IMG/VR virus record: IMGVR_UViG_3300050132_000112
Location: 1-64,000 of that record
Origin: a virus
Length of the DNA: 64,000 nucleotides
Strand: one strand, 5' to 3'
Shown here: positions 1 to 64,000 of the stretch, one piece after another
Numbering within the stretch: the first letter of the stretch is position 1
Layout: each line of letters starts with the position of its first letter
Notes under the pieces: model-generated
Databases searched by the model: none
Told to the model about the DNA's origin: nothing
Seen by the model: only the letters and a program-made list of their open reading frames with translations
Made by a program: the position numbers and the translations under genes

Positions 1-240
1 CAGTCGCCTGTGTTCCTGTCGCCTGTGTTCCTGTAGCCTGTGTTCCAGTCGCCTGTGTTCCAGTTGCCTGTGTTCCTGTCGCCTGTGTTCCTGTCGCCTG
101 TGTTACTGTTGCCTGTGTTACTGTCGCCTGTGTTCCTGTAGCCTGTGTTACTGTTGCCTGTGTTACTGTCGCCTGTGTTACTGTCGCCTGTGTTCCAGTC
201 GCCTGTGTTCCAGTTGCCTGTGTTACTGTCGCCTGTGTTC
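1..240 (-). repeat. 15-bp tandem repeat encoding NTG-[DNY]-[SWR]
   Basis: Sixteen consecutive 15-bp units, read on the minus strand as AACACAGGC plus two variable codons. The first variable codon is GAC, AAC or TAC and the second is AGT, TGG or AGG. The nine constant bases show no synonymous change, which points to recent expansion or homogenisation. The array continues beyond the left edge. It lies inside the pentapeptide-repeat CDS and is not a CRISPR, as there are no spacers. Confidence 0.95.
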
Positions 241-971
241 TTTAAACCAGTATTGTCCTTACCCATATTAACGACGGTCAATACTTCTAACCATGTTAAC
301 TCTCTGATAAATTCAATTTCAGACGTGCAACTTTTATTACCCTCAATAACCGTTGTGCCATGATCTAAAATCTCAAACACTCTGTTGTTGGGGTCGAATG
401 AATAATAGTCGAAGCAATCTGCAGCCACTACACAATAGTGAAAACCGCTGTTACAAGGCGATACAACGCCTGTATGCTTATATCTTTTATTTAACTCGTA
501 CTTGTACCCACGGCATGACATATCTTTATTAGTGACCTTATAGCCCCTTATTGGTGCAGGAATACTTAATACATCAACAAAGCGTTGAGGCCATGACAAA
601 TTAGTCGGGTTATCTTTAAATAGCTGAGCAAATAACGGTGCTACTTCTTCGGGTGTAAACCCTGCAATACCGCATCCTATCTCTGTTAATAAGAAATGTT
701 TAGCAGGTATTTGATGAACATGAAATGCAAACTTCTTTATATACTCTTTTAATGCGATTAGCGACACTTTCGCCATTTTGGTATCCAATGTGGGTATGGC
801 GAACGATTGTCCTTGCATACCGAATGCCTGACCGTTTACAGCCCCGAATTTGTCTACTGCTAATCTTGCTGCTCCACCCAAGTGGTCGCCGTTCTCATTT
901 GAACCGAATACGAACACCTCATTCTTTTTGAGTTTCGTAATGTTGTTTGGTGTAATTTTCATTTTGACCAT
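1..971 (-). CDS. Partial protein: macro-like domain, DUF7666-like domain, NTGxx pentapeptide repeats
   Basis: The frame is open at the left window edge, so the C-terminus is missing. I chose the ATG at 971 (a second in-frame ATG is at 962). Residues about 15-115 resemble the A1S_2505-type phage macro-like domain (VFVFGSN, GAARLAVDKFGA, GQSFAIPT, TEIGCGIAGFTPEEV). Residues about 142-225 resemble the phage DUF7666 module (CRGYKYEL, CNSGFHYC, CFDYYSF, GNKSC). From residue about 240 onward, pentapeptides of the form N-T-G-[DNY]-[SWR] repeat at least 16 times and should fold as a beta-helix. A nucleotide or ADP-ribose-like ligand for the first domain is inference. It is the most distal gene seen in the leftward operon. 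Real function unknown. Confidence 0.8.
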   Translation of the reverse strand, partial: MVKMKITPNNITKLKKNEVFVFGSNENGDHLGGAARLAVDKFGAVNGQAFGMQGQSFAIPTLDTKMAKVSLIALKEYIKKFAFHVHQIPAKHFLLTEIGCGIAGFTPEEVAPLFAQLFKDNPTNLSWPQRFVDVLSIPAPIRGYKVTNKDMSCRGYKYELNKRYKHTGVVSPCNSGFHYCVVAADCFDYYSFDPNNRVFEILDHGTTVIEGNKSCTSEIEFIRELTWLEVLTVVNMGKDNTGLKNTGDSNTGNWNTGDWNTGDSNTGDSNTGNSNTGYRNTGDSNTGNSNTGDRNTGDRNTGNWNTGDWNTGYRNTGDRNTGD

Positions 972-983
972 TTTTTAATTTGT

Positions 984-1184
984 TTATTTTATTTTAAATA
1001 ATTGTTCTTTATATACTTGTCCTGATTGCATTAACCTTTTCTTCTCTGCCATGCAATGAGCGTAAATAGCGGGTCCAAACCATGCCGTTTTATTATCTCC
1101 GTAGTACAATTTCCAGTCACTCTTTTGTTGTTTAGGGTGATACTGTTTGTAGACTATGGCGGTTAAATGGCGTTGGGTATTCAT
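984..1184 (-). CDS. Hypothetical small basic protein (66 aa)
   Basis: I do not recognise the family. It is lysine- and tyrosine-rich with a central YYGDNKTAWFGPA segment and no membrane segment or signal peptide. It lies 3 bp downstream of the zinc-ribbon gene and 12 bp before the macro-like gene, in the same leftward operon. A real gene is supported by tight packing on the coding strand. Confidence 0.6.
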   Translation of the reverse strand: MNTQRHLTAIVYKQYHPKQQKSDWKLYYGDNKTAWFGPAIYAHCMAEKKRLMQSGQVYKEQLFKIK

Positions 1185-1187
1185 GGC

Positions 1188-1421
1188 TTAGTACTTATCT
1201 GCAATGTTACCGCAGTCACCGCATAACTCTAAATCACCTAAGTGTACAATGTCGGCACGACAACATGCTGACTTAGCGTAATGCTCTCTATGGTTGTGGA
1301 ACACTTCTTCATTACAAATGATTTGCCCGTTGTTTGTCATGCGGAATTGGTATTCAGTCATGGCACTATCCTTTATCTGCTCAAGCATGGGCATTAAGGA
1401 TGGATGAGATTGTAATTTCAT
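1188..1421 (-). CDS. Small zinc-ribbon-like protein (77 aa)
   Basis: The C-terminal half carries two cysteine pairs, SACCRAD at about 50-56 and ELCGDCGN at about 65-72. This spacing is typical of a single treble-clef or zinc-ribbon knuckle seen in many small phage proteins. Binding to nucleic acid or protein is a family-level guess. It lies 5 bp after the HNH endonuclease gene in the leftward operon. Confidence 0.65.
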   Translation of the reverse strand: MKLQSHPSLMPMLEQIKDSAMTEYQFRMTNNGQIICNEEVFHNHREHYAKSACCRADIVHLGDLELCGDCGNIADKY

Positions 1422-1426
1422 AATGA

Positions 1427-2083
1427 TTATATGTTTCTTGATTTTTTAGTGTTTATTAAACTTATGGTATTAGCGGCTACTCCAAATATCGATGCAATTT
1501 CTTTTTGCCTCCTACCCAAAAGCAACATTGCTTTAATTTCTAAAACCTGTTTATTGCTCAGTTTAGCACGGTGATTGTCTTCGCCTCTTTTTGTCTTATA
1601 TAGACCAGTTTGGTGCCCGTGTATTTTATTTTCTCTATCTGTACACCATTCTAAATTAGATACATGGTTATTTTTTTTGTGCCCGTCGATATGGTTAACC
1701 TGCGGTTTATTTTCGGGATTGGGAATAAAAGCAAATGCAACCAGCCTATGAACCTTTATTTTTTTCAACACGCCGTTTGTATTTTCTAACCATATTGCAT
1801 AATATCCATCTTTAGAGTTACTACCGAAAGTTATTTTTTCTTCTAATATAAAACTCGGACCCCAAGCCAATTTAATTTCCTTTTTATTTACCCCTACTTG
1901 TCCAAATTCATTAACAGAACATTCTTTAAAACCTACACAATCTATAAAATTGGGGGATAAAGGATATTCATTTTTAATAGATTTTGGTTCTTTATTAGCT
2001 TTCTTTTTTGCCCAAAGAGTCTTGTTATAAGCTGACCTTCTCGCCTTAAAATCCTCGATAGATTCAAACTTTTTGTGGTTCAT
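1427..2083 (-). CDS. Free-standing HNH homing endonuclease with C-terminal HTH
   Basis: Residues about 112-165 form an HNH_3-type core: VHRLVAFAFIPNPENKP, then VNHIDGHKKNNHVSNLEWC and an EN-IHGHQTG tail. The residues H-N-H expected to bind the metal are present. The last 45 residues (LSNKQVLEIKAM, GRRQKEIASIFGVAANTIS) look like a helix-turn-helix for DNA recognition. The first 60 residues are basic and unassigned. Homing endonucleases cut uninvaded alleles so that the gene is copied in by repair. It sits between two small operon genes with 24 bp and 5 bp spacing, with no separate promoter seen. Confidence 0.88.
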   Translation of the reverse strand: MNHKKFESIEDFKARRSAYNKTLWAKKKANKEPKSIKNEYPLSPNFIDCVGFKECSVNEFGQVGVNKKEIKLAWGPSFILEEKITFGSNSKDGYYAIWLENTNGVLKKIKVHRLVAFAFIPNPENKPQVNHIDGHKKNNHVSNLEWCTDRENKIHGHQTGLYKTKRGEDNHRAKLSNKQVLEIKAMLLLGRRQKEIASIFGVAANTISLINTKKSRNI

Positions 2084-2107
2084 GTGGGTTATAGTGTTTA
2101 GTGGTTT

Positions 2108-2410
2108 TTAATTAATGAACTTTATTTTATTTGGTATAACATGCTCAATTGTGCCATCTGATTTTTCTATAATACCATAAGTATCCATTACCAAAGCATT
2201 ATCGCTATCGGTGCTTTCATATCCCCAACCGTGAAATAAACCATCGGTATCATAGTCTGAACTATAAGCTGCTGTGCCGGGTTTAGTGGTGTATTCCCTT
2301 CGTTCGCTGTATGGTGTAAGTTCGGGCAATTCATTGCCTTCTTTATTTATCCAAACCCTGCTAATAAATGATTTAAATTTTACTTGTCTCATGGTTACGT
2401 TGCTTTCCAT
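2108..2410 (-). CDS. Hypothetical protein (100 aa)
   Basis: I do not recognise this protein. It is mixed alpha/beta in composition, with an acidic, aromatic centre (YSSDYDTDGLFHGWGYES). The ATG overlaps the stop of the upstream ribbon-helix-helix-like gene by one base (TAATG), so the two are probably co-translated. Confidence 0.65.
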   Translation of the reverse strand: MESNVTMRQVKFKSFISRVWINKEGNELPELTPYSERREYTTKPGTAAYSSDYDTDGLFHGWGYESTDSDNALVMDTYGIIEKSDGTIEHVIPNKIKFIN

Positions 2411-2559
2411 TACTTTTCTGTATCTTCTCGCTTTATAAGTTTGTCGATTTCGCCCTCTACCAATTTGGTAACAGAGGTTCTTTTTTTCTTAGCTATTTTC
2501 TTAACAGTTTCACGTTTGCTTTCTGTCGTGTAAATAATTATTGGTTTTATTTCTTCCAT
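2410..2559 (-). CDS. Small ribbon-helix-helix-like protein (49 aa)
   Basis: A short beta strand (KPIIIYTT) followed by two basic helices (KRETVKKIAKKKRTSVTKLVEGEIDKLI) matches the Arc/MetJ-type ribbon-helix-helix layout. I start it at the ATG at 2559 rather than the upstream in-frame TTG at 2592, because the promoter TACCTTTG ends at 2590 and would place the transcript start inside the longer version. As the first gene behind its own promoter it could be an autoregulator (inference). TAATG overlap with the next gene. Confidence 0.6.
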   Translation of the reverse strand: MEEIKPIIIYTTESKRETVKKIAKKKRTSVTKLVEGEIDKLIKREDTEK

Positions 2560-2589
2560 GCTTTTAGTGATGATTGCGTTTCCATAATT

Positions 2590-2619
2590 CAAAGGTAATG
2601 ATAATAATTTAATATCAAA
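2590..2619 (-). promoter_or_regulatory. Bacteroidota-type promoter TTTG-N18-TACCTTTG
   Basis: On the minus strand, TTTG (2619-2616) is followed after 18 nt by TACCTTTG (2597-2590). This fits the -33/-7 consensus of Bacteroidota promoters, with a slightly short spacer. Predicted transcript start is about 2586, giving a leader of about 27 nt to the ATG at 2559. Confidence 0.6.
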
Positions 2620-2771
2620 ATATTATTACAATTTATTTTCACTTTCTTTATTCTTTCTTTCCCCTCTATCCTACCCCCATAGTAATGTCCTGTTTACTGC
2701 CTATTTACAGTAACTACTTAACTAAGTTTACAAGCTATACGCAATTATCCGAGAGAGCCCATTAGACAGTC
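2593..2771. other. Intergenic segment with short hairpins
   Basis: No gene found. On the minus strand it begins with a GACAG/CTGTC hairpin directly after the stop of the HTH gene, then TTACTG/CAGTAA arms around 2695-2712 and an AT-rich stretch carrying the promoter. GGCAGTAAAC here also occurs in the structured RNA near 8.1 kb, but the rest of that element is absent. Confidence 0.4.
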
Positions 2772-3524
2772 TTACCTGTCACAGTAACCAAAGGATGTTT
2801 TAGTATAGTTAGCTTTAGTGTTGCACAATATGAAATGGTTTGCCCCTAAATAATAGTAGTCGCCTGTTTCTTTGTTGTATCGGGCGTTTACTATACCTTG
2901 TTTCTTTAGCTTTTGATAATCGCCCTCAGAAATGTTCACTATGCTTTTTTTGATAGTTAAACCGAATGATTTTAAATTCGAGAGTACATTTAAGGCCTGA
3001 GTATGGCTAAGGTTCAAAAGTTCGCCTGCTTTACGGGCTGATAAGTTGGGGGTTTTTGATAACTCATTTTTAATAGAAGATAGTAAGGTGGCAAAACATT
3101 TAACGCTGCGTTGATTTTCGTTCTTTGCTGCTTTAGCGATCTTATATTTTTGTGCTTTTATTTTATGTATGATGATTTGAGCCTGAATAAATCGCTTTAT
3201 GTCGGCTATGGGTACTTGCTTGTAGTTGTTACGCCTTCGGTTGAATAAATGCTTTTCCTCATTGTGCCCGATTAGGTGTAAATGGTCACCTTGTAATTTG
3301 GCTAAACCGTTGGCTATGGCATACTTTAATAAGCGATTGAAGCGAAGTACACCTATGCGTAGTTTAATACGGTGAGCGTCCTTATTTGCCTTGAAATTTA
3401 ATAGGATGGGATGTTGTAGTCCTGCGGATAGTTGTTTGATTAGAATATAAGCATCGGTGTAGTCCTTACCGTGGTTAGACAGTCTGTAACAATCGGGGCT
3501 TAAATAAACGAAAAATCCGCTCAT
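2772..3524 (-). CDS. Helix-turn-helix DNA-binding protein (250 aa), replication or regulatory
   Basis: I do not recognise an exact family. Residues about 150-190 (LSKTPNLSARKAGELLNLSHTQALNVLSNLKSFGL) have the shape of a helix-turn-helix or winged helix, and the following segment could be the wing. The N-terminal 120 residues are basic and contain LRIGVLRFNRLLKYAIANGLA, which may be a second DNA-contacting helix pair. The gene has its own strong promoter and a 137-nt structured leader with 12-bp arms, unlike its neighbours. A transcription regulator or replication initiator are both possible. Confidence 0.65.
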   Translation of the reverse strand: MSGFFVYLSPDCYRLSNHGKDYTDAYILIKQLSAGLQHPILLNFKANKDAHRIKLRIGVLRFNRLLKYAIANGLAKLQGDHLHLIGHNEEKHLFNRRRNNYKQVPIADIKRFIQAQIIIHKIKAQKYKIAKAAKNENQRSVKCFATLLSSIKNELSKTPNLSARKAGELLNLSHTQALNVLSNLKSFGLTIKKSIVNISEGDYQKLKKQGIVNARYNKETGDYYYLGANHFILCNTKANYTKTSFGYCDR

Positions 3525-3661
3525 ATTTTCTTACAGAGGACGGTCCGGAAAGACGTAAGTTCTTTAAAACCCTGTAATCGATATGAACGGATAACCGTTT
3601 TATCTTTGCTTGAAGTAATTATAACGTGTAGTTTTCCGGACCGTGCGTTTTTAAATACTTA
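3525..3661 (-). ncRNA. Structured 5' leader with 12-bp terminal stem
   Basis: Perfect 12-bp inverted arms, ACGGTCCGGAAA at 3540-3551 and TTTCCGGACCGT at 3633-3644, enclose 81 nt. Inside is a second hairpin, AACGG-ATAA-CCGTT, near 3586-3599. Both lie in the predicted leader between the promoter at 3668-3700 and the ATG at 3524. The GC-rich arms stand out in an AT-rich genome. It may be a regulatory RNA fold or a DNA operator; sequence alone does not decide. Confidence 0.55.
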
Positions 3662-3667
3662 ATGATA

Positions 3668-3700
3668 CAAAGATATATATTTTGATTTTGTTTTTACAAA
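3668..3700 (-). promoter_or_regulatory. Bacteroidota-type promoter TTTG-N21-TATCTTTG
   Basis: On the minus strand TTTG (3700-3697) and TATCTTTG (3675-3668) are separated by 21 nt, a full match to the Bacteroidota consensus. It begins exactly at the stop of the upstream gene (3701) and drives the 250-aa HTH gene with a long leader. Confidence 0.75.
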
Positions 3701-4081
3701 TTAATTCCAACCCTCGCAATCGAAATTAATAGTTCGCATTTTACCTTCGTCCCAATATGCTTGTAATTTTAATTGGAATACCTCTATTATTTCAATTGCT
3801 TTTGGCCTCATGCCGCCGTTGCCCTCTACCAAATGGAATGAAAGGTCGAAATCGGGGTATAGTTCTTCAAATTCACTTAAATACATTGTACCCACAATTT
3901 TTTGTTTATTTTCCAAAAGGTCATAATACTTGCCTTTGATAACATCAATTAAATTATAATCCTCTTTGCTTTTTTTAGGCTTCCTGTCAAAAAAGGTAAT
4001 ACAATCATAGTGTCCACCGTAAATGCCAAACCATATATTTTTAGTAGATATTTTAGGCATTTTTAAACTTGCTGTTTCCAT
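3701..4081 (-). CDS. Hypothetical protein (126 aa)
   Basis: I do not recognise this protein. It has an aromatic N-terminal segment (NIWFGIYGGHYDCITFF) and an acidic C-terminus ending NFDCEGWN. No signal peptide or membrane segment is visible. It sits alone between a 51-bp gap and the promoter of the HTH gene, in the leftward block. Confidence 0.6.
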   Translation of the reverse strand: METASLKMPKISTKNIWFGIYGGHYDCITFFDRKPKKSKEDYNLIDVIKGKYYDLLENKQKIVGTMYLSEFEELYPDFDLSFHLVEGNGGMRPKAIEIIEVFQLKLQAYWDEGKMRTINFDCEGWN

Positions 4082-4132
4082 CTTTTTTGCTCTTTTTTTC
4101 CTTTAAAGTGTACTAAATACCCCGATAGTGGG

Positions 4133-4495
4133 TTAATCAATTTTTATAGTCGGCAAAACGGTTAACCAACCCTTTATAACTAATAAGCCAATGGCCGAAA
4201 CAAACCATGACTTTATAAGATCACGTATTTTTCTATTCCAAATATAACTGTCCTTTTCGTGTTCAGATAAAATGTCATATTCTTTATGGTGTCCTACACT
4301 ACACATCGAACCATTATATAATTCATAATTAGCCCAAAATATAGTTTTCTTTACGCCCAAATAATAACAAACAATCACATCTTCAAACAATAGCGGTTTT
4401 TGATTTTTAATACATTCCATTATTGTAGTAAGCAGCAATTGTTGCCCCTTAGACATTTCAGATTTACGATTATGGGTGAGTTGTAAGCCTTCCAT
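4133..4495 (-). CDS. Hypothetical protein with C-terminal hydrophobic helix (120 aa)
   Basis: No family recognised. Residues about 92-115 (WFVSAIGLLVIKGWLTVLP) form one hydrophobic helix that could be a membrane anchor. An alternative start at M15 (position 4453) would give 106 aa. It is 4 bp downstream of the next gene in the same operon. Confidence 0.55.
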   Translation of the reverse strand: MEGLQLTHNRKSEMSKGQQLLLTTIMECIKNQKPLLFEDVIVCYYLGVKKTIFWANYELYNGSMCSVGHHKEYDILSEHEKDSYIWNRKIRDLIKSWFVSAIGLLVIKGWLTVLPTIKID

Positions 4496-4499
4496 TTTA

Positions 4500-4841
4500 C
4501 TATTTATTTACTGGATAATTACCTTCATCATCAGCTATCATAGTACCTAATACATCACTCTCGTCTACTTTGCTGATGTCGTAGCCTGTTCGTTTCCATG
4601 TATGGGCGTACTGAGCGAATTTACCAAAATGCGTATCACAATAGGCGACTTTATCTTTCCAATCGGCATTATTATCACCTCCACGCTCATTAAAAAAGGA
4701 ATTGATAATAATAGTTGCCATATCGTTATTGCCCTTGTAGATGTCGTTTAAGTGCAAATAGTTTCTTAACCGCCATTCTGTTTTATTCATGCCGTGGATT
4801 ACAAGGCGTTCAGCATCTTTATGTTTGTTTCGTCTGCTCAT
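4500..4841 (-). CDS. Hypothetical protein (113 aa)
   Basis: I start it at the ATG at 4841 (MSRRNKHKDAERL). The longer frame from 4916 would lie inside the upstream gene, which stops at 4843. The chosen start leaves one base between stop and start, matching the packing of neighbours. Basic N-terminus, then WRLRNYLHLNDIYKGNN and several Trp/Tyr residues. No function can be given. Confidence 0.6.
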   Translation of the reverse strand: MSRRNKHKDAERLVIHGMNKTEWRLRNYLHLNDIYKGNNDMATIIINSFFNERGGDNNADWKDKVAYCDTHFGKFAQYAHTWKRTGYDISKVDESDVLGTMIADDEGNYPVNK

Positions 4842-4842
4842 T

Positions 4843-5253
4843 TTAGTATGCGTCTGTATAATATTTACCATTAAGTAGGTATAATGAAGCCATTGAATAC
4901 CATCCTCCGCCCTCACAATATTTGTATGGCTGTTTTAATAGTTGAGGTTGCGCTGTATAGTCTTTAAGGGATTTGTTAACAATAGTTGAAACAGGTTTGG
5001 TGTATTCGGACATAGGCATTTCAAAGTTGCCAAATATAAGTGTCTTAACGTTTTGCTTCATTTCAACCTTAACGCAATGTATTTCTGTATGATTAATTGA
5101 AAATATCATATCGGTAAACTTTACTTTACCTTTCTGCCTTGCATCTTCGATTGATTTATAGGTAATACGCTTAGTACTTGGCACATTATCAATTTTAGCC
5201 AATTCCTTTAACATATCGGAATAGTAGCCGGGGTTTTCTTTAGTTAAGTCCAT
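4843..5253 (-). CDS. Hypothetical protein (136 aa)
   Basis: Unrecognised. The C-terminal 30 residues (KYCEGGGWYSMASLYLLNGKYYTDAY) are aromatic-rich, the middle looks like beta strands. It overlaps the upstream gene stop by one base (TAATG), supporting co-translation. Confidence 0.6.
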   Translation of the reverse strand: MDLTKENPGYYSDMLKELAKIDNVPSTKRITYKSIEDARQKGKVKFTDMIFSINHTEIHCVKVEMKQNVKTLIFGNFEMPMSEYTKPVSTIVNKSLKDYTAQPQLLKQPYKYCEGGGWYSMASLYLLNGKYYTDAY

Positions 5254-5492
5254 TATTTATAAAGATTAATAGTACCCAGTGCGCTATCAAACGGATTATG
5301 GCTATTTTCAGCCCCTACAAGCGATTTATCCTGTTCTTTGGTGTTATCTATCGTTTGAAACCTTATTTTGTGTTGTAGCACCTCTGGCGTGTCTAAAAGG
5401 TATTCGAACTTTTCAAACAGTTTAGTAAGGTATTCCGTTTCAAACTCACAGTCTACATTTAGAAACTGATAAGTTATTTTGTGGATAATCAT
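5253..5492 (-). CDS. Hypothetical protein (79 aa)
   Basis: Unrecognised acidic protein (FEKFEYLLDTPEVLQHKIRF). Its start overlaps the stop of the upstream gene by 4 bp (ATGA) and its stop overlaps the next start by one base, so it is embedded in a translationally coupled run of three genes. Confidence 0.6.
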   Translation of the reverse strand: MIIHKITYQFLNVDCEFETEYLTKLFEKFEYLLDTPEVLQHKIRFQTIDNTKEQDKSLVGAENSHNPFDSALGTINLYK

Positions 5493-5755
5493 GGCTTTAA
5501 ATAGGTTATCTTATTAAAGATATTTTGCTTAACTTGGTTTATAATATCCTCGGGTACTTCTACCTCTTGAATACCAATGCTTGATCTACGCCTATCAATG
5601 GCATCATACCACTTTAAAGGCTTAAACTTATGGCGTATTGTTTCTCTTGTTTCATAATAATATTCTCGCAAAAGCAATTGCATTTCATCATTTAAGCGAA
5701 ACCTAAATGTTTCTTGAATTAGTGGTGAGTGTGGTATTAGTACGGTGTGATACAT
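5489..5755 (-). CDS. Hypothetical protein (88 aa)
   Basis: Unrecognised, predicted mostly helical and charged (EMQLLLREYYYETRETIRHKFKPLKWYDAIDRRR). It starts 2 bp after the stop of the tiny lipoprotein gene and ends in an ATGA overlap with the next gene. Confidence 0.6.
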   Translation of the reverse strand: MYHTVLIPHSPLIQETFRFRLNDEMQLLLREYYYETRETIRHKFKPLKWYDAIDRRRSSIGIQEVEVPEDIINQVKQNIFNKITYLKP

Positions 5756-5757
5756 GA

Positions 5758-5877
5758 TTATTTCATTCTATGTGTATGAGTGCTTGAATAGGCTGGGCAA
5801 AGTACATCACTGCAGCCGGTTAATAAACCCGATAACAGCACTACTATAATGCTGATTAGTAAAAATATCATTTTCAT
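5758..5877 (-). CDS. Tiny lipoprotein (39 aa)
   Basis: The frame from ATG 5877 to TAA 5758 encodes a hydrophobic signal segment (MIFLLISIIVVLLSG) followed by the lipobox LTGC at about residue 22, then a 17-residue tail. Signal peptidase II would leave an acylated peptide of about 18 residues at the membrane. Size and lipobox recall Rz1-type outer-membrane spanins, but the gene sits in the early block, away from the lysin, so a role in superinfection exclusion is equally possible (inference). Confidence 0.65.
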   Translation of the reverse strand: MKMIFLLISIIVVLLSGLLTGCSDVLCPAYSSTHTHRMK

Positions 5878-5932
5878 GGTTATTGGTTTTAAGCGTTTAT
5901 TTTGTTATCTTTATGTACGTTATTTGAAATAG

Positions 5933-6130
5933 TTAAATAGTAAGGTCGTAGTAATCACCATTGTTGAACCCTGTACGTGTATGGGCTAAATTCCAACTTT
6001 CCCGCCACGTAGAACGGTTTTCTTCCTGTGGGTTAATGTCTACTAACATTTCGTTAATTTCTTCATTTATGGCGACTATTGTTACCAACCCATTAAACCA
6101 CTTGCTTTTAAAGGTTGACTTTAATTTCAT
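5933..6130 (-). CDS. Hypothetical protein (65 aa)
   Basis: Unrecognised. Basic start (MKLKSTFKSKWFNGLV) and an acidic aromatic end (GFNNGDYYDLTI), consistent with a small beta-rich domain. It follows the 56-aa gene after a 12-bp gap in the leftward operon. Confidence 0.55.
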   Translation of the reverse strand: MKLKSTFKSKWFNGLVTIVAINEEINEMLVDINPQEENRSTWRESWNLAHTRTGFNNGDYYDLTI

Positions 6131-6142
6131 TTTCCTGTGTGT

Positions 6143-6313
6143 TTAATAAAATATCTCATGATAAATATGCATAGCCTGTAAGAACAGAAACCTGTCAACT
6201 AAGCTATAATGTTCGAGGTTATTTACAAGGTAGTTAGTTAACTCTACTAAGTCCTGTTTACAGTTAACGCCATCCAGTATTTCAAATACTTCATCTGTTG
6301 AATATGGTTTCAT
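6143..6313 (-). CDS. Hypothetical protein (56 aa)
   Basis: ATG 6313 overlaps the TGA of the upstream gene (ATGA), and the frame runs to TAA at 6143. The product is a helical acidic peptide (STDEVFEILDGVNCKQDLVE, then YLVNNLEHYSLVDRFLFLQ). The coupled start is the main support for it being real. Function unknown. Confidence 0.6.
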   Translation of the reverse strand: MKPYSTDEVFEILDGVNCKQDLVELTNYLVNNLEHYSLVDRFLFLQAMHIYHEIFY

Positions 6314-6498
6314 ACGGCGTTCATTACTTCGTTTAACACTTCTTTGTCGTAACCATCACTATAAGGGTCGCTAATGGCATATAAAGCCAAACGACACATT
6401 AGTTTGTTTAATTCGGGGTCGTTCAACTGCGAGGCTCTAACAGCCACCATAGACAAAATGTTACGCAATATCTTTAACGGCATAACAACGCCATACAT
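6310..6498 (-). CDS. Hypothetical helical protein (62 aa)
   Basis: Unrecognised. Predicted all-helical (LKILRNILSMVAVRASQLND, then LNKLMCRLALYAISD). An internal Met at residue 6 is an alternative start. It ends in an ATGA overlap with the next gene. Confidence 0.55.
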   Translation of the reverse strand: MYGVVMPLKILRNILSMVAVRASQLNDPELNKLMCRLALYAISDPYSDGYDKEVLNEVMNAV

Positions 6499-6602
6499 AG
6501 CGGGTCCACCGTGTTATGATATTTCTTTTAATAATGCGGGTGTGTTTACTTTCCAAAGTAAATCTTTTTGATTAGTTGACATATTGAGACTTTTTTTAGT
6601 GT

Positions 6603-6869
6603 TTATTTATATTGATATACTGCTACTCTCCTACCATTAACGTTATCATACCCTACATGCTTTCTAAGCTTGTTTAACTGCCCATTGATAGTACGGAGCA
6701 TTTTAAAGTAAACAGCGTGCTGTGCCTTAGCTTTACGCCATTCTGTGGTCTTATCTTCTTCTAAAGTTAAACCCATTGCTCCGGTACGTGCTTTATGTAG
6801 GGTAGCTTCTAAATTAGTTAGTTTATCTTCTATTTCCGCTTGCTGCTGTAATAGTGTGGTAGCGTTCAT
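6603..6869 (-). CDS. Hypothetical coiled-coil protein (88 aa)
   Basis: Residues 5-45 (LLQQQAEIEDKLTNLEATLH and onward) show heptad-like spacing of Leu/Ile typical of a coiled coil; the tail GYDNVNGRRVAVYQYK is probably a beta hairpin. No catalytic motif. It is 6 bp downstream of the 64-aa gene in the operon. Confidence 0.6.
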   Translation of the reverse strand: MNATTLLQQQAEIEDKLTNLEATLHKARTGAMGLTLEEDKTTEWRKAKAQHAVYFKMLRTINGQLNKLRKHVGYDNVNGRRVAVYQYK

Positions 6870-6875
6870 GGTTAT

Positions 6876-7070
6876 CTAATAGTTGTTTAATAATCGGTCA
6901 ATAAATATATTGTGGTCAACCTCGCTCAGTTCATCTAATAAATCTAAATGAACTGAATTGCCATCTAAATCATGCATACTTACTATTATTGGATTTAAAC
7001 CCTTTATGTAGTAATGAACCATTATTTCGGTATCTATGCCGTTTATTTTTATTGTTATTTTCCTTTTCAT
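6876..7070 (-). CDS. Hypothetical protein (64 aa)
   Basis: Unrecognised. Starts with a basic beta strand (MKRKITIKINGIDTEIMVHY) and ends with an acidic helix. Six base pairs separate it from both operon neighbours. Confidence 0.55.
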   Translation of the reverse strand: MKRKITIKINGIDTEIMVHYYIKGLNPIIVSMHDLDGNSVHLDLLDELSEVDHNIFIDRLLNNY

Positions 7071-7076
7071 AACGCC

Positions 7077-7265
7077 TTAGTTTAAAGAGCAATGAATGAT
7101 GTTTTTACGCTGTTCATTGAAAGATAAATCAATTTGTTTGTATACCTTTAGATGGGCGCAAGATTGCTTTATAGCGGTTCTAATAGCTTCCTTTTCGCCC
7201 TGCAATGTTTCAACATAAACAGTTTGGCAGTTTTTAAATGTGATTTTATATTTTGTCAAGGTCAT
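7077..7265 (-). CDS. Hypothetical protein (62 aa)
   Basis: I start it at ATG 7265 (MTLTKYKITFKN) because the longer frame from 7286 begins inside the upstream gene, which ends at 7273. Strand-helix-strand pattern with a conserved-looking YVETLQGEKEAIRTAI segment. Function unknown. Confidence 0.55.
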   Translation of the reverse strand: MTLTKYKITFKNCQTVYVETLQGEKEAIRTAIKQSCAHLKVYKQIDLSFNEQRKNIIHCSLN

Positions 7266-7272
7266 AACTATA

Positions 7273-7497
7273 TTATTTAAGAACAACGTTATAATTTTCG
7301 TTCAACCAATTAACCAACTCCTGTGCGCTTTCGTCATTTAATGCCATCCAATTGGTTTGTCCATTTTCGGGGCTATTTATTTTTACTTGAGGTGCATAAC
7401 CAACATGCGGGTTACCAATCTTTTCTAATTGGCTGCGGTAATAATTGTTTAATTTAAGTGTTGACATTCGAGACAATTTAAAAGCCCTTAACGACAT
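7273..7497 (-). CDS. Hypothetical protein behind structured leader A (74 or 64 aa)
   Basis: Two possible starts: ATG 7497, directly after the structured RNA, or ATG 7467 (MSTLKLNNYYRSQLEK). The C-terminal part (NWMALNDESAQELVNWLNEN) looks like a helix packing on a short sheet. No family recognised. The interest lies in its 5' leader, which shares a fold with the leader of the 56-aa gene at 7887-8057. Confidence 0.55.
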   Translation of the reverse strand: MSLRAFKLSRMSTLKLNNYYRSQLEKIGNPHVGYAPQVKINSPENGQTNWMALNDESAQELVNWLNENYNVVLK

Positions 7498-7592
7498 TGT
7501 ATAGGCTTGTACTGCCGAATGTCCGTTAACCGAAGCTAACAGACTGGCAGACCTTAAACAAGTGTCTCAGGTTTGTAAAGGGTATCTTTAAT
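7498..7592 (-). ncRNA. Structured RNA candidate, copy A
   Basis: Begins at the stop of the upstream gene. In order on the minus strand: ATACCCTTTA box, hairpin P1 with CCTGAGA in its 5' arm, stem P2 CTGCC/GGCAG, and within P2 a 10-bp hairpin capped by a C(UUCG)G tetraloop (about 7521-7544). The same order with different hairpin sequence but preserved pairing occurs at 8095-8188. Could be a riboswitch-like or protein-binding leader. Confidence 0.6.
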
Positions 7593-7848
7593 GCTCTATT
7601 AATTCCCGTATCATATCGTTTAACGCTTTGTAATCTAACTTCGAGCCGTTCCACTTAATTCTATCAGGCGTATTGCTATCGGTTAGCCCCGCCCATTTAA
7701 TAAAGCCACCATAAAGTTTTTTAGAGTTTGGGTTACCTTTAACATATTCTTTTGCTGATTGATATAGGTTATAATCGTTGTTAATGTGTAAAGCCACATT
7801 CCATGTTTGGCGGTTCTTCCACCCGTTGTAATCTGTTGTAGTTTTCAT
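7588..7848 (-). CDS. Conserved small phage protein, YNGWxNRxTWNVAL family (86 aa)
   Basis: The N-terminus YNGWKNRQTWNVALHINND is a motif I associate with small phage and plasmid proteins of unknown function (similar to the DUF7249 group); the C-terminal LDYKALNDMIREL also fits. Length about 85 aa is typical of that group. No catalytic residues evident. It lies between the two structured RNA copies. Confidence 0.65.
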   Translation of the reverse strand: MKTTTDYNGWKNRQTWNVALHINNDYNLYQSAKEYVKGNPNSKKLYGGFIKWAGLTDSNTPDRIKWNGSKLDYKALNDMIRELIEH

Positions 7849-7886
7849 TTGTTTGAGACTGATTAAATGATTAATTATTTGGTTGA

Positions 7887-8057
7887 TTAGTTGTTTAAGT
7901 CGGCTATTGAATAGTTTAACCTATTGGCTATTATTCTAAAATTCTCTTTATCGATTTGATTAGATAGATATATATCGGCATCTACTTCATTTGAATAACT
8001 ACGTAAAAGGCTTTGTGTTGGAATAAAAACAACAGTATAGATAGTTATAGTTTTCAT
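7887..8057 (-). CDS. Hypothetical protein behind structured leader B (56 aa)
   Basis: ATG 8057 to TAA 7887. One beta strand (MKTITIYTVVFIP) and a helical, Asn-rich C-terminus (FRIIANRLNYSIADLNN). It is the first gene after RNA copy B. Unrecognised. Confidence 0.5.
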   Translation of the reverse strand: MKTITIYTVVFIPTQSLLRSYSNEVDADIYLSNQIDKENFRIIANRLNYSIADLNN

Positions 8058-8094
8058 GATATTAGTAATTTAAATAGTTAAGTAAATCAAACAG

Positions 8095-8188
8095 CAACCA
8101 GCCGTTTACTGCCTTATGCCTATTCCATTGACGGAGATAGGCTGGCAGACCCCGAAACGCTCTCAGGGATAAACAGGGTATTTTTATA
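8095..8188 (-). ncRNA. Structured RNA candidate, copy B
   Basis: Begins at the stop of the PAPS-reductase-like gene. Contains the ATACCCTGTTTA box, hairpin P1 (CCCUGAGA-GCG-UUUCGGGG, 8 bp), P2 CUGCC/GGCAG, and an inner hairpin GCCUAU...AUAGGC. Compared with copy A the inner hairpin and P1 arms differ in sequence but still pair, while CCUGAGA, GUCUGCCAG and GGCAGUA are kept. Confidence 0.6.
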
Positions 8189-9095
8189 TTTTAAACAATC
8201 CTTCGTTTATTGGAAGTGTAATTATTTCTTTCTGTGCCTTAACGTTAGGTTTGAACTTCTTAGCTTTTGATTTACACCCTACACACATTGGCATAAATGG
8301 TTCGGCTTTTAGTAGGTTCCCTTGACCGTTCATTTCTTCTAAGTGATAACGGTTTATATTCTGTGCCCAATCCCACGGGAATTTATTTACAACCTCTTTT
8401 CTAATGTCTGTCCACCATTTACCCCATTTAGGGAAGGCTTTAGCGGCTTCTAATCCATTTGCCATGCTTTGCATCGTTCCGCACATACATTCGCCTGAAC
8501 GACCTAATTCTATGCTTACAGGGTTTCGAGTAATATTATTAGCAGATAGATATTCATCACGTTCTTTTGTTGTCCACCAATGAACCATATTAACCCAAAT
8601 ATTTTTAGGTGCAGCAGGGTCGATATTAAAATATTTATCCCCTAAATTATCTGCCCTGTTTTCACTTTCATCAACCCTAACACCGTTTAGCATTAAGATA
8701 TATCTACCTTTAACACCGTGGCGTATATTCTTAGATATTGCTGTTCTAAATGGCTGTGCTTTTAATACATGGTATGATTTAGTATGAGCATCTACACCTC
8801 TACCAAAAAACCCCTTGCGCATTACGTATTTAAAATACGCATCTCCGGCGTTAGCTTCTGCAAACTTAAAACCTGATTTTTCTGCTACCTCATGAACGAA
8901 ATTTCGTGCTTCGTGTATTCCTGTACCTGTTACACCGTGTAATATTAAATCAATTTTAATTCCTAGTTCATTACATATTCTTTCCAATAACCTACTATCG
9001 TCGCCGCCCGAAAGAAGCAAACAAACCGCATAAGGTTGATAAGTAGTCATTGCTTCGTCATATATTTCAAGTGATTGCCTTAATTTATCGTTCAT
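8184..9095 (-). CDS. PAPS reductase-like PP-loop protein (303 aa)
   Basis: The P-loop LLLSGGDDSRL (about 26-36) is the SGGxDS signature of the adenine nucleotide alpha-hydrolase / PAPS reductase family. Two cysteine clusters, GECMCG at about 206-211 and PMCVGCKS at about 269-276, could hold zinc or an iron-sulfur cluster. Family members activate sulfate or thiolate tRNA or DNA (DndC type). Length about 300 aa matches phage members of the family. There are no visible dnd or tRNA-thiolation partners nearby, so the substrate is unknown. Ends exactly where structured RNA B begins. Confidence 0.85.
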   Translation of the reverse strand: MNDKLRQSLEIYDEAMTTYQPYAVCLLLSGGDDSRLLERICNELGIKIDLILHGVTGTGIHEARNFVHEVAEKSGFKFAEANAGDAYFKYVMRKGFFGRGVDAHTKSYHVLKAQPFRTAISKNIRHGVKGRYILMLNGVRVDESENRADNLGDKYFNIDPAAPKNIWVNMVHWWTTKERDEYLSANNITRNPVSIELGRSGECMCGTMQSMANGLEAAKAFPKWGKWWTDIRKEVVNKFPWDWAQNINRYHLEEMNGQGNLLKAEPFMPMCVGCKSKAKKFKPNVKAQKEIITLPINEGLFKI

Positions 9096-9099
9096 GGTA

Positions 9100-9447
9100 T
9101 TAAATATAATCTTGTTCTTCTAAATTGCACGTTACATTTTCAGCTAAAAACATTCTATCTTCATTTAACATATAATCCATATCGTTTATACTGTTAAGGC
9201 TAATCAATAAATCAGCGAAACTATCTAATTGTTCCTCACGCATACAATCATAATACGTTGTGGTTGTTTGTTTGTATGCCTCTTTAATAACCGCAGAACG
9301 AAATAAGAATATTGTTTTGTTGTAGCGACTAACTGTTGATTTTGCGTCCTTGTATGTTACATATTCGCCTATTGTATCAAATCCATTATGGTCTAACACT
9401 TGATACTCATTTGTTGAGTGTTTTGTAAATGATGCTTGAAGTGACAT
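9100..9447 (-). CDS. Hypothetical protein, first gene of the leftward operon (115 aa)
   Basis: I start it at ATG 9447 (MSLQASFTKHSTNEYQVLD). The longer frame from 9531 covers a promoter-like CATCTTTG at 9499-9492 on the minus strand. Acidic C-terminal half, no recognised motif. It precedes the PAPS-reductase-like gene by 4 bp and is probably co-transcribed with it. Confidence 0.55.
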   Translation of the reverse strand: MSLQASFTKHSTNEYQVLDHNGFDTIGEYVTYKDAKSTVSRYNKTIFLFRSAVIKEAYKQTTTTYYDCMREEQLDSFADLLISLNSINDMDYMLNEDRMFLAENVTCNLEEQDYI

Positions 9448-9590
9448 GCTTGAGAGCGTTAAGTCAGTAGCGTTATTGCTGATTGACAATACAAAGATGA
9501 AACACTTTACAACACTTTCCCACATTATCAATATTTGGAATAACCTAACACCTTTATACCTATAACAACATCACAACTAAGGCATTTATT

Positions 9591-9837
9591 ATAACAAAAA
9601 GTAATGACCTCTAAAACAACTCTTATTCCTACCTGCCGGAGGCTATTAACAAACCAAACTCTACCAATATAACCAACAATCAATTATACGCCCCAAATAT
9701 TCCCTACAACTAATCATCACCACTTAACCACACCAATCTATCACCAATAGCCCAAAGTTGCTACAACCGCCTTAAACAGCGTTATAACCGATAACCATAA
9801 GTTATGATACTTTACCCTATCCATTACTTTTTGTTAT
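9591..9837. repeat. 16-bp perfect inverted repeat, arms 215 bp apart
   Basis: ATAACAAAAAGTAATG at 9591-9606 is the exact reverse complement of 9822-9837. The interval is C-rich and G-poor on the plus strand. It could mark an origin structure or the ends of a small non-coding insertion; no target duplication is seen. Confidence 0.7.
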
Positions 9838-9862
9838 GATTTGATGTTTTGTGTCGAAGGGA

Positions 9863-9871
9863 TTATCCACA
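9863..9871 (+). other. DnaA box TTATCCACA
   Basis: Exact match to the strong bacterial DnaA box. A near match in reverse (TGTGGATAG, 10515-10523) overlaps the RepL-like start. A nonamer alone can occur by chance, but the setting in a gene-free divergent region next to a rep-like gene strengthens it. Confidence 0.55.
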
Positions 9872-10382
9872 CCCTTTTAACCAGCCTTTCCCCCTCTAAA
9901 CCAACACGATAGGGTAGGGGAGAGGCATAAACAAACTGCATAGTAAAGCAGACAGTTAACATAATATGTATTATGAGGACGATTATTACCAAGCAATTAC
10001 CCACCAATCAAGCGGGCACAACAAAGGTTTACCAAGCGCTTAGCAACACCATCCAATTAGCGACCTGCAAAGTGGTTTACCTTTACCATAGCCCAACAGT
10101 CCAACGGGATTAGGTTGTCGAACCTCTTGCCGAAACATTTACAGACGGGGTACGGGTTAGGTCGGCCATCCCCTTTCCCATTTACACGGTGACGGGCTAT
10201 CCATGGGGGATAATGCCTAATCATTGACTCTGTAAAAAAAATTATAAAAATATTTTTGGCACCAAACCTAAGGCAAGTGTGCATTTCTATTTGGTGACAT
10301 TATTAATAAAAGATAGTTTGATTATAATAGAATAAGTAAGTATTGGTGATAATGGTAGTTATCAATTAGTTACAAAGGTGTA

Positions 10383-10432
10383 AATGCTGGATTTGGGCAC
10401 TTTAATGCTGGGATTCGATACAGCAGATGCTG
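10383..10432 (+). repeat. Iteron-like ATGCTG repeats
   Basis: AATGCTGGATT (10383-10393), AATGCTGGGATT (10404-10415) and a shorter GATGCTGA around 10426-10433 are spaced 21 and 22 bp, two helical turns. They lie just upstream of the promoter of the RepL-like gene, the usual place for initiator-binding iterons or an operator. Confidence 0.5.
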
Positions 10433-10457
10433 ACTATTTATCTTTTTATTAGTTTTA

Positions 10458-10489
10458 TTTGGATAGATGTATAATAGTTTGTACATTTG
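10458..10489 (+). promoter_or_regulatory. Consensus promoter TTTG-N20-TACATTTG
   Basis: TTTG at 10458-10461 and TACATTTG at 10482-10489 with a 20-nt spacer match the Bacteroidota consensus fully. Predicted transcript start is about 10493, leaving a leader of about 23 nt before the GTG at 10516. It should drive the rightward early operon. Confidence 0.8.
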
Positions 10490-10515
10490 TTATACAATAA
10501 TAAAGACAAAGAAAT

Positions 10516-11034
10516 GTGGATAGTAATAAAGGATTGCCAAAGCGTTCAGCTAAAAAGAATGTCTTTAAAGGCAGGCAAGAGTACTTCGATGCTGCAACAG
10601 GCGCTAAGGTTGGTGAGAAGCTTATTTACCGTTCACAGGCCATTAAAACAATATTTGTAACTATGTATCTGAACGACGATAATATGTATGAGTTTATCTC
10701 TGGATTAGGAAATCCGGGGAAAGTGTTGGCTTACATACTGAAAGACTACAATGATAAAACTGGTATGTTTTATTTCAGCAACACGACAAAAGAATTGATG
10801 ATTAAAGAATTGAAATTGTCAATTGGAACCGTTAGAGGAATAGTAAAAGAGTTCGCCACCAAAAAGACCATTATACATGTTGGTGGTAGCGAGTATATGG
10901 TTAACCCTCGCCTGTTTTATAAAGGCGCTCAGATCAACTACGATGCACAGGTAGAGGCTTTTGATGGGCTACACAAAATATCATCCTTTAAAGAAATTGA
11001 ACGTGCTATTGAAAGTAAGGTTGTTAAAGCATAA
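10516..11034 (+). CDS. RepL-like winged-helix replication or regulatory protein (172 aa)
   Basis: Starts with GTG at 10516; the ATG at 10514 is out of frame and an in-frame stop lies at 10501. Residues about 90-140 (TTKELMIKELKLSIGTVRGIVKEF, then YMVNPRLFYKGA) resemble the winged helix and the typical end segment of RepL-type plasmid initiators and related phage proteins. Family members bind origin DNA. Its position next to iteron-like repeats and a DnaA box fits an initiator; a plain transcription regulator is the alternative. Confidence 0.65.
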   Translation: MDSNKGLPKRSAKKNVFKGRQEYFDAATGAKVGEKLIYRSQAIKTIFVTMYLNDDNMYEFISGLGNPGKVLAYILKDYNDKTGMFYFSNTTKELMIKELKLSIGTVRGIVKEFATKKTIIHVGGSEYMVNPRLFYKGAQINYDAQVEAFDGLHKISSFKEIERAIESKVVKA

Positions 11035-11040
11035 ATTGAG

Positions 11041-11574
11041 ATGGGTTACGTTTATTGCCTGCATGATTTTACAAATAATATTTGCCGTATAGGTAAAACA
11101 AAGGCGCATAAAGCGGGTAGAATTAGATCACAGACTGGTTATTATCCATTTGAATTAACACCTGTTAGTGTATATTTTATTGATGAAAGTGCGGCAGAAA
11201 AACATTTTCACAAGACGTTTAAATCTAAAAATGTTAGGGCCGATTGGTTTAAAATAACGCCCGATGATTTTGATGAAGAAGTTAGAAAATATAAATTAAT
11301 AGTAGGAGAGGTAGTTGCTTCAAGGCCTATAGGCGTACAATCAAATGGAACTATTAAATACTGGCGGGTTTTATCTGAAAGTGTAGAACACAAATGTGAT
11401 TTTGTTCACATCAACATTGGCGATGGGCTTTTAAAATTAAAATGCAAGGATAAGTTTGTAAGCCTTCAGTTGGAAGGTGCCCACGGCTATAGAATAGCTA
11501 AAGATGGTAATTGGGTTAAGGCTTTCGCATCAAGAAAGAATAGTTTTAAATTTGTTAAAGTAAGATTTAAATGA
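11041..11574 (+). CDS. GIY-YIG nuclease domain protein, T5orf172-like (177 aa)
   Basis: The N-terminus (GYVYCLHDFTNNICRIGKTK) and the AEKHFHKTFKSKNVRADWFKI segment match the MUG113/T5orf172 branch of GIY-YIG nucleases: a Y-x-Y start, IGKT in place of the YIG strand, and a later HxxF-W element. The C-terminal 80 residues are unassigned. It could be a homing nuclease or a DNA-processing nuclease. It lies 6 bp after the RepL-like gene and overlaps the next gene by 4 bp. Confidence 0.75.
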   Translation: MGYVYCLHDFTNNICRIGKTKAHKAGRIRSQTGYYPFELTPVSVYFIDESAAEKHFHKTFKSKNVRADWFKITPDDFDEEVRKYKLIVGEVVASRPIGVQSNGTIKYWRVLSESVEHKCDFVHINIGDGLLKLKCKDKFVSLQLEGAHGYRIAKDGNWVKAFASRKNSFKFVKVRFK

Positions 11575-11801
11575 ATAAGCGAGATAAGCAACAGTTAGAA
11601 ATTTGGCATAACATTTATCAGTTTATGTCGGCAAGTTTTCAAATACAGGATGATGCGTTGCAAATTGATAAAGACAGAGAAGCGTATCATAACGAACAAC
11701 ATAATCGTGAAAAGTGGTTATTAGATAATTGGCAGATAGTTAGGCCGAATAAATCAACAAGGCAACGACGAAATCCTATAAGCATTTTTAATATTAAATA
11801 A
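11571..11801 (+). CDS. Hypothetical protein (76 aa)
   Basis: Unrecognised, very polar and helical (KRDKQQLEIWHNIYQFM, DKDREAYHNEQHNREKWLLDNW), with a basic tail. ATGA overlap with the upstream nuclease gene. Confidence 0.55.
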   Translation: MNKRDKQQLEIWHNIYQFMSASFQIQDDALQIDKDREAYHNEQHNREKWLLDNWQIVRPNKSTRQRRNPISIFNIK

Positions 11802-11839
11802 CCAAAAACCCAATTTCCAATATTAAAACGCAATAAATC

Positions 11840-12022
11840 ATGAAACTTAACCTACAAGAACTTATAGATAAACTGCAAAAATTAAGGGAGTGGCACAATG
11901 CCGATTCTTTGGTATTTTTTGAGTTAGGTGACGATAATATTTGCGCCATGAAAGATTATTGTATCACAGGTGTTTATACACACGATGAAAATGAAATAGG
12001 CTTAACTGTTGAAGAAAAATGA
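11840..12022 (+). CDS. Hypothetical protein (60 aa)
   Basis: Unrecognised small acidic protein. The segment LNLQELIDKLQKLREWHNAD looks like a helix followed by strands. The stop overlaps the start of the next 35-aa frame (ATGA). Confidence 0.55.
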   Translation: MKLNLQELIDKLQKLREWHNADSLVFFELGDDNICAMKDYCITGVYTHDENEIGLTVEEK

Positions 12023-12126
12023 ACCTCATCGACCTACCCATCCGCATACTAACCCTCATCAACCAAGGCATCGTAAAGGTTTACACTTGGGAGGAATATC
12101 AACAATTTAAAAATAGGAAAAAATGA
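12019..12126 (+). CDS. Micro-protein (35 aa)
   Basis: Frame from ATG 12019 to TGA 12126 with ATGA overlaps on both sides, which is the main support. Sequence reads IRILTLINQGIVKVYTWEEY then a basic tail. No function can be given. Confidence 0.5.
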   Translation: MNLIDLPIRILTLINQGIVKVYTWEEYQQFKNRKK

Positions 12127-12365
12127 AAACCGAAAAAGAATTATCCTTAAATATAGACGGATTGCTACACAAAATATCCAATGACAATTTAAGGCACGAA
12201 ATTAAAGTTGCATTCCACGAATACCGTGATGAAATGTATAAAAGACTATTAAATTGTAATCAAAACTTAGCCCATCCCGCTTACGGGCACAGTTCGTCAA
12301 CTTCAATAGGTATTGATAACCTTAGAAACGAAACTTTTGACTTTTTAGAAATTCCTGAAAAATAA
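12123..12365 (+). CDS. Hypothetical protein (80 aa)
   Basis: Unrecognised. Helical first half (SLNIDGLLHKISNDNLRHEI), then an AHPAYGHSSSTS loop. Starts in an ATGA overlap and ends one base into the NinB-like start (TAATG). Confidence 0.55.
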   Translation: MKTEKELSLNIDGLLHKISNDNLRHEIKVAFHEYRDEMYKRLLNCNQNLAHPAYGHSSSTSIGIDNLRNETFDFLEIPEK

Positions 12366-12826
12366 TGCCTAATCGCTCATATAACGCCGTAGTAGTGCAT
12401 ACAGGTGATGATGCTACCTTGCACTTCATTAATGAAAGATATTGCTTCACAGACCTTAAAAATGCCTTTAAAGACGGCGATAAGGTGACTGTTACCATAG
12501 CAACAAGGCGCAAACCTCGTTCATTGAAACAAAACGCAGTCTTGCATTGGTATATAAACGCCATTGCCGATGAAACGGGTATTGATAAAAATGATGTAAA
12601 GGAGGTTTTAAGACACAAATTTTTGGCTGAGGATATATTAGACCAAAACGGGGAGATAATGGCTGACAAAGCCTCTGGTGAGGTTTTAAGGCGGTATAAG
12701 AGCACTACTGAACTATCGACAATCGAAATGCTAACGTTTACAGAAGAAATTAGGCAGTGGAGTTTAGATTTTCTTAACCTACCTCTCCCACTACCAAATG
12801 AAGAAATAGAACTTAAATTTAAATAA
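12365..12826 (+). CDS. ninB: NinB-like recombination protein (153 aa)
   Basis: The stretch KPRSLKQNAVLHWYINAIAD, the following IDKNDVKEVLRHKF, and the end segment TEEIRQWSLDFLNLPLPLPNE match the NinB family, lambda Orf-like recombination mediators that act with single-strand DNA-binding and annealing proteins. Length is normal for the family (about 140-160 aa). It sits in the replication/recombination operon. The antisense frame over this gene is a shadow. Confidence 0.75.
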   Translation: MPNRSYNAVVVHTGDDATLHFINERYCFTDLKNAFKDGDKVTVTIATRRKPRSLKQNAVLHWYINAIADETGIDKNDVKEVLRHKFLAEDILDQNGEIMADKASGEVLRRYKSTTELSTIEMLTFTEEIRQWSLDFLNLPLPLPNEEIELKFK

Positions 12827-12828
12827 TT

Positions 12829-13017
12829 ATGAAAAAAGTTTATGCAACAAAAGACGACGACGGACACTGGTATGTGATTCCGTTTGAAATGAAAGACGAG
12901 TTCATGTCCGATTTGGATGGGCTTAGCGACGATAATATTTACGAATGGGAAGATAAATATAGTCAATACATGACAGGCGGCGATTTAAACCTTATTCAAC
13001 TTTACGCTGAAATATAA
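12829..13017 (+). CDS. Conserved small acidic phage protein (62 aa)
   Basis: The start KKVYATKDDDGHWYVIPFEM and the end GGDLNLIQLYAEI resemble a small protein common in Bacteroidota phages, with no assigned function. Strongly acidic. It lies 2 bp after the NinB-like gene. Confidence 0.6.
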   Translation: MKKVYATKDDDGHWYVIPFEMKDEFMSDLDGLSDDNIYEWEDKYSQYMTGGDLNLIQLYAEI

Positions 13018-13024
13018 ATTTTAA

Positions 13025-13123
13025 ACAACAATAATCAAAGGTGCTAAGGGCGAGAAGCCGACCCCAAAAGATTTGTTACACCCTAACTACGGTAAGGACT
13101 TTGAACCAAGTGAAGAAAGTTAA
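13025..13123 (+). pseudogene. Start-less ORF fragment resembling a protein C-terminus
   Basis: The open frame (IIKGAKGEKPTPKDLLHPNY onwards, ending at TAA 13123) has protein-like composition but no ATG, GTG or TTG start after the stop at 13022. It may be the remnant of a truncated gene, or be translated from a rare start. It overlaps the first codons of the next gene. Confidence 0.3.
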
Positions 13124-13490
13124 CATTGTGGCAAAATCTATATTTTTTAAGTTGGAGATATATCCAGTAGAAGTTTTAGCATCATTTGGACAAACCAATA
13201 AGCAACTGTTAAACGATATAACAGAACGTTGGAACGAACCCTCTATATATAGAGATATTGAAGACGGTATTATGGATATGGATTGTGCGAATGCATTGGT
13301 TAAAATATTCGATTGCCAAGTTATCATATTTCGTTTTCAAAATAATCCTTCAAACAGGATAATAGTGCATGAATGTTTCCATGGTGCTTTTAAAATAATG
13401 GATAGAATAGGGCAGAAATTAACTAAAGATAGTGAGGAAAGTTATGCCTATTTAACAGACTTTTTATTCTCTAAAATAACAGAAAAATAA
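13110..13490 (+). CDS. Putative zinc metallopeptidase with HExxH motif (126 aa)
   Basis: The longer frame from 13041 starts inside the preceding fragment, so I use GTG 13110 (a GTG at 13128 is also possible). The motif VHECFHGAF is an HExxH zinc site, and the later glutamates in DSEESYAYL could supply the third ligand. The layout recalls small ImmA/IrrE-like or M78-like phage peptidases. Such proteins often cleave repressors or other regulators; the target here is unknown. Confidence 0.55.
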   Translation: MKKVNIVAKSIFFKLEIYPVEVLASFGQTNKQLLNDITERWNEPSIYRDIEDGIMDMDCANALVKIFDCQVIIFRFQNNPSNRIIVHECFHGAFKIMDRIGQKLTKDSEESYAYLTDFLFSKITEK

Positions 13491-13509
13491 ACAAAATAAA
13501 ATAAATACC

Positions 13510-13806
13510 ATGAACACAAAAACAAAACCATCAATGACCTTTAGAGAGTTAAAGGATTTCGTAAATACACTTGAAGATTGGCAATTAGACGAACCAGTAT
13601 TGGCAAGTGGTGAAGAAAGAGGATTTGGCATACAGTCAGCAAGCGTATTAACAGAGGATAATTATGTAGATGATTACGCTATGCAACCTGTTTCTGTTTA
13701 TGAGGAACAGGAAGGTTATCCAATCCCAGAATCACAAGGTTGGGAAATAATACCAAAGGGGAAACCTTACTTATATTTTGATGAATGGATGGATAGTGCT
13801 GAATAA
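13510..13806 (+). CDS. Hypothetical acidic protein (98 aa)
   Basis: Unrecognised. It starts with TFRELKDFVNTLEDWQLDEP, which resembles small phage proteins of unknown role, and is acidic throughout. It is the last gene before an intrinsic terminator. Confidence 0.6.
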   Translation: MNTKTKPSMTFRELKDFVNTLEDWQLDEPVLASGEERGFGIQSASVLTEDNYVDDYAMQPVSVYEEQEGYPIPESQGWEIIPKGKPYLYFDEWMDSAE

Positions 13807-13835
13807 TCCCTACCTTTGAATCGGTTATAAGGTTT

Positions 13836-13866
13836 ATCCCTGTCGGAGTTCGGCAGGGATTTTTTT
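13836..13866 (+). terminator. Intrinsic terminator
   Basis: Hairpin ATCCCTG...CAGGGAT (13836-13860) followed by a run of T. It closes the first part of the rightward early operon. Its tail (GGCAGGGATTTTTT) is repeated on both sides of the neighbouring HNH gene. Confidence 0.8.
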
Positions 13867-13896
13867 GTGTTTAACAGGGATTTTTTTTTATATTTG
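13864..13896 (+). promoter_or_regulatory. Promoter TTTG-N21-TATATTTG abutting the HNH start
   Basis: TTTG (13864-13867) overlaps the terminator tail; TATATTTG ends at 13896, three bases before the ATG at 13900. The predicted transcript starts at or next to the AUG, so the mRNA should be leaderless. Confidence 0.7.
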
Positions 13897-13899
13897 TAT

Positions 13900-14430
13900 A
13901 TGGAAAAATGGAAAAAAATACCAGACTCAAACTATAGTGTTTCAACGCATGCGAGGATAAGAAATAATTTAACTAATTATATGTTTAAACTCCATGTTAA
14001 TAAACAGGGATACCAAAAGATACATATTAAAGTCGGGGTAGTTGAAAAAAATTTCTTTGTACACAGACTATTGATGGCAGCATTTGTTCCTAATCCCGAA
14101 AACAAACCGTGCGTTAATCATATTAATGGCATTAAAAACGATAATAGATTAGAAAATTTAGAGTGGTGTACAGTACGGGAAAACAATATTCATGCTTTTA
14201 GATGTTTAGGAAAAAGCGCTGAGGGAAACTATTCTAATCTAAAAAATATACCACCACCAGTACCAGTTTATAGCATAGATAGTTTAGGAAACAAGGTAAG
14301 ATTTAATTCCCTAAAGGAAGCCGGTATAAGTATTGGAACTACAGCTGGTCATGTATATAATTCGGTTTATAAAAAGAAAAAAAATGGTAGTCCGTATACT
14401 GCAAAGGGATATTGTTTTGAGTTGGCATAA
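13900..14430 (+). CDS. HNH homing endonuclease, NUMOD4-HNH-NUMOD1 (176 aa)
   Basis: The true start is ATG 13900; the frame from 13867 would begin upstream of the promoter. Residues 1-50 (EKWKKIPDSNYSVSTHARIR) match NUMOD4. Residues about 58-108 (VHRLLMAAFVPNPENKP, NHINGIKNDNRLENLEWC, ENNIHAF) form the HNH_3 core. The C-terminus (VYSIDSLGNKVRFNSLKEAG then TAKGYCFEL) matches NUMOD1, a DNA-recognition module. It is a free-standing intergenic homing gene with its own promoter. Confidence 0.9.
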   Translation: MEKWKKIPDSNYSVSTHARIRNNLTNYMFKLHVNKQGYQKIHIKVGVVEKNFFVHRLLMAAFVPNPENKPCVNHINGIKNDNRLENLEWCTVRENNIHAFRCLGKSAEGNYSNLKNIPPPVPVYSIDSLGNKVRFNSLKEAGISIGTTAGHVYNSVYKKKKNGSPYTAKGYCFELA

Positions 14431-14494
14431 AATGGCAGGGATTTTTTATTTGAAAATAATTGCAGTTTGCTATTGTGATTTAAAAATAATTAAA

Positions 14495-14502
14495 TATCTT
14501 TG
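14495..14502 (+). promoter_or_regulatory. TATCTTTG element abutting the HTH gene
   Basis: TATCTTTG ends four bases before the ATG at 14507; TTGTG at 14473-14477 may serve as the upstream element, and a TTTG lies at 14466-14469. The mRNA would be leaderless. Confidence 0.5.
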
Positions 14503-14506
14503 AACC

Positions 14507-14686
14507 ATGGAAGAATTAAAAAAGAACATTGAAGCCTCTGGATTACTAAAGAGTTTCATTGCCGACAAGGTAGGTGTTAGTTCTGCTCACCTATCAATGA
14601 TGCTAAATGAAAAAGCAACAATGCCCGAAGATGTAAGAAATAAGATTACCCTGCTTTTAAAGCAAGCATCTAAAATAGCTTGTTAA
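14507..14686 (+). CDS. Small Cro/CI-type helix-turn-helix protein (59 aa)
   Basis: ATG 14507 to TAA 14686. The core FIADKVGVSSAHLSMMLNEK is a compact helix-turn-helix of the XRE/Cro type, followed by MPEDVRNKITLLLKQ, the usual fourth and fifth helices. At 59 aa it is a minimal DNA-binding domain, like Cro. It has its own promoter behind a terminator and precedes the replication genes, so it may control them (inference). Confidence 0.75.
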   Translation: MEELKKNIEASGLLKSFIADKVGVSSAHLSMMLNEKATMPEDVRNKITLLLKQASKIAC

Positions 14687-14728
14687 TGGGTTTCCTATCA
14701 CCTAATTTTTAAAAATAATTAAACGCAC

Positions 14729-15328
14729 ATGGAGTTTTCAGAAAAACAAATAGAAGATTTAATTTATAATTCCGTTAAAGATGGGAAGTTAAAGCAACTT
14801 TCAGACAGGGGATTATATGGCATTAGTAAGTATAAATTTTTTTCAAGGCAAGTTACGCTTGGCGATTATGGAAGATTAGACTTGGTTGGTCTAAATTATA
14901 GGCATACAAGTGGTTTTAACTATTCAGAAAATAAAACTTTGGAGGTCGGTTTATTTGAAATTAAAAAAGGAATAATAGATGTAAATGCTTTTCTACAAGC
15001 AATAAGATATTGTAATGCAATTAGGCATTACTGTGCCGACTATATTAATGTTGAGTTTAAGATATTTCTTATTGGAACAGGTATTTGCACTGGCGATTTC
15101 TGCTATATTGATTCAATCATTGATAATCTTGAAGTTTATTCTATTAAACTTGATTTAGTAAATGGAATAAACTTTATTAGAGAAACGGGATATAAATTAA
15201 CAGAACCAAAATTTAAAAAACATGATGATTTAGAATTGTCTATATCAAAAATGATTAAAGACAATATAAGGGAACATGTCTTTGGTAAAAAACAGCAGGT
15301 AATAGAGGACGACGAACTTCCATTTTAA
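14729..15328 (+). CDS. PD-(D/E)XK-like nuclease with SSB-like C-terminal tip (199 aa)
   Basis: GRLDLVGLNY (about 49-58) followed by LEVGLFEIKKG (about 74-84) gives the D...E-x-K pattern of PD-(D/E)XK nucleases, and VNAFLQAIRYC would be the following helix. The last residues, DDELPF, closely resemble the acidic tip of single-strand DNA-binding proteins (DDDIPF), which docks replication and repair partners. It lies 4 bp before the replisome organiser gene. The specific nuclease type is not clear. Confidence 0.65.
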   Translation: MEFSEKQIEDLIYNSVKDGKLKQLSDRGLYGISKYKFFSRQVTLGDYGRLDLVGLNYRHTSGFNYSENKTLEVGLFEIKKGIIDVNAFLQAIRYCNAIRHYCADYINVEFKIFLIGTGICTGDFCYIDSIIDNLEVYSIKLDLVNGINFIRETGYKLTEPKFKKHDDLELSISKMIKDNIREHVFGKKQQVIEDDELPF

Positions 15329-15331
15329 GAT

Positions 15332-16063
15332 ATGGCATACCGATTTAGCGATACTGGAAAATGGGCTGACGAATGGTTTGTAGACCTTTCACCTCTCGAA
15401 AAATTACTGTTCCTATACCTTTGCGATAATTGCGATATAGCTGGCTTTTATGAACTAAGCCTAAGAAAGCTGAACTTCGACACAGGAATATCACCCGATG
15501 AAATTAAAGGGGCTTTAAAGGGGCTTGAAAGGGGCTATATACTTTCGGAAGATAAAAGGGTTTTGTTTTTAAAGAAGTTTGTAAAGCATCAAAAGAATTT
15601 ACCACTAAATCCCGACAATAAAGCCCATAGGGGCATAATTTCGAGGTTTGAGAACTATTCTGATAGGTTTGAAGACGACTTAATAGCATTCGTAAATAAA
15701 GGGGCTTCAATGGGGCTTCAAAGCCCCACAGGTAATGGTATAGGTAATGGTATAGATACAGGTACTATTAAACTATTTACTAAAGAGGTGAAATTTTTTA
15801 AAATTTTTGAAAGGTGGATTAATTATAAAAAGGCTCGTAAGGAAATGTACAAGACGCAAGATTCTTATGAAACAGCATTTAAAAAACTTTTAAAATATAG
15901 CGCAGAAGATGCGGTGATGGCAAACGAAATAATTGATAGTGCAATTGGGAATAATTATTCTGGTTTTTTTGAATTAAGCCAAAAGGACTTAGCAAAAATA
16001 CAAGCCCCTAAACAACAAATCTCTACGACCCGAAAAATTGACCATAGAAACCAACCACAATGA
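15332..16063 (+). CDS. Replisome organiser / replication initiation protein (243 aa)
   Basis: The start AYRFSDTGKWADEWFVDLSP and LLFLYLCDNCDIAGFYE are typical of the N-terminal winged-helix domain of phage replisome organisers. A low-complexity linker (GNGIGNGIDTG) leads to a C-terminal helical domain that would contact the helicase. It overlaps the dnaB start by 4 bp, the classic initiator/loader-helicase pair. Confidence 0.75.
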   Translation: MAYRFSDTGKWADEWFVDLSPLEKLLFLYLCDNCDIAGFYELSLRKLNFDTGISPDEIKGALKGLERGYILSEDKRVLFLKKFVKHQKNLPLNPDNKAHRGIISRFENYSDRFEDDLIAFVNKGASMGLQSPTGNGIGNGIDTGTIKLFTKEVKFFKIFERWINYKKARKEMYKTQDSYETAFKKLLKYSAEDAVMANEIIDSAIGNNYSGFFELSQKDLAKIQAPKQQISTTRKIDHRNQPQ

Positions 16064-18579
16064 TTTTTGAGAACGACAAGCAATATAGTGCCGATACACT
16101 TTCAGGTAGAACACGAAGCGTTTTAACACCTTACACTGGATTAGGCAAACTACCTCCGCAAGCAACTGATTTGGAAGAGGCGGTATTGGGCGGCATCCTA
16201 ATAGACAAAAACGCTTTTATGACCGTGATTGAGGTTTTAAAAGTCGAATGTTTCTATCGTGATAACCATCAAAAGATTTTTAATGCCGCTAAGTTATTAT
16301 TTGAAAAAGGTGACCCGATTGATATTCTAACCGTAACATCACAATTAAGAAAATTGGGGGAGTTAGAAATGATAGGCGGTGCTTATTACATTACCGAACT
16401 AACCAACAGAATAGCTTCAACCTCAAACATTAAAACGCACTCGCTTATTATTTACGAAAAGTTTTTGCAGCGGGAGATGATAAGGATAAGCACCGAAACG
16501 ATTAATTCGGCTTACGAAGATACTACCGATGTATTTGAAATGGTAGAAAAAAACCAAAAGGAAACCTATTCGCTTATGGCTAATCAGAACGGTAGGGATG
16601 TCAAAAATATTGGTGACTTAGGCAGACAACGTTTGAAAGATTATCAAGCAACTACATTAAGTGGTTTAACGGGATTGGGAAGCGGATTTACTTCGATTGA
16701 TGAAATAACAGGGGGTTGGCAGAAAAAAGATTTGATAATAGTTGCTGCAAGACCCGCCATGGGTAAGGCGCAACCATTAAACTCTAAGGTATTAACACCT
16801 ACTGGATTTAAGAAAATTGGCGAACTAAAAATTGGCGATGTTATATGTAATTCAGGCGGTGGTATTCAAAAAGTTAACGGTGTATTTCCGCAGGGTAAAA
16901 AACAAACATATACTGTAATGTTTAATGACGATACTGAAACAAGATGTTGTGACGAACACCTTTGGCTAACACATAGCCGCAGCGAAAGAAAAAATAAAAT
17001 GGACCCGTCTGTTAAGTCTTTAAACGAAATAAGAAACACATTAAAAACAGGTAAGGATAATAGAAAAAATCATTCTGTTGATTTTGTTGAACCCGTATTC
17101 TTTTCAGCCAAAAAACTATTAATTGACCCATATTTAATGGGGGTATTACTTGGTGATGGATGTTTATCCCATTTAAGCATAACTAACCCGGAGTTTGATA
17201 TAATAGAGAGAATATCTAAAGCGTTGCCCGAGGGTTGTGTTATTAAAAGAAAAAAATCAAATATCAGGTGCCCGGAATATAGAATAAATGGCGTTACTGT
17301 TGGGAAAAACCCACTGATTGGATTATTAAAGCATTATGGACTGGACAGTAAACTATCCGCAGATAAAATAATACCGCCCGAGTACCTAAGAAATTCTTTT
17401 GCTAACAGGCTGGAATTATTGAGAGGATTATTAGATACCGATGGGTATGTTGTTGATAGACATTGTATCGAGTTTTCTACTACTTCAAAATGGATTAAAA
17501 TTGGAATAATTGATTTGGTTCGGTCGTTGGGAGGAAGGGCAACCTTTAAAGAAAAACAAGGTAAATACACAAAAAATGGCATTGAGGTTATTTGCCAAAA
17601 ATTTTACAGGATAAATATTTCATTTACCACCAACGGGTTTACTCCGGTAACATCTAAAAAGCACCAAGAAAGGTATGGATTTTCAAAAAATAAACTTCAA
17701 AAGTTTATATCAAGTGTTGTTCCTGATAAAATAGAGGATTGTGTTTGTATAAGCGTATCACACCACGACCAACTTTATATAACCGACGATTACATTTTAA
17801 CCCACAATACTGCATTAGCGTTACAGATAGCCAAAAACGCCTCTATAAAGCACGAAACGCCCGTAGCCATATTCTCACTTGAGATGAGTGAAAACCAGTT
17901 AACAGACAGGCTTATTTCAAGCGAAACGGGTATATTTCAGGATAAGTTGTTGAAAAGGCAACTATCAAAGTTTGATTTTGAGGAATTGGAAAGCAAAACG
18001 ATAAATCTTTTTAAATCTAAAATATTCATTGATGATACTGCATCATTGTCGATAACGTCTTTGAGAAGTAAGGCAGTTAGGCTTAAACAACTTTATGGAA
18101 TTGGATTAATAGTAATTGACTATTTGCAGTTGATGGAGGGTGCTAAAGATAAAAACACCAACAGGGAGCAGGAAATAAGTAAAATAAGCCGAGGGTTAAA
18201 AGGATTGGCTAAAGATTTGGATATTCCTGTTATTGCCTTATCGCAGTTGAGTAGAGAGGTTGAAAAACGTGCAGGAAACGCTAAGCGACCAATGTTATCT
18301 GATTTACGTGAAAGCGGTTCGATTGAACAAGATGCTGATAGTGTTTTATTCCTTTACAGACCCGAATATTATGGCATTGATTATACCGAAAATAATGAAA
18401 GCACAATGGGCTTATGTGAGGTTATATTCGCTAAGAACAGAAGCGGGATTTGTGATACCGCAAATCTAATTTTTAACGGGGCGTTAATGAAGTTTTCTGA
18501 TAGGCAAAATATACCTTTTCAAGCCCCGCAACAACCATCTAATTTTATTATACGACCTAATTATATGAACGAGGATTAA
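16060..18579 (+). CDS. dnaB: Replicative DNA helicase DnaB with intein (839 aa precursor)
   Basis: Extein 1 (1-236) holds the DnaB N-terminal domain (LPPQATDLEEAVLGGILID) and the start of the RecA-like domain with the first half of the Walker A loop (ARPAMGK). Extein 2 (584-839) continues with TALALQIAKNAS and contains LIVIDYLQLMEG (Walker B) and SQLSREVEKR, both standard DnaB motifs. Spliced length about 492 aa. The intein lies exactly within Walker A, so the precursor should be inactive until splicing. It unwinds DNA 5' to 3' at the phage fork. Confidence 0.93.
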   Translation: MIFENDKQYSADTLSGRTRSVLTPYTGLGKLPPQATDLEEAVLGGILIDKNAFMTVIEVLKVECFYRDNHQKIFNAAKLLFEKGDPIDILTVTSQLRKLGELEMIGGAYYITELTNRIASTSNIKTHSLIIYEKFLQREMIRISTETINSAYEDTTDVFEMVEKNQKETYSLMANQNGRDVKNIGDLGRQRLKDYQATTLSGLTGLGSGFTSIDEITGGWQKKDLIIVAARPAMGKAQPLNSKVLTPTGFKKIGELKIGDVICNSGGGIQKVNGVFPQGKKQTYTVMFNDDTETRCCDEHLWLTHSRSERKNKMDPSVKSLNEIRNTLKTGKDNRKNHSVDFVEPVFFSAKKLLIDPYLMGVLLGDGCLSHLSITNPEFDIIERISKALPEGCVIKRKKSNIRCPEYRINGVTVGKNPLIGLLKHYGLDSKLSADKIIPPEYLRNSFANRLELLRGLLDTDGYVVDRHCIEFSTTSKWIKIGIIDLVRSLGGRATFKEKQGKYTKNGIEVICQKFYRINISFTTNGFTPVTSKKHQERYGFSKNKLQKFISSVVPDKIEDCVCISVSHHDQLYITDDYILTHNTALALQIAKNASIKHETPVAIFSLEMSENQLTDRLISSETGIFQDKLLKRQLSKFDFEELESKTINLFKSKIFIDDTASLSITSLRSKAVRLKQLYGIGLIVIDYLQLMEGAKDKNTNREQEISKISRGLKGLAKDLDIPVIALSQLSREVEKRAGNAKRPMLSDLRESGSIEQDADSVLFLYRPEYYGIDYTENNESTMGLCEVIFAKNRSGICDTANLIFNGALMKFSDRQNIPFQAPQQPSNFIIRPNYMNED
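16768..17808 (+). mobile_element. Intein with LAGLIDADG endonuclease in DnaB
   Basis: Residues 237-583 (347 aa). It starts with AQPLNSKVLTPTG, so the first residue is alanine rather than Cys or Ser, and ends YILTHN followed by Thr as the +1 nucleophile. EHLWLTH lies in the block B region. The endonuclease has two LAGLIDADG helices, LMGVLLGDG and LLRGLLDTDG. Ala-1 inteins splice without the first acyl shift, by direct attack of the +1 residue. Confidence 0.92.
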
Positions 18580-18580
18580 T

Positions 18581-18874
18581 ATGTACACATACCTAATGTC
18601 AGACCACACTAAAAAAAATATTCATGCGGGATATTGTGAAAGCGTTTCAAAAATGGTTGAATGGTATAAGCAATGGAGCGAAATGAGTTTATTTTTAACC
18701 GATGATAAATACCTAAACCGATTGGTTTATTTAGAAGAAAATTCAACAGAGGGACAGGCGATTGACAGGTTCACATATTTTACATTTATACCGATTAGTG
18801 AACGAATTAAAATTATTGAGGGGTGCAACCCAACTTTTATGGATTTAACAACAGCATCCAATTTTGACTTTTAA
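18581..18874 (+). CDS. Hypothetical protein (97 aa)
   Basis: Unrecognised. Mixed composition with aromatic residues (MVEWYKQWSEMSLFLTDDKY) and no membrane segment. It lies 1 bp after dnaB and just before the TnpB element. Confidence 0.6.
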   Translation: MYTYLMSDHTKKNIHAGYCESVSKMVEWYKQWSEMSLFLTDDKYLNRLVYLEENSTEGQAIDRFTYFTFIPISERIKIIEGCNPTFMDLTTASNFDF

Positions 18875-18923
18875 CCCCCTTAAACAACAAATAGATAATT
18901 AATAGAAAACAAACAAAATGTAT

Positions 18924-18931
18924 TATATTTG
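18924..18931 (+). promoter_or_regulatory. TATATTTG element abutting tnpB
   Basis: TATATTTG is followed by three bases and the ATG at 18935, the same geometry as at the HNH gene (13889-13900). No clear TTTG lies 19-21 nt upstream. Confidence 0.55.
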
Positions 18932-18934
18932 CAT

Positions 18935-20107
18935 ATGCTAAGGGCTTATAAATATCGCATAATGCCAACACCTGACCAATCTATACTTATCAATAAGCAT
19001 ATTGGTAGTTGTCGGTTTGTTTACAACTTGGCATTAGAGGTGAAGAACAATGCTTATGCTACCCATAGGAAAAACATTACTTGTTTTGATTTGATGAAGC
19101 AATTGCCCGATCTAAAAAAAGAATGTGAATGGTTAAAAGAAGTAGATAGTCAATCTCTACAACAATCGATAATAAATCTTGATAAGGCATTTACACAATT
19201 TTTTAAGGGATATTCAAGATTTCCTAAGTTCAAAAACAAACATTCTGCTCAATCTTTTCGAAATCCACATGGTGAATTTGTAGAAATAAAAGAAGGAAAA
19301 CTATATCAACCAAAATTTAGAAGTGGAATTAAAATAATAATAGATAGAGAATTTACAGGGGAAATTAAATCAACTACAATTAGTAGAACACCAACTGGCA
19401 AATATTTTGTATCCATTTTGGTAGACACCTCTAACAACATACCTGATAAAAAAACAATAGTCGAAAAAACATCAATTGGCATAGATTTAGGTATCAAATC
19501 GCTAATTGTCACCAGCGATGGAGTGAAAATAGATAACCCAAAACATCTTAAAAAGCAATTATCTCATTTAAAATACCTACAACGCCAATATTCAAAAAAG
19601 AAAAGTGGTAGCAATAATAAAACCAAATCCCGATTGAAATTAGCATTATGCCATGAAAAAATAGCCAATCAACGAAAAGACTTTTTGCATAAACTTTCAA
19701 GTGAACTTATCAAGAACCACGATACGCTTTGCTTTGAAACTCTGCAAATTGATAATATGATGAAAAATCATAAATTGGCACAAGCTATTCAAAGTGCAGG
19801 CTGGGGTATGTTTGTAGAAATGTGTAAATATAAAGCCGAATGGAACGGGAAAAATATTTTACAGATTCCAACATTTCAGCCGTCAACCAAGATTTGTTCC
19901 AATTGCGGAGCCACAAATCATACACTTACTTTGGCAGATAGAGAATGGATTTGCGCTAACTGTTTGACTTTGCATGATAGGGATGTAAACGCAGCTATCA
20001 ACATAAAAAATTATTCATTAAGAGATTGCGGTGGGGTACGCCGTGAAAAGCCTGCGGAACTGCCGACGTTAGTTGGAGTAATGAAACAGGAAAATATTAC
20101 AGTGTAA
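18935..20107 (+). CDS. tnpB: TnpB RNA-guided nuclease (390 aa)
   Basis: The N-terminus (RAYKYRIMPTPDQSILINKH) is the standard TnpB/OrfB helix-turn-helix start. RuvC catalytic residues are in GIDLGIKSL (about D184), CFETLQI (about E268) and HDRDVNAAINI (about D350). The zinc finger has CSNCG and CANC. Length is normal (about 370-400 aa), so it looks intact. TnpB cuts DNA at sites matching its guide RNA and keeps the element in place after transposition. I use ATG 18935, since the upstream TTG overlaps the promoter. Confidence 0.93.
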   Translation: MLRAYKYRIMPTPDQSILINKHIGSCRFVYNLALEVKNNAYATHRKNITCFDLMKQLPDLKKECEWLKEVDSQSLQQSIINLDKAFTQFFKGYSRFPKFKNKHSAQSFRNPHGEFVEIKEGKLYQPKFRSGIKIIIDREFTGEIKSTTISRTPTGKYFVSILVDTSNNIPDKKTIVEKTSIGIDLGIKSLIVTSDGVKIDNPKHLKKQLSHLKYLQRQYSKKKSGSNNKTKSRLKLALCHEKIANQRKDFLHKLSSELIKNHDTLCFETLQIDNMMKNHKLAQAIQSAGWGMFVEMCKYKAEWNGKNILQIPTFQPSTKICSNCGATNHTLTLADREWICANCLTLHDRDVNAAINIKNYSLRDCGGVRREKPAELPTLVGVMKQENITV

Positions 20108-20156
20108 ACTTATATATTATTACCATAGATAACATGACTAATTCTATTTTACCTCT

Positions 20157-20306
20157 ATGCTTGAAAACTTCCTAAAAACCAACAGAGCCTACTATGACTA
20201 CGCCATAAGCAAGGGACTAACCGCTTTGGCTGCGGCGATTAAACAGTCGATAGAAAAAACGATTGCCAATAAACAAGTTAAACCGAAACAATTAAAATTA
20301 TTTTAA
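20157..20306 (+). CDS. Hypothetical protein (49 aa)
   Basis: ATG 20157 to TAA 20306, one base before the next gene. Reads AYYDYAISKGLTALAAAIKQ and ends QLKLF. The helical alanine-rich centre and tight spacing support a real gene. Unknown function. Confidence 0.5.
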   Translation: MLENFLKTNRAYYDYAISKGLTALAAAIKQSIEKTIANKQVKPKQLKLF

Positions 20307-20307
20307 G

Positions 20308-20919
20308 ATGAAAAAACCGACAAAACAAAACTGCATTGATTTTTTAAATAAAATAGCAGACATTAAAAAATGGGACCCACAGTATGAGGGTGGTGAACCA
20401 ATTGACACTTATTATTCAAAAACCGACGGAAGTTATATTTGCTTTGTAAATAATGCAGAGGATGTCGCATGGATGATTAAAAAGGGAATTACAGACGAAA
20501 TACAATCAATAAATGATGGTAAGGTTGCCTGTATAGGTTTTAACCCCTTAGAACAAAAATGGTATGGATGGTCACATAGGGCAGTTTATGGGTTTGGTAT
20601 AGGTTCTGAATGTAAAAAAGGGGATTGTGGATATGTGCCAACTGATTTAAATGATTTTCTTGAGAGAAGTATTAATTTTTGGAGTGACGATGCACACACA
20701 AATGTTTCTGCTATTCCCGCCGTAAATGACAAAGGTATTCATGGTGCACAGGTTACTTGGGAATATGTACCTGAATTTGTTCCAAATAAAAACCTACACG
20801 GAACTATTGGAGAAACATTTGTTTATCCACCTCAAAAATATGGTAAGGGTGAATGGGTTGCAACGAGCATGGAAGATGCTAAACAAATGGCTATTGATTT
20901 TGCAGAAGGAGTATCATAA
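20308..20919 (+). CDS. Conserved hypothetical phage protein (203 aa)
   Basis: The segments YICFVNNAEDVAWMIKKGI and EQKWYGWSHRAVYGFGIGSE resemble a protein I have seen in several phage groups without a known role. No transmembrane segment or signal peptide. The stop overlaps the next start by one base (TAATG). Confidence 0.6.
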   Translation: MKKPTKQNCIDFLNKIADIKKWDPQYEGGEPIDTYYSKTDGSYICFVNNAEDVAWMIKKGITDEIQSINDGKVACIGFNPLEQKWYGWSHRAVYGFGIGSECKKGDCGYVPTDLNDFLERSINFWSDDAHTNVSAIPAVNDKGIHGAQVTWEYVPEFVPNKNLHGTIGETFVYPPQKYGKGEWVATSMEDAKQMAIDFAEGVS

Positions 20920-21179
20920 TGAAAAAACCGATTGATTTTTACGGAACGCCAAATATAGAAAGTCTAACAAGGCATAAGATATTCCTTGACATACAGCCAA
21001 TAGATGATTGGGATAACTGGTATTGTAAAATATATTTTCAAGATGCAATGTCACCATTTTTTGAAGTGTATAAAAAAGGGGTAAAAAAGCACTTTAAAAG
21101 TTATAGGGAGGCATTTAATGATGCAATTGATTGGCTGAGCATTAATGAATATATAAATATTATCGAATTACCATTTTGA
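20919..21179 (+). CDS. Hypothetical protein (86 aa)
   Basis: Unrecognised. It begins, like the upstream gene, with MKKP, and contains DIQPIDDWDNWYCKIYF. It ends IIELPF. Two bases separate its stop from the next ATG. Confidence 0.55.
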   Translation: MKKPIDFYGTPNIESLTRHKIFLDIQPIDDWDNWYCKIYFQDAMSPFFEVYKKGVKKHFKSYREAFNDAIDWLSINEYINIIELPF

Positions 21180-21181
21180 CC

Positions 21182-21526
21182 ATGATTAAGCAAAATCTCA
21201 CCACCCAAAGAACAGAGGAAGTAGACCAAAGCCTATTTAAGTTGGCCATCCTGTCCGAACTATTTCTATTTGAACACAAAATGGTACTCATGGACACGGC
21301 GTTTAAAACTCCTGTCGCTAACAACTTCGCTAAGCGTATAGGAATGGATGCCAAAGAATTAAAAAGCCGCCTTGGGTCTGTAATAGTCGTTAAGCAGGAT
21401 GAATATGCAGAGGAATTTATCGGTGTGTTGTGGAACATACTTGACACCTTGTGTAAACTTGACTTAGAACCATTACAGGAATTTTCAGAATACGTATCAC
21501 AAGAATTAGAAAAAGTTGGAGTATGA
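21182..21526 (+). CDS. Hypothetical helical protein (114 aa)
   Basis: I start it at ATG 21182; the upstream TTG would overlap the previous gene. Predicted all-helical (SLFKLAILSELFLFEHKMVL, NNFAKRIGMDAKELKSRLG). The last 4 bp overlap the next gene (ATGA). Unknown function. Confidence 0.55.
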   Translation: MIKQNLTTQRTEEVDQSLFKLAILSELFLFEHKMVLMDTAFKTPVANNFAKRIGMDAKELKSRLGSVIVVKQDEYAEEFIGVLWNILDTLCKLDLEPLQEFSEYVSQELEKVGV

Positions 21527-21726
21527 TTAAAGAAGTAACATTATCAGAAAAACAGGAGATAGATAAAAAGATGTTTGAATCCTTAAATCCAAAATATTTG
21601 AAAATCTATCAACCCGACTTACACCTAATCGCTTTACAAGCCGCTTCAAGCATAAAATCAGAGGATGTAAACGAGTTATTGAGTAATGCTGACAAGATAG
21701 AACGATGGCTAAATAAAACCGTGTAA
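21523..21726 (+). CDS. Hypothetical helical protein (67 aa)
   Basis: Unrecognised, all-helical and acidic/basic mixed (SEKQEIDKKMFESLNPKYLK). ATGA overlap with the upstream gene suggests the two products are made together. Confidence 0.55.
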   Translation: MIKEVTLSEKQEIDKKMFESLNPKYLKIYQPDLHLIALQAASSIKSEDVNELLSNADKIERWLNKTV

Positions 21727-21786
21727 AAATATTTTTGTTAATTTCAATTTTAGTTCATTAATTTTACATCAACAAATCAACAAGTT

Positions 21787-21948
21787 ATGGCGAAACAGAT
21801 AAAACACAAAGGATTTAAGGCGGTTCAAAAATCTATTGAAAAAGAAGGTTATGGGAAAAAGGCAGCAGGAGCGATTTTAGCAGCAAGTTCACGTAACGCC
21901 TCAGCTAAAGCAAAAAAGGCTAATCCACGATTAAAAAGGGTAAAATGA
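21787..21948 (+). CDS. Small basic phage protein (53 aa)
   Basis: ATG 21787 to TGA 21948. Contains HKGFKAVQKSIEKEGYGKKA, AGAILAASSRNAS and the end NPRLKRVK, a pattern I recognise from small basic phage proteins, often near packaging genes. Possibly nucleic-acid binding (inference). ATGA overlap with the next gene. Confidence 0.6.
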   Translation: MAKQIKHKGFKAVQKSIEKEGYGKKAAGAILAASSRNASAKAKKANPRLKRVK

Positions 21949-22352
21949 CCATTGCGAGCAACATAGAAAACATGATGCAGCACCCTTACTTCAAAGATGC
22001 GGTGCAGCGATTTGCAGACGGCGACCCAAAGGACTTAAAGATATTCCTTACCGACCTTAACACCTACCTATACCAAACTACTTGCCACAACAATGCGTTA
22101 GAGTACCGTAAAAACAAAAACTATTCCCCTACGGAAATATACACCAACATTAAAAACATGGAACCCCCGACCAATCTCGACTTTAGGTTACCAATTTACA
22201 AAGTAGGCACAATGCCTGAAATGGAAGTATGTAAAGTGGTAAGTTTTGTAGATAAGGTAATGGCGGTAAAAAAGAAAGTTGCCTCGTATTTTAACCCGAC
22301 GCAACTTTCAATTGTTTTCCCCGATTACTCCATCATGGAGGTAGAGGCTTAA
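21945..22352 (+). CDS. Hypothetical protein (135 aa)
   Basis: Unrecognised. Helical N-terminus (NIENMMQHPYFKDAVQRFAD) and a more beta-like C-terminus. Last gene of the early rightward block. Its stop overlaps the stop of the opposite-strand gene by 4 bp, a tail-to-tail arrangement. Confidence 0.6.
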   Translation: MTIASNIENMMQHPYFKDAVQRFADGDPKDLKIFLTDLNTYLYQTTCHNNALEYRKNKNYSPTEIYTNIKNMEPPTNLDFRLPIYKVGTMPEMEVCKVVSFVDKVMAVKKKVASYFNPTQLSIVFPDYSIMEVEA

Positions 22353-22585
22353 AGCCCTGCTAACGTAGCCATCGTATCCGTAACCAAATAATCTACCGTC
22401 TCATGGGCATTATTTTGTGCCCTGCTAATACCAATAACAGAGTGAACAGTTGGATAAAGAGCGATTTGCTTTGCAGTAGCAGGCTTAATACGTGTAATAG
22501 CGTACGGGCTAAAAAGATACTGAGTTGCAGTTGTAAGTACTCCATCTGGGGTTACCACAACTGTACATGTGATTGTTGATGCCAT
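22349..22585 (-). CDS. Lone leftward gene: small beta-rich protein (78 aa)
   Basis: The only minus-strand gene between 10.5 and 60 kb. Composition is beta-rich and Thr/Val/Ala-rich (STITCTVVVTPDGVLTTATQ), like a small virion decoration or fibre-tip protein, but I do not recognise it. A TATTTTTG promoter-like element lies on the minus strand at about 22624-22617. Codon use looks genuine. Confidence 0.6.
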   Translation of the reverse strand: MASTITCTVVVTPDGVLTTATQYLFSPYAITRIKPATAKQIALYPTVHSVIGISRAQNNAHETVDYLVTDTMATLAGL

Positions 22586-22639
22586 AAATTTATGTTTTTA
22601 AGTTAATTAACTGCTTCAAAAATAGTACAAAAATTCTAT

Positions 22640-22647
22640 TACTTTTG
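22640..22647 (+). promoter_or_regulatory. TACTTTTG promoter element
   Basis: Matches the -7 consensus and would start a transcript at about 22651, ahead of the 38-aa frame and the gene at 22774. No TTTG at the right distance upstream. Confidence 0.4.
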
Positions 22648-22663
22648 AAGAGCGAAATACAAG

Positions 22664-22780
22664 ATGATAACCGATAAAAAAATTAAAAAAACTCCCCCGC
22701 CCAACGTTATCCCAATCAGTCTATTAGTGTTTCGCAATTACTTTTACTTGTTGAGGGCGGGGGCTTTGTTAGTATGGTAA
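22664..22780 (+). CDS. Possible micro-protein (38 aa)
   Basis: ATG 22664 to TAA 22780, overlapping the next start by 7 bp. Reads DKKIKKTPPPNVIPISLLVF, then a hydrophobic end LLRAGALLVW. It spans the GC-rich inverted repeat, which could equally be the reason for the unusual composition. Weak support. Confidence 0.3.
   Translation: MITDKKIKKTPPPNVIPISLLVFRNYFYLLRAGALLVW
22675..22763 (-). terminator. GC-rich stem-loop, terminator-like on the minus strand
   Basis: CCCCCGCCC (22694-22702) pairs with GGGCGGGGG (22755-22763), with AAC/GTT extending the stem, around a loop of about 47 nt. On the minus strand the second arm is followed by AGTTTTTTTAATTTTTT, so leftward transcription should stop here. 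In the plus sense it would be a leader hairpin before the gene at 22774. Confidence 0.5.
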
Positions 22781-23184
22781 AATTTATAAAATGCAGTTTA
22801 ACTAATGATTTTGTTATAACAAATAAAAAAATTAGGACGTATGATTTTCTATTTTCAGTTTACAATAAAGAGCAAGCTGATTTAGGAATTGATAATGTTT
22901 TAATCGAAGTAATAAATGAATTATGTAATGAGGGCTATAAGGTGGCTTTGTTGGGTAAGTACAAAGAAAATAAACTCCCATTTTACCAACATGAAAATTT
23001 CTTTTATGAACTTGATTTGGGTATAACAGATATTGTTACTGTGCTAATTAAGTGTCAAAACATGTGCATCAGCCTTAATAATGACATTTCAAGAATTTGT
23101 TTTGCCTTTGGGTGTAATAACCTCATTTTAGACGGCAAAATAACTAAGAAAAGATTGTTGACCATCATTCGCAAACATTCATGA
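22774..23184 (+). CDS. Hypothetical protein (136 aa)
   Basis: Unrecognised. Two hydrophobic strand-helix units (DIVTVLIKCQNMCISLNND, RICFAFGCNNLILDG) suggest a Rossmann-like fold. First gene of the late block behind the GC-rich stem-loop. ATGA overlap with the next gene. Confidence 0.55.
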   Translation: MVKFIKCSLTNDFVITNKKIRTYDFLFSVYNKEQADLGIDNVLIEVINELCNEGYKVALLGKYKENKLPFYQHENFFYELDLGITDIVTVLIKCQNMCISLNNDISRICFAFGCNNLILDGKITKKRLLTIIRKHS

Positions 23185-23960
23185 CCGAATTTGTTTCAGA
23201 ACGTCCACAAATGCGCCCTACCGATAGAGATATGCGGGAGAATTACGTATGGACGAGGTATGACAAAAAAAGATACTTTTTAGAACGGGTTCATAAGGCA
23301 TTAATCACCACCCTAAACGCCAAGGTTAAACGATTAACGTTAGCCTCAAAGAAGTGGCGTAGTGCCTACATTCAACTGAAAAACACGGTTAAGATAAAAC
23401 ATGCCGCAGAGATACGGGAAAAGGACAGGCAGATAAAAATGCAGAAAGCCAGAGCAGAGAGTTTTAAAGCAACCAGTTGGAAGCGGCGTAACATGCTCAT
23501 GCTTTATCAGAACAATAGCCGTAAACGAACTAAAAAGTACAAACTTCTTGAAAAGAAGCAAAAATTCATGGAGCATAACAAACGCTTCTTCACTAAATGC
23601 TTCGATTGGAATGAATATACCCCAAGGACGGTACTGCATGGTGAAATATCAATACGGGCTATTATTGGCTATGAGCAACTTAGAGAGAACGGTTACATCA
23701 CTAAAATGGAAATGGTCATATTGGTAACAGGGACACACGTAGAGCATTTTAACCGAGGCGATTCGGAATATAGATTTGGTTCAGAGAATGTAGTGGGATG
23801 GGTGACCACCATGAGGCTAATGATAAAAGCGGGACACGTTAAGAAAATAGCCTATCACGACCTTTACTATCTTACTGAGCATGGTAAAACACGGTTGAAT
23901 AACATTATAGAGCAAATCAGAAAAGTACCATTAAGAAACTATTACCCACCCATTATATGA
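23181..23960 (+). CDS. Coiled-coil and winged-helix DNA-binding protein (259 aa)
   Basis: Residues about 35-135 are highly basic and helical (KIKHAAEIREKDRQIKMQKA), probably a coiled coil. The C-terminal 110 residues (IIGYEQLRENGYITKMEMVI ... WVTTMRLMIKAGHVKKI ... YLTEHGKTRLN) look like a MarR-like winged helix. Lying before the packaging genes, it may be a late regulator or a DNA-binding packaging factor (inference). ATGA overlaps on both sides. Confidence 0.55.
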   Translation: MTEFVSERPQMRPTDRDMRENYVWTRYDKKRYFLERVHKALITTLNAKVKRLTLASKKWRSAYIQLKNTVKIKHAAEIREKDRQIKMQKARAESFKATSWKRRNMLMLYQNNSRKRTKKYKLLEKKQKFMEHNKRFFTKCFDWNEYTPRTVLHGEISIRAIIGYEQLRENGYITKMEMVILVTGTHVEHFNRGDSEYRFGSENVVGWVTTMRLMIKAGHVKKIAYHDLYYLTEHGKTRLNNIIEQIRKVPLRNYYPPII

Positions 23961-24796
23961 TACCACAAAAAGGAAAATATTTAGTTAAGGGATTTTTAGA
24001 TCATAAGGAAAAGTATCAACTTACTCCCGACATCGAATTGTACATTGACAAGTCATTTGACAGCAATTTAAGGACACGTAACAGCCAATTGGGAGTTATT
24101 GCAGAGATTGATGAGGATAATGTATTAAACCTATCTAAAGGCGATATAATCGTGGTACACCATTTTACCTTTCATGGTGACATTGCGGAGAATAGGGGCT
24201 TTGAGGTTCAGCAGCACGTGGTACATAATAACGAATTACTATTCCTTATCGACCCAAGTAGAATATTCGGAACATACAATGACGGCGTATTAAAACCATT
24301 GGGCGAATATGTATTTTGCGATAAGATTAAAAAAGAACAGGGTATCATCTACATGCCCGAACATTTGTTGGTTGAAAATAACAAAGCATTAGTTACACAT
24401 GGTAATGGCGATATTGAAAAAGGCGATATACTTATCATGCCCGACAGTTCGATGTATGAAATTGAATTGGACAAAGTGTTTTACCAAAGGGTATTTAAGG
24501 GCGATATTTTCGCTTACATCCGTAATGGCGAGTTTTACCCTTATAAAGACTATTTCTTAGCCCAAGACTTGCCACAAAAGGAACATGCTATATTTGATTT
24601 GTCAATGACCAAAAAGAAAACGGTGAGGTCGAGGATATTGAATGTTGGCGAAAAGAACAGGGATGTGCAGGTTGATGAAGTGGTGTTCAGGGGTGCGGAT
24701 AGTGGGCTTAAATATGAAGATAAAGTTTTGCTTAACTTTGACCACTACCACTTTGTGATAGACGACCCGAACGGAGAAATTAAAAACATAGCATAA
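23957..24796 (+). CDS. Three-domain GroES-like (Cpn10-like) protein (279 aa)
   Basis: The middle part (about 110-192) has the Cpn10 pattern: VFCDKIKKEQGIIYMPEHLL, KALVTHGNGDIEKGDILIMP, YEIELDKVFYQRVFKGDIFA. The N-terminal part (about 1-105: LGVIAEIDEDN, LSKGDIIVVHHFTFHG) and the C-terminal part (about 205-272: SRILNVGEKNRDVQVDEVVF, YEDKVLLNFDHYHFVI) show weaker copies of the same pattern. Phage co-chaperonins such as T4 gp31 help GroEL fold the capsid protein. Location just upstream of packaging and capsid genes fits that role. The tandem layout is unusual. Confidence 0.6.
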   Translation: MIPQKGKYLVKGFLDHKEKYQLTPDIELYIDKSFDSNLRTRNSQLGVIAEIDEDNVLNLSKGDIIVVHHFTFHGDIAENRGFEVQQHVVHNNELLFLIDPSRIFGTYNDGVLKPLGEYVFCDKIKKEQGIIYMPEHLLVENNKALVTHGNGDIEKGDILIMPDSSMYEIELDKVFYQRVFKGDIFAYIRNGEFYPYKDYFLAQDLPQKEHAIFDLSMTKKKTVRSRILNVGEKNRDVQVDEVVFRGADSGLKYEDKVLLNFDHYHFVIDDPNGEIKNIA

Positions 24797-25155
24797 TGGC
24801 AAAATCAAACATTAAGGGCATTCAGGATGCCATCGCTTTAGGAAAAAGAAACGGTCCCGGACCCACAACCCTAAAAACAGTTGAGATTAAATCAACACCA
24901 ATAGTAAAGGCTGACCCTATTTATCATTTCGGTGATGCTACTGCAAGTCATTCAGATATTGTGAGTAAGTTCCCAAGTGAGCAACAACCTGACGTACATA
25001 AATTCCTTACTGACAACCGCATATTAAAAAGCCAAACAGAACAGGATGGTGATAAGGCACAAACCAATACTAATCATTACGTTTTGAATAGTGCGGTTTC
25101 TCACAACGATATGTACGATGCGGTAAAGTCTGCAGCCCAATCAGTAAAAAAATAA
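24796..25155 (+). CDS. Hypothetical protein (119 aa)
   Basis: Unrecognised, polar and probably partly disordered (KRNGPGPTTLKTVEIKSTPI), with a helical C-terminus. One-base overlaps (TAATG) with both neighbours place it in the packaging operon. Confidence 0.55.
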   Translation: MAKSNIKGIQDAIALGKRNGPGPTTLKTVEIKSTPIVKADPIYHFGDATASHSDIVSKFPSEQQPDVHKFLTDNRILKSQTEQDGDKAQTNTNHYVLNSAVSHNDMYDAVKSAAQSVKK

Positions 25156-25493
25156 TGAAAGCAAAAGAGGAAGAAAACAAATCATCTATCGGGAAACTGT
25201 TAAAATCGGTTACGATGTTGTTAGATGCCTATGCAGACAATATGGCTATGGTTGCTCAGGGTAAAGAACCTAATATTGTCATTGACGAAAAATATACCGC
25301 AACCGCTATGAAGTGGATAAACATGACTAAAGAATTGGGTGAGTTTGAAACACTATGTAGTGGCGAACGGAAAAAATCAATGGTAGGCACAGGCGAAGTA
25401 TCCGAGGTTGAAAATACATCTATGGCACAGGGAAATGCCTTTGAGTTGCGAAGTAAAAAAGTAGAGGCTAAGTTAAATGGCAAAAAAGTTTAA
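25155..25493 (+). CDS. Possible small terminase subunit (112 aa)
   Basis: Placed directly upstream of, and overlapping by 17 bp, the large terminase gene. It is small, charged and helical (KLLKSVTMLLDAYADNMAMV, ATAMKWINMTKELGEFETL). Position is the main argument; no clear DNA-binding motif is seen. Confidence 0.4.
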   Translation: MKAKEEENKSSIGKLLKSVTMLLDAYADNMAMVAQGKEPNIVIDEKYTATAMKWINMTKELGEFETLCSGERKKSMVGTGEVSEVENTSMAQGNAFELRSKKVEAKLNGKKV

Positions 25494-27636
25494 CATTAAT
25501 CCTGAATACAAAGAAGGTCAAATACTGACATCGGAAGTGCAAGGGCTTCCTTATGCAACTCCACCAATCCCCAAATTCTCAACTATACGTGGAATTTACC
25601 TGCCGATAGAAGACCAAGTATGGCACAGGCGTGACGAACACGAACAATGGGATAACTGGAATACTGACCCCAATAAGGGCGTAATGTGGACGGTTAATGC
25701 CTCTCCCGAACAACTCCAATGGTTTGATGAAGAAATAGAACGCCTAATGACAGGCGAGTGGATAATGATTAATGGCGTTCCCACTTACTTCAATAAATAC
25801 TGCTACTTTTTTTTTCAATGGTTTCGTTTACTCTCACAACGCTATCCTGAATTTAAGGACGTATGTCTTGAATATTTTGTCTTTTTCATGCTATGCGAGG
25901 AAGACCCCTTATGTTTGGGCGACTTGGGCATTAAAGGACGGCGTGTCGGGCTATCGTCAATGTCCGCTTCAATAAAAGTTCTTATTGGTATATTGGAAAG
26001 CAACACACTATCGGGTATCGTTTCTAAGACAGGTACGGATGCGCAGGAAATGTTTTTCATGGTTAAGAATGGTATTGAGGGCTTACCTGAATTTTTAATG
26101 CCTGACTTAAACAAAGTAACTGAAAGTGAAATTCACATCGCTAAAACCTCCCGTAAGATTTCTGCTAATAATACCCGTATCAACTCCGATAAAGGAAAGA
26201 ATAATCGTGTAAATTACTTAGATACCTCCGAAACGGTTTATGACGGTCGAGGGTTGCGACATTTAACGGTCGATGAGGCAGGAAAATTTATAAAAGCCAA
26301 TGTAAAGACCCTTTTAGCTAAGATTAGTGACACATTAGTACAGGGTGCAATGATAATCGGTAAGATGTCCATGTTCTCTACGGTAGATAAGGGTGACAAG
26401 GGAGGTGATAATTTCCGTGAAATTTGGGAAGGCTCTGACCATATTAATGGCAAAAAAGATATTTACGGTCGTACAAAAACTAAACTTAAACGTTTCTTCC
26501 TCCCTGCTTACCGTGGCTACATGGGTTACATAGGCAAGTACGGCGAAAGCATCATAGAAAATCCTACCCCACTACAAGTTGTTTGGTTGCAGACGCATGA
26601 GTTCATAAACCCAATGACAGGTAAAATGGATAAGTGTCCCGACCCTTTTGTTGGCGCAAGACAATTCATGCAGGTGACACGGGATATGCTCTCTGACGAC
26701 CCAGAGGCATTAGCCGACGAAAAGCGTAAAAACCCATTTGAGTGGAAAGAAGTATTCCAAGGTGCTAATAACCGTTGTAATTTCGACTTAGAAGCCGTTA
26801 AAGCCCAAATAGAACGTGTAGAAGCAAAGATAGAAGCATTAGGCAGAAATGTAGTCACAGGCGAAAACGGTCGTCGTGGCGTAATGAAAAAACGTGATAA
26901 TGGTGAGAAATACTTTGAGGACAACAATCAGGGTATGGTTTACATCCTGCAATTTCCCGATGCTGACTACACCAACAAAACAGTATATAAGAACAGCATT
27001 AAATGCCCCGATAACACGGCTTATGGTGCAGCAGGATTAGATACGTTTGCCAATGCTAAAGCAACCGTAGATAAAGGCTCTGATGCCTGTTTAATGATAC
27101 ACAGGCGATACAATGCGTTAGACCCCGATAATTCCAATATGCCCGTTGCCATGTTCTTAGGTAGACCTAAAACAAAGGGTGAGTTCCACGACCAAATATT
27201 TTGGTTATTGGAGTTTTATGGCGTTAAAATGTTGGCAGAACGTTCCCCTACCGATTGGGAAGATTATGCCGTAGATAAGGAAAGACGTTTAGCCTCACCA
27301 CTTGACCATGTTAAAAAGTATGGTTATTTGATGTCTACCAAGCGTTCTAACAAAACAGAGGTTTATGGAGTTGCACCACAGGATAAAGAGGCGAGAGAGC
27401 AGCATTTAACCGAAATGATAGAGTATGCTTTGAATAACGTACATAAGATTTGGTTCTTGCGCTTATTGAAAGATATGATTGACTTTGACATTGATGAACG
27501 TACCGATTATGATGCTTGTATGGCATGGGGATATGCGTTAATGGCAATAAAGGAACACGTTAACAAACCTGCAGAACCTGAAAGAGAGGAAACGTTTGTA
27601 AGGACGTTTAACTTGTACAACAGGCGAAGCGCATAA
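25477..27636 (+). CDS. terL: Terminase large subunit (719 aa)
   Basis: LGIKGRRVGLSSMSA at about 150-163 is a deviant Walker A loop, and HLTVDEAGKF at about 262-270 is the Walker B/catalytic glutamate. In the C-terminal nuclease domain, AAGLDTFANAK supplies the first acidic residue, and TDYDACMAWGYALM the last, in the RNase H-like fold. Length about 700 aa resembles terminases of large Bacteroidota podoviruses. It packages DNA into the prohead through the portal. Confidence 0.88.
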   Translation: MAKKFNINPEYKEGQILTSEVQGLPYATPPIPKFSTIRGIYLPIEDQVWHRRDEHEQWDNWNTDPNKGVMWTVNASPEQLQWFDEEIERLMTGEWIMINGVPTYFNKYCYFFFQWFRLLSQRYPEFKDVCLEYFVFFMLCEEDPLCLGDLGIKGRRVGLSSMSASIKVLIGILESNTLSGIVSKTGTDAQEMFFMVKNGIEGLPEFLMPDLNKVTESEIHIAKTSRKISANNTRINSDKGKNNRVNYLDTSETVYDGRGLRHLTVDEAGKFIKANVKTLLAKISDTLVQGAMIIGKMSMFSTVDKGDKGGDNFREIWEGSDHINGKKDIYGRTKTKLKRFFLPAYRGYMGYIGKYGESIIENPTPLQVVWLQTHEFINPMTGKMDKCPDPFVGARQFMQVTRDMLSDDPEALADEKRKNPFEWKEVFQGANNRCNFDLEAVKAQIERVEAKIEALGRNVVTGENGRRGVMKKRDNGEKYFEDNNQGMVYILQFPDADYTNKTVYKNSIKCPDNTAYGAAGLDTFANAKATVDKGSDACLMIHRRYNALDPDNSNMPVAMFLGRPKTKGEFHDQIFWLLEFYGVKMLAERSPTDWEDYAVDKERRLASPLDHVKKYGYLMSTKRSNKTEVYGVAPQDKEAREQHLTEMIEYALNNVHKIWFLRLLKDMIDFDIDERTDYDACMAWGYALMAIKEHVNKPAEPEREETFVRTFNLYNRRSA

Positions 27637-27655
27637 AAAACCAATGTTTTTGTTC

Positions 27656-27663
27656 TATTTTTG
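27656..27663 (+). promoter_or_regulatory. TATTTTTG promoter element before the portal gene
   Basis: Matches the -7 consensus; predicted transcript start at about 27667, 13 nt before the portal ATG. No TTTG at the usual distance, so strength is uncertain. Confidence 0.4.
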
Positions 27664-27679
27664 ATTTTCTTAAAGTAAT

Positions 27680-30100
27680 ATGGCAAACACCGACAATTTA
27701 GAATTTCATGATGGCGTTTTTCCATCCCCTATATTGGGTAATGATGTAATAAAAACCCTTGCTTATGGTAAGGCAGTCGGTCGGGCAATATATAAAACAG
27801 CCATAGAAAGCGAGAATAGCTATTATGTTTCCCGCAATAACTCCTTTGCCGAAACAAGAACATTTGCCAACGGTAAACAACCCTTTCAGACCTACCTTGA
27901 CCTTTTAATGGTTGACGGCAAGTCTTCATTCTTAAACTTAGATTACCATCCACGCCCCGTAGCACCGAAGTTCAGGGATATTCTTATCAATACGATAATG
28001 AATAAAACAGAACGCATAGAGTGCTACTCGATGTCGCTCGAAACCCAACTAAAAAAGCGGAATAAGAAAGATGCAGCGGCTTTTCGCATGGCAAACAAGG
28101 ATTTCATTAATGCAGCCCAACAACAAACGGGCATGCAAATGGAACAGCCTGATGCGTTCACTCCTGACAGCGAAGAAGAACTCAACCTATGGGCAGAACT
28201 GAACGACAAAGAACGGGAAGAACTGTTGATGGAAGAAGCCGTACAGTTTGTCAACTATAACAATGACTTTGACAGCATCAAAAAGGATATTGTTTCCGAC
28301 ATTGTTGATGTGGGCATGGGATGGGGAAAGAACTACTTCGATAGTAAAGGACGCATAAAAGAAAAGTCTATCCGTCCTGAAATGATGGTGTACGGAACAA
28401 CAAATACTTATGACTTTCGCCACATGCCATACATGGCACACTTAGAAAGGATGAAGATTGTTGACTTCCGTGCCATGTGGCCTAAATACGATGAGGAAGT
28501 ATTGTATGACCTTGCCTATTCAAGTCGCAATAAGAACGGCAATTCAGCTAATTTAAGTGATTACAGCAATGACTATGCTACCGCATTAAGCCGCCCTTAC
28601 GATGGCTATCTGATAGATGTTTTATTTTATGAGTATCGGGTAACTAAATACATTGACTACACCAAGGGAACCGACAGAAACGCTAATCCTGTTTTTGAGT
28701 TCAAACCCAATACAGGTAAAAAGGCTAACCCTAACAAAAAAGAATATAAAGCCAACATTCCTACTATCTATTGTGGTGCATGGCCTGTTGGTGCTGACGA
28801 TGTTGCTGAATGGCATGAAATGAGTAACCTGTTAAGGAGTAATGCTGATGTTGAAGAAGTATCTTACAGCTATTCAGGGTACATCATTAACAATAAAGAT
28901 AACATGCTGCCTAAGTCCCCTATGGACAATATGAAATCATCTATTATTCAGATGGATTTGGCTATTCTAAAGATGCAACAGCATTTAGCTATGGCAGCAC
29001 CCGATGGCATGAACATCGATATTGACAGTATAACCGATATTGATTTAGGTTCAGGCGTTGGTAAGGTGGGTGCATTAAAGCTACGTGAGATACGATTACA
29101 AACTGGTGATACTTATTGGTCGTCAGCTAAAATGAGTGGGGAGAGAAACCAAATGCCACCAATACAGGATGCTATACACTCATTAGGCGATAAACTGCAA
29201 CAATTCATTGGCGTTTATAACTTTGAGTTAGGCTGTATAAGAGATTACATTGGCGTAAACGAATTACGGGACGGCAGTAATACTCCTGATAGGTTAGGGT
29301 TGCAGGTTATGCAAACGCAGATACAAGCCTCTAATACCGCCACACAGCACATCTATGACGCTTTTGTTAGCATCATGGGCAATATGGCTAAAAAGACCAT
29401 TATCATGCTTTGGCAGGTCTTAAAGTTCGGCAATCCTAATTCTATGTACATGAAGATATTAGGTGCGCAGAATATCGACTTTATCAAGGAAAAAGAGTTA
29501 TTGACCGCCAACAATTATAGCACTATGGTTACGGTGGATATGTCAATGGATGATAAACAGTTCCTTGCACAGAACATCACTTTTGCCTTACAGCAAGGCA
29601 CGATTGAATTACAGGATGCCATCTATGTACGTAAAGTGCCTGATTTAGATTTAGCTATGCGTTATTTGGCGTTCGTTCAAAAGAAACGTGCTAAGGAAAA
29701 GAATGATGCCGAATTACAAAAACAGCAACAAGGCATACAGCAACAGGGGCAGCAGGCTCAAACATTAATGCAGCAAAAATCCCAAGACCAACAAGCCGCC
29801 GACCAACTGGAATTACAAAAGGTACAGGCTAAATCGGAACTTGACCAAAAAAATAAAGTTCAGGATGCCATATTACAGGCTAACATCGTTCAAATGCAGA
29901 CAGGTGCAGAAATACCGCCTTACATTCAAATGTTAATGGCGGCACAGATGAAAGACATGCAAGAGCAACAATTGGAACACGAGCAGCAAATGGACGCACA
30001 GGAACAACAGATGAGGCAACAGCAGTCAAGTGGAATCCCTGACGATAGCGGACAACCGCAGCCCCAAGAACAGCAACCCGAGGCTCAAGAGGCTGCATAA
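27680..30100 (+). CDS. Portal protein (806 aa)
   Basis: Size, position after terL and the organisation fit a podovirus portal: a mixed N-terminal wing domain, a central helical stem region (about 480-640), and a C-terminal glutamine-rich coiled coil (about 675-806, AELQKQQQGIQQQGQQAQTL) that would form the long portal barrel. The dodecameric portal is the DNA channel and the docking site for terminase and neck. Confidence 0.82.
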   Translation: MANTDNLEFHDGVFPSPILGNDVIKTLAYGKAVGRAIYKTAIESENSYYVSRNNSFAETRTFANGKQPFQTYLDLLMVDGKSSFLNLDYHPRPVAPKFRDILINTIMNKTERIECYSMSLETQLKKRNKKDAAAFRMANKDFINAAQQQTGMQMEQPDAFTPDSEEELNLWAELNDKEREELLMEEAVQFVNYNNDFDSIKKDIVSDIVDVGMGWGKNYFDSKGRIKEKSIRPEMMVYGTTNTYDFRHMPYMAHLERMKIVDFRAMWPKYDEEVLYDLAYSSRNKNGNSANLSDYSNDYATALSRPYDGYLIDVLFYEYRVTKYIDYTKGTDRNANPVFEFKPNTGKKANPNKKEYKANIPTIYCGAWPVGADDVAEWHEMSNLLRSNADVEEVSYSYSGYIINNKDNMLPKSPMDNMKSSIIQMDLAILKMQQHLAMAAPDGMNIDIDSITDIDLGSGVGKVGALKLREIRLQTGDTYWSSAKMSGERNQMPPIQDAIHSLGDKLQQFIGVYNFELGCIRDYIGVNELRDGSNTPDRLGLQVMQTQIQASNTATQHIYDAFVSIMGNMAKKTIIMLWQVLKFGNPNSMYMKILGAQNIDFIKEKELLTANNYSTMVTVDMSMDDKQFLAQNITFALQQGTIELQDAIYVRKVPDLDLAMRYLAFVQKKRAKEKNDAELQKQQQGIQQQGQQAQTLMQQKSQDQQAADQLELQKVQAKSELDQKNKVQDAILQANIVQMQTGAEIPPYIQMLMAAQMKDMQEQQLEHEQQMDAQEQQMRQQQSSGIPDDSGQPQPQEQQPEAQEAA

Positions 30101-30147
30101 AAATATTAGATAATTGTCTATACCTTTACGAAAAGACGAAACACTTT

Positions 30148-31251
30148 ATGATTATTGAGAACGAAACTACAGAATTAGAAGAAAATGCTATTGAAAAGGT
30201 GGAAACCAATGATGGCAAATCTTACGACCCAATGGTGCTTGAATTTTACGGCAAACCCGAAGAAAAGCCCGAAAATGAAGAAATTAGCGACAAAATAGAA
30301 GAAACGCCACCCGTTGAGGAAGTGCCACCCGTAGAGGAAAAGGTTGTCGAGGAAGTTAAAGAACCCGTAGTCGTTTCTAAATGGGAAGACAGCATTAGCG
30401 ACCCTCACGCCCGTTGGATGGCTGATACGCTTGCTAAAGAGGGTGGAGAAGAAGAAATCTACAACGCTATAAAAGATAAGTACGCTTATAAAGAATATAC
30501 CCCAGAGCAAAAGGTTATTGCTTATTTAGCCGCTGAAAATCCTGAATTAGATGATAATGAATTGTTATTCATGGCAGCACAGGATTATGGTATTGGCATA
30601 GAAACCGACGACGAAGCGGAATTAACACCCGAAGAACAAAAGGCTATAAAGGCACAAGGCATAGCACGTAAGAAAGCAGTATCACAAGCCGATAAATTCT
30701 TTTCAGAACGTGCTGCCGCTATTAAGTTACCTACATTGCCCGACCCATTGCAAAATGACGAAGGCTATCAGGCATATAAGGCTAATTTAGCCCAACAAGA
30801 AGAAATTAAGGCACAACAGGCAGAAGACCAAAAAAACATCGATGCCGTGTTGACCGAAATGAATACTACTGCAAAAACGTTTGAAAAGGTTGACATCGAC
30901 CTTAAATTGGATTTAGACGGTGGCGAGTTTGCCATTAAATCTGACTTTAAATTAGATGCAAAGAAACAACAACAGTTAGCCGATTATGCGCTTCGCTATC
31001 AACCCTCACCGGATGAAGTGAAAGCGTTTACAGACACAAGTGGCAAGTTTGACATGAAGGGTTACATGGCAGTTTTGGCTAAACAATGTTTTTCAGATCA
31101 AATCGTAAAAGCAGCAGTAAAACAAGCCCTATCGCAAGACCGGGAACGTTTCATAGAGAGTGACTTGTATAACAACAAACTCCGTAACAACGACATTAGT
31201 GAATCTACTGACCGTCCGTTGGAAATGTGGGAATTGGCGATGGGTAAATAA
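30148..31251 (+). CDS. Putative capsid scaffolding protein (367 aa)
   Basis: Lies between portal and capsid genes, the usual place for a scaffold. The first 95 residues are extremely acidic and Pro/Glu/Val-rich (EETPPVEEVPPVEEKVVEEV); the middle is helical and charged (about 170-235), and the C-terminus is helical. Composition and position support a scaffold; no protease motif is seen. Confidence 0.65.
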   Translation: MIIENETTELEENAIEKVETNDGKSYDPMVLEFYGKPEEKPENEEISDKIEETPPVEEVPPVEEKVVEEVKEPVVVSKWEDSISDPHARWMADTLAKEGGEEEIYNAIKDKYAYKEYTPEQKVIAYLAAENPELDDNELLFMAAQDYGIGIETDDEAELTPEEQKAIKAQGIARKKAVSQADKFFSERAAAIKLPTLPDPLQNDEGYQAYKANLAQQEEIKAQQAEDQKNIDAVLTEMNTTAKTFEKVDIDLKLDLDGGEFAIKSDFKLDAKKQQQLADYALRYQPSPDEVKAFTDTSGKFDMKGYMAVLAKQCFSDQIVKAAVKQALSQDRERFIESDLYNNKLRNNDISESTDRPLEMWELAMGK

Positions 31252-31284
31252 CAAAAGTATTAACCCAACTTAATTTAAAAAAAC

Positions 31285-32643
31285 ATGGCAGTTCCTGCTT
31301 CTACTCCTTCACACGTGTACATGCCGAATGGCATTAACCGTCAATACTTAACTGACTTATCTTTATTGGTGCCAAGGGCATACGATAAGTTCATTGAGAT
31401 TTATCCAAAACTGGCTTCAAAGAATTACATTGTAATGCGTGAGGCTATGGGTGCTTTAAAGTACACCAAAAACAAACAGTTCTACCAATGGCAACCAATA
31501 GGCAAAAACGCTCCGTCATGGAAAGGTTCTGCTATTACAGGTGCAGCTAACGCCAACGTAACAACTACCGTTCAGTCGCCTTATTACATCGATGGTGGAA
31601 CATTATCACCGCCAGCACCGGGACATTACTACTTCAATGATACCAACGGTCAGTTGTATCAGGTAGTAAGCGTTAATACAACCTCTGCAAATGCACATAC
31701 CGTTGTGTTGGCACAGGCATATACTGGTCAGGCTGCAGCAATTGCCGCTACCGACTTATTGGTGTTCTACCCTACTGTTGTTGGTGAGAAATCAGGTTCA
31801 CAATCTACTATCGCTCAAAACGATGTTAAAGTGACCAACTTTTGCGCCACTATCAAAACAACTAAAGAGTTCACTGATTGGGCAATGTTTGAAACTTTGG
31901 ACATCCCTAACAGCCCTGCCGGTTTCGACCACATCAAACCACGTCAAATGTACAATGAATACGATTTGTTCTTGGCGCAACAAGAGTTGTTAACCATGTT
32001 CGGTCAGCCTATCACCAATATCGCAGGTGTGCAAAATCAGCACACAGGTGTAGTTTGGAACGTTATCAATAACGGTAACGCTGATTTTACCTCAACCACT
32101 ATTAACGGTGCATTCTTTGATAATCTGCGCAGGAATATTGATGCTTTCGGTTACTCTGATGAGTATGACTGGTTGATGAACATTGAGTTGCGTATCAAGG
32201 TTGAAAACTTCATGGCTTCGACTTACAATGCAGGTGCTATCGTTTACTTGGAGAAAGATGCGTTTAAAGGTGCAGGTGCGGTTATCAACCGTAACTTCAA
32301 GGCTTACAACGTTAATGGTATCAAGGTTAACTTTAAAACCTACGATTATTTCAGTTCAGCTAACATTTACGGTGGTGCACCGAATGCAGGCTACTGGAAC
32401 AACGCAGGTTTGATGATACCTTTGGGTACAGGCATTGACCCTGAAAGCGGCGTAAACGTGCCGAGGTTCTCTGTAAGGTGGCAAGCACCATCTGAACAAG
32501 ACGCACCAATCAAGGTACGTCCTACAGGCGGTTGGGCACCTACACCTACTGATGATATTGAGCACTTGCTTATATCTCACGTAGCTACTAAGGGTGTACA
32601 AATGTTCGGTCTTAACGGATATTTCTTCCAACAGTTACAATAA
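31285..32643 (+). CDS. Major capsid protein (452 aa)
   Basis: First gene after the scaffold, 452 aa, followed at once by a terminator, as expected for a highly expressed capsid gene. The N-terminus (VPRAYDKFIEIYPKLASKNY) would be the N-arm/long helix, and the sequence is rich in Gly, Asn, Thr and aromatic residues as in HK97-fold capsids of Bacteroidota podoviruses. Assignment rests on context and composition. Confidence 0.78.
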   Translation: MAVPASTPSHVYMPNGINRQYLTDLSLLVPRAYDKFIEIYPKLASKNYIVMREAMGALKYTKNKQFYQWQPIGKNAPSWKGSAITGAANANVTTTVQSPYYIDGGTLSPPAPGHYYFNDTNGQLYQVVSVNTTSANAHTVVLAQAYTGQAAAIAATDLLVFYPTVVGEKSGSQSTIAQNDVKVTNFCATIKTTKEFTDWAMFETLDIPNSPAGFDHIKPRQMYNEYDLFLAQQELLTMFGQPITNIAGVQNQHTGVVWNVINNGNADFTSTTINGAFFDNLRRNIDAFGYSDEYDWLMNIELRIKVENFMASTYNAGAIVYLEKDAFKGAGAVINRNFKAYNVNGIKVNFKTYDYFSSANIYGGAPNAGYWNNAGLMIPLGTGIDPESGVNVPRFSVRWQAPSEQDAPIKVRPTGGWAPTPTDDIEHLLISHVATKGVQMFGLNGYFFQQLQ

Positions 32644-32651
32644 CAGGTAAA

Positions 32652-32692
32652 AAAATGGGTGTGGCTTAATTGTTGCACCCATTTTATTTTTA
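32652..32692 (+). terminator. Intrinsic terminator after the capsid gene
   Basis: AAAATGGGTG (32652-32661) pairs with CACCCATTTT (32676-32685), 10 bp, followed by ATTTTT. It lies 8 bp after the capsid stop and would set a high capsid-to-downstream ratio. Confidence 0.8.
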
Positions 32693-32712
32693 ACCCATAA
32701 AAACTTAAAGTC

Positions 32713-33132
32713 ATGGCAAACGAAACAGTACCAACAGGTACAGACCAAACACAAATTACAGTTCCTGCGAATACGGTAGTAACACCGCCCGCTGAAACTC
32801 CAGATGCCCCTAAAGCATTTGACCCAGCTACTGACCAACCTACCAATGCTGAACAGCAAGGACAGGTAAATCAGTTTAAAGCTAATGCCGAGGAAAATGA
32901 ACCTACGGAAGAACAAAAGGAAGAAGCCGAAAAAGAAGGCACCCACCCATTTAACGCAGAATATCGTGATGGCAAATTAGTCGTAAAGATTAAATTAACC
33001 GAAGATATTTTGTTTTTAAATCCCGATTTGCGTAGTTTAGGCTATCGTGCAGGCGAGATAGTGGAGTTTAGCCCTATTGAAGCACCTGACGCTGAAACCG
33101 CACAAGAAGATGCCGTAGAAGACAAGAAATAA
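32713..33132 (+). CDS. Hypothetical acidic virion-region protein (139 aa)
   Basis: The first 80 residues are Pro/Thr/Ala/Glu-rich and likely disordered (TVVTPPAETPDAPKAFDPAT); residues about 75-120 look folded (YRDGKLVVKIKLTEDILFLN). Position after the capsid suggests a head decoration or completion protein, but this is inference. Confidence 0.55.
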   Translation: MANETVPTGTDQTQITVPANTVVTPPAETPDAPKAFDPATDQPTNAEQQGQVNQFKANAEENEPTEEQKEEAEKEGTHPFNAEYRDGKLVVKIKLTEDILFLNPDLRSLGYRAGEIVEFSPIEAPDAETAQEDAVEDKK

Positions 33133-33147
33133 TCAAAAAACAACTAT

Positions 33148-34038
33148 ATGGAACAAGTATTAGAGAAAAGCCCGATTGCGATGAAGGGTAAAAAAGGTTT
33201 TCAAAAAAGGGAAGCCAAATCGCCTACTGATAGGGATTTTGGTATTACAATCGACCCTACAAAAACCTATGTCTTTGAAACTATTAAAAAGAGCGATGCG
33301 CTGAGAACGCAGTCACTTGCAGGCGAATGTCAGATTTTCGATACCGTTGAAGACCGTATCAGAACCATACGCTACATCCCGCAAGCCGATAGCATTTTTA
33401 AAGATGAGCAAGACGAAGCCTACGAGGACTACCATGTTCAAACCCTTTATTTCAGCCGTGACCAATTGGTTATTAATGGTGCTGACAAAAGAGGTGTAGA
33501 GTATTGTATATCTCATGACCGTTATGAAGGCAATAAAAACCCGTTAAGCAAAAAAGGTGCTTTCTTTAAACTATTGGACAAAGAGCAATTTGAAAAAGTA
33601 TTGGATGGTGTATTAACGAAAGAGGCATTAGCCTTTGACTTAGTTACCAAAACCGATATTGAAGAATTGCGTCCTGTTGCCCGTATAGAATTTGGTATTT
33701 TAGATACTTCGGCAATCATTATCCGTAACAGGCTACGTGAAATGGCTAAACGCCCCGCCAAGGACGGCAAGAAAAGCGGCGCACAGGCTATTATAGACGG
33801 CGTGAGCAACCCGCAGATAGTTAGGCGATATAACTTACAGTTAGCAATAGATAAGGGCATACTGGCAATGGATTTACAACGTGCGCAATGCGTATGGGGT
33901 GATACCAAAGTTGCGGTATGTAATCTAAGCAACCTGAAAAGTTCAGAAACGCAATTAAGCGAATTGGTAGCGTTTAGCTTTAACGGTCCTGAGGGTAAAG
34001 AATTTTACGAATTATTAAAAAACAAAATCTCTGTATAG
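33148..34038 (+). CDS. Hypothetical virion-region protein (296 aa)
   Basis: Unrecognised. Mixed alpha/beta, basic N-terminus (MKGKKGFQKREAKS). No enzyme motif. It lies between the capsid and neck genes and is followed by a terminator, so a structural or assembly role is likely from context only. Confidence 0.55.
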   Translation: MEQVLEKSPIAMKGKKGFQKREAKSPTDRDFGITIDPTKTYVFETIKKSDALRTQSLAGECQIFDTVEDRIRTIRYIPQADSIFKDEQDEAYEDYHVQTLYFSRDQLVINGADKRGVEYCISHDRYEGNKNPLSKKGAFFKLLDKEQFEKVLDGVLTKEALAFDLVTKTDIEELRPVARIEFGILDTSAIIIRNRLREMAKRPAKDGKKSGAQAIIDGVSNPQIVRRYNLQLAIDKGILAMDLQRAQCVWGDTKVAVCNLSNLKSSETQLSELVAFSFNGPEGKEFYELLKNKISV

Positions 34039-34059
34039 TTCTATCTTCATGTGTTTTGG

Positions 34060-34094
34060 AAATGCTGACCGTTGTGAAATGGACAGCATTTTTT
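34060..34094 (+). terminator. Intrinsic terminator
   Basis: AAATGCTG (34060-34067) pairs with CAGCATTT (34084-34091), followed by T residues. It separates the head genes from the neck genes, which have their own promoter next to it. Confidence 0.65.
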
Positions 34095-34097
34095 GTT

Positions 34098-34105
34098 TAC
34101 TTTTG
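34098..34105 (+). promoter_or_regulatory. TACTTTTG promoter element abutting the neck gene
   Basis: TACTTTTG ends four bases before the ATG at 34110; TTGTG at 34072-34076 may be the upstream part. The resulting mRNA would be leaderless. Confidence 0.55.
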
Positions 34106-34109
34106 GTTC

Positions 34110-35012
34110 ATGGTTAATATCGATGAACTCCACCAAATAACATTTGCCATATCCGCTAAATCACGGGCAGCATTTCCGTCGCCTGACGAGTGGAATAACT
34201 TTGCCAATTACGCCAATATTGACCTTTTCAATCAGTATAACGATATACGTAAAGCGGCTTTATTAAAGAACAAAGAGGGGCACACTCTTAATATGCCAAG
34301 TTCTTTAAAGGTATTTGTAGTTAATGAAGCACCGATAACTTTTACAACAGGGGTAGGGAATATACCCACCGACCAATCAACTAACCTACAACTAACCGTA
34401 AATGGCTATCCCGTTAAAAAGGTAGACTATAACAGGCGTGAAGCCTACTTGAAAAGCACTATTGATGCACCAACTTTAATAGCACCTATTTATTGTGAAA
34501 CGGGCACATCGTTGCTCATTTATCCGACTACGATTACCAATGGGTTGTTAACCTATTTAAAGACCCCTACAACGGTCAAATGGGCTTATGTGCTACGTTC
34601 AATCTTAACCATGAATACATTAGTCCCCGGCACAGGATATACCAATACAGGGGCTTATACGAACGTCCCTTTAATTGGTGGTACGGGTAGTGGCGCAACT
34701 GCCGACTTTGCTATTATTGGAGGCGTAGTTAGTTCGGTAAACATCAATCAGGGTGGTAAGGGATATACAGCAGGTGATTTGTTAACGGCATCTACCGCTA
34801 ACTTAGGTGGTACAGGAAGCGGATTTACCATTAAAGTAGCTACCATAAGTGCTAATAGACCCGTTTACGATAGTGTTAATTCGGTTAACAGCGAGTTTCA
34901 AAATGAGGAAAAAGTCAAGTTAGCTTCCCGAATATTAGCCTATATGGGTTTACAGGTTAGAGACCAACAAATAGAACAGGCGGCGTTATTAATGACTAAA
35001 CAAGCATCATAA
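34110..35012 (+). CDS. Putative neck/adaptor protein (300 aa)
   Basis: I start it at ATG 34110 (MVNIDELHQITFAISAKSRA), since the upstream ATG at 34056 lies before the terminator hairpin and promoter. Residues about 170-245 contain two Gly/Thr-rich repeats (LIGGTGSGATADFAIIGG, GGKGYTAGDLLTASTA) that form a beta insertion. The C-terminal helix pair (EEKVKLASRILAYMGLQVRD) resembles connector proteins. Role from position: head-tail connection. Confidence 0.55.
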   Translation: MVNIDELHQITFAISAKSRAAFPSPDEWNNFANYANIDLFNQYNDIRKAALLKNKEGHTLNMPSSLKVFVVNEAPITFTTGVGNIPTDQSTNLQLTVNGYPVKKVDYNRREAYLKSTIDAPTLIAPIYCETGTSLLIYPTTITNGLLTYLKTPTTVKWAYVLRSILTMNTLVPGTGYTNTGAYTNVPLIGGTGSGATADFAIIGGVVSSVNINQGGKGYTAGDLLTASTANLGGTGSGFTIKVATISANRPVYDSVNSVNSEFQNEEKVKLASRILAYMGLQVRDQQIEQAALLMTKQAS

Positions 35013-35635
35013 TGGCAATACAGACAAAACAAAGTTTAGTTGATGAAATAGTTTACGAATTATACGACGGTATGCCTCCCGTTGAGCGCAGCCTATCCGA
35101 CCAATTTATTTTACGGAAAGTCAATAACTACATTGCCGATGCCGCCATGAAAAGCGCATTTCAAAGTAGCAATATTGAAGGTGTAGTCTATGCTGATGAT
35201 ATTTTCCGTTTAACCTATACAACCCTTTCCCTACAAACTGATAACTTTTACCAATTACAGTTTTGCACCTTACCTGCTTTGCCAGTTGGGTTACCACGAC
35301 AAAGAGCATTTGAGGTGTTTTCCACAGGAACAGACCCCGGATTATTTAAAGTAACAAGCAGGGGTAGTTACCAACGTATAAAGGCATTACCATCATTAAA
35401 AAAGGTGTTTTGCTTTGTAGAGAATGGTAAGATGTACTTTGACTTTAGCTTCGTTGACCCGTTGACGGTAGTAGCTACTGTAAACATGTCTATAATCACC
35501 TCTGGGGCACTTGATTTAACGGCGACTATAAACTTACCCGATGATATGATAACAGGACTTAAAGCGTCTATAATTACCGAATTACGTCAAACGATAGGTT
35601 TCCCCTTGCAACCTGAAACTTCACCCCAACATTAA
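35012..35635 (+). CDS. Putative neck/tail connector protein (207 aa)
   Basis: One-base overlap with the upstream gene. The N-terminal helix-rich part (SLVDEIVYELYDGMPPVERS) and the beta-rich middle resemble head-completion proteins found after the capsid cluster in Bacteroidota podoviruses. No enzymatic motif. Assignment by context. Confidence 0.5.
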   Translation: MAIQTKQSLVDEIVYELYDGMPPVERSLSDQFILRKVNNYIADAAMKSAFQSSNIEGVVYADDIFRLTYTTLSLQTDNFYQLQFCTLPALPVGLPRQRAFEVFSTGTDPGLFKVTSRGSYQRIKALPSLKKVFCFVENGKMYFDFSFVDPLTVVATVNMSIITSGALDLTATINLPDDMITGLKASIITELRQTIGFPLQPETSPQH

Positions 35636-35646
35636 TACTGACGATT

Positions 35647-36387
35647 ATGCTCGCATTGGATGAAATCATAAATGGGTTCTTATCAGAACAAGACTTGCCT
35701 AACTCGCAATTTGACCGCATACAGTCCATAGCTATTCGAGGGTATAGGCAATTACACTATCATTCTATTGGCAGACCAAAGCAATGTGAGTTAGATGTAC
35801 TACCTAACAAGACCTCCGTATTACCATGCGATCTGACTAACTTGTTAGATATTGGCGTACTTAACTTTAAGGGCGAATTAGTGTCGTTAACCTATGATGA
35901 TAAATTAGGTCTATATGACAGTACTAATCCACAAAGAACAGCACAACCCATAGCCCCTGTTATATTAACCAACGAGGACTACCTATATACAAGCCCTATT
36001 GCTAATATTGACTATCCATTTTTCTTTATGAGGCAATATGGAACAGGCTCATCAAGCGACTTAGGGTTTTATAAGATAGATTGGAAAGAAAGAGTTATCA
36101 TCTATAATTTCGGCTTTAACTATTCGGAAGTAACACTATCTTATCTACCAATAGCAGGTGATGATGGGGTTTACTATGTTGACCCATTATTTCAAGAAGC
36201 GTTAATAGGCTTTATTACATGGCGACACATGGTAGGGAGCAGAAAGTACACTACTAATGACAGGGAAGAAGCAAAAGCGTATTACGATAACCAATTAAGG
36301 ATAGCCCGTAGAGCACAAAGCCCGTTAAACCCGTCTGAAATTTACAACCAGTTTAACAGGTCAACAAGGTTAGCACCAAGGTCATAA
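35647..36387 (+). CDS. Tail-tube/stabilisation-like protein (246 aa)
   Basis: The pattern ALDEIINGFLSEQDLPNSQF and the helical C-terminus (FQEALIGFITWRHMVGSRKY, then REEAKAYYDNQLRIARRAQ) are reminiscent of connector or tail-tubular proteins of the P22 gp4 / T7 gp11 kind and their Bacteroidota phage analogues. It would seal the portal and start the short tail. Confidence 0.55.
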   Translation: MLALDEIINGFLSEQDLPNSQFDRIQSIAIRGYRQLHYHSIGRPKQCELDVLPNKTSVLPCDLTNLLDIGVLNFKGELVSLTYDDKLGLYDSTNPQRTAQPIAPVILTNEDYLYTSPIANIDYPFFFMRQYGTGSSSDLGFYKIDWKERVIIYNFGFNYSEVTLSYLPIAGDDGVYYVDPLFQEALIGFITWRHMVGSRKYTTNDREEAKAYYDNQLRIARRAQSPLNPSEIYNQFNRSTRLAPRS

Positions 36388-36427
36388 AAACAATTAATAA
36401 GTTTCACTGTTACTAAAAATAAAAGCC

Positions 36428-36616
36428 ATGTTAGTATCCATCCTTTACTTACTGTTATATTTAGTTATCGCCGTAGTCATAATAGAAATCGTATTTTGGC
36501 TTTTAGCGTTGATAATCCCGACATTTATAGTTAGTTCAAGAATACGTGGACTACTGTACGCCTTAGTGTTTATCTTACTTTTGTTATGGCTATTGGGTCA
36601 TTTAGGTATAGTATAA
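36428..36616 (+). CDS. Small membrane protein, two transmembrane segments (62 aa)
   Basis: Two hydrophobic helices (about 2-33: LVSILYLLLYLVIAVVIIEI; about 42-60: LLYALVFILLLLWLLGHLGI) with a short basic SSRIRG turn between. It could be a holin-like or host-membrane protein; it is not near the lysin. Confidence 0.65.
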   Translation: MLVSILYLLLYLVIAVVIIEIVFWLLALIIPTFIVSSRIRGLLYALVFILLLLWLLGHLGIV

Positions 36617-36664
36617 AAGTCCCATTATAACTATTTTTTATGACCTACGTATTAAAATGTTTTG

Positions 36665-36672
36665 TAGTTTTG
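36665..36672 (+). promoter_or_regulatory. TAGTTTTG promoter element
   Basis: Matches TAnnTTTG; predicted start at about 36676, 16 nt before the ATG at 36692. It would serve a cluster of six small genes of unknown function. Confidence 0.5.
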
Positions 36673-36691
36673 TGATAAGCGAAACACAAAC

Positions 36692-36946
36692 ATGAAAAAA
36701 TACTATTTTATTTATTACAGTTGTTATCGGATTAATTGGCCGAAAAACTTTCCCGTAAACTCTAATCCCACCTACAATCAGGGCATAATCGACATTCATC
36801 CAATTAAATGGCAGTTGGAAACCAACAAGGAATACGACAAAGAAATGCCGTTAGGCGACGGTAAGTACTCTGAAAACTATAAGATTATTAGTTGGCAGGA
36901 ATTATCAAAAAAAGAATACGATGAGTTTGAGGGATGGGTTGGTTAA
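36692..36946 (+). CDS. Hypothetical protein (84 aa)
   Basis: Unrecognised, aromatic-rich start (KKYYFIYYSCYRINWPKNF) and acidic end (EYDEFEGWVG). Probably a small beta barrel. First of a cluster of small non-structural-looking genes between neck and tail genes. Confidence 0.55.
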   Translation: MKKYYFIYYSCYRINWPKNFPVNSNPTYNQGIIDIHPIKWQLETNKEYDKEMPLGDGKYSENYKIISWQELSKKEYDEFEGWVG

Positions 36947-36947
36947 T

Positions 36948-37091
36948 ATGGAAAATCTTGAAATCGGCGATGTAATTTCAGAATATCGAGTTGGAAACAT
37001 TATTTATCAAAAAACTTATATAGGTGGTAACAGTTGGGTAATAATACCCTTATTTTTAGAAATTGAACAATGGAAGAAAATCAAATCGTAA
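36948..37091 (+). CDS. Hypothetical protein (47 aa)
   Basis: ATG 36948 to TAA 37091, one base after the previous stop and overlapping the next gene by 22 bp. Beta-strand-like sequence (EIGDVISEYRVGNIIYQKTY). Unknown function. Confidence 0.45.
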   Translation: MENLEIGDVISEYRVGNIIYQKTYIGGNSWVIIPLFLEIEQWKKIKS

Positions 37092-37336
37092 AATCGGGTG
37101 CAGATGTAGTTAAAATAGCCAAGACAGGCTTTATCCCAAAAACAGAACCTATAAAACAGGTAGCAAGTTATCAACCTGCTTTAAAAGGTCACGTAATTGG
37201 CTTACAAGACAAGTTACAACAGTTAAACCATTTCAAGGCGGTTTCAGATGATAGCACCGAAACAATGGTGTTATGCCAAATGACGGAAATTGTTAAAATG
37301 CAATTACACGCAGGTGCAAAGGCTTTATCGGTATAA
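37070..37336 (+). CDS. Hypothetical protein (88 aa)
   Basis: Unrecognised. Basic N-terminal half and helical C-terminal half (LQDKLQQLNHFKAVSDDSTE). It overlaps the 47-aa gene in another frame; both look protein-like, so this may be a true overlap. Confidence 0.5.
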   Translation: MEENQIVKSGADVVKIAKTGFIPKTEPIKQVASYQPALKGHVIGLQDKLQQLNHFKAVSDDSTETMVLCQMTEIVKMQLHAGAKALSV

Positions 37337-37338
37337 GT

Positions 37339-37470
37339 ATGACATGGGAAGAAATAGAAATCGAACGTCTTAAAAAAAGAGATGCTCAGTTAAAAAGTGA
37401 TTTTGTATTAAACAACATTGACTTTTTTATTGAGAATGTCTTGTTATTAGATATACAATTACCATTATGA
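37339..37470 (+). CDS. Hypothetical protein (43 aa)
   Basis: ATG 37339 to TGA 37470 with an ATGA overlap with the next gene. Charged helix (WEEIEIERLKKRDAQLKSDF) followed by a hydrophobic end (LLLDIQLPL). Unknown function. Confidence 0.5.
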   Translation: MTWEEIEIERLKKRDAQLKSDFVLNNIDFFIENVLLLDIQLPL

Positions 37471-37808
37471 AGTGGTTAATTAACTTATTTGGCAATAAAA
37501 GAAAGGTATATGAGCAACGATATATTGTTAAAAATCCTATTTTGTCGGTTATGGGTATCTATTCAAAATCAGATATGCCATTGGCTTTCAAATTTATTGA
37601 AATGGACAAATTTGACGTGGCTATACATAATGAGGTACCGAGAACATGTTGCTATACCTTGGGATTGAATACTATTTATTTCTTTTCAGATTTCAATATC
37701 ACAAAAGTAATTGTTAACGAGGTTTCCGAGGAGCAAATGAAAGTTGAAATAGAACATTATGAAAAATCACATTTACTATATCTAAAACAAAAATACCCCA
37801 ATATTTAA
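37467..37808 (+). CDS. Hypothetical protein (113 aa)
   Basis: Unrecognised mixed alpha/beta protein (FKFIEMDKFDVAIHNEVPRT). Starts in an ATGA overlap. No membrane segment. Confidence 0.5.
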   Translation: MKWLINLFGNKRKVYEQRYIVKNPILSVMGIYSKSDMPLAFKFIEMDKFDVAIHNEVPRTCCYTLGLNTIYFFSDFNITKVIVNEVSEEQMKVEIEHYEKSHLLYLKQKYPNI

Positions 37809-37818
37809 AACGCTTCCA

Positions 37819-38157
37819 ATGAAAAAGACTAAATCAGTATTCGATGTTAGGGCACTTAGTAATCAAATCGCACAACTTGCATTTAATGATTTGAACGGTA
37901 AACCAATTGACCCACTATCTCCCGAAATGTTAAAAGAGTATGCTAATGCTACGGGTAATTACTATCCAACGCATGACATGATAGAAAACCAAAACAAAAT
38001 ATTTGAGGCATTATATCCATTAACTCCAGAGGAATGTTATCCGATTAGCCAAGAGGGTATTATAGCACAAGTTGAAATGAATGGTGGTACAGTACCCTAT
38101 AATAGTTCAAACAACGTAAGTTTTGATGAAGCAGTAAAGAGATTAAAGAATAGGTAG
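37819..38157 (+). CDS. Hypothetical protein (112 aa)
   Basis: Unrecognised. Contains SPEMLKEYANATGNYYPTHD and an acidic C-terminus. Last of the small-gene cluster; its stop is followed directly by a structured segment and a terminator. Confidence 0.5.
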   Translation: MKKTKSVFDVRALSNQIAQLAFNDLNGKPIDPLSPEMLKEYANATGNYYPTHDMIENQNKIFEALYPLTPEECYPISQEGIIAQVEMNGGTVPYNSSNNVSFDEAVKRLKNR

Positions 38158-38231
38158 GTTCGATACCTACAAAGCTGTGAGTAAGGTTCCCTGCAAAGGC
38201 TATGTTCACATAGTACCGTAAGACAGCAATT
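38158..38231 (+). ncRNA. Structured RNA candidate between stop and terminator
   Basis: Three stems in 74 nt: GTAGGT/ACCTAC around TCGAT, resembling a tRNA T-arm; an outer GCTGT/ACAGC stem; and inside it CTATG-TTCA-CATAG. It is followed at once by an intrinsic terminator. No tRNA acceptor or anticodon arm fits. It may be a 3'-UTR-derived small RNA. Confidence 0.4.
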
Positions 38232-38259
38232 AGCCTTGTAGAAATACAGGGCTTTTTTA
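38232..38259 (+). terminator. Intrinsic terminator
   Basis: AGCCTTGTA pairs with TACAGGGCT (one G-T pair) around GAAA, followed by TTTTTT. It ends the small-gene cluster just before the GIY-YIG gene. Confidence 0.85.
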
Positions 38260-38262
38260 TGC

Positions 38263-38270
38263 TATTTTTG
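38263..38270 (+). promoter_or_regulatory. TATTTTTG element before the GIY-YIG gene
   Basis: TATTTTTG lies six bases before the ATG at 38277, immediately after the terminator. Predicted leader is 0-3 nt. Confidence 0.5.
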
Positions 38271-38276
38271 GTTCAA

Positions 38277-39089
38277 ATGAATTTACTCTCAAAAGAAAAA
38301 AAATACCACTTTACTTATCAGACCAAAAACCTGATTAATGGAAAAACCTATATAGGTGTTCATAGCACTAATAATGTGTATGATTCTTATTTGGGAAGCG
38401 GTGATAAACTTTTTTATAGTATTAAAAAATATGGCAGACATAATTTTAAAAGAGAAATATTAGATTTTTTTGATACAAAAGAAGAAGCTTTAGCCGAAGA
38501 AGAATTTTTAGTTACAAAGGAGTATGTTGCCCTTAGAGATAATTACAATATTAATTTAGGTGGATTTATGCCACCAAGTTTTTTAGGAAAGAAATTAAGC
38601 CCGGAACATCGACAAAAACTAATTACAAGTAAGATAGGGTATGTGACATCGGAAGAAACTCGTAGGAGAATAGGGGAGGCCTCTAAAGGGCGACCATGCT
38701 CTCAAGAAACAAGAAAAAAAATATCATCTATTACGAAAGGAAAGATAAATTTAGGACCCAAATCGCCAGAACACTTAGCCAAACTTCGTGAATCTTGGAA
38801 ACACAAACCACCTGTATCTGCCGAAACAAGAGCAAAGCAAAGTTTAAGGCAAAAAGGCAAAAAAATGCCGGAGGGGAATGGGTATAAAATTTGGGAGAAA
38901 AGGCGTTTAAGCATTAAGCCGATGTGGATAGTTGTTTATTCTCATGTTGGGAATGTAAAAATTGGCATGTTCCCGACTATAAAGGAAGCCTCTATTTCGG
39001 TTGGAACATCAATCGCAGCAATTACAAAGTTGCTAAATGGCACCACAAAAAAGCATAATAAGTTTAGAATAATAAAAGGATTAGCATGA
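38277..39089 (+). CDS. GIY-YIG homing endonuclease with NUMOD3 repeats (270 aa)
   Basis: I use ATG 38277, as the upstream ATG at 38259 is in the terminator tail. Residues 10-95 form the GIY-YIG domain (FTYQTKNLINGKTYIGVHST, KKYGRHNFKREIL). Residues about 105-205 hold several NUMOD3 DNA-binding repeats (LSPEHRQKL, SEETRRRIGEASKGR, SQETRKKISSITKGK, SAETRAKQSLRQKGK). The C-terminus (FPTIKEASISVGTSIAAITK) is a NUMOD1-like helix-turn-helix. Stop overlaps the start of the tail gene (ATGA). Confidence 0.9.
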   Translation: MNLLSKEKKYHFTYQTKNLINGKTYIGVHSTNNVYDSYLGSGDKLFYSIKKYGRHNFKREILDFFDTKEEALAEEEFLVTKEYVALRDNYNINLGGFMPPSFLGKKLSPEHRQKLITSKIGYVTSEETRRRIGEASKGRPCSQETRKKISSITKGKINLGPKSPEHLAKLRESWKHKPPVSAETRAKQSLRQKGKKMPEGNGYKIWEKRRLSIKPMWIVVYSHVGNVKIGMFPTIKEASISVGTSIAAITKLLNGTTKKHNKFRIIKGLA

Positions 39090-42000
39090 GCCAGTTAGAT
39101 AGTTTGAAGCAATTTATTGGCGGAGGGATGGATAATGAATCTGCTTATCCTGATATATTAAAGCAGGATTGGATAACCCAGTTCAATGGTCGTGTGACGG
39201 GGACTTCAGAAAGCGAAAGCGGTTACGTAACCAACATAGAAAGCAACGTACTTGTCCCAAACACACTAAGCACCGGTATCAACCAATGTATAGGGGCAGA
39301 GGGATTTGAACTGTTGAGGGGTGCGATAGGCTTTATCTACAACTCCGCAGGCTTTCACCAAATAGCATGGTTAAACTACGATACCAACACTATCACCACT
39401 TTATTTACCGACAAAACCAATTCAGGGGGCATATCTATCCTACCACTTAACCCACAGTTTTACGTTTGTGACATTAAGCTAATTGACAACGACTTCATAT
39501 TTTTTACGGATAACAATTGTGAGCCGGGATTTTTCAACCTGACTAAACTAATGGCAGGCGGTTATGGAACGTTGCTACCCGAAGACTTAAAGTTGGTTAA
39601 GCCACAAATATTACCGCCGCCAACATCTGTTTATAATAACGATGCGGGACGACCATCAAACTTATTAAGAGAGAAAATATTTCAGATCATAGCCCAAGCA
39701 GAGGGATTTGACTATACTTTTAGTGCATGGTCAACACACTCCAAAAGAACCGTACCCACAAGCGAAAGTACACCAACCGTAGGAACAGACGTAACGGTAA
39801 ACAATAACCTAATTGTAAGTACCGATATAGGCAACTCAAGGGTAATGACCATTAATATTGGTGCACGTTATGATAACCTTGATTTTGTCATGGTTAAAGT
39901 GGTTGACAGGGCTTATGTATTGGCACTACCAAATACGGCAGTTAATGTCGCTAATGAGGTTTATGAGGCTTACGACCCAACAACTAACCTATATTCCTTT
40001 GCTTTTTATAATGACGGTGTATATCCCGCTATTGACGTTTTAGAAACTGATTTGGCGTATGATAAAGTTCCATTGTTGGCAGAAACATGCGAGAATATCA
40101 ACTCCAACGAGATAGCCTTAGCAGGCATCACAGAGGGCTATACAAGACCAGTAACGCCTGTTGTGGTAAAAGCAGTAGGTTATGACCCTAACGTTACGGT
40201 AACGCCACCAACGTCTTATATACCATTATCTATCAAGTTTATCTTTCCCGGTGAAAGTGGTAGTGGTGCAGGTGACCATAAACGCATCATGCAGGTGCTT
40301 TATACAGGCGTACCAAAAACGGGCGATATACTCACCATTACACTTGCTGATATCAGGAACGCTACGGCAACCAACGTTTATTCTTATACCGTTCCATCGT
40401 CGCAGAACAACAACTTGGCGGCTGTTATAAATTCATTCGCACAAACCATACCTAACGCCTCCCAATTTTCAGATGATGCCTATGCTACCACTAATGGCAT
40501 ATCATTCATTGGGTCGCCTTATTACGGGTTACAATCGGCAACCATAACGTTATTTAATGCAGGAGTTACAATAAGTAAGTCGGTGCATGGATTTTTAGAT
40601 AATTCATCCTATCAAGCGGCACTATCATTCAGGGATGCTTACGGACGTTTCTTTCCTTTAGACACCGATAACACTTTTGTCTTTAATACACCGTCTTTTG
40701 CGCAGTTATTAGGGCAGTCCCCTGCAATGTCATGGACAATACAAAATGCCGTTGCCCCTGTTGGTGCGGTAGATTACCAATGGCTAATATCCAAAAACAC
40801 AAGTGCCACTAAGGTACTTGATATTATGGCGGGGTTGATAAATTATGTTGGCGGTTGGAACGCACATACGAATATACCTGCATTAGGACCGTCAAGCGCA
40901 CCCGCAGGAACAGCCTATCAAATTACCGTACCTAACCTATCTACCGATACTGGCTATAATTTAGGTAATGGTTTTGTCAATTATAAAACAGGGGATTATG
41001 TGATTTCAGATGGTAATGTGTGGAATGTATTGCCGGGAGAGTTTGGCGACTTAACATCCACAGGTTCTTATTTAGCCTTTAGTTTAGCCCCGTTAGCGGC
41101 ATTCAACAAAAAGAACGCCTCCAACGTAACGGAAAACTCTATCCTGTTCTATGATTTTACCGTTGGCGACAGGTGTACCCTACATTATTACATTGATGGA
41201 AGCGGCAATAAAGTTTATATTAATAATCCATGTGTTGATTTGGATGTGGTTGCTTATGACCCTTCCACTAATTTAGTTAAGGTGCGCAAGTCTGCATCCT
41301 TAGACCCCGCAACCATAGCGGGTAAGGATGTGTTTTTAAGACTATATACGCCCGAATTAAAATTAGATGTAGAAAGTACTACCACGGCTAATGAAATTGT
41401 CTATTACGAGATTGGAGAGCGTTTTACCATTACTAATGGGCTAATGAATACCTTATCAGGAACAATAACCGATGGGGATGTTTATTTCAAAAGCCGTGAA
41501 ATGGTGGGCTATGTTGACCCGAACACGCTTTATGAACTAAAGGCAACAGATTTTAATTTCAGCGATTTCTACATATCTAATTATACGTCTTATGGCAGAC
41601 CACGTACCTATGATGATGAATTAGAGAGAACATTAAGGGCGGCATCTATACGGTATTCTGAAAACTACATTTTAGGTTCTAAAAACAACGGATTAACACG
41701 GTTCTTCCCTGAAAATATTTATGGTGACGGACCGGGGGAAAGTTCATCTTCTTACGGCACAATTCTAAAGATACAGCAGCGTAACGAAAGCCTGATTTGT
41801 ATTCAAAAGTTAAAGGTTGGCTATATTCCTGTTTACAGGTCAATATTGGAAGATACCGCAGAACAGAAAAACTATGCTATTTCTGAAAAGATATTCAACA
41901 AAATCGAATACAATAATAACCTGAATAAAGGTATTGGTATAGCCAAAGAAAGTTACACCTACTACAACGGCACAGCTTATTGGATAGACAGCTATCATTG

Positions 42001-43735
42001 CCAGCCTATACGGGACGGACTTGATGGAATGAGGGTGATAAGTGGTAAAATGAATAAGTACTTCAAAGACACGCTTAAAACCGCTTTCGCCAACAATAAC
42101 AAGGTAACAAGCTACTATGATGTGTATAACGAAGAATGGGTAGTTACTATTCAACTACCACAAAACGTTGTTCAATCCTTCGCCTTTAACACAGATAACT
42201 GGCAGTATTTAGAAAGCTATACCATATTACCTACCGATATTACTTTGGTAAATAACCCATCACACGGTACAGTTGCTTTTAATGCTACGACAGGCGTTGC
42301 CACCTATACCCCAACAACCGGCTATACAGGTGCAGATAACTTTACATTCGTGTTCAATCAAGGCGGTAACTCTGTTACTAAAAAGGTTTGTATCAATGTA
42401 GCCGCAGGGGTAACAACGGTCAACCTATTCACGTTTGCAGCACAAACAGGTGTACCGTTAAGTACGGTAATAAACTCCAATACCATATCCATACAGGGCA
42501 ATACCATAGCCGTACCAATCAGCATTACAGGCGGTCAATATGCTATTAATGGGGGTTCATTCACTTCATTAGCAGGTATAGTTAACCCTAACGACATCGT
42601 ACAGGTAAGGCAAACAAGTTCGGCAAGTACCAATACAGAAACCGACACTACCCTATCTGTTGGGACACCACCACAGACAGGCGTTTTTGCTGTCACTACA
42701 GGAACAACAGCAGTTAATCCATTTTCATTTACACCTAAGGTAAATCAGCCATTAAGCACTTTAATAACTTCCAATATAATAACAGTAACGGGCAATACTA
42801 TCCCAGCAGCGATCAGCATCACTGGTGGACAATATAGCATCAACGGAGGCTCATTTACTAATGTAGCTGGTACTGTTAATGCGGGAGATACAGTACAGGT
42901 GGAAGTATTATCATCAGCAACAATAAACACGCTAACATCAACCACTTTGACCATTGATACGCAAACTGGAACGTTTGATGTTACCACCTTAGAATTTGGT
43001 AACGTAGCAATAGATGATAACTATAGGAAGAATGATTGTATCTCTGGCGAAACTGGTACTTTTGTTCACGTTAGTATTGCCGCTAATACTTATTTTGATA
43101 GCACGCAGGCAGGTGCTGATGCGCAGGCACAAACGGCGGCTCAGGCAGAGGCTAATTCAGAAGGAACTTGTTTACTTGATACAACCATATCTACTGTATT
43201 AGTAGATTACATAACAGATACAACCGCTGATTTATGTTGCTTTGTGGAAACTACTGGACTATCAGAAAGCGGACAAATAGTAACGGGTACGATAGAAAGT
43301 CCAAGTGGCCCACTATTATTGCCTAATGATGGCACAGACCCATCAAATTGTTTCTTATTATCTTCTGATAAATTAACAGGGGCAGTAGGATGGAGGTTTG
43401 GTATCAATACTGCTTATTTTGCCGCTAAATACGGTGGAACAGCATTATTAAGTGTAACTATCAGGATACAAGGCAGAGATGTATCATCGGGTGCGGTAAC
43501 ATTAAGGGTTGGGCCACGTCCAATAACCGAGGGTTACCTAATATTGGGCGGCAGTCTGGGGGCAATGGAGCCGGGAGTATCTTCTGGAACGTCTGTACCT
43601 ACGAATTATACAAGCCATATAGGTTCTGGTGCTGACGGTACAGTCGGTACAGGCGTAGGTGCACCTGTACTTGATTTAATATATACTTTTGCAGTAGGGA
43701 TAACACCTGATTCATTAGCAGTAACAACGTATTAA
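39086..43735 (+). CDS. Large tail protein with Ig-like modules (1549 aa)
   Basis: The N-terminus (LKQFIGGGMDNESAYPDILK, then INQCIGAEGFELLRGAIGFI) is typical of the P22 gp10-like stabilisation/tail-hub protein in Bacteroidota podoviruses. Residues about 1050-1108 look like a cadherin/VCBS-type domain (GTVAFNATTGVATYTPTTGY). Residues about 1110-1205 and 1205-1305 are two copies of one beta-sandwich module (ISITGGQYAINGGSFTSLAG versus ISITGGQYSINGGSFTNVAG). A Cys-containing C-terminal part follows. The modules probably bind host surface sugars. Confidence 0.7.
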   Translation: MSQLDSLKQFIGGGMDNESAYPDILKQDWITQFNGRVTGTSESESGYVTNIESNVLVPNTLSTGINQCIGAEGFELLRGAIGFIYNSAGFHQIAWLNYDTNTITTLFTDKTNSGGISILPLNPQFYVCDIKLIDNDFIFFTDNNCEPGFFNLTKLMAGGYGTLLPEDLKLVKPQILPPPTSVYNNDAGRPSNLLREKIFQIIAQAEGFDYTFSAWSTHSKRTVPTSESTPTVGTDVTVNNNLIVSTDIGNSRVMTINIGARYDNLDFVMVKVVDRAYVLALPNTAVNVANEVYEAYDPTTNLYSFAFYNDGVYPAIDVLETDLAYDKVPLLAETCENINSNEIALAGITEGYTRPVTPVVVKAVGYDPNVTVTPPTSYIPLSIKFIFPGESGSGAGDHKRIMQVLYTGVPKTGDILTITLADIRNATATNVYSYTVPSSQNNNLAAVINSFAQTIPNASQFSDDAYATTNGISFIGSPYYGLQSATITLFNAGVTISKSVHGFLDNSSYQAALSFRDAYGRFFPLDTDNTFVFNTPSFAQLLGQSPAMSWTIQNAVAPVGAVDYQWLISKNTSATKVLDIMAGLINYVGGWNAHTNIPALGPSSAPAGTAYQITVPNLSTDTGYNLGNGFVNYKTGDYVISDGNVWNVLPGEFGDLTSTGSYLAFSLAPLAAFNKKNASNVTENSILFYDFTVGDRCTLHYYIDGSGNKVYINNPCVDLDVVAYDPSTNLVKVRKSASLDPATIAGKDVFLRLYTPELKLDVESTTTANEIVYYEIGERFTITNGLMNTLSGTITDGDVYFKSREMVGYVDPNTLYELKATDFNFSDFYISNYTSYGRPRTYDDELERTLRAASIRYSENYILGSKNNGLTRFFPENIYGDGPGESSSSYGTILKIQQRNESLICIQKLKVGYIPVYRSILEDTAEQKNYAISEKIFNKIEYNNNLNKGIGIAKESYTYYNGTAYWIDSYHCQPIRDGLDGMRVISGKMNKYFKDTLKTAFANNNKVTSYYDVYNEEWVVTIQLPQNVVQSFAFNTDNWQYLESYTILPTDITLVNNPSHGTVAFNATTGVATYTPTTGYTGADNFTFVFNQGGNSVTKKVCINVAAGVTTVNLFTFAAQTGVPLSTVINSNTISIQGNTIAVPISITGGQYAINGGSFTSLAGIVNPNDIVQVRQTSSASTNTETDTTLSVGTPPQTGVFAVTTGTTAVNPFSFTPKVNQPLSTLITSNIITVTGNTIPAAISITGGQYSINGGSFTNVAGTVNAGDTVQVEVLSSATINTLTSTTLTIDTQTGTFDVTTLEFGNVAIDDNYRKNDCISGETGTFVHVSIAANTYFDSTQAGADAQAQTAAQAEANSEGTCLLDTTISTVLVDYITDTTADLCCFVETTGLSESGQIVTGTIESPSGPLLLPNDGTDPSNCFLLSSDKLTGAVGWRFGINTAYFAAKYGGTALLSVTIRIQGRDVSSGAVTLRVGPRPITEGYLILGGSLGAMEPGVSSGTSVPTNYTSHIGSGADGTVGTGVGAPVLDLIYTFAVGITPDSLAVTTY

Positions 43736-43737
43736 TT

Positions 43738-44655
43738 ATGGTACAAGCACTCGAAAATACTCCCGTATCTATCGATTTAACTATTTCTGCTCAAGATACA
43801 GGGTGGCAAATCGATGGGGTTGTAGCGACACATTCACAATGTAACAGCGGCAATCTTATAAACAAAAACTACCTTATTGTGCCGGGATTAAGTTATACGT
43901 TTACCTACCAAATAATCAGCATATCGGCTGGTCAATTATTACCCTCATTGGGTGGAGTAAACGGCGTATCACGAACAACAACAGGTTTTTTCAGCGATAC
44001 CATAGTAGCTACGACAAATGCACCGTTAAAGTTCTTTTCGGACGCTACGATGAGTATGCAGACATTTGCTATTCAGCCAACACCTTTGGCACAAACATCG
44101 TACATAACAAATACCATAGCCTATGCCGAACTATTAAACAAGTGGACATCGTATTACACCTTTGTTCCCGATAAGGGCTTTAGCATGTTTACAGACACGT
44201 TCACCTTTAATCAGGGTGCAATGTATAAACATGCCCACGGAAGTAACAGCCGAGGTAATTTCTATGGAGTTCAGTTTGGTTGGCGGTTAAAGTTTGTAGA
44301 GAACGAAAATACTACCATTGCTAAGACTTACGAAAGTTTGGCATATCAGGCAAATACACTGTTGGTAACAACTCCATCAGGCATTTCCACATCATTAGGT
44401 CAAATATCAGAATTGATGGATGTAGACTTTTTACAATATACTTTGCAAGACGGTGCGGTAAGTGTAAATGTTTATACTAAGGACGGACTTTATTCAGCCA
44501 CGATACTACGGGATAGCAATGACGATATTAATACAGGCGACTATTTAAAAGGCAACTATATGTTAGTGGAGTTAACCAATTTTGACCCGACAGCAGCAGT
44601 TGAACTATTTACCATTGATATAAAATCTGCTAAATCATTCAATAATATACGTTAA
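43738..44655 (+). CDS. Putative tail protein (305 aa)
   Basis: Beta-rich, Thr/Ser/Asn-rich sequence without membrane segments, 2 bp after the large tail gene. Contains FTDTFTFNQGAMYKHAHGSN. The composition is that of tail-tip or fibre-associated proteins; no family recognised. Confidence 0.55.
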   Translation: MVQALENTPVSIDLTISAQDTGWQIDGVVATHSQCNSGNLINKNYLIVPGLSYTFTYQIISISAGQLLPSLGGVNGVSRTTTGFFSDTIVATTNAPLKFFSDATMSMQTFAIQPTPLAQTSYITNTIAYAELLNKWTSYYTFVPDKGFSMFTDTFTFNQGAMYKHAHGSNSRGNFYGVQFGWRLKFVENENTTIAKTYESLAYQANTLLVTTPSGISTSLGQISELMDVDFLQYTLQDGAVSVNVYTKDGLYSATILRDSNDDINTGDYLKGNYMLVELTNFDPTAAVELFTIDIKSAKSFNNIR

Positions 44656-44680
44656 TAAAAAATCCCTACATTTATACCCA

Positions 44681-45145
44681 ATGGAACAGGTAGCAGAAAC
44701 ACAGGCAAACATAGCTAAACTCAATGCCCAAATTGATGAGATAGAGGCAGAAATGGCTAAATACCCGCAAGTGGTATGCCCGTTAAAACACACGTTTACC
44801 AAAGGCATGTATGCCCGTGAAATATTCATGCCTGCCGGTAGTTGGATAATCAGTGAAACCCACCTTACACAGCATCAATACGTCATTTCTAAAGGTTCTG
44901 TAAGCGTTTGGATAGACGAGGTTGAGTATTTACTTCAAGCACCATATAGCGGCATTACAGAGGCTAATACAAGGCGTATGCTGTTTGTTATAGAAGATTG
45001 TGTATGGACTTGCTTTCATCCTACCAATGTTATGCCTGAAAATGATAGCCCCGAAGCAGTTGCCAAGGCTGTTAAGAAAATAGGAAATAAAATTCTAAAA
45101 CATAGGTTTGGAATAGACAAAAAGAAAATGGAGGTACTCGTATAA
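44681..45145 (+). CDS. Cupin-like protein in the tail cluster (154 aa)
   Basis: After an N-terminal coiled coil (TQANIAKLNAQIDEIEAEMA), residues about 35-112 look like a cupin beta-barrel: YAREIFMPAGSWIISETHLT, QHQYVISKGSVSVWIDEVEY, then TRRMLFVIEDCVWTCFHPTN. Histidines at the expected metal sites (THLTQHQ; CFHPT) are present. A known class of phage cupin-like proteins lies near tail genes; function unknown. Confidence 0.55.
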   Translation: MEQVAETQANIAKLNAQIDEIEAEMAKYPQVVCPLKHTFTKGMYAREIFMPAGSWIISETHLTQHQYVISKGSVSVWIDEVEYLLQAPYSGITEANTRRMLFVIEDCVWTCFHPTNVMPENDSPEAVAKAVKKIGNKILKHRFGIDKKKMEVLV

Positions 45146-45822
45146 TGGCATGGGTCGGAATAGGCATAGCAGGCGTATCAGCAGGGGCTAAGATAATCAG
45201 TGGTATTAGCCAAAAACATCAGGCTAATCAAATTAACGCAAGTAACATACGTCCTGTTCAGTCGGTTGACCCTGCTTACCAACAAAACGTTAATCAGGCA
45301 GAGCAAATGGCGCAAACAGGTATGCCGTCACAACAGTACAACAATTCCTTAAACAGCATTAACCGCAATCAAACAGGCGGTTTATTGGCATTAAGCAGAA
45401 GTCCTAACCCATCAGCGGGAATAGCAAGTACCATACGTGCGGGTAACGACGCTACTAATAGCCTCGATGCTACAAGTGCGGGTATGCGAAACCAAAACAT
45501 ATTAAACCTAATGCGCCAAAGGTCAATATTGGCTCAACAGAAACAAAATGCTTTTGACTATAACAACAAGGATAAGTACTCTGAAAACTTAGCTAAGTCA
45601 CAGGCACTATTAGGTGCAGGCAATCAGAACATCAACAACGGTCTTAATGACGTTGGTTCGGTAGCGGGCACAATGTTAAAAGGCAATATGTTCAATAGTG
45701 GTAATGGTATGGGAGCGTATAATGCAGTAGCACCACAAGCCGCCGCCTATAACCAAGGACAGTTAGATAACGGGAATTATAACTTCAATCAATACCTAAA
45801 TTCTACAAGACGCAATGGATAG
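45145..45822 (+). CDS. Internal/ejection protein, small (225 aa)
   Basis: Starts with a hydrophobic Gly/Ala segment (WVGIGIAGVSAGAKIISGIS) and continues with an Asn/Gln/Ala-rich helical body (QQYNNSLNSINRNQTGGLLA). This is the profile of podovirus internal virion proteins such as P22 gp7. One-base overlap upstream and 8-bp overlap downstream with a second internal protein. Confidence 0.6.
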   Translation: MAWVGIGIAGVSAGAKIISGISQKHQANQINASNIRPVQSVDPAYQQNVNQAEQMAQTGMPSQQYNNSLNSINRNQTGGLLALSRSPNPSAGIASTIRAGNDATNSLDATSAGMRNQNILNLMRQRSILAQQKQNAFDYNNKDKYSENLAKSQALLGAGNQNINNGLNDVGSVAGTMLKGNMFNSGNGMGAYNAVAPQAAAYNQGQLDNGNYNFNQYLNSTRRNG

Positions 45823-47215
45823 CAACGCAGCCCTTTACGGTGTCGGGCGTGGAAACGCATATGTTATTCAAGGCAATCCCGGTATTGGACTTTTGCAGGA
45901 CATGCAGAAGAAAACCGCATTGGCACAAGCACAGGCACAAAAACAAGCCGATCTTGAAAATGCGCAAAATGCAGCGTCCTTACAGAAATTAGATTACAGT
46001 AAAACAAGAGAAGCCGACCAACCGCAGTTTATAAGCGACTATGGCGACATACAAGGCACTTTTAATAAGCTAAGGACAACTACCGACCCTACACAAAGAA
46101 TAATCCTCAATAACCAACTACAAACCCAACAGAAAGACTTTTTACACAAAGCCGCTTTATCACAAATGGCGTTGGAGAACCATAAAAACCTACGTCAGTT
46201 TGCGCTTAATCACTCTAATGATATACGGGATGGATATACAGGTGATTTAGATAACGCTGATAAGGTAAGCACCTTTTCTAATGACTATCAACCCGCTTTG
46301 GATAAGTTAAACACCAATCCATTAATTACGCCGTTTGACCAAGCCGCTTATGAGAAGAAAGTATTGCCTACGGCATTGACACCTGTAAGCGATTATGGCA
46401 CGTTAAAAACAACTAAATTGGCTAATGGTGCTACAATGACCCAACAGGAAAATGGTAGTGATGTTGATTTGAATAAGCTAAAAACCCAACTACATAACGA
46501 CTATCAGTTAAACAATAAAAGCGGCATAAAACAATATATCAATGGTAAGGTGCAAGCTAACGGTAGCGATGCCAATGCCGAGATAGATAAATATGCACAG
46601 GACATCTATAACCGCAGCCAACCTAATTACGGTAGTGAGTTAATAGCCCCTAAAGGACATATTGTTGAACCACAGAAACCTGATAAGTTCTACGAGCACG
46701 CTATGTGGCGTTTAGACCATCCAACAGCATCACAACAAGCCGCCAATGCACCTACTTACTTTGACGACCTATCCGAAAGGATGAGAACGGGAGTGCCGGG
46801 GTCTGGTGAAGAATTTTCACAGAACTTAGCCCAAAACCCCGACTATAAAAAAGGCTTGAAGATAGATGATACTAATCCAAAGGCAGTTAGGATTACTGTT
46901 CCTGCTAAATACAAGTTTGACCCTAAACAAGTGGAAACAGACGATAACGGAAAACCTATACCCAATAGCGGTAGGGTAGTAGTTAAACCTGCTTACACAG
47001 CAGTATTGGATAAGACAGACCCTAATCAATGGACGGCAGGATTTTCAAGGATATACAAAGACGTAACGGGCGACCAAAACGCTAATCCAACTAAAGCCAT
47101 GACTATTTATGGTAAGGGTAAAGTACCGGGAGGTTTGTCTAAATTTACCGCACCAACAGCAGGCGCAAATCCCGTTAACAAACATAAAAAAGCCGCATCT
47201 GATTACGGATTATAG
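45815..47215 (+). CDS. Internal/ejection protein, middle (466 aa)
   Basis: Gln/Ala/Lys-rich and helical in the first 130 residues (KKTALAQAQAQKQADLENAQ), polar throughout. Position between two other internal proteins suggests it is ejected with the DNA. No enzymatic motif recognised. Confidence 0.55.
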   Translation: MDSNAALYGVGRGNAYVIQGNPGIGLLQDMQKKTALAQAQAQKQADLENAQNAASLQKLDYSKTREADQPQFISDYGDIQGTFNKLRTTTDPTQRIILNNQLQTQQKDFLHKAALSQMALENHKNLRQFALNHSNDIRDGYTGDLDNADKVSTFSNDYQPALDKLNTNPLITPFDQAAYEKKVLPTALTPVSDYGTLKTTKLANGATMTQQENGSDVDLNKLKTQLHNDYQLNNKSGIKQYINGKVQANGSDANAEIDKYAQDIYNRSQPNYGSELIAPKGHIVEPQKPDKFYEHAMWRLDHPTASQQAANAPTYFDDLSERMRTGVPGSGEEFSQNLAQNPDYKKGLKIDDTNPKAVRITVPAKYKFDPKQVETDDNGKPIPNSGRVVVKPAYTAVLDKTDPNQWTAGFSRIYKDVTGDQNANPTKAMTIYGKGKVPGGLSKFTAPTAGANPVNKHKKAASDYGL

Positions 47216-47217
47216 CC

Positions 47218-50200
47218 ATGGCAGAAGAAATAGAAGCACCCGTTCAAGAACAACAACCTACACCCTATTTAGATAAGGTGTATTCTGCTTTAAAGGATAA
47301 TCTGTCAGGTTTCAATAAAACACCCGAACAGTTTAAAGAGGCTATGAAAGATAGTACATATGCCGCTAAAGCCTATGGCGCACTTAAAGACAATCTTTCG
47401 GGGTTTAATAAACCACAGGAAGAATTTTATAAGGAGGTCGGTATATCAAAAAACGGCTTGCGCAGCGGTGCGCCAAATACCTCAAACTCATTATCAAATG
47501 GATTGGGGCTTATCCCAAATTCCCCGCAAAGTATTGATTATAGTCCTGTACTTCCTCAAAACAGGGCAGATATAAAAGCACAGCAACAAGCTAAACTACA
47601 AGCGCAAACAGACCACTTTAAGCAACTAAGGGCAGAACTTGACCCCGAAGCACAGAAAGGGTTTGATAAGGCGTTAGAATTAGGCAATACCGCTCATCCT
47701 GACCAATTAGGCGCACCCACAAAAGAAGATATCGACCACTATAACTTTATGCAAACACCCGTAGGTAAAGTATTAGGTACAGCGGGTTATATTGGTTCGG
47801 AAGCAACTCATGGCACATTACAGGTAGCTAAAGGGATAGCCCATTTAGCTAATATGGCAAACAACCCTGCCGCAGCGTTAACAGGAATGCCTGAACCAAC
47901 AGACGAAGCGTTCGCCAAAGCCGATAAATTAGCTGATTTAGGCTTAACCGACAACGATAAAGCAGGTATTGAGAATATGTCTATCCCTACTGTTAATGGG
48001 CATAGGATAGGAATAGGCACAGGAATACAGGCAGCAGGACAATTGGCAAACTTCGCACCTATGGTTGCCGCAGGCGAGGAAATGGGGCTACCTAAAACCA
48101 TGTTGTATTTACAGGGGATGGGGCAAATCAAGGAGATTGCTGATAAAATACCCAACTTAAATCCATTAGCAAAAGAGGCACTCATACAGGGAGGCGGTTT
48201 AGTCAACATGGCATTAGCGGACTTTGGGGGTAAGTATTTCAACAAAGGAGTTTCAAACGCTGTTAAAGACAAGGTTATTCAAGGAATAGCCGCAGATGCG
48301 TTACAAGAGGCCGCAGAAAAAGGATTAGGGGAAGATGGGTATAAAAACTTGTTAACTGGTAAGGCGCAATCATTCGCTGAAAAGTTTGAAAGAGCACCAA
48401 GCGAAGTTTTAAAGCACTACGTCGATGCCACCAAGACTTTTACTAAACTCAATGTTGAAAACTATGCAGTCCATAAAGGGGTTGATGCTTTGCAAACCGC
48501 CAATGGTGACAAACCTGTATTCAATGAGAATTTGGGTAATTTAGCCGAGAATGAAATGAACACGCTAACTAAGCAAGTACCTCTGTTTGGTAGTATCGGT
48601 GCATTAGGTGCTGCATCAAAGCTATTGCCTAATTCGGGTTATGAGAATGAAGTTACCAAGTCCATTATAGACAATCCTACGCAGGCTAACATTGATAACG
48701 TAAAGTACGCCTTAGAACAGCATGGTAACGAGAAAGGGTGGTCACAGGAAGAGTTAAATGCTACTCACGACCATGTTGATAAAATAGCCAAAGCCGTTCA
48801 ATCATTGCCACCGACGATTAAGGATAAAACTAAAGCCGTAGGACTGGTTTTGGATAGGAATGAGTTACAATCCGAACTTGACCAATCTATTGCAGAACGT
48901 AAAAAATTAGACCCTGCGGTTGCGGAATTGCCTTCACCTAAAGAACAATACCTTACCGATAAGGTTGAACAGGCTAATGATAAATTGCGTGGCTTAGTGA
49001 CCGACCAAAAGCCAACCTATTCAAAAGGATTGGCAGTAAATAATGAAGATGGTAAGTTCTTTAAAACAACGGGCGATACCAAGGAAGAAATTGAGCCAAG
49101 CCGTTATGAACTGGAAAGGACTGAACGGGATGCTAAAAAGAAAAACGAAATAACAGAAGTATCTAACATAAATCAAACAGAAAATGGCAACAATGATGAA
49201 AAAATCGGCGGTGGTAATGAAGAAAAAGAAAGCCCCGAAAGCAAAGGTGAAAAAGAAAGCAATTCAGGGACTACCGAAAATGGAAAAGAAAATGACCAAG
49301 AAAGCGGTAGCAATCGGAAAGCAGAAGGGAATGTAGTTAAAGCGGGTGCGGATGAAACTGTACCCGTTACTAACGACCCTATCCGTCAAAAAGCCATTGA
49401 CGCTATTACTCATGGCATAATAGGTGACGGTCAAAGAAAGCCGGGGGACGTATCACCACGCTTTGACTTAGATATGACTACCGATGAGCAAGAACGTGCC
49501 ATACGTCATATCATGCAGGGCAAAACAGATAGTAAATCTGCAAGCAAAATGATTGATAAGGTTGTTGGGTTTGAGAAGAAAGGCGAATATCCTATTATTG
49601 AGGGATTGGGCGGTACTACCGACCGTTCTAAATTTGCTACACCCGAAGAAATACAACAGCACATTGACGATGCCAAGTCATTTAAACTGGCAAAAGAACA
49701 AGATATTGAAGCCAACAATAAAGGCTTACACGATTTAGGAATAACACACCAAGATGTTGCAAGGCATGAGGAATACCTAAATAGCAAAGAAGCAAATCAC
49801 CAATCAGATGCAGATATTGAAAAAAGAATGTCTGAATTGGATAATTACCCATCTTTTTCACCCGAAAGACACGAGTACAATCAACTTGAAAAAGAAATGG
49901 AAAAACGAGAAAAAGATAGCGTTTTTTCAGTCCCATTGGACAAAGCAAGCGATGCCATAGATGCGTTGCTGAAAAAAAATAAAGAAATGCCTAATGGGTA
50001 TGGGGCTTTCATAGAAAAACGTGATGCAAGAGAATCTAAAGCGGTTATTGAAAGATACACAACAGATAGGAATGAATTAAGTGAAAGAGATATTAAATCT
50101 GATTTTAAAGGGGCTTTAATGGGCAACCCTGATACATGGTATGCCGATGGGTTAAAGTTGAGGGAATCGGCTAATTTGGCTGCTGAAAGAGGTATAAATA

Positions 50201-53200
50201 TAGGCGATTTGCTAAAAAATGTTCAGGATGAATTTACAAAGGACGGTTATGACGATAAAACATCAAAACAGGTCATAGCAAGAATGTTATCAACTATAAT
50301 AAATAAAGAAAATGGAAAACAAAACGCAGGAGAACAAGGAACAACCGATAACGGACGACCAACTGAAAACACTGCAAGCGATGTACAACGCCCCGAAAAT
50401 GACGAAAAGGCAAGCGTACCACAAAGTACAGGCGGTGAAACAACACAAAGCAAGCCTGAAAGCCGAAAGGGAAGTTTAAGCGAAGATAAGGCGAAGCGAC
50501 TAAAAGAACTTCGTAAAACATTTTCAGGTCAATTAAACGATGTAACCCGTATTCCTACCTTATTAGCAAATAAAGAGTTTAGGGAATATGCAGGGTTGGT
50601 GTTTGAGGACACTTTGGGTGATTTTAAAGCCTTTTCTAAAGAACTGATAGACAATGTTGGTGAAAAGATAAAAGAGCACCTACCGAACTTATATAAGGAA
50701 TTAGGTGGTAAATTACCCGATGAAGAACCTAAAGAACCAACTGGTATCAGGAATGCGGATGTTGAGACAGAACGGGGCAAAGTTGTACCTCGTGATAAAA
50801 TGACCAAAGACCAAATCGAGGCAGAGGGTAAGCGTTTAGTTGATGAGGGTGAGGTTGACCCCGACGAATTGGCTCAACAGGTTATAAAGGATAAAAAGCC
50901 TATTACTGCCGAAGAACAAGCGGCGTTGCTTTACCATAAAACAAAACTGAAAAAAGAACAGCGTTCTATTTTAAAGGACAATGAAGAAAACCCTGATAAT
51001 GTAACCGAAAATCAAATTAAATACGCTAAAAACGCAGATTTGATAGATGCTAATCAACAGGCAACTGAAATAGCGGGTAACGTTACGGGTCGTGCTTTGG
51101 GCTTTAGAACCGAAACCATGAACGAGGATTTCTCCCGTAATTCAGTTATGCGCAGGGCTAAGATGGCGAACCAAAATGAACCATTAGAACCCAAGGACGA
51201 AAAGGCATTAGAAGCACATACCAAACGTATTGAGGAACTTGAAAACAAACTGTCTGACAGGGAACAACAGATACGTAAACTATACGAAGACGGCATTGTA
51301 AATAAGGTTAACAGAAATGCTCATGCCGAAGAACGTGCCGCCAAGCGGGATGTAACGAAAGCATCGTTGCGTAAAGAACGTGAGGGTTTATTGGCAGACT
51401 TACATTTAATTGCTAAAAAATCACGTGGAACATTAGGTGCCAATAAAATACCATTAGACATGGTTGTACCGCTTACTAAGTTAGCACGTAACTATGTTCT
51501 TGACGGCGTAGTAACCCTATCAGGCGTAGTGGATAAACTGTACACAGACCTTAAAGACCATATTGAAGATTTAAACAAGGAAGATATTAAGGATATTGTC
51601 AAAGAGCAATTCTCTAACTACCTGCATGAGCAAAATGCACTTCGTTTAAAGCGATCTAAAACTTTATTACAGACCAAGCTTGATAAACTTAAAGAGCAAA
51701 ACACTACGGGTAATGTAGAAAAGGATGTTAGGCGTAAAATAGAAGTAGATAACGACTATTTAAAAATACGTGCTGACATCAATAGGGAGCAAACCTTAAT
51801 CAATAAGAAGATAGCCGACATAGAACAATCTAATAAGTCTACCCAAAGAAAAGTTGTTGACCTTGCCGTTAAATATGGTAGACAGGCTAAACTTGCCGCT
51901 GTTAAGGTGTTAGGTAAATTGGCGGCTGCAGGATTGACTACGTTGACTTTAAAGCCCATTACAGAGGGTATAGGCACATTTTATTCAGCATTACTACCAA
52001 AGATAGCAGATAAGGCTACAATTGAAGGTAAGGGAAATTTAAAGGTTTTAGCGAATGCGTATGCAAAGGCAGCAACATTGGGCATGGAGGATGCTTATAA
52101 AGAGTTAAACATTAAAAAAGGCGGTCAATCGGATTTGTCGGCATTATATGGCAAGTTTCAGGTTTCTAAACTACCTGCGGAAGCGGCAGATTTCTTTGGT
52201 CACATTCACTCCGCTATAAAAGCACCTGTTAAAAGATTTGCATGGGAATACTCTTATGCCAAACGGATGGAAAACCAAATGCGGCAAGGTATCGATGTTC
52301 AAGACCCTGTTATAGATGCTAAGAACCGATTGGATGCCTATAAGGATGCTGAGAGAGCAATATTCATGGGGGATAACGTAATATCTAAAGCCTACGAAGC
52401 CGCTTTGTCGCCGATGGAAAAGGGTAGCAGTAACTTCGGGAAAAACATTGCGGCTACTGCCCGTATTCTATTACCTTTCGTTAAAGTACCAACCAATATT
52501 GCTTTATCAACAGGTCGCCATGCTTTTGGGTTATTGATGGGTGGTTCTAAATTAGCACAGATAGGCACATCATCAGCGTTGCGCATGGCGGGTGCTGAAA
52601 AAATGGCTAAGATTATCCATACGGGCATGGGTGAGTTAACGCCCGAAGAGAGCGATATGGTCATGAGAAATCTCAAAGTAGGTTCAATCGGCGGTGCTGC
52701 TTTATTATTGGGGTTCTACAATCCTAAAAATGTAGGTGGCTTTTATCAAGAGAACGAACACCGTAAAAAAGGCGATGCTGAGGCAGACGCTTTAAAGATA
52801 TTTGGACATTCCGTTCCTAAATTCCTGACAGAGCACCCGATATTCCAAGCCATGCAAGTAGGTGCAACATTCAGAAGGGTATTAGATGCCCATAAACACA
52901 AAGATGATAATGTGAATGCAGCTACATTAGCAACAGTTTCGGGATTAGCAGAGGGCATACCGTTGGCTAATGAGGCGAAAACATTTACCGATTTATTCGG
53001 AAGCGATACAAAGAAGTTCAATAAGTTTATTTCAAATGTGGTTAAGGGCGAAGTTGAACCGTCCGTATTACAGGAAATGGCGCAAGTTACCGATACTAAG
53101 AACGGTGCTGTAATGTCATTGAATAGTGATAATCAAAATAAACGCTTCCCCGATAAGAAACATGGCTTATTGAAATACATGAAGCAAGACCTAATGATAG

Positions 53201-53241
53201 GTATTCCCGGTGCTCGCAAATACGTGCCTAAAAAACATTAA
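47218..53241 (+). CDS. Giant internal/ejection protein (2007 aa)
   Basis: The N-terminus carries two copies of an ALKDNLSGFNK motif (about 24-34 and 58-68). Residues about 180-340 hold hydrophobic Gly/Ala-rich helices; about 500-1250 are charged, helical and partly disordered; about 1560-1600 and 1690-1850 hold further hydrophobic helices. The layout resembles the large polyvalent ejected proteins of Bacteroidota podoviruses, which may form the trans-envelope channel. No lysozyme or protease motif was found. The neighbours are internal protein genes. Confidence 0.65.
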   Translation: MAEEIEAPVQEQQPTPYLDKVYSALKDNLSGFNKTPEQFKEAMKDSTYAAKAYGALKDNLSGFNKPQEEFYKEVGISKNGLRSGAPNTSNSLSNGLGLIPNSPQSIDYSPVLPQNRADIKAQQQAKLQAQTDHFKQLRAELDPEAQKGFDKALELGNTAHPDQLGAPTKEDIDHYNFMQTPVGKVLGTAGYIGSEATHGTLQVAKGIAHLANMANNPAAALTGMPEPTDEAFAKADKLADLGLTDNDKAGIENMSIPTVNGHRIGIGTGIQAAGQLANFAPMVAAGEEMGLPKTMLYLQGMGQIKEIADKIPNLNPLAKEALIQGGGLVNMALADFGGKYFNKGVSNAVKDKVIQGIAADALQEAAEKGLGEDGYKNLLTGKAQSFAEKFERAPSEVLKHYVDATKTFTKLNVENYAVHKGVDALQTANGDKPVFNENLGNLAENEMNTLTKQVPLFGSIGALGAASKLLPNSGYENEVTKSIIDNPTQANIDNVKYALEQHGNEKGWSQEELNATHDHVDKIAKAVQSLPPTIKDKTKAVGLVLDRNELQSELDQSIAERKKLDPAVAELPSPKEQYLTDKVEQANDKLRGLVTDQKPTYSKGLAVNNEDGKFFKTTGDTKEEIEPSRYELERTERDAKKKNEITEVSNINQTENGNNDEKIGGGNEEKESPESKGEKESNSGTTENGKENDQESGSNRKAEGNVVKAGADETVPVTNDPIRQKAIDAITHGIIGDGQRKPGDVSPRFDLDMTTDEQERAIRHIMQGKTDSKSASKMIDKVVGFEKKGEYPIIEGLGGTTDRSKFATPEEIQQHIDDAKSFKLAKEQDIEANNKGLHDLGITHQDVARHEEYLNSKEANHQSDADIEKRMSELDNYPSFSPERHEYNQLEKEMEKREKDSVFSVPLDKASDAIDALLKKNKEMPNGYGAFIEKRDARESKAVIERYTTDRNELSERDIKSDFKGALMGNPDTWYADGLKLRESANLAAERGINIGDLLKNVQDEFTKDGYDDKTSKQVIARMLSTIINKENGKQNAGEQGTTDNGRPTENTASDVQRPENDEKASVPQSTGGETTQSKPESRKGSLSEDKAKRLKELRKTFSGQLNDVTRIPTLLANKEFREYAGLVFEDTLGDFKAFSKELIDNVGEKIKEHLPNLYKELGGKLPDEEPKEPTGIRNADVETERGKVVPRDKMTKDQIEAEGKRLVDEGEVDPDELAQQVIKDKKPITAEEQAALLYHKTKLKKEQRSILKDNEENPDNVTENQIKYAKNADLIDANQQATEIAGNVTGRALGFRTETMNEDFSRNSVMRRAKMANQNEPLEPKDEKALEAHTKRIEELENKLSDREQQIRKLYEDGIVNKVNRNAHAEERAAKRDVTKASLRKEREGLLADLHLIAKKSRGTLGANKIPLDMVVPLTKLARNYVLDGVVTLSGVVDKLYTDLKDHIEDLNKEDIKDIVKEQFSNYLHEQNALRLKRSKTLLQTKLDKLKEQNTTGNVEKDVRRKIEVDNDYLKIRADINREQTLINKKIADIEQSNKSTQRKVVDLAVKYGRQAKLAAVKVLGKLAAAGLTTLTLKPITEGIGTFYSALLPKIADKATIEGKGNLKVLANAYAKAATLGMEDAYKELNIKKGGQSDLSALYGKFQVSKLPAEAADFFGHIHSAIKAPVKRFAWEYSYAKRMENQMRQGIDVQDPVIDAKNRLDAYKDAERAIFMGDNVISKAYEAALSPMEKGSSNFGKNIAATARILLPFVKVPTNIALSTGRHAFGLLMGGSKLAQIGTSSALRMAGAEKMAKIIHTGMGELTPEESDMVMRNLKVGSIGGAALLLGFYNPKNVGGFYQENEHRKKGDAEADALKIFGHSVPKFLTEHPIFQAMQVGATFRRVLDAHKHKDDNVNAATLATVSGLAEGIPLANEAKTFTDLFGSDTKKFNKFISNVVKGEVEPSVLQEMAQVTDTKNGAVMSLNSDNQNKRFPDKKHGLLKYMKQDLMIGIPGARKYVPKKH

Positions 53242-53282
53242 TCCAAAAACCTATTTTTACGGCAACAAAAAGCAGTAAAAAT

Positions 53283-53732
53283 ATGGCCGTACTAACCTCA
53301 GCAACCATCACGCAAGACCCCACAGGTACGCCAGTGACATATACTGATACCTCTACGGGCGTAACAGGCTTAATAAGCCGTACATTAACCATAACAGATG
53401 CTAACGGCAACGTTTTACAAGTAGTTAATATGGGTTCCACCTTAGTGTATAATTTCCCAATGACAAAGGATTTATACCTTTCATTTGGCTTAGTTATTAT
53501 TGATTCAACAGGAACATATCCGTTAACTAAAAACTATCTATCGACCGTATTTTACCAAATAGCCTTTTCTAATGCTATCGCTACGTATGGTGCTAATTGC
53601 AATCCTAATAAATGTTCGATATACGATAAGTCTTTACAATATAAGACCGCTGCCGATATATTCGCTTCAAGGGGATTAGCACCTGCAGCCCAACAATCAA
53701 TCGACGCTGCTAATAAATACATAGGAAACTAA
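53283..53732 (+). CDS. Hypothetical tail-region protein (149 aa)
   Basis: Beta-rich N-terminal two thirds (TLTITDANGNVLQVVNMGST), then a CNPNKC pair and a helical tail (AADIFASRGLAPAAQQSIDA). Unrecognised; likely a virion or tail-assembly protein by context. Confidence 0.5.
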   Translation: MAVLTSATITQDPTGTPVTYTDTSTGVTGLISRTLTITDANGNVLQVVNMGSTLVYNFPMTKDLYLSFGLVIIDSTGTYPLTKNYLSTVFYQIAFSNAIATYGANCNPNKCSIYDKSLQYKTAADIFASRGLAPAAQQSIDAANKYIGN

Positions 53733-53734
53733 AA

Positions 53735-54286
53735 ATGCCAACGCAAGCACAAATACAGCAAACTATCTATTCAGGTCAACTGATGTTCGCCAATTTGGTT
53801 AATGTTGACCGTATCTTAGTTTCTAACGGTTTCCAAACAGAGAATAGCGGCTTAATAAAGCAGTATCAAAACAACGTACAGGCACTTATTTACAGGCTTA
53901 ACCTGACCGACTATACCAGTAAGACAACCCAAACAATATATGACCGATTAAACTCGCTTATAGGGGTTGATACTACCGTTAATACGTTTGACCCTAATTA
54001 TACCACACCGGGGGTCGTAATCAACAATATTATTATAAACGAACCAATAACATTGAATAAAACAGCGGCAGACTTGGTATATGATTCGGTTGCAGATGCC
54101 TATTATTTACCGTTCCTTAACAATAATGGTGTTGGATTACCTTTAAATAGTGTTCCAGTATCAGTAGTTTTAAACGGCGTTCAAATAAGCCCCGCCTTAG
54201 ACGAAACGCATATGCCGCAAAGGTTGTACGGATTTGCTAACGCAACACCCCCACAAGTCATCACCGTAACCGTAGTAACACCATGA
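53735..54286 (+). CDS. Putative fibre-attachment or tail protein (183 aa)
   Basis: Helical first third (IYSGQLMFANLVNVDRILVS) followed by a beta-rich part (VVINNIIINEPITLNKTAAD). ATGA overlap with the tail fibre gene suggests a linked role, such as attaching the fibre. Confidence 0.5.
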   Translation: MPTQAQIQQTIYSGQLMFANLVNVDRILVSNGFQTENSGLIKQYQNNVQALIYRLNLTDYTSKTTQTIYDRLNSLIGVDTTVNTFDPNYTTPGVVINNIIINEPITLNKTAADLVYDSVADAYYLPFLNNNGVGLPLNSVPVSVVLNGVQISPALDETHMPQRLYGFANATPPQVITVTVVTP

Positions 54287-57200
54287 GAAAACTATTAACT
54301 ATATTACTACTATTCATTACTTCGGTAAGTTTTGCGCAAACCTATTCAAACACAGGTACGGCTAACTTACAACGTGCTTTATTCGGCGGTGACACCTTGT
54401 ACCGTAATAACATGGGTGCTTTAGGGAATGTTAATTGGTATGATAAATATCAAGTTGATAGATTAATTAACAGTCTTTCTACTGGCTATGTACCAAACTC
54501 AAGAACCCTAACTGTTAATGGCGTATCTTTTGATCTAACCAATAATCGCTCATGGAACGTAGGTACGGTAACAGCATTAAGTAAAACAGATGGTTATGGA
54601 TTTCTATCAACCCTAACCAACCCGACCATTACACCTAATTTTGCTGGGCGTATAGACACTTCTGTAATTGCAAGCCTACTACACTATAACACAACTATCG
54701 GAATGGCTACAGCGGCTTATTTGGCGTTAAAAGCACCTTTAGCAAGCCCTGTATTAACAGGCATTCCCACAGCACCTACGGCTACGTTGGGAACAAATAC
54801 CAATCAGATAGCTACCATGGCGGCTATACAGGCGGCTATTGCCGGTTCAGGCGCAGGAAGCGTGTCAACCGTATCAGTGGTAACGGCTAATGGCGTTTCG
54901 GGAACGGTAGCCAATCCAACAACTACACCTGCGATTACCCTAACTTTAGGGGCGATAACACCAACATCAACAAACGGAGTAAGTGCCGCTACCATGGCTT
55001 TTAACGACGCTACAAGCAGCATACAGACACAATTAAATAGTAAACAAGCATCATTAGGGTTCACACCTGAAAACATGGCTAATAAGACCGCAACCGCATC
55101 AGCAAGCACCACTACTTATCCTAATTGGAATGGATTAGAAACGTATGTTGCAGCACAAGGGTTTGGCAATGGCACAGTAACCTCTTTTGGTAAGGTTGAC
55201 CAATTCGGTATAGTGTCAAGTGTAGCCAATCCGACTACCACTCCTGTTTATACGGCAAAAGTGGATAGTACGACAGTTGAAAGTAAGGTAAACTTTAACA
55301 CTACTATTGGTACAGCCACATCAACCGCATTATCGGGGAAGCAAGCGACAATAGGTTATACTACTGAGAATATTGCTAATAAGGCAACCGATTTTACTAC
55401 TTTAAATAATACATTATACCCAACAACCCAAGCGGTTTCTAATTATGTTTCTGCTAACTACGTACCATTAAGTAGAACATTAACTATTAATGGTACGACA
55501 CAAGATTTATCAACAAACAGAACTTTTACAATATCAAGTCTGCCACCATCAGGAACAGCGGGAGGGTCGTTAGGTGGTACATATCCTAATCCCACAGTAG
55601 TTACGAATGCCAATCTTACTGGTATTGTTACAAGTATAGGAAATGCCACATCCATAGCTAATGGTGCAATAGGAAATTCCTTGCTTACTAATTCAAGTAT
55701 CACAGTTAATGGTACACCAATATCTTTGGGTAGTTCTGTGACGGCTGTTTCATCAGTAGGCGGTACAACAAACAGAATCACTTCTACAGGTGGTACAACA
55801 CCAGTAATAGATATCTCTGCATCTTACATAGGGCAATCAAGTATCACTAATGTTGGTACTATATCTACGGGTACGTGGAGCGGCTTATTTGGAGCAGTTA
55901 GTGGGGCTAATCTTACCAATATAACTCCTGCTAATATAGGTACAGGTACTGCACCAATAAATATTACAGGGAATGCAGCAAGTGTTACATTTAATAGTGT
56001 AGTAGGAGGTGGACCTTACCCATTATTGGTTAATAGTGCTGGTTCGGTTGGTTATAATTCACTTATTAATGTAGACCCTATTACGAGTACAATTTTTGCC
56101 GACCATTTTGCAGGCTCTGCTCTAAGATTAGACACTCCTCGCCTCATACAAGGTATCCCGTTTGATGGAACTGCCAATATTAATATAATTAATGGGACAG
56201 GGTATGTAAAGTCTACAGGTACAACACTAAGCTATGATAACTCGGTGTTTAATCTTCAAACGGTTACTACCTTAGGTAATTCTACTACGATTGCGCCATT
56301 TTTTAATGGAGGAGCGATGTTTGATGGGAATATCGGTGGTTTTAGTCCGGGTAGATTTGATGCTAAAATTACAGCAACAAATGCCGTTACGGGGGGGCAT
56401 ACAATAGTAGATTTGATAAATGTTCTTGCTAATGATGAGGCAGCAATAAACTTTACAGGTATGTTAAGCGATAGCTCCTTTGTTCAAATGGGAGCAATTG
56501 GGATGTTTTGGGAGAATTTCGACAATAATCCGAGTACTCGTATCCCTACTCTTTACTGGCATGGTAATGGATGGAATGGAGATAATGAACCACTTATTCT
56601 TAAAAGCTATAATACAGTAGTTTTAGGAGCAGGTGCAACATCTGCATTGCCATTTAAAGATGCTTATGCAGCTAATACAACGCTTGTAAAAAACAATCTT
56701 GTAACAGAATTAAATAACACGTTTAACGGGAGTATACTTGCAGGAACATCAGGCTCTAACCTTTTATTAGAAAAGTCAACAGGAGCAAGTGTTGTGTTTA
56801 ATAGAAGTGGAACAATGAACGCTTTAATGGAAGACGATGGAAATAAATTTGGCTTTTATTATGGCACGTCGCCAACTTTATCACTTACTGTAGGCTCAAC
56901 AATAGTGGGAAGCGTCCCTATCTCTGCAACAAACTTATCAGGAACAAATACTGGCGATGAAACTACAGGAAGAATTAATGCATTATATGGATATACGCCT
57001 GCTAATGGTGCAAATTATGTTTTAAAATCAGGGGATGATATGACCGGGCATTTAGGTATAACTGTTACATCTGGCAGCAACTTATATTTGGATAGGTCTA
57101 CAGGGGCATCAATGGCCTTTAGGCGTTCAGGAACTTTGGCTGCTTTGATAGAAGAAGATGGTAATGCTTTTGGTTTTTACACAGGTACGGGAAATACTCC

Positions 57201-57720
57201 TGCCGCATCCATATCACCAACAGCAGCTACTTTTTATGGTAGTCTTTCTGTGCCATCTATTAAGCCCGCAGTTGTATATCAAACATCAGCGGGAACGGCT
57301 GGAACAGATAGTATAGCAGTTAAAATTGGAAGTACTGGTAAGTTAGGAGCTATTGCCGCTTCATCAGTGCCTATTTACTCAGAAAGTTCATGGACACCTA
57401 CTGGTTCAACAACAATATCGGTAACTTCAGCCACATATACAAAAATTGGAAATCAAGTATTTGCAAGGTTTAAAATTAGTATTAACACAAATGTAAGTGG
57501 GAGTACATTTTCTATATCAGGATTACCTTTTGCAAACTCATCGAGTAGTTATGGTTCAGTCAATTTTAGTTTAATAACAAACGGTACACTTTATACAGGC
57601 GAGGTACAACCCGGTAATAGCAATTTTAATATGTATACCGCAGCCGGGGTTTTAGTCACAAATCTACAAGTTAGTAATTCATCTATTGATGGAGTGGTTA
57701 TTTATAATACAACGAATTAA
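54283..57720 (+). CDS. Tail fibre with N-terminal signal-peptide-like segment (1145 aa)
   Basis: The body is a Thr/Ser/Gly/Asn-rich repetitive fibre (ALKAPLASPVLTGIPTAPTA is a common fibre motif). Two related segments, SNLLLEKSTGASVVFNRSG at about 826 and SNLYLDRSTGASMAFRRSG at about 930, show internal duplication. Unusually, the N-terminus (MRKLLTILLLFITSVSFAQ) is a textbook signal peptide with a cleavage site after A-Q. The C-terminal 110 residues form a beta-sandwich-like knob. The fibre should bind the host receptor. Confidence 0.75.
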   Translation: MRKLLTILLLFITSVSFAQTYSNTGTANLQRALFGGDTLYRNNMGALGNVNWYDKYQVDRLINSLSTGYVPNSRTLTVNGVSFDLTNNRSWNVGTVTALSKTDGYGFLSTLTNPTITPNFAGRIDTSVIASLLHYNTTIGMATAAYLALKAPLASPVLTGIPTAPTATLGTNTNQIATMAAIQAAIAGSGAGSVSTVSVVTANGVSGTVANPTTTPAITLTLGAITPTSTNGVSAATMAFNDATSSIQTQLNSKQASLGFTPENMANKTATASASTTTYPNWNGLETYVAAQGFGNGTVTSFGKVDQFGIVSSVANPTTTPVYTAKVDSTTVESKVNFNTTIGTATSTALSGKQATIGYTTENIANKATDFTTLNNTLYPTTQAVSNYVSANYVPLSRTLTINGTTQDLSTNRTFTISSLPPSGTAGGSLGGTYPNPTVVTNANLTGIVTSIGNATSIANGAIGNSLLTNSSITVNGTPISLGSSVTAVSSVGGTTNRITSTGGTTPVIDISASYIGQSSITNVGTISTGTWSGLFGAVSGANLTNITPANIGTGTAPINITGNAASVTFNSVVGGGPYPLLVNSAGSVGYNSLINVDPITSTIFADHFAGSALRLDTPRLIQGIPFDGTANINIINGTGYVKSTGTTLSYDNSVFNLQTVTTLGNSTTIAPFFNGGAMFDGNIGGFSPGRFDAKITATNAVTGGHTIVDLINVLANDEAAINFTGMLSDSSFVQMGAIGMFWENFDNNPSTRIPTLYWHGNGWNGDNEPLILKSYNTVVLGAGATSALPFKDAYAANTTLVKNNLVTELNNTFNGSILAGTSGSNLLLEKSTGASVVFNRSGTMNALMEDDGNKFGFYYGTSPTLSLTVGSTIVGSVPISATNLSGTNTGDETTGRINALYGYTPANGANYVLKSGDDMTGHLGITVTSGSNLYLDRSTGASMAFRRSGTLAALIEEDGNAFGFYTGTGNTPAASISPTAATFYGSLSVPSIKPAVVYQTSAGTAGTDSIAVKIGSTGKLGAIAASSVPIYSESSWTPTGSTTISVTSATYTKIGNQVFARFKISINTNVSGSTFSISGLPFANSSSSYGSVNFSLITNGTLYTGEVQPGNSNFNMYTAAGVLVTNLQVSNSSIDGVVIYNTTN

Positions 57721-57744
57721 ATCAACACCTTAAACAAATATAAA

Positions 57745-57888
57745 ATGAATGAATCAGAAAAAAAACCAGAAACCGTAGACAAGTTAGCAGACGATACTTG
57801 TCCTACTGGTTACTATTGGGATGAAGAAACCCAAAAATGTATTTTAGATGTCGGTCCACCGCCAAACAAAGTTGAAGAAAGTGAATAA
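57745..57888 (+). CDS. Small cysteine-containing protein (47 aa)
   Basis: ATG 57745 to TAA 57888. The core CPTGYYWDEETQKCI has a disulfide-type spacing similar to chitin-binding or short Cys-loop modules. Acidic overall. It follows the tail fibre gene and may be a virion tip protein (inference). Confidence 0.5.
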   Translation: MNESEKKPETVDKLADDTCPTGYYWDEETQKCILDVGPPPNKVEESE

Positions 57889-58249
57889 AAGGATTACACT
57901 TACAATCATAGCCTTGGCTTTATATGTCGGATTATTCAATCTGTACCTATATCGGTTACTCACGAATGAGTTATCGCATAGGCGCATCAGTTTAATGTAC
58001 GACTATATAACTTTGGGCATGATTATATTTTCCTTTTTAGACTTAAAACTTGGGGTTTATAAAGGACTTCACGAACAGTTTAACCTACTTTGTTTTTTAT
58101 CAGTTATTTTTAACTTTGTTATAATTATACTAACACAACACACAATATTAACCAATCCATTACCAACTTTCGTTTCGTTTAATGGTGGCATATTTATAGC
58201 TACAATAATGATAGGCATAAGTTATATAAGACATGGATTCAAAGATTAA
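57881..58249 (+). CDS. Membrane protein with four transmembrane segments (122 aa)
   Basis: I prefer GTG 57881 as start; the ATG at 57848 lies within the upstream gene. Hydrophobic helices at about 7-23, 39-54, 68-83 and 95-112. The position ahead of the lysin suggests a holin or a related membrane protein. Confidence 0.55.
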   Translation: MNKRITLTIIALALYVGLFNLYLYRLLTNELSHRRISLMYDYITLGMIIFSFLDLKLGVYKGLHEQFNLLCFLSVIFNFVIIILTQHTILTNPLPTFVSFNGGIFIATIMIGISYIRHGFKD

Positions 58250-58253
58250 AAAT

Positions 58254-58493
58254 ATGGCGATACAACCTCAGGCACCAAACCAATGGTTTCAATTTGTTGA
58301 AGATTTATTGCCTTGGGCTACGATATTCGGGTTGTGTTTTAAGGCCATAGACTTGGTGTTTAAATACTATTCTAATGCGCAGGATGCAAGGTTAAGGCAA
58401 TTGGTTAAGGATGAAGTATCGCCACAGATTGAAAGCCTTACACACGCTATTGATGCGCTTAGAGAGGAAATAGGCAGACTTAAAGTAAAATAA
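58254..58493 (+). CDS. Membrane-anchored coiled-coil protein (79 aa)
   Basis: ATG 58254 avoids overlap with the upstream gene. One amphipathic/hydrophobic segment (LLPWATIFGLCFKAIDLVFK) then a coiled coil (DEVSPQIESLTHAIDALREE). This fits a class of holins or an inner-membrane spanin. It lies directly before the lysin. Confidence 0.55.
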   Translation: MAIQPQAPNQWFQFVEDLLPWATIFGLCFKAIDLVFKYYSNAQDARLRQLVKDEVSPQIESLTHAIDALREEIGRLKVK

Positions 58494-58495
58494 AT

Positions 58496-59065
58496 ATGAT
58501 AGCAAACGATATAGTCAATCTTGCCAATCAATACGCTGCGGCAGGAATAACCGAAATTCAGCCCAACAATGGATGGCAACCAAATGCTAAGTTTCCGACC
58601 TATGAGCAAGATATGGTTAATCTTACAGGATGGTATCATGGTGCTGAATGGTGTAGCGCACAGGCTATCTTAACATGGAAAAAGGCTTATGCGGGGAATG
58701 CAATCATGTTAGGCATTATTAACCGCCTTGTATCACTTAATTCACAAGCCATGGGCAATCAGTTCCATGCCGATAAATACTGGCCTACATCGTCTAATGT
58801 GCCTCAATTAGGCACTATTGTAATTTGGGCGTTAGGTGATAGTTTAACTACGGGTCATGCAGGTATTGTAACAGCGATTAATGGTAGCACATTTACATCG
58901 GTTGAGGGTAATACTAGCTTGCCCAATGCAGGCAACGAAAGGGAGGGTTGGACAGTTGCATCCCATATTCATACAATAGGGTTGCCTCATTCAACTTTTA
59001 ACCTTAATTTGTCACGATTTATTTATCCTTTAGAAAGTTATAACCCATTAGTAATTTCAGAATGA
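58496..59065 (+). CDS. Endolysin, CHAP-type peptidase/amidase (189 aa)
   Basis: GAEWCSAQAILTWKKAY contains the probable catalytic Cys (about 53), TTGHAGIVTAI the His (about 121), and VEGNTS the third polar residue, the order found in CHAP domains. No separate cell-wall-binding domain is visible, as usual for phages of Gram-negative hosts. It would cut peptidoglycan at lysis. ATGA overlap with the next gene. Confidence 0.78.
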   Translation: MIANDIVNLANQYAAAGITEIQPNNGWQPNAKFPTYEQDMVNLTGWYHGAEWCSAQAILTWKKAYAGNAIMLGIINRLVSLNSQAMGNQFHADKYWPTSSNVPQLGTIVIWALGDSLTTGHAGIVTAINGSTFTSVEGNTSLPNAGNEREGWTVASHIHTIGLPHSTFNLNLSRFIYPLESYNPLVISE

Positions 59066-59688
59066 TAGGAATTTACAAAATTACCTCTCCAAGCGGTAAA
59101 ATATATATTGGCTCAAGCATCGATATAAAATATCGTATCAAATATTACAAAAACCTATGTTGCCAAGGACAGGTTAAACTGTATAATTCATTGAAAAAAT
59201 ATGGATGGCATAAGCATAAATTTGAAATTGTAACTGAGTGTTCTGTTGAAGAATTATATCTACTTGAAAGAACGTATGGTGAAATGTTTGATGTTCTCAG
59301 TAAAAACGGACTTAATTTAATATTACCAAAGGTTGGTGAAAACAAAGTCGGTGTTTCAGAAGAAACAAGAGAAAGAATGCGTAATAGAAAAGGCGGTTAT
59401 GCATCTCGACCTCACACCGAATCTGCAAAAGAAAAAATAAGACAATTTCAAACAGGCAGAAAGCATACTGCCGAACACAGAAGAAAGGTTTCTGAAAACA
59501 ACGCCCGAAATAATGCCAAGATTGTTGTGGATATGGAAAATGGTATTTTTTATGATTCAATAAAAGAAGCGGCTTGGGCAAGAAACGAAAACCATAGTAG
59601 TCTTAAAAATAGAGTAAACGGCTATTCACCAACATATACACCTATAAAGATTTGTGGATGGTTGAATGAAAAAAGAAATGTAGCATAA
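59062..59688 (+). CDS. GIY-YIG homing endonuclease (208 aa)
   Basis: IGIYKITSPSGKIYIGSSID is a clear GIY-YIG start, with LKKYGWHKHKFEIV later in the domain. Residues about 95-145 hold NUMOD3 repeats (VSEETRERM, TAEHRRKVSENNARN). The C-terminus (FYDSIKEAAWARNENHSSLK) is NUMOD1-like. It fits between the lysin and the next gene with overlapping stop/start codons on both sides, so it leaves no operon scar. Confidence 0.9.
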   Translation: MIGIYKITSPSGKIYIGSSIDIKYRIKYYKNLCCQGQVKLYNSLKKYGWHKHKFEIVTECSVEELYLLERTYGEMFDVLSKNGLNLILPKVGENKVGVSEETRERMRNRKGGYASRPHTESAKEKIRQFQTGRKHTAEHRRKVSENNARNNAKIVVDMENGIFYDSIKEAAWARNENHSSLKNRVNGYSPTYTPIKICGWLNEKRNVA

Positions 59689-59939
59689 TGGGTATCAAGA
59701 ATGAACAAGGTATCGTAATACCTATCTCACATATCACCAAAGGTTACTTAGTATTCTCTCAAGCGTTTAGTGATTACGGTATTGAAGCTAACCATCCCTA
59801 TAAGATAGGCTTTGAGCCCGACGGGGGATTAGGTGCTTACTTTTTTGCGGATGGTTGTATTAACCTTTGGCGAAATGAATTGAGAGAAGATGTATGTGCT
59901 ACGGCTACACTATATGAAAATAAACCTACTTTAAATTAA
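59688..59939 (+). CDS. Hypothetical protein (83 aa)
   Basis: Unrecognised, beta-rich with Gly and aromatic residues (GFEPDGGLGAYFFADGCINL). One-base overlap with the GIY-YIG stop. Lies in the lysis cluster. Confidence 0.5.
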   Translation: MGIKNEQGIVIPISHITKGYLVFSQAFSDYGIEANHPYKIGFEPDGGLGAYFFADGCINLWRNELREDVCATATLYENKPTLN

Positions 59940-59944
59940 ACGAT

Positions 59945-60244
59945 ATGAACTCACAATCACCACTATTCTCACTTAACTACAAAGATTTAATCAAGGGGCT
60001 TGTTATGGCGGCTCTTACAGGCATTTTTAACATTGTAATGGCAGATATCAACCAAAATATATTTGCGTTCAATGGTGCTGCTCTTTATCACGGTGCTATC
60101 GTTGGGTTAGTAGCCTATTTAGCCAAGAATTTCTTTACTCCTGCCGTCGCTACTCAAACTACAACGACTACTCCCGATGGAACAGTTACCGAAAAGGTTA
60201 TCAGTACCGATAGTCTGAATGTTAAGGTAGACGCTATCAAATGA
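59945..60244 (+). CDS. Holin-like membrane protein (99 aa)
   Basis: Two hydrophobic helices (about 13-33 KDLIKGLVMAALTGIFNIVM; about 45-62 ALYHGAIVGLVAYLAKNFF) and a polar Thr-rich C-terminus. Size and layout match class II holins. Last gene of the rightward late operon. Confidence 0.6.
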   Translation: MNSQSPLFSLNYKDLIKGLVMAALTGIFNIVMADINQNIFAFNGAALYHGAIVGLVAYLAKNFFTPAVATQTTTTTPDGTVTEKVISTDSLNVKVDAIK

Positions 60245-60276
60245 AAAAAGCCCGATGTTTAGTCGGGCTAAAAAAA
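60243..60276 (-). terminator. Intrinsic terminator for the leftward operon
   Basis: AGCCCGA (60249-60255) pairs with TCGGGCT (60263-60269). On the minus strand it is followed by TTTTTTC, so it stops leftward transcription arriving from the genes at 60.4-64 kb. On the plus strand it is followed by A residues and is not a good terminator. Confidence 0.75.
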
Positions 60277-60396
60277 TCCTTTAATCCTGTTATTCTATTT
60301 ACAGCCGTTTTGTTGCGGCAGGGATTTATTTCAATTATTTACTTCTTCCCATTTAGTCCATACTTTCACTAATAAGGGTTTTAGCCATGATGGCAG

Positions 60397-60972
60397 TCAA
60401 GAAATAGCAGGACTGTCGCCTACAGGTACATTAGTTAAATCCTGAACAACTTCATTGGCGGCATTTATATCGTTCGCAACCGCACTATTTGGAGCGACAG
60501 CACTTGCAACCTGACTAACCGCAGCACGTATGCTATCTAATAATGTTGGCTTATAAACCAAAGGAACTGCGACAATAGCTTGTTGGAGTGTAGAATTGCC
60601 ACCGTTAGCATTACTGGCGGCATCCCCTATAACAGTTGCAAGATTACTTAACGCCAAAATCCTACTATTACCTGTTAGGTTTCCAATGGCGTTTAAGCCA
60701 TCTGCCGTAATCTGTGCGGGTGTTTTAGTTACCTCGGCAGCTACCAGTCCAAAATCGGTCAGGAATGTATTAATTGCCCCAATAACTGCTGTTCCAGTTC
60801 CCGGCAATAGGGCTTCGATAATTGCCTCGACTGTTGTTCCCGTTGCAGAACCTAAAAAACTCTTGAGTACATTTACTACTGTTGTGGCAGATGTAAAGGC
60901 ATTTTCTACTACAGGTAATTCTTTCTTGAAGAATCCGCTTATAGCATTTCCAATGGTGGTGAAGATTGACAT
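60397..60972 (-). CDS. Hypothetical Ala/Val-rich protein (191 aa)
   Basis: Low-charge, Ala/Thr/Val/Asn-rich (TTVEAIIEALLPGTGTAVIG), with helices that could insert into a membrane. N-terminus ISGFFKKELPVVENAF resembles small proteins of Bacteroidota phages and integrated elements with no known role. Distal gene of the leftward operon. Confidence 0.6.
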   Translation of the reverse strand: MSIFTTIGNAISGFFKKELPVVENAFTSATTVVNVLKSFLGSATGTTVEAIIEALLPGTGTAVIGAINTFLTDFGLVAAEVTKTPAQITADGLNAIGNLTGNSRILALSNLATVIGDAASNANGGNSTLQQAIVAVPLVYKPTLLDSIRAAVSQVASAVAPNSAVANDINAANEVVQDLTNVPVGDSPAIS

Positions 60973-61082
60973 TTTGATTTTTGTTTAATGTATATGAATG
61001 AAATTGTTAATTACTTGATTGAATAACAGGCTTTACTCGCCGCATATAGATAAGCACCTGTCGTGGGCTATGTTTTAATTAC

Positions 61083-61169
61083 TTATTTGTCGAGGTGGAA
61101 AAGGATGAGTAGCATTATAGTCATAAAACTAACATAGAATATCCACCAACTGTTTTTATATAGCCACAT
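61083..61169 (-). CDS. Transmembrane micro-protein (28 aa)
   Basis: ATG 61169 overlaps the TAA of the upstream gene by one base; stop at 61083. Almost entirely one hydrophobic helix (WIFYVSFMTIMLLILFHL). Coupled translation with another membrane protein gene supports it. Confidence 0.45.
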   Translation of the reverse strand: MWLYKNSWWIFYVSFMTIMLLILFHLDK

Positions 61170-61468
61170 TATTGAACTATTGCTTGTTTTGCTAAATTAC
61201 TGTATAAAGCACTACTATCTAAAAACCTTATCTGTGCTTCCTGAAACTCTTTACGGTCGGCTTCGGGTTGGTTAATGTAAGAAACGCTTTTATCGAGGGC
61301 ATCAGCGCATTTTAAGAACGTCTTACTGATTGTTTCGAGGCTGTCTGTTTCGCTGATATGCTGTTTAACCGTAACTGTGTGCGTCGGTTTTATAAAAATA
61401 CCTATCAATCCTATAATCACACAAATGCTAAAGGATATAATATATAAAGGCTTTTCTAACTTTCCCAT
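61169..61468 (-). CDS. Single-pass membrane protein with periplasmic helix (99 aa)
   Basis: One N-terminal transmembrane helix (about 8-27, YIISFSICVIIGLIGIFIKP) and a 70-residue helical outer part. This resembles an inner-membrane spanin or a membrane-bound modulator. It is followed by the 28-aa membrane peptide and preceded by two exported proteins. Confidence 0.6.
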   Translation of the reverse strand: MGKLEKPLYIISFSICVIIGLIGIFIKPTHTVTVKQHISETDSLETISKTFLKCADALDKSVSYINQPEADRKEFQEAQIRFLDSSALYSNLAKQAIVQ

Positions 61469-61472
61469 GGCG

Positions 61473-61751
61473 TTACTTCTTTACAGTCGATTTAACGACC
61501 TTTTTAGTAGTGTCGGCAACCAATGCAGGGTAAAGCGATTTAATGACGTTCTGAGCCGCCGTAATGTCTGTACCTGTCGCTTGTGAGGTAGGTAGGTTGC
61601 TATAAGCAAAGCCTAATACCTGTTGTAGCTGTACCAACTGATTTTTTTGTAGTTTTACGTACACCGTATCGCTTTTAGTTTGAGCGTTGGCGTTTAGTAA
61701 GCCCATGGTTAATAACCATGCGATAATGTAAAAAATTGTTTTTTGTTTCAT
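61473..61751 (-). CDS. Exported small protein (92 aa)
   Basis: Signal peptide of about 24 residues (TIFYIIAWLLTMGLLNANAQ) with cleavage after A-Q. The mature 68 residues are helical (KLQKNQLVQLQQVLGFAYSN) with a basic end. Periplasmic location expected. Unknown role. Confidence 0.65.
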   Translation of the reverse strand: MKQKTIFYIIAWLLTMGLLNANAQTKSDTVYVKLQKNQLVQLQQVLGFAYSNLPTSQATGTDITAAQNVIKSLYPALVADTTKKVVKSTVKK

Positions 61752-61762
61752 GATTTTATAGT

Positions 61763-62209
61763 TTAACGTTTGATTGAATAAATTACTTTGTTGGTTACTT
61801 TAGTTTTCTTATCGGCATATAAGAATGTTCCCGATAGCGATTTGCTTTCTTCGTATTCGTTTTTATACCAATCTTGTTGGATAAGATATCCAATACTACC
61901 GCTGCTGTCTGACGTAAACACACCCATTGTTGATTTAACGTAAGTCTGCCAAACTACAAAACCCTTATTCCATTTTTCATAGATAGTTGACCCATCTGAA
62001 AATGTAGTTACAATAGCATACATACTGCCATCTTGATTAGGCTTGCCTATTCCTAACTCCTTGAAAAAAACAGGAATAGTATCGGGTGTAAAATCAACCC
62101 TTTCTTTAACTGTTTTTACCGTATCGTAAAATACGTGTTGTTCAGGTGTTTGTGCTTTTACGGCAAGTGTTGTGGCAATTACCGCCAGTAGAATAATTGT
62201 TCTTTTCAT
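61763..62209 (-). CDS. Exported protein (148 aa)
   Basis: Signal peptide of about 20 residues (KRTIILLAVIATTLAVKAQ). The mature part is beta-rich with Thr/Lys/Tyr (SMYAIVTTFSDGSTIYEKWN). No family recognised. With the neighbouring exported and membrane proteins it forms an envelope-directed cluster. Confidence 0.65.
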   Translation of the reverse strand: MKRTIILLAVIATTLAVKAQTPEQHVFYDTVKTVKERVDFTPDTIPVFFKELGIGKPNQDGSMYAIVTTFSDGSTIYEKWNKGFVVWQTYVKSTMGVFTSDSSGSIGYLIQQDWYKNEYEESKSLSGTFLYADKKTKVTNKVIYSIKR

Positions 62210-62210
62210 G

Positions 62211-62429
62211 TTATTGTTGTTTAAGTGTTAAATTATCTTCGTCGTCGATTTCATGGCATTTAGGGCAGTAACATGCATCGTCACCAATATGCCAACCCGC
62301 ACTGCCCATGCTATCCATCATGTAATCTTGGTCTAAAAATGTTGTCCATCCCTCAAATGGGTGTTCAAAATCTATTTTGCATATATCGCATTCAGCCGAA
62401 TATACGTGTGTTGGTTCTGTATGTATCAT
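62211..62429 (-). CDS. Zinc-finger-like protein (72 aa)
   Basis: Two knuckles, AECDICKIDF (about 13-22) and CYCPKCHEID (about 53-62), give a four-Cys site. Similar tiny zinc proteins are frequent in phages. It starts 1 bp after the stop of the 36-aa gene. Confidence 0.6.
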   Translation of the reverse strand: MIHTEPTHVYSAECDICKIDFEHPFEGWTTFLDQDYMMDSMGSAGWHIGDDACYCPKCHEIDDEDNLTLKQQ

Positions 62430-62430
62430 A

Positions 62431-62541
62431 TTAATGTCGTTTGAAATAATCGTTTACATTTTTCTTTGTTTTGTAGTCGCACCATCGTAAGAAAGAATCG
62501 ATAAGTGCTAATACAATGATTACTACTGTTGAAGTTTCCAT
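62431..62541 (-). CDS. Membrane micro-protein (36 aa)
   Basis: ATG 62541 to TAA 62431. Hydrophobic N-terminal helix (TSTVVIIVLALIDSFLRW) and a basic tail (CDYKTKKNVNDYFKRH). Placement 1 bp before the zinc-finger gene supports it. Confidence 0.45.
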   Translation of the reverse strand: METSTVVIIVLALIDSFLRWCDYKTKKNVNDYFKRH

Positions 62542-62560
62542 TTCTTATCATTTTAATTAT

Positions 62561-62722
62561 TTATTTAAAGGTAGTCCTTTTTAGCCGTTTTAAGCCCTTA
62601 TTAAATACCGAATAGGAATTAGGGCATATCAACTCTTTCTTTGCCTGTACAACTATTAATGATAGCCGCATGGCTTGTTTAGCTAACTCGTGGTGTGGTA
62701 GTGGTTCGTTATCACTTCTCAT
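62561..62722 (-). CDS. Hypothetical basic protein (53 aa)
   Basis: ATG 62722 overlaps the TGA of the NUMOD1 gene (ATGA); stop TAA at 62561. Helical (HHELAKQAMRLSLIVVQAKK) with a basic end. Unknown function. Confidence 0.5.
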   Translation of the reverse strand: MRSDNEPLPHHELAKQAMRLSLIVVQAKKELICPNSYSVFNKGLKRLKRTTFK

Positions 62723-63108
62723 ACTATTTTAAATGTTTTTGATAATGGATGTTTTGTTCGCCCTACCAGATAATCCCGGAAGCTGCATTTATGAATACCG
62801 ACAGTTTTTGATGCCATGGATATACTGGTGTAGTAAATACCTGTTTCCAAATTAAGTACTATAAACGTATCTTGATGCGCCCTATGCTTGATAACGTGTC
62901 TTTTCTTACCCACTCTACCCTTTACTAATCTAAACACGGTAGCGGGGCTTATATTGAGTTTGGTGACAATATCCTTAACTGGGGTATTTTCCCAAAGGCG
63001 TAATATCTTTTTAGTTCGCCTATCGTCTAAAGAGGTTTCTAAAACATTATTTACTTCCTCGTATGAATAGGTAGGTTTTGGGCGTTGATAAAAGACTAAT
63101 CCTTTCAT
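62719..63108 (-). CDS. HTH and NUMOD1-like protein lacking a nuclease core (129 aa)
   Basis: Residues about 30-65 (RRTKKILRLWENTPVKDIVT, then LNISPATVFRLVKGRVG) form a helix-turn-helix. The C-terminus (LETGIYYTSISMASKTVGIH, then HPLSKTFKIV) matches NUMOD1, the DNA-recognition module of homing endonucleases. No HNH or GIY-YIG core is present. It may be a remnant or a repurposed DNA-binding protein. ATGA overlaps on both sides. Confidence 0.65.
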   Translation of the reverse strand: MKGLVFYQRPKPTYSYEEVNNVLETSLDDRRTKKILRLWENTPVKDIVTKLNISPATVFRLVKGRVGKKRHVIKHRAHQDTFIVLNLETGIYYTSISMASKTVGIHKCSFRDYLVGRTKHPLSKTFKIV

Positions 63109-63257
63109 GGCTTATTAATTCTTACGGCGTTAGGAAACAATCTCTTTACTTTTGATACCGACTTGTCGCAACTACCAACTATGTGAATGTTAAACGAAGT
63201 AGCATTAGGGTTCTCAGAAATCATTTTCTTTATGTCAATTCCTATTCTATTTTTCAT
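63105..63257 (-). CDS. Hypothetical basic protein (50 aa)
   Basis: ATG 63257 to TGA 63105, with ATGA overlaps at both ends. Basic alpha/beta sequence (DIKKMISENPNATSFNIHIV). The double overlap is strong support for translation. Unknown function. Confidence 0.55.
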   Translation of the reverse strand: MKNRIGIDIKKMISENPNATSFNIHIVGSCDKSVSKVKRLFPNAVRINKP

Positions 63258-63661
63258 TTGTCTAATCGGTTAAGTGATAAGCCCAATTCCTTTGCCTTGG
63301 TTGGATGTAACTCAATCCAATGGTGACAGTTTTCGCAGCAAGCTAAAAACGTTGTACTATCAAGTAAATATTCGCCCCGACCTTTTTTATGGTGAATTTG
63401 GGTAGAATAATTGGTGCAACCGTCTAACTGTGCCTCACATATAGGATAATTCTTTAAATAAACTCCTCTAAGCGTTAGATAGGTTGCCATTAGCTTTTTA
63501 TGCTTGTCTGACATGGGCTTAACCCGGTATGGTTTATTAACCCTTTTGTCACTTTGTTTTAGAGTTGGCTCTAAAGCCCTCTTAATCTTATAGTGATGTA
63601 GGCACAAACCACCGCTAAAGATGGGAGTGTTACAACCTATAATTTTACAGATAGTTGGCAT
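63254..63661 (-). CDS. HNH endonuclease (135 aa)
   Basis: YPICEAQLDGCTNYSTQIHH followed by KKGRGEYLLDSTTFLACCEN and CHHWIELHP gives the HNH core with CxxxxxC and CxxC zinc pairs. The tail ELGLSLNRLDK is typical of small phage HNH proteins, which may act in DNA processing at packaging or in recombination, rather than in homing. N-terminal CKIIGC/LCLHH is a second, small zinc-like knuckle. Confidence 0.8.
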   Translation of the reverse strand: MPTICKIIGCNTPIFSGGLCLHHYKIKRALEPTLKQSDKRVNKPYRVKPMSDKHKKLMATYLTLRGVYLKNYPICEAQLDGCTNYSTQIHHKKGRGEYLLDSTTFLACCENCHHWIELHPTKAKELGLSLNRLDK

Positions 63662-63663
63662 GC

Positions 63664-63894
63664 TTACATGGATATAATTCTTGATTTAACCCACCCATAG
63701 TCTTCAAACGGCATTATGGGTAGCGGAATTTGTATTAAACTAAACTTATATTCCATTTCCACCCATCCTAACCAATAAAACTCGCCATCGGTATGTAAAA
63801 ACGGAAACCAAAGAAACGTTCTTTTTATCTTAGTATCGCCAAATTTTGGTTCGGTAACTTTAGGCTTATCGGGTTGTTTTTTCCATTGTATCAT
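63664..63894 (-). CDS. Hypothetical protein (76 aa)
   Basis: Unrecognised, aromatic-rich with beta strands (TFLWFPFLHTDGEFYWLGWV), similar in style to small single-domain phage proteins. ATGA overlap with the gene at the right edge. Confidence 0.55.
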   Translation of the reverse strand: MIQWKKQPDKPKVTEPKFGDTKIKRTFLWFPFLHTDGEFYWLGWVEMEYKFSLIQIPLPIMPFEDYGWVKSRIISM

Positions 63895-63998
63895 TTCTTT
63901 TTTTCCTTATCATTTTCTTTAAACATTCCTCTTGGGATTAGAAATCCAGCCTCCATCAGCTTAGTTACTGGTTCATCAAATTCAGGAATTGACATCAT
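63891..63998 (-). CDS. Hypothetical protein, possibly cut by the window edge (35 aa seen)
   Basis: Frame from ATG 63998 (or further upstream, outside the window) to TGA 63891. Reads EFDEPVTKLMEAGFLIPRGM, then a lysine-rich end. ATGA overlap with the next gene. Too little is visible to say more. Confidence 0.45.
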   Translation of the reverse strand: MMSIPEFDEPVTKLMEAGFLIPRGMFKENDKEKKK

Positions 63999-64000
63999 AT

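Follow-up and report, generated by a model that had tools for sequence, protein, structure and literature searches.

A covarying two-hairpin RNA family after stop codons near the start of small-gene operons in phages related to those of Bacteroidota

In the present study, positions 1 to 64,000 of the IMG/VR virus record IMGVR_UViG_3300050132_000112 were analysed (this whole stretch of 64,000 nucleotides is called the window), in which a leftward operon on the minus strand carries two similar leaders among its small genes (Table 1). Both leaders, at 7498-7592 (copy A) and 8095-8188 (copy B), are present as originally predicted and can be aligned with each other from end to end, with the same order on the minus strand of ATACCCT, CCTGAGA, GGTCTGCCAG, an inner hairpin and GGCAGTA. 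The pattern CCTGAGA..GGTCTGCCAG gave two matches in the window and none in 100 dinucleotide shuffles. Each leader begins at the stop codon of the upstream gene, with 16 nt (copy A) or 15 nt (copy B) between the stop and the first hairpin (P2), and precedes a small open reading frame; the inner hairpins also have the form first described for them, 10 bp with a UUCG loop in copy A and GCCUAU/AUAGGC in copy B. Stop-codon readthrough was considered as a function and is unsupported; an in-frame UGA lies a few codons past the copy A stop. The PAPS-reductase-like protein is 47-48% identical to proteins of the Rhizobium phages RHph_N3_2 and RHph_I3_18, and the remaining phage looks Bacteroidota-type. 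Elsewhere in the window, a DnaB-like helicase is encoded at 16060-18579 (+), of which residues ~226-594 match terminase-type PHROG profiles, as expected of an inserted intein, and a transposase-family protein, probably TnpB-like, at 18929-20107 (+) (phrog_506, 1e-125). The proteins of 1427-2083 (-) and 13867-14430 (+) match the same relatives in G002 and G027, two of the phages treated below, and possibly form one mobile gene family. A protein of many near-perfect NSATTGxxA repeats, encoded at L175 14225-15379 (-), has relatives at the left end of the window (1-971) and in L341, a part of the record beyond the window.

Table 1. Parts of the two RNA copies and neighbouring genes of the leftward operon, in window coordinates
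Feature	Position	Strand	Description
Promoter-proximal gene of the leftward operon	9100..9525	-	Homologue in phage G004 directly downstream of the G004 element; tblastn/blastp 44-54%
PAPS-reductase-like protein gene, upstream of copy B	8184..9095	-	303 aa; Pfam PF01507 1.8e-7, phrog_424 6e-16
Copy B 5' flank	8169..8186	-	Stop UAA 8184-8186, AUACCC box; possible P1 AUAAA-AAUACCCUG-UUUAU
Copy B structured core	8107..8168	-	P2, U, P3, A, P4, AUAA, P3', UA; folding z = -2.7 against dinucleotide shuffles; model R3 61.9 bits; checked letter for letter
Copy B hairpin P2	8150..8168	-	CCCUGAG/UUCGGGG; folding and pair counts
Copy B long hairpin	8109..8148	-	P3 CUGCC/GGCAG, internal loop A / AUAA, P4 GCCUAU/AUAGGC, plus UCC/GGA above a bulged C
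Small gene after copy B	7887..8057	-	56 aa; no Pfam match; weak phrog_4060
DUF7249 protein gene, upstream of copy A	7588..7848	-	86 aa; PF23907 1.2e-14
Copy A 5' flank	7572..7590	-	Stop UAA 7588-7590, AUACCC box; possible P1 UAAAG-AUACC-CUUUA
Copy A structured core	7510..7571	-	P2, U, P3, A, P4, AUUC, P3', UA; folding z = -3.5 against dinucleotide shuffles; model R3 64.6 bits; checked letter for letter
Copy A hairpin P2	7552..7571	-	CCUGAGA/UUUAAGG, one G.A mismatch; family pair counts, helix 1
Copy A long hairpin	7512..7550	-	P3 CUGCC/GGCAG, internal loop A / AUUC, P4 GUCUGUUAGC/GUUAACGGAC, UUCG loop; RNAfold and pair counts, helices 2 and 3
Small gene after copy A	7273..7464	-	ATG at 7464 or an earlier ATG at 7497; no family match

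Among cultured phages, the terminase of this phage shows ~27% identity to Flavobacterium phage terminases and also finds matches in phages of Cellulophaga, Tenacibaculum and Maribacter; at 26 IMG/VR loci the identity is 59-66%. In L159, L160, L161 and L163 the terminase match spans ~3.0-3.1 kb versus ~2.0 kb, suggesting an intein or intron of ~1 kb. Relatives of the RNA element were obtained by several routes. A covariance model of the two window copies, as had been proposed at the outset, was built (R1) and searched in near-complete relatives, where it scored an element at 37 bits in G002 and another at 20 bits in G004, both directly following a stop codon. The pattern of stem P3 and its neighbours alone led to elements in G027 and in G803, which resembles a provirus of an isolate. 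In both, P2 and P4, absent from the search pattern, pair perfectly or nearly so, unlike in the chance matches that these scans also gave. The second G002 copy was found with model R2. Use of the divergent replication-type gene beside the operon as query led to G808, G809 and G810, and model R3 to an element in G809 and an identical copy in G810; the second G809 element came from a structure-only descriptor, and its close relative in G808 was read off the sequence. Overall, the family comprises 10 elements in seven phages, eight of them beyond the window copies and from six other phage records, with G810 as an eighth record, and all 10 were verified letter for letter. The structure-only descriptor scored seven elements at 47-52, the best shuffle at 39 and one unrelated match at 35.

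The R1 matches in L183, L210 and L203 and the R3 matches in L291, L298, L303, L336 and L359 were rejected, those checked lying inside coding sequence or showing no P2/P4 pairing. The exact patterns CCTGAGA..GGTCTGCCAG, ACCCT..CCTGAGA..GGTCTGCC and CTGAGA..GTCTGCC..GGCAGTA gave chance matches only in viral contigs and, for one of them, also in genome contigs, because the boxes are the P2 stem itself or are partly conserved. There was no element match in seven cultured phages of Cellulophaga, Flavobacterium, Tenacibaculum and Maribacter, and the near relatives G001, G010, G022 and G025 are without the element. The Bacteroidota genomes gave no true match in two pattern searches (~355 genomes in each) or in two model searches (~390 in each), and for the latter, in which only 13 candidates were scored per genome, the absence is weak evidence.

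The core of 59-73 nt consists of hairpin P2 (6-8 bp), usually one unpaired U, and a longer hairpin made of P3 (5 bp), an internal loop A/AUNN and P4 (5-6 bp plus a few more above a bulge), followed by UA. The linker between P2 and P3 is one nucleotide in eight of the 10 elements, and this nucleotide is U in seven of the eight. An A stands after P3 in most elements, and the 3' strand of P3 is preceded by AUNN, sometimes UUAA, and followed by UA or UG; the unpaired U, A, AU and UA are largely kept throughout the 10-sequence alignment. The helices served as hand-set anchors for this alignment, the loops being padded with N; G809_2 and G808 are close relatives within it, and the E-values of the models are rough. 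Pairing was found in 97.8% of its cells versus 32-43% in slid-register controls, and the covariation score was 0.821 versus 0.325 +/- 0.037 after shuffling. The original prediction held that sequence changes while pairing is kept, and named homologues without compensatory changes as the outcome that would speak against it. This outcome did not arise: across the 10 sequences, two-sided changes were found at 15 of the 18 base pairs. P3 had seemed invariant among the first copies found. It covaries as well, with CUGCC/GGCAG in most elements, CCGGC/GCCGG in G809_1 and CCGCC/GGCGG in G809_2 and G808; the P3 of G027 and G803 is not independent in this respect because both were chosen through P3, and G809_1 was reached through a neighbouring gene and a model and not through the P3 pattern. 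Since letters change while base pairs stay in six other phages, this is a real RNA element, and the 10 elements form a family of structured RNAs in phages related to those of Bacteroidota.

ATACCCT and CCTGAGA are found in both window copies. As marks of the family they are not general: CCTGAGA is no conserved box, being the 5' arm of P2, which varies with compensation in other elements, and ATACCCT, in the form of ACCC or UACC, is common to the window copies, both G002 copies and the G809_2/G808 type. Its place is taken in the G004, G027 and G809_1 type by ACUGUA(U)AAGUU or something near it, with the stop codon inside. A third hairpin, P1, may form over the stop codon, which is weakly suggested by its standing modestly above shuffles (7 of 300 were equally good). 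Pairing of the 5' flank with the 3' flank into a closing stem did no better than shuffles. Searches of Rfam 15 gave no match for the window at the gathering threshold and one chance match at a permissive threshold, and nothing above chance for the regions L224/L225, L181 and L353/L354. The view that the leaders belong to no known class thus agrees with the result for window copies and relatives alike, and the family is undescribed, matching nothing in Rfam 15.

All 10 copies lie on the coding strand and between genes. P2 starts 3-4 or 13-18 nt past the upstream stop codon, where the RNA is no longer covered by ribosomes, and the distance to the next open reading frame ranges from ~0 to ~180 nt. 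Furthermore, each copy sits early in a long series of small genes on one strand: 1-5 genes precede it and, by the approximate counts of a crude gene caller, 37 and 36 genes follow the two G002 copies, 38 the G004 copy and 19 the G027 copy. In the window, G002, G004, G808 and G809, the operon diverges from one headed by a replication-type gene, of which the window counterpart is only 17-18% identical. The gene content suggests that the carrier operons are early. Two copies are found within one operon in three phages. Copy A and G809_2 each follow a DUF7249 gene (in G809, L354 5728-6054, then the element at 5709-5637), and the genes downstream of different copies are unrelated to one another. 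G808 and G809 are alike in the element and its downstream gene and differ in the gene that precedes it (L353 5789-5900; L354 5637-5740), which places a gene exchange boundary at the 5' edge of the element. The G803 element overlaps at its 3' end with the start codon of the gene that follows (GGCAGUAUG). GC-rich hairpins with short T runs flank the G803 element within its operon (L271 ~3720-3690 and ~3060-3030, -). A phage protein common to all was not found among the five carriers compared, in which small proteins diverge fast and G027 is perhaps incomplete, and there was no excess of intrinsic terminators downstream in the carrier operons.

From these features we infer that the element is an RNA in vivo, acts in cis and is concerned with early transcription, and it probably controls the making or handling of the long early phage transcript. 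A cis element folding on the nascent transcript would agree with the constant strand, the location behind a stop codon, the proximity to the promoter and the two-hairpin build, and the position near the operon start is as expected for nut- and put-type sites, because these must sit near the promoter. By analogy, our leading explanation, with a probability of about one in three, is that the element influences the early transcript in cis, in the manner of put, the two-hairpin antiterminator of HK022. In such a mechanism, the two adjacent stem-loops, encoded right after the stop of a promoter-proximal gene, would fold once the ribosome leaves the preceding gene, the folded nascent element would alter the host elongation complex, perhaps assisted by a host protein, and RNA polymerase would then read on through the long array of small genes, overcoming pausing as well as termination, the latter probably Rho-dependent. 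In a protein-free version, the nascent two-hairpin RNA would ride the host RNA polymerase through 10-20 kb of this array. The stronger proposition, that this is a new RNA antiterminator family of Bacteroidota phages which needs no phage protein and is an independent counterpart of HK022 put outside Proteobacteria, is doubtful. Several points count against antitermination: the terminator counts leave no visible obstacle for read-through, one antiterminator per promoter should suffice where three phages have two copies per operon, no sequence similarity was seen to the approximate HK022 range treated below, and the overlapping AUG in G803 suggests a possible part in translation.

Processing or stabilisation of the transcript between genes is the next explanation, possible in our estimation and not likely. 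A host RNase would cut at the element, or the element would block a 3'-5' exonuclease, giving the upstream mRNA a stable end and the genes of the operon different levels, as RNase III sites do among the early genes of T7. The tight distance from the stop codon to the element, compared with the variable distance to the next start, agrees with this, as does the presence of two copies in one operon, and the long hairpin, with its asymmetric internal loop, looks like an RNase III substrate of the single-cut kind. However, a processing hairpin needs little sequence conservation, yet the unpaired bases and the abutting P2 are largely kept, and the copies cluster near the operon start instead of being spread over its 20-38 genes. 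Conservation of unpaired bases around an asymmetric internal loop looks like a protein recognition site, and the element could be imagined as an operator at which a host or phage RNA-binding protein represses or activates translation of the neighbouring early genes. Several copies per genome would form a regulon, and the start codon overlapping the element in G803 is also in favour of this. We consider it somewhat less likely than processing, as the five carriers have no common phage protein and the distance from element to start codon is not conserved. Both processing or stabilisation and protein binding come close to antitermination in probability, and they explain the multiple copies as well as it does, or better.

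Ligand sensing, one of three functions offered by the original prediction, is now the least likely of them. A riboswitch or other ligand-sensing leader could be recognised in the compact covarying fold with conserved loop bases 5' of genes, and in the hairpin directly after copy B (8108-8088). Nevertheless, the unrelated downstream genes point to no common pathway, no terminator or sequestering stem is common to the 3' flanks that would make a conserved expression platform, and Rfam gave no match, so that a metabolite riboswitch is improbable. Most improbable is an element working as DNA, such as a recombination site or mobile-element end (an IS200/IS605-type subterminal hairpin or a cassette site) folding as single-stranded DNA: the gene exchange at the element's edge in G808/G809 and the transposase-family gene of the window are in its favour, but a DNA element has no reason to keep to the coding strand and follow a stop codon in 10 of 10 copies, no copy is near the transposase-family gene, and the single long inverted repeat of attC sites is absent.

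To our knowledge, undescribed cis-acting phage RNA families with very strong covariation are uncommon, and little is known of how this phage group runs its long early operons of small genes. Were RNA polymerase its target, the element would represent protein-free antitermination outside Proteobacteria and could serve for expressing long operons in Bacteroidota; as a processing or protein-binding site, it would give a direct handle on early gene control in the carrier phages. Whichever function holds, the covariance model allows further members of the family to be found.

Among known systems, the early genes of T7 are separated by RNase III sites, and several hairpins with internal loops occur in one early operon. 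The present element is similar in placing hairpins with internal loops between the genes of an early operon, and differs by the second hairpin, P2, abutting the first, and by its conserved unpaired bases. In lambda-type phages, nut sites lie right after the first gene or genes of the early operon, in RNA just past a stop codon. This placement is the same as that found here; however, nut needs the phage N protein and consists of boxA and one short hairpin, whereas our element has two covarying hairpins and no shared phage protein. The put site of HK022 is ~70 nt long, with two stem-loops, a bifurcation nucleotide and a wedge low in stem II; it is present as two related copies per phage in the early transcripts, needs no phage protein, and its RNA binds the zinc-binding domain of RNAP beta', suppressing pausing and termination (PMC9378689). 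In a rough comparison, model R3 found nothing in HK022 (NC_002166, 26000-30200), a record in which put is unannotated, so that the range taken for its place is approximate. The differences are that the hosts are not the same, that the window copies share one operon where put is present once per promoter, and that few intrinsic terminators lie downstream of the elements. In likeness to put, the element combines in 59-73 nt two stem-loops, a linker of mostly one nucleotide (8 of 10) and a wedge-like internal loop low in the second stem-loop, and it is promoter-proximal, with two related copies per genome in three phages and no dedicated phage protein seen. The comparison with put thus concerns the likely mechanism of the element and not membership of the same family.
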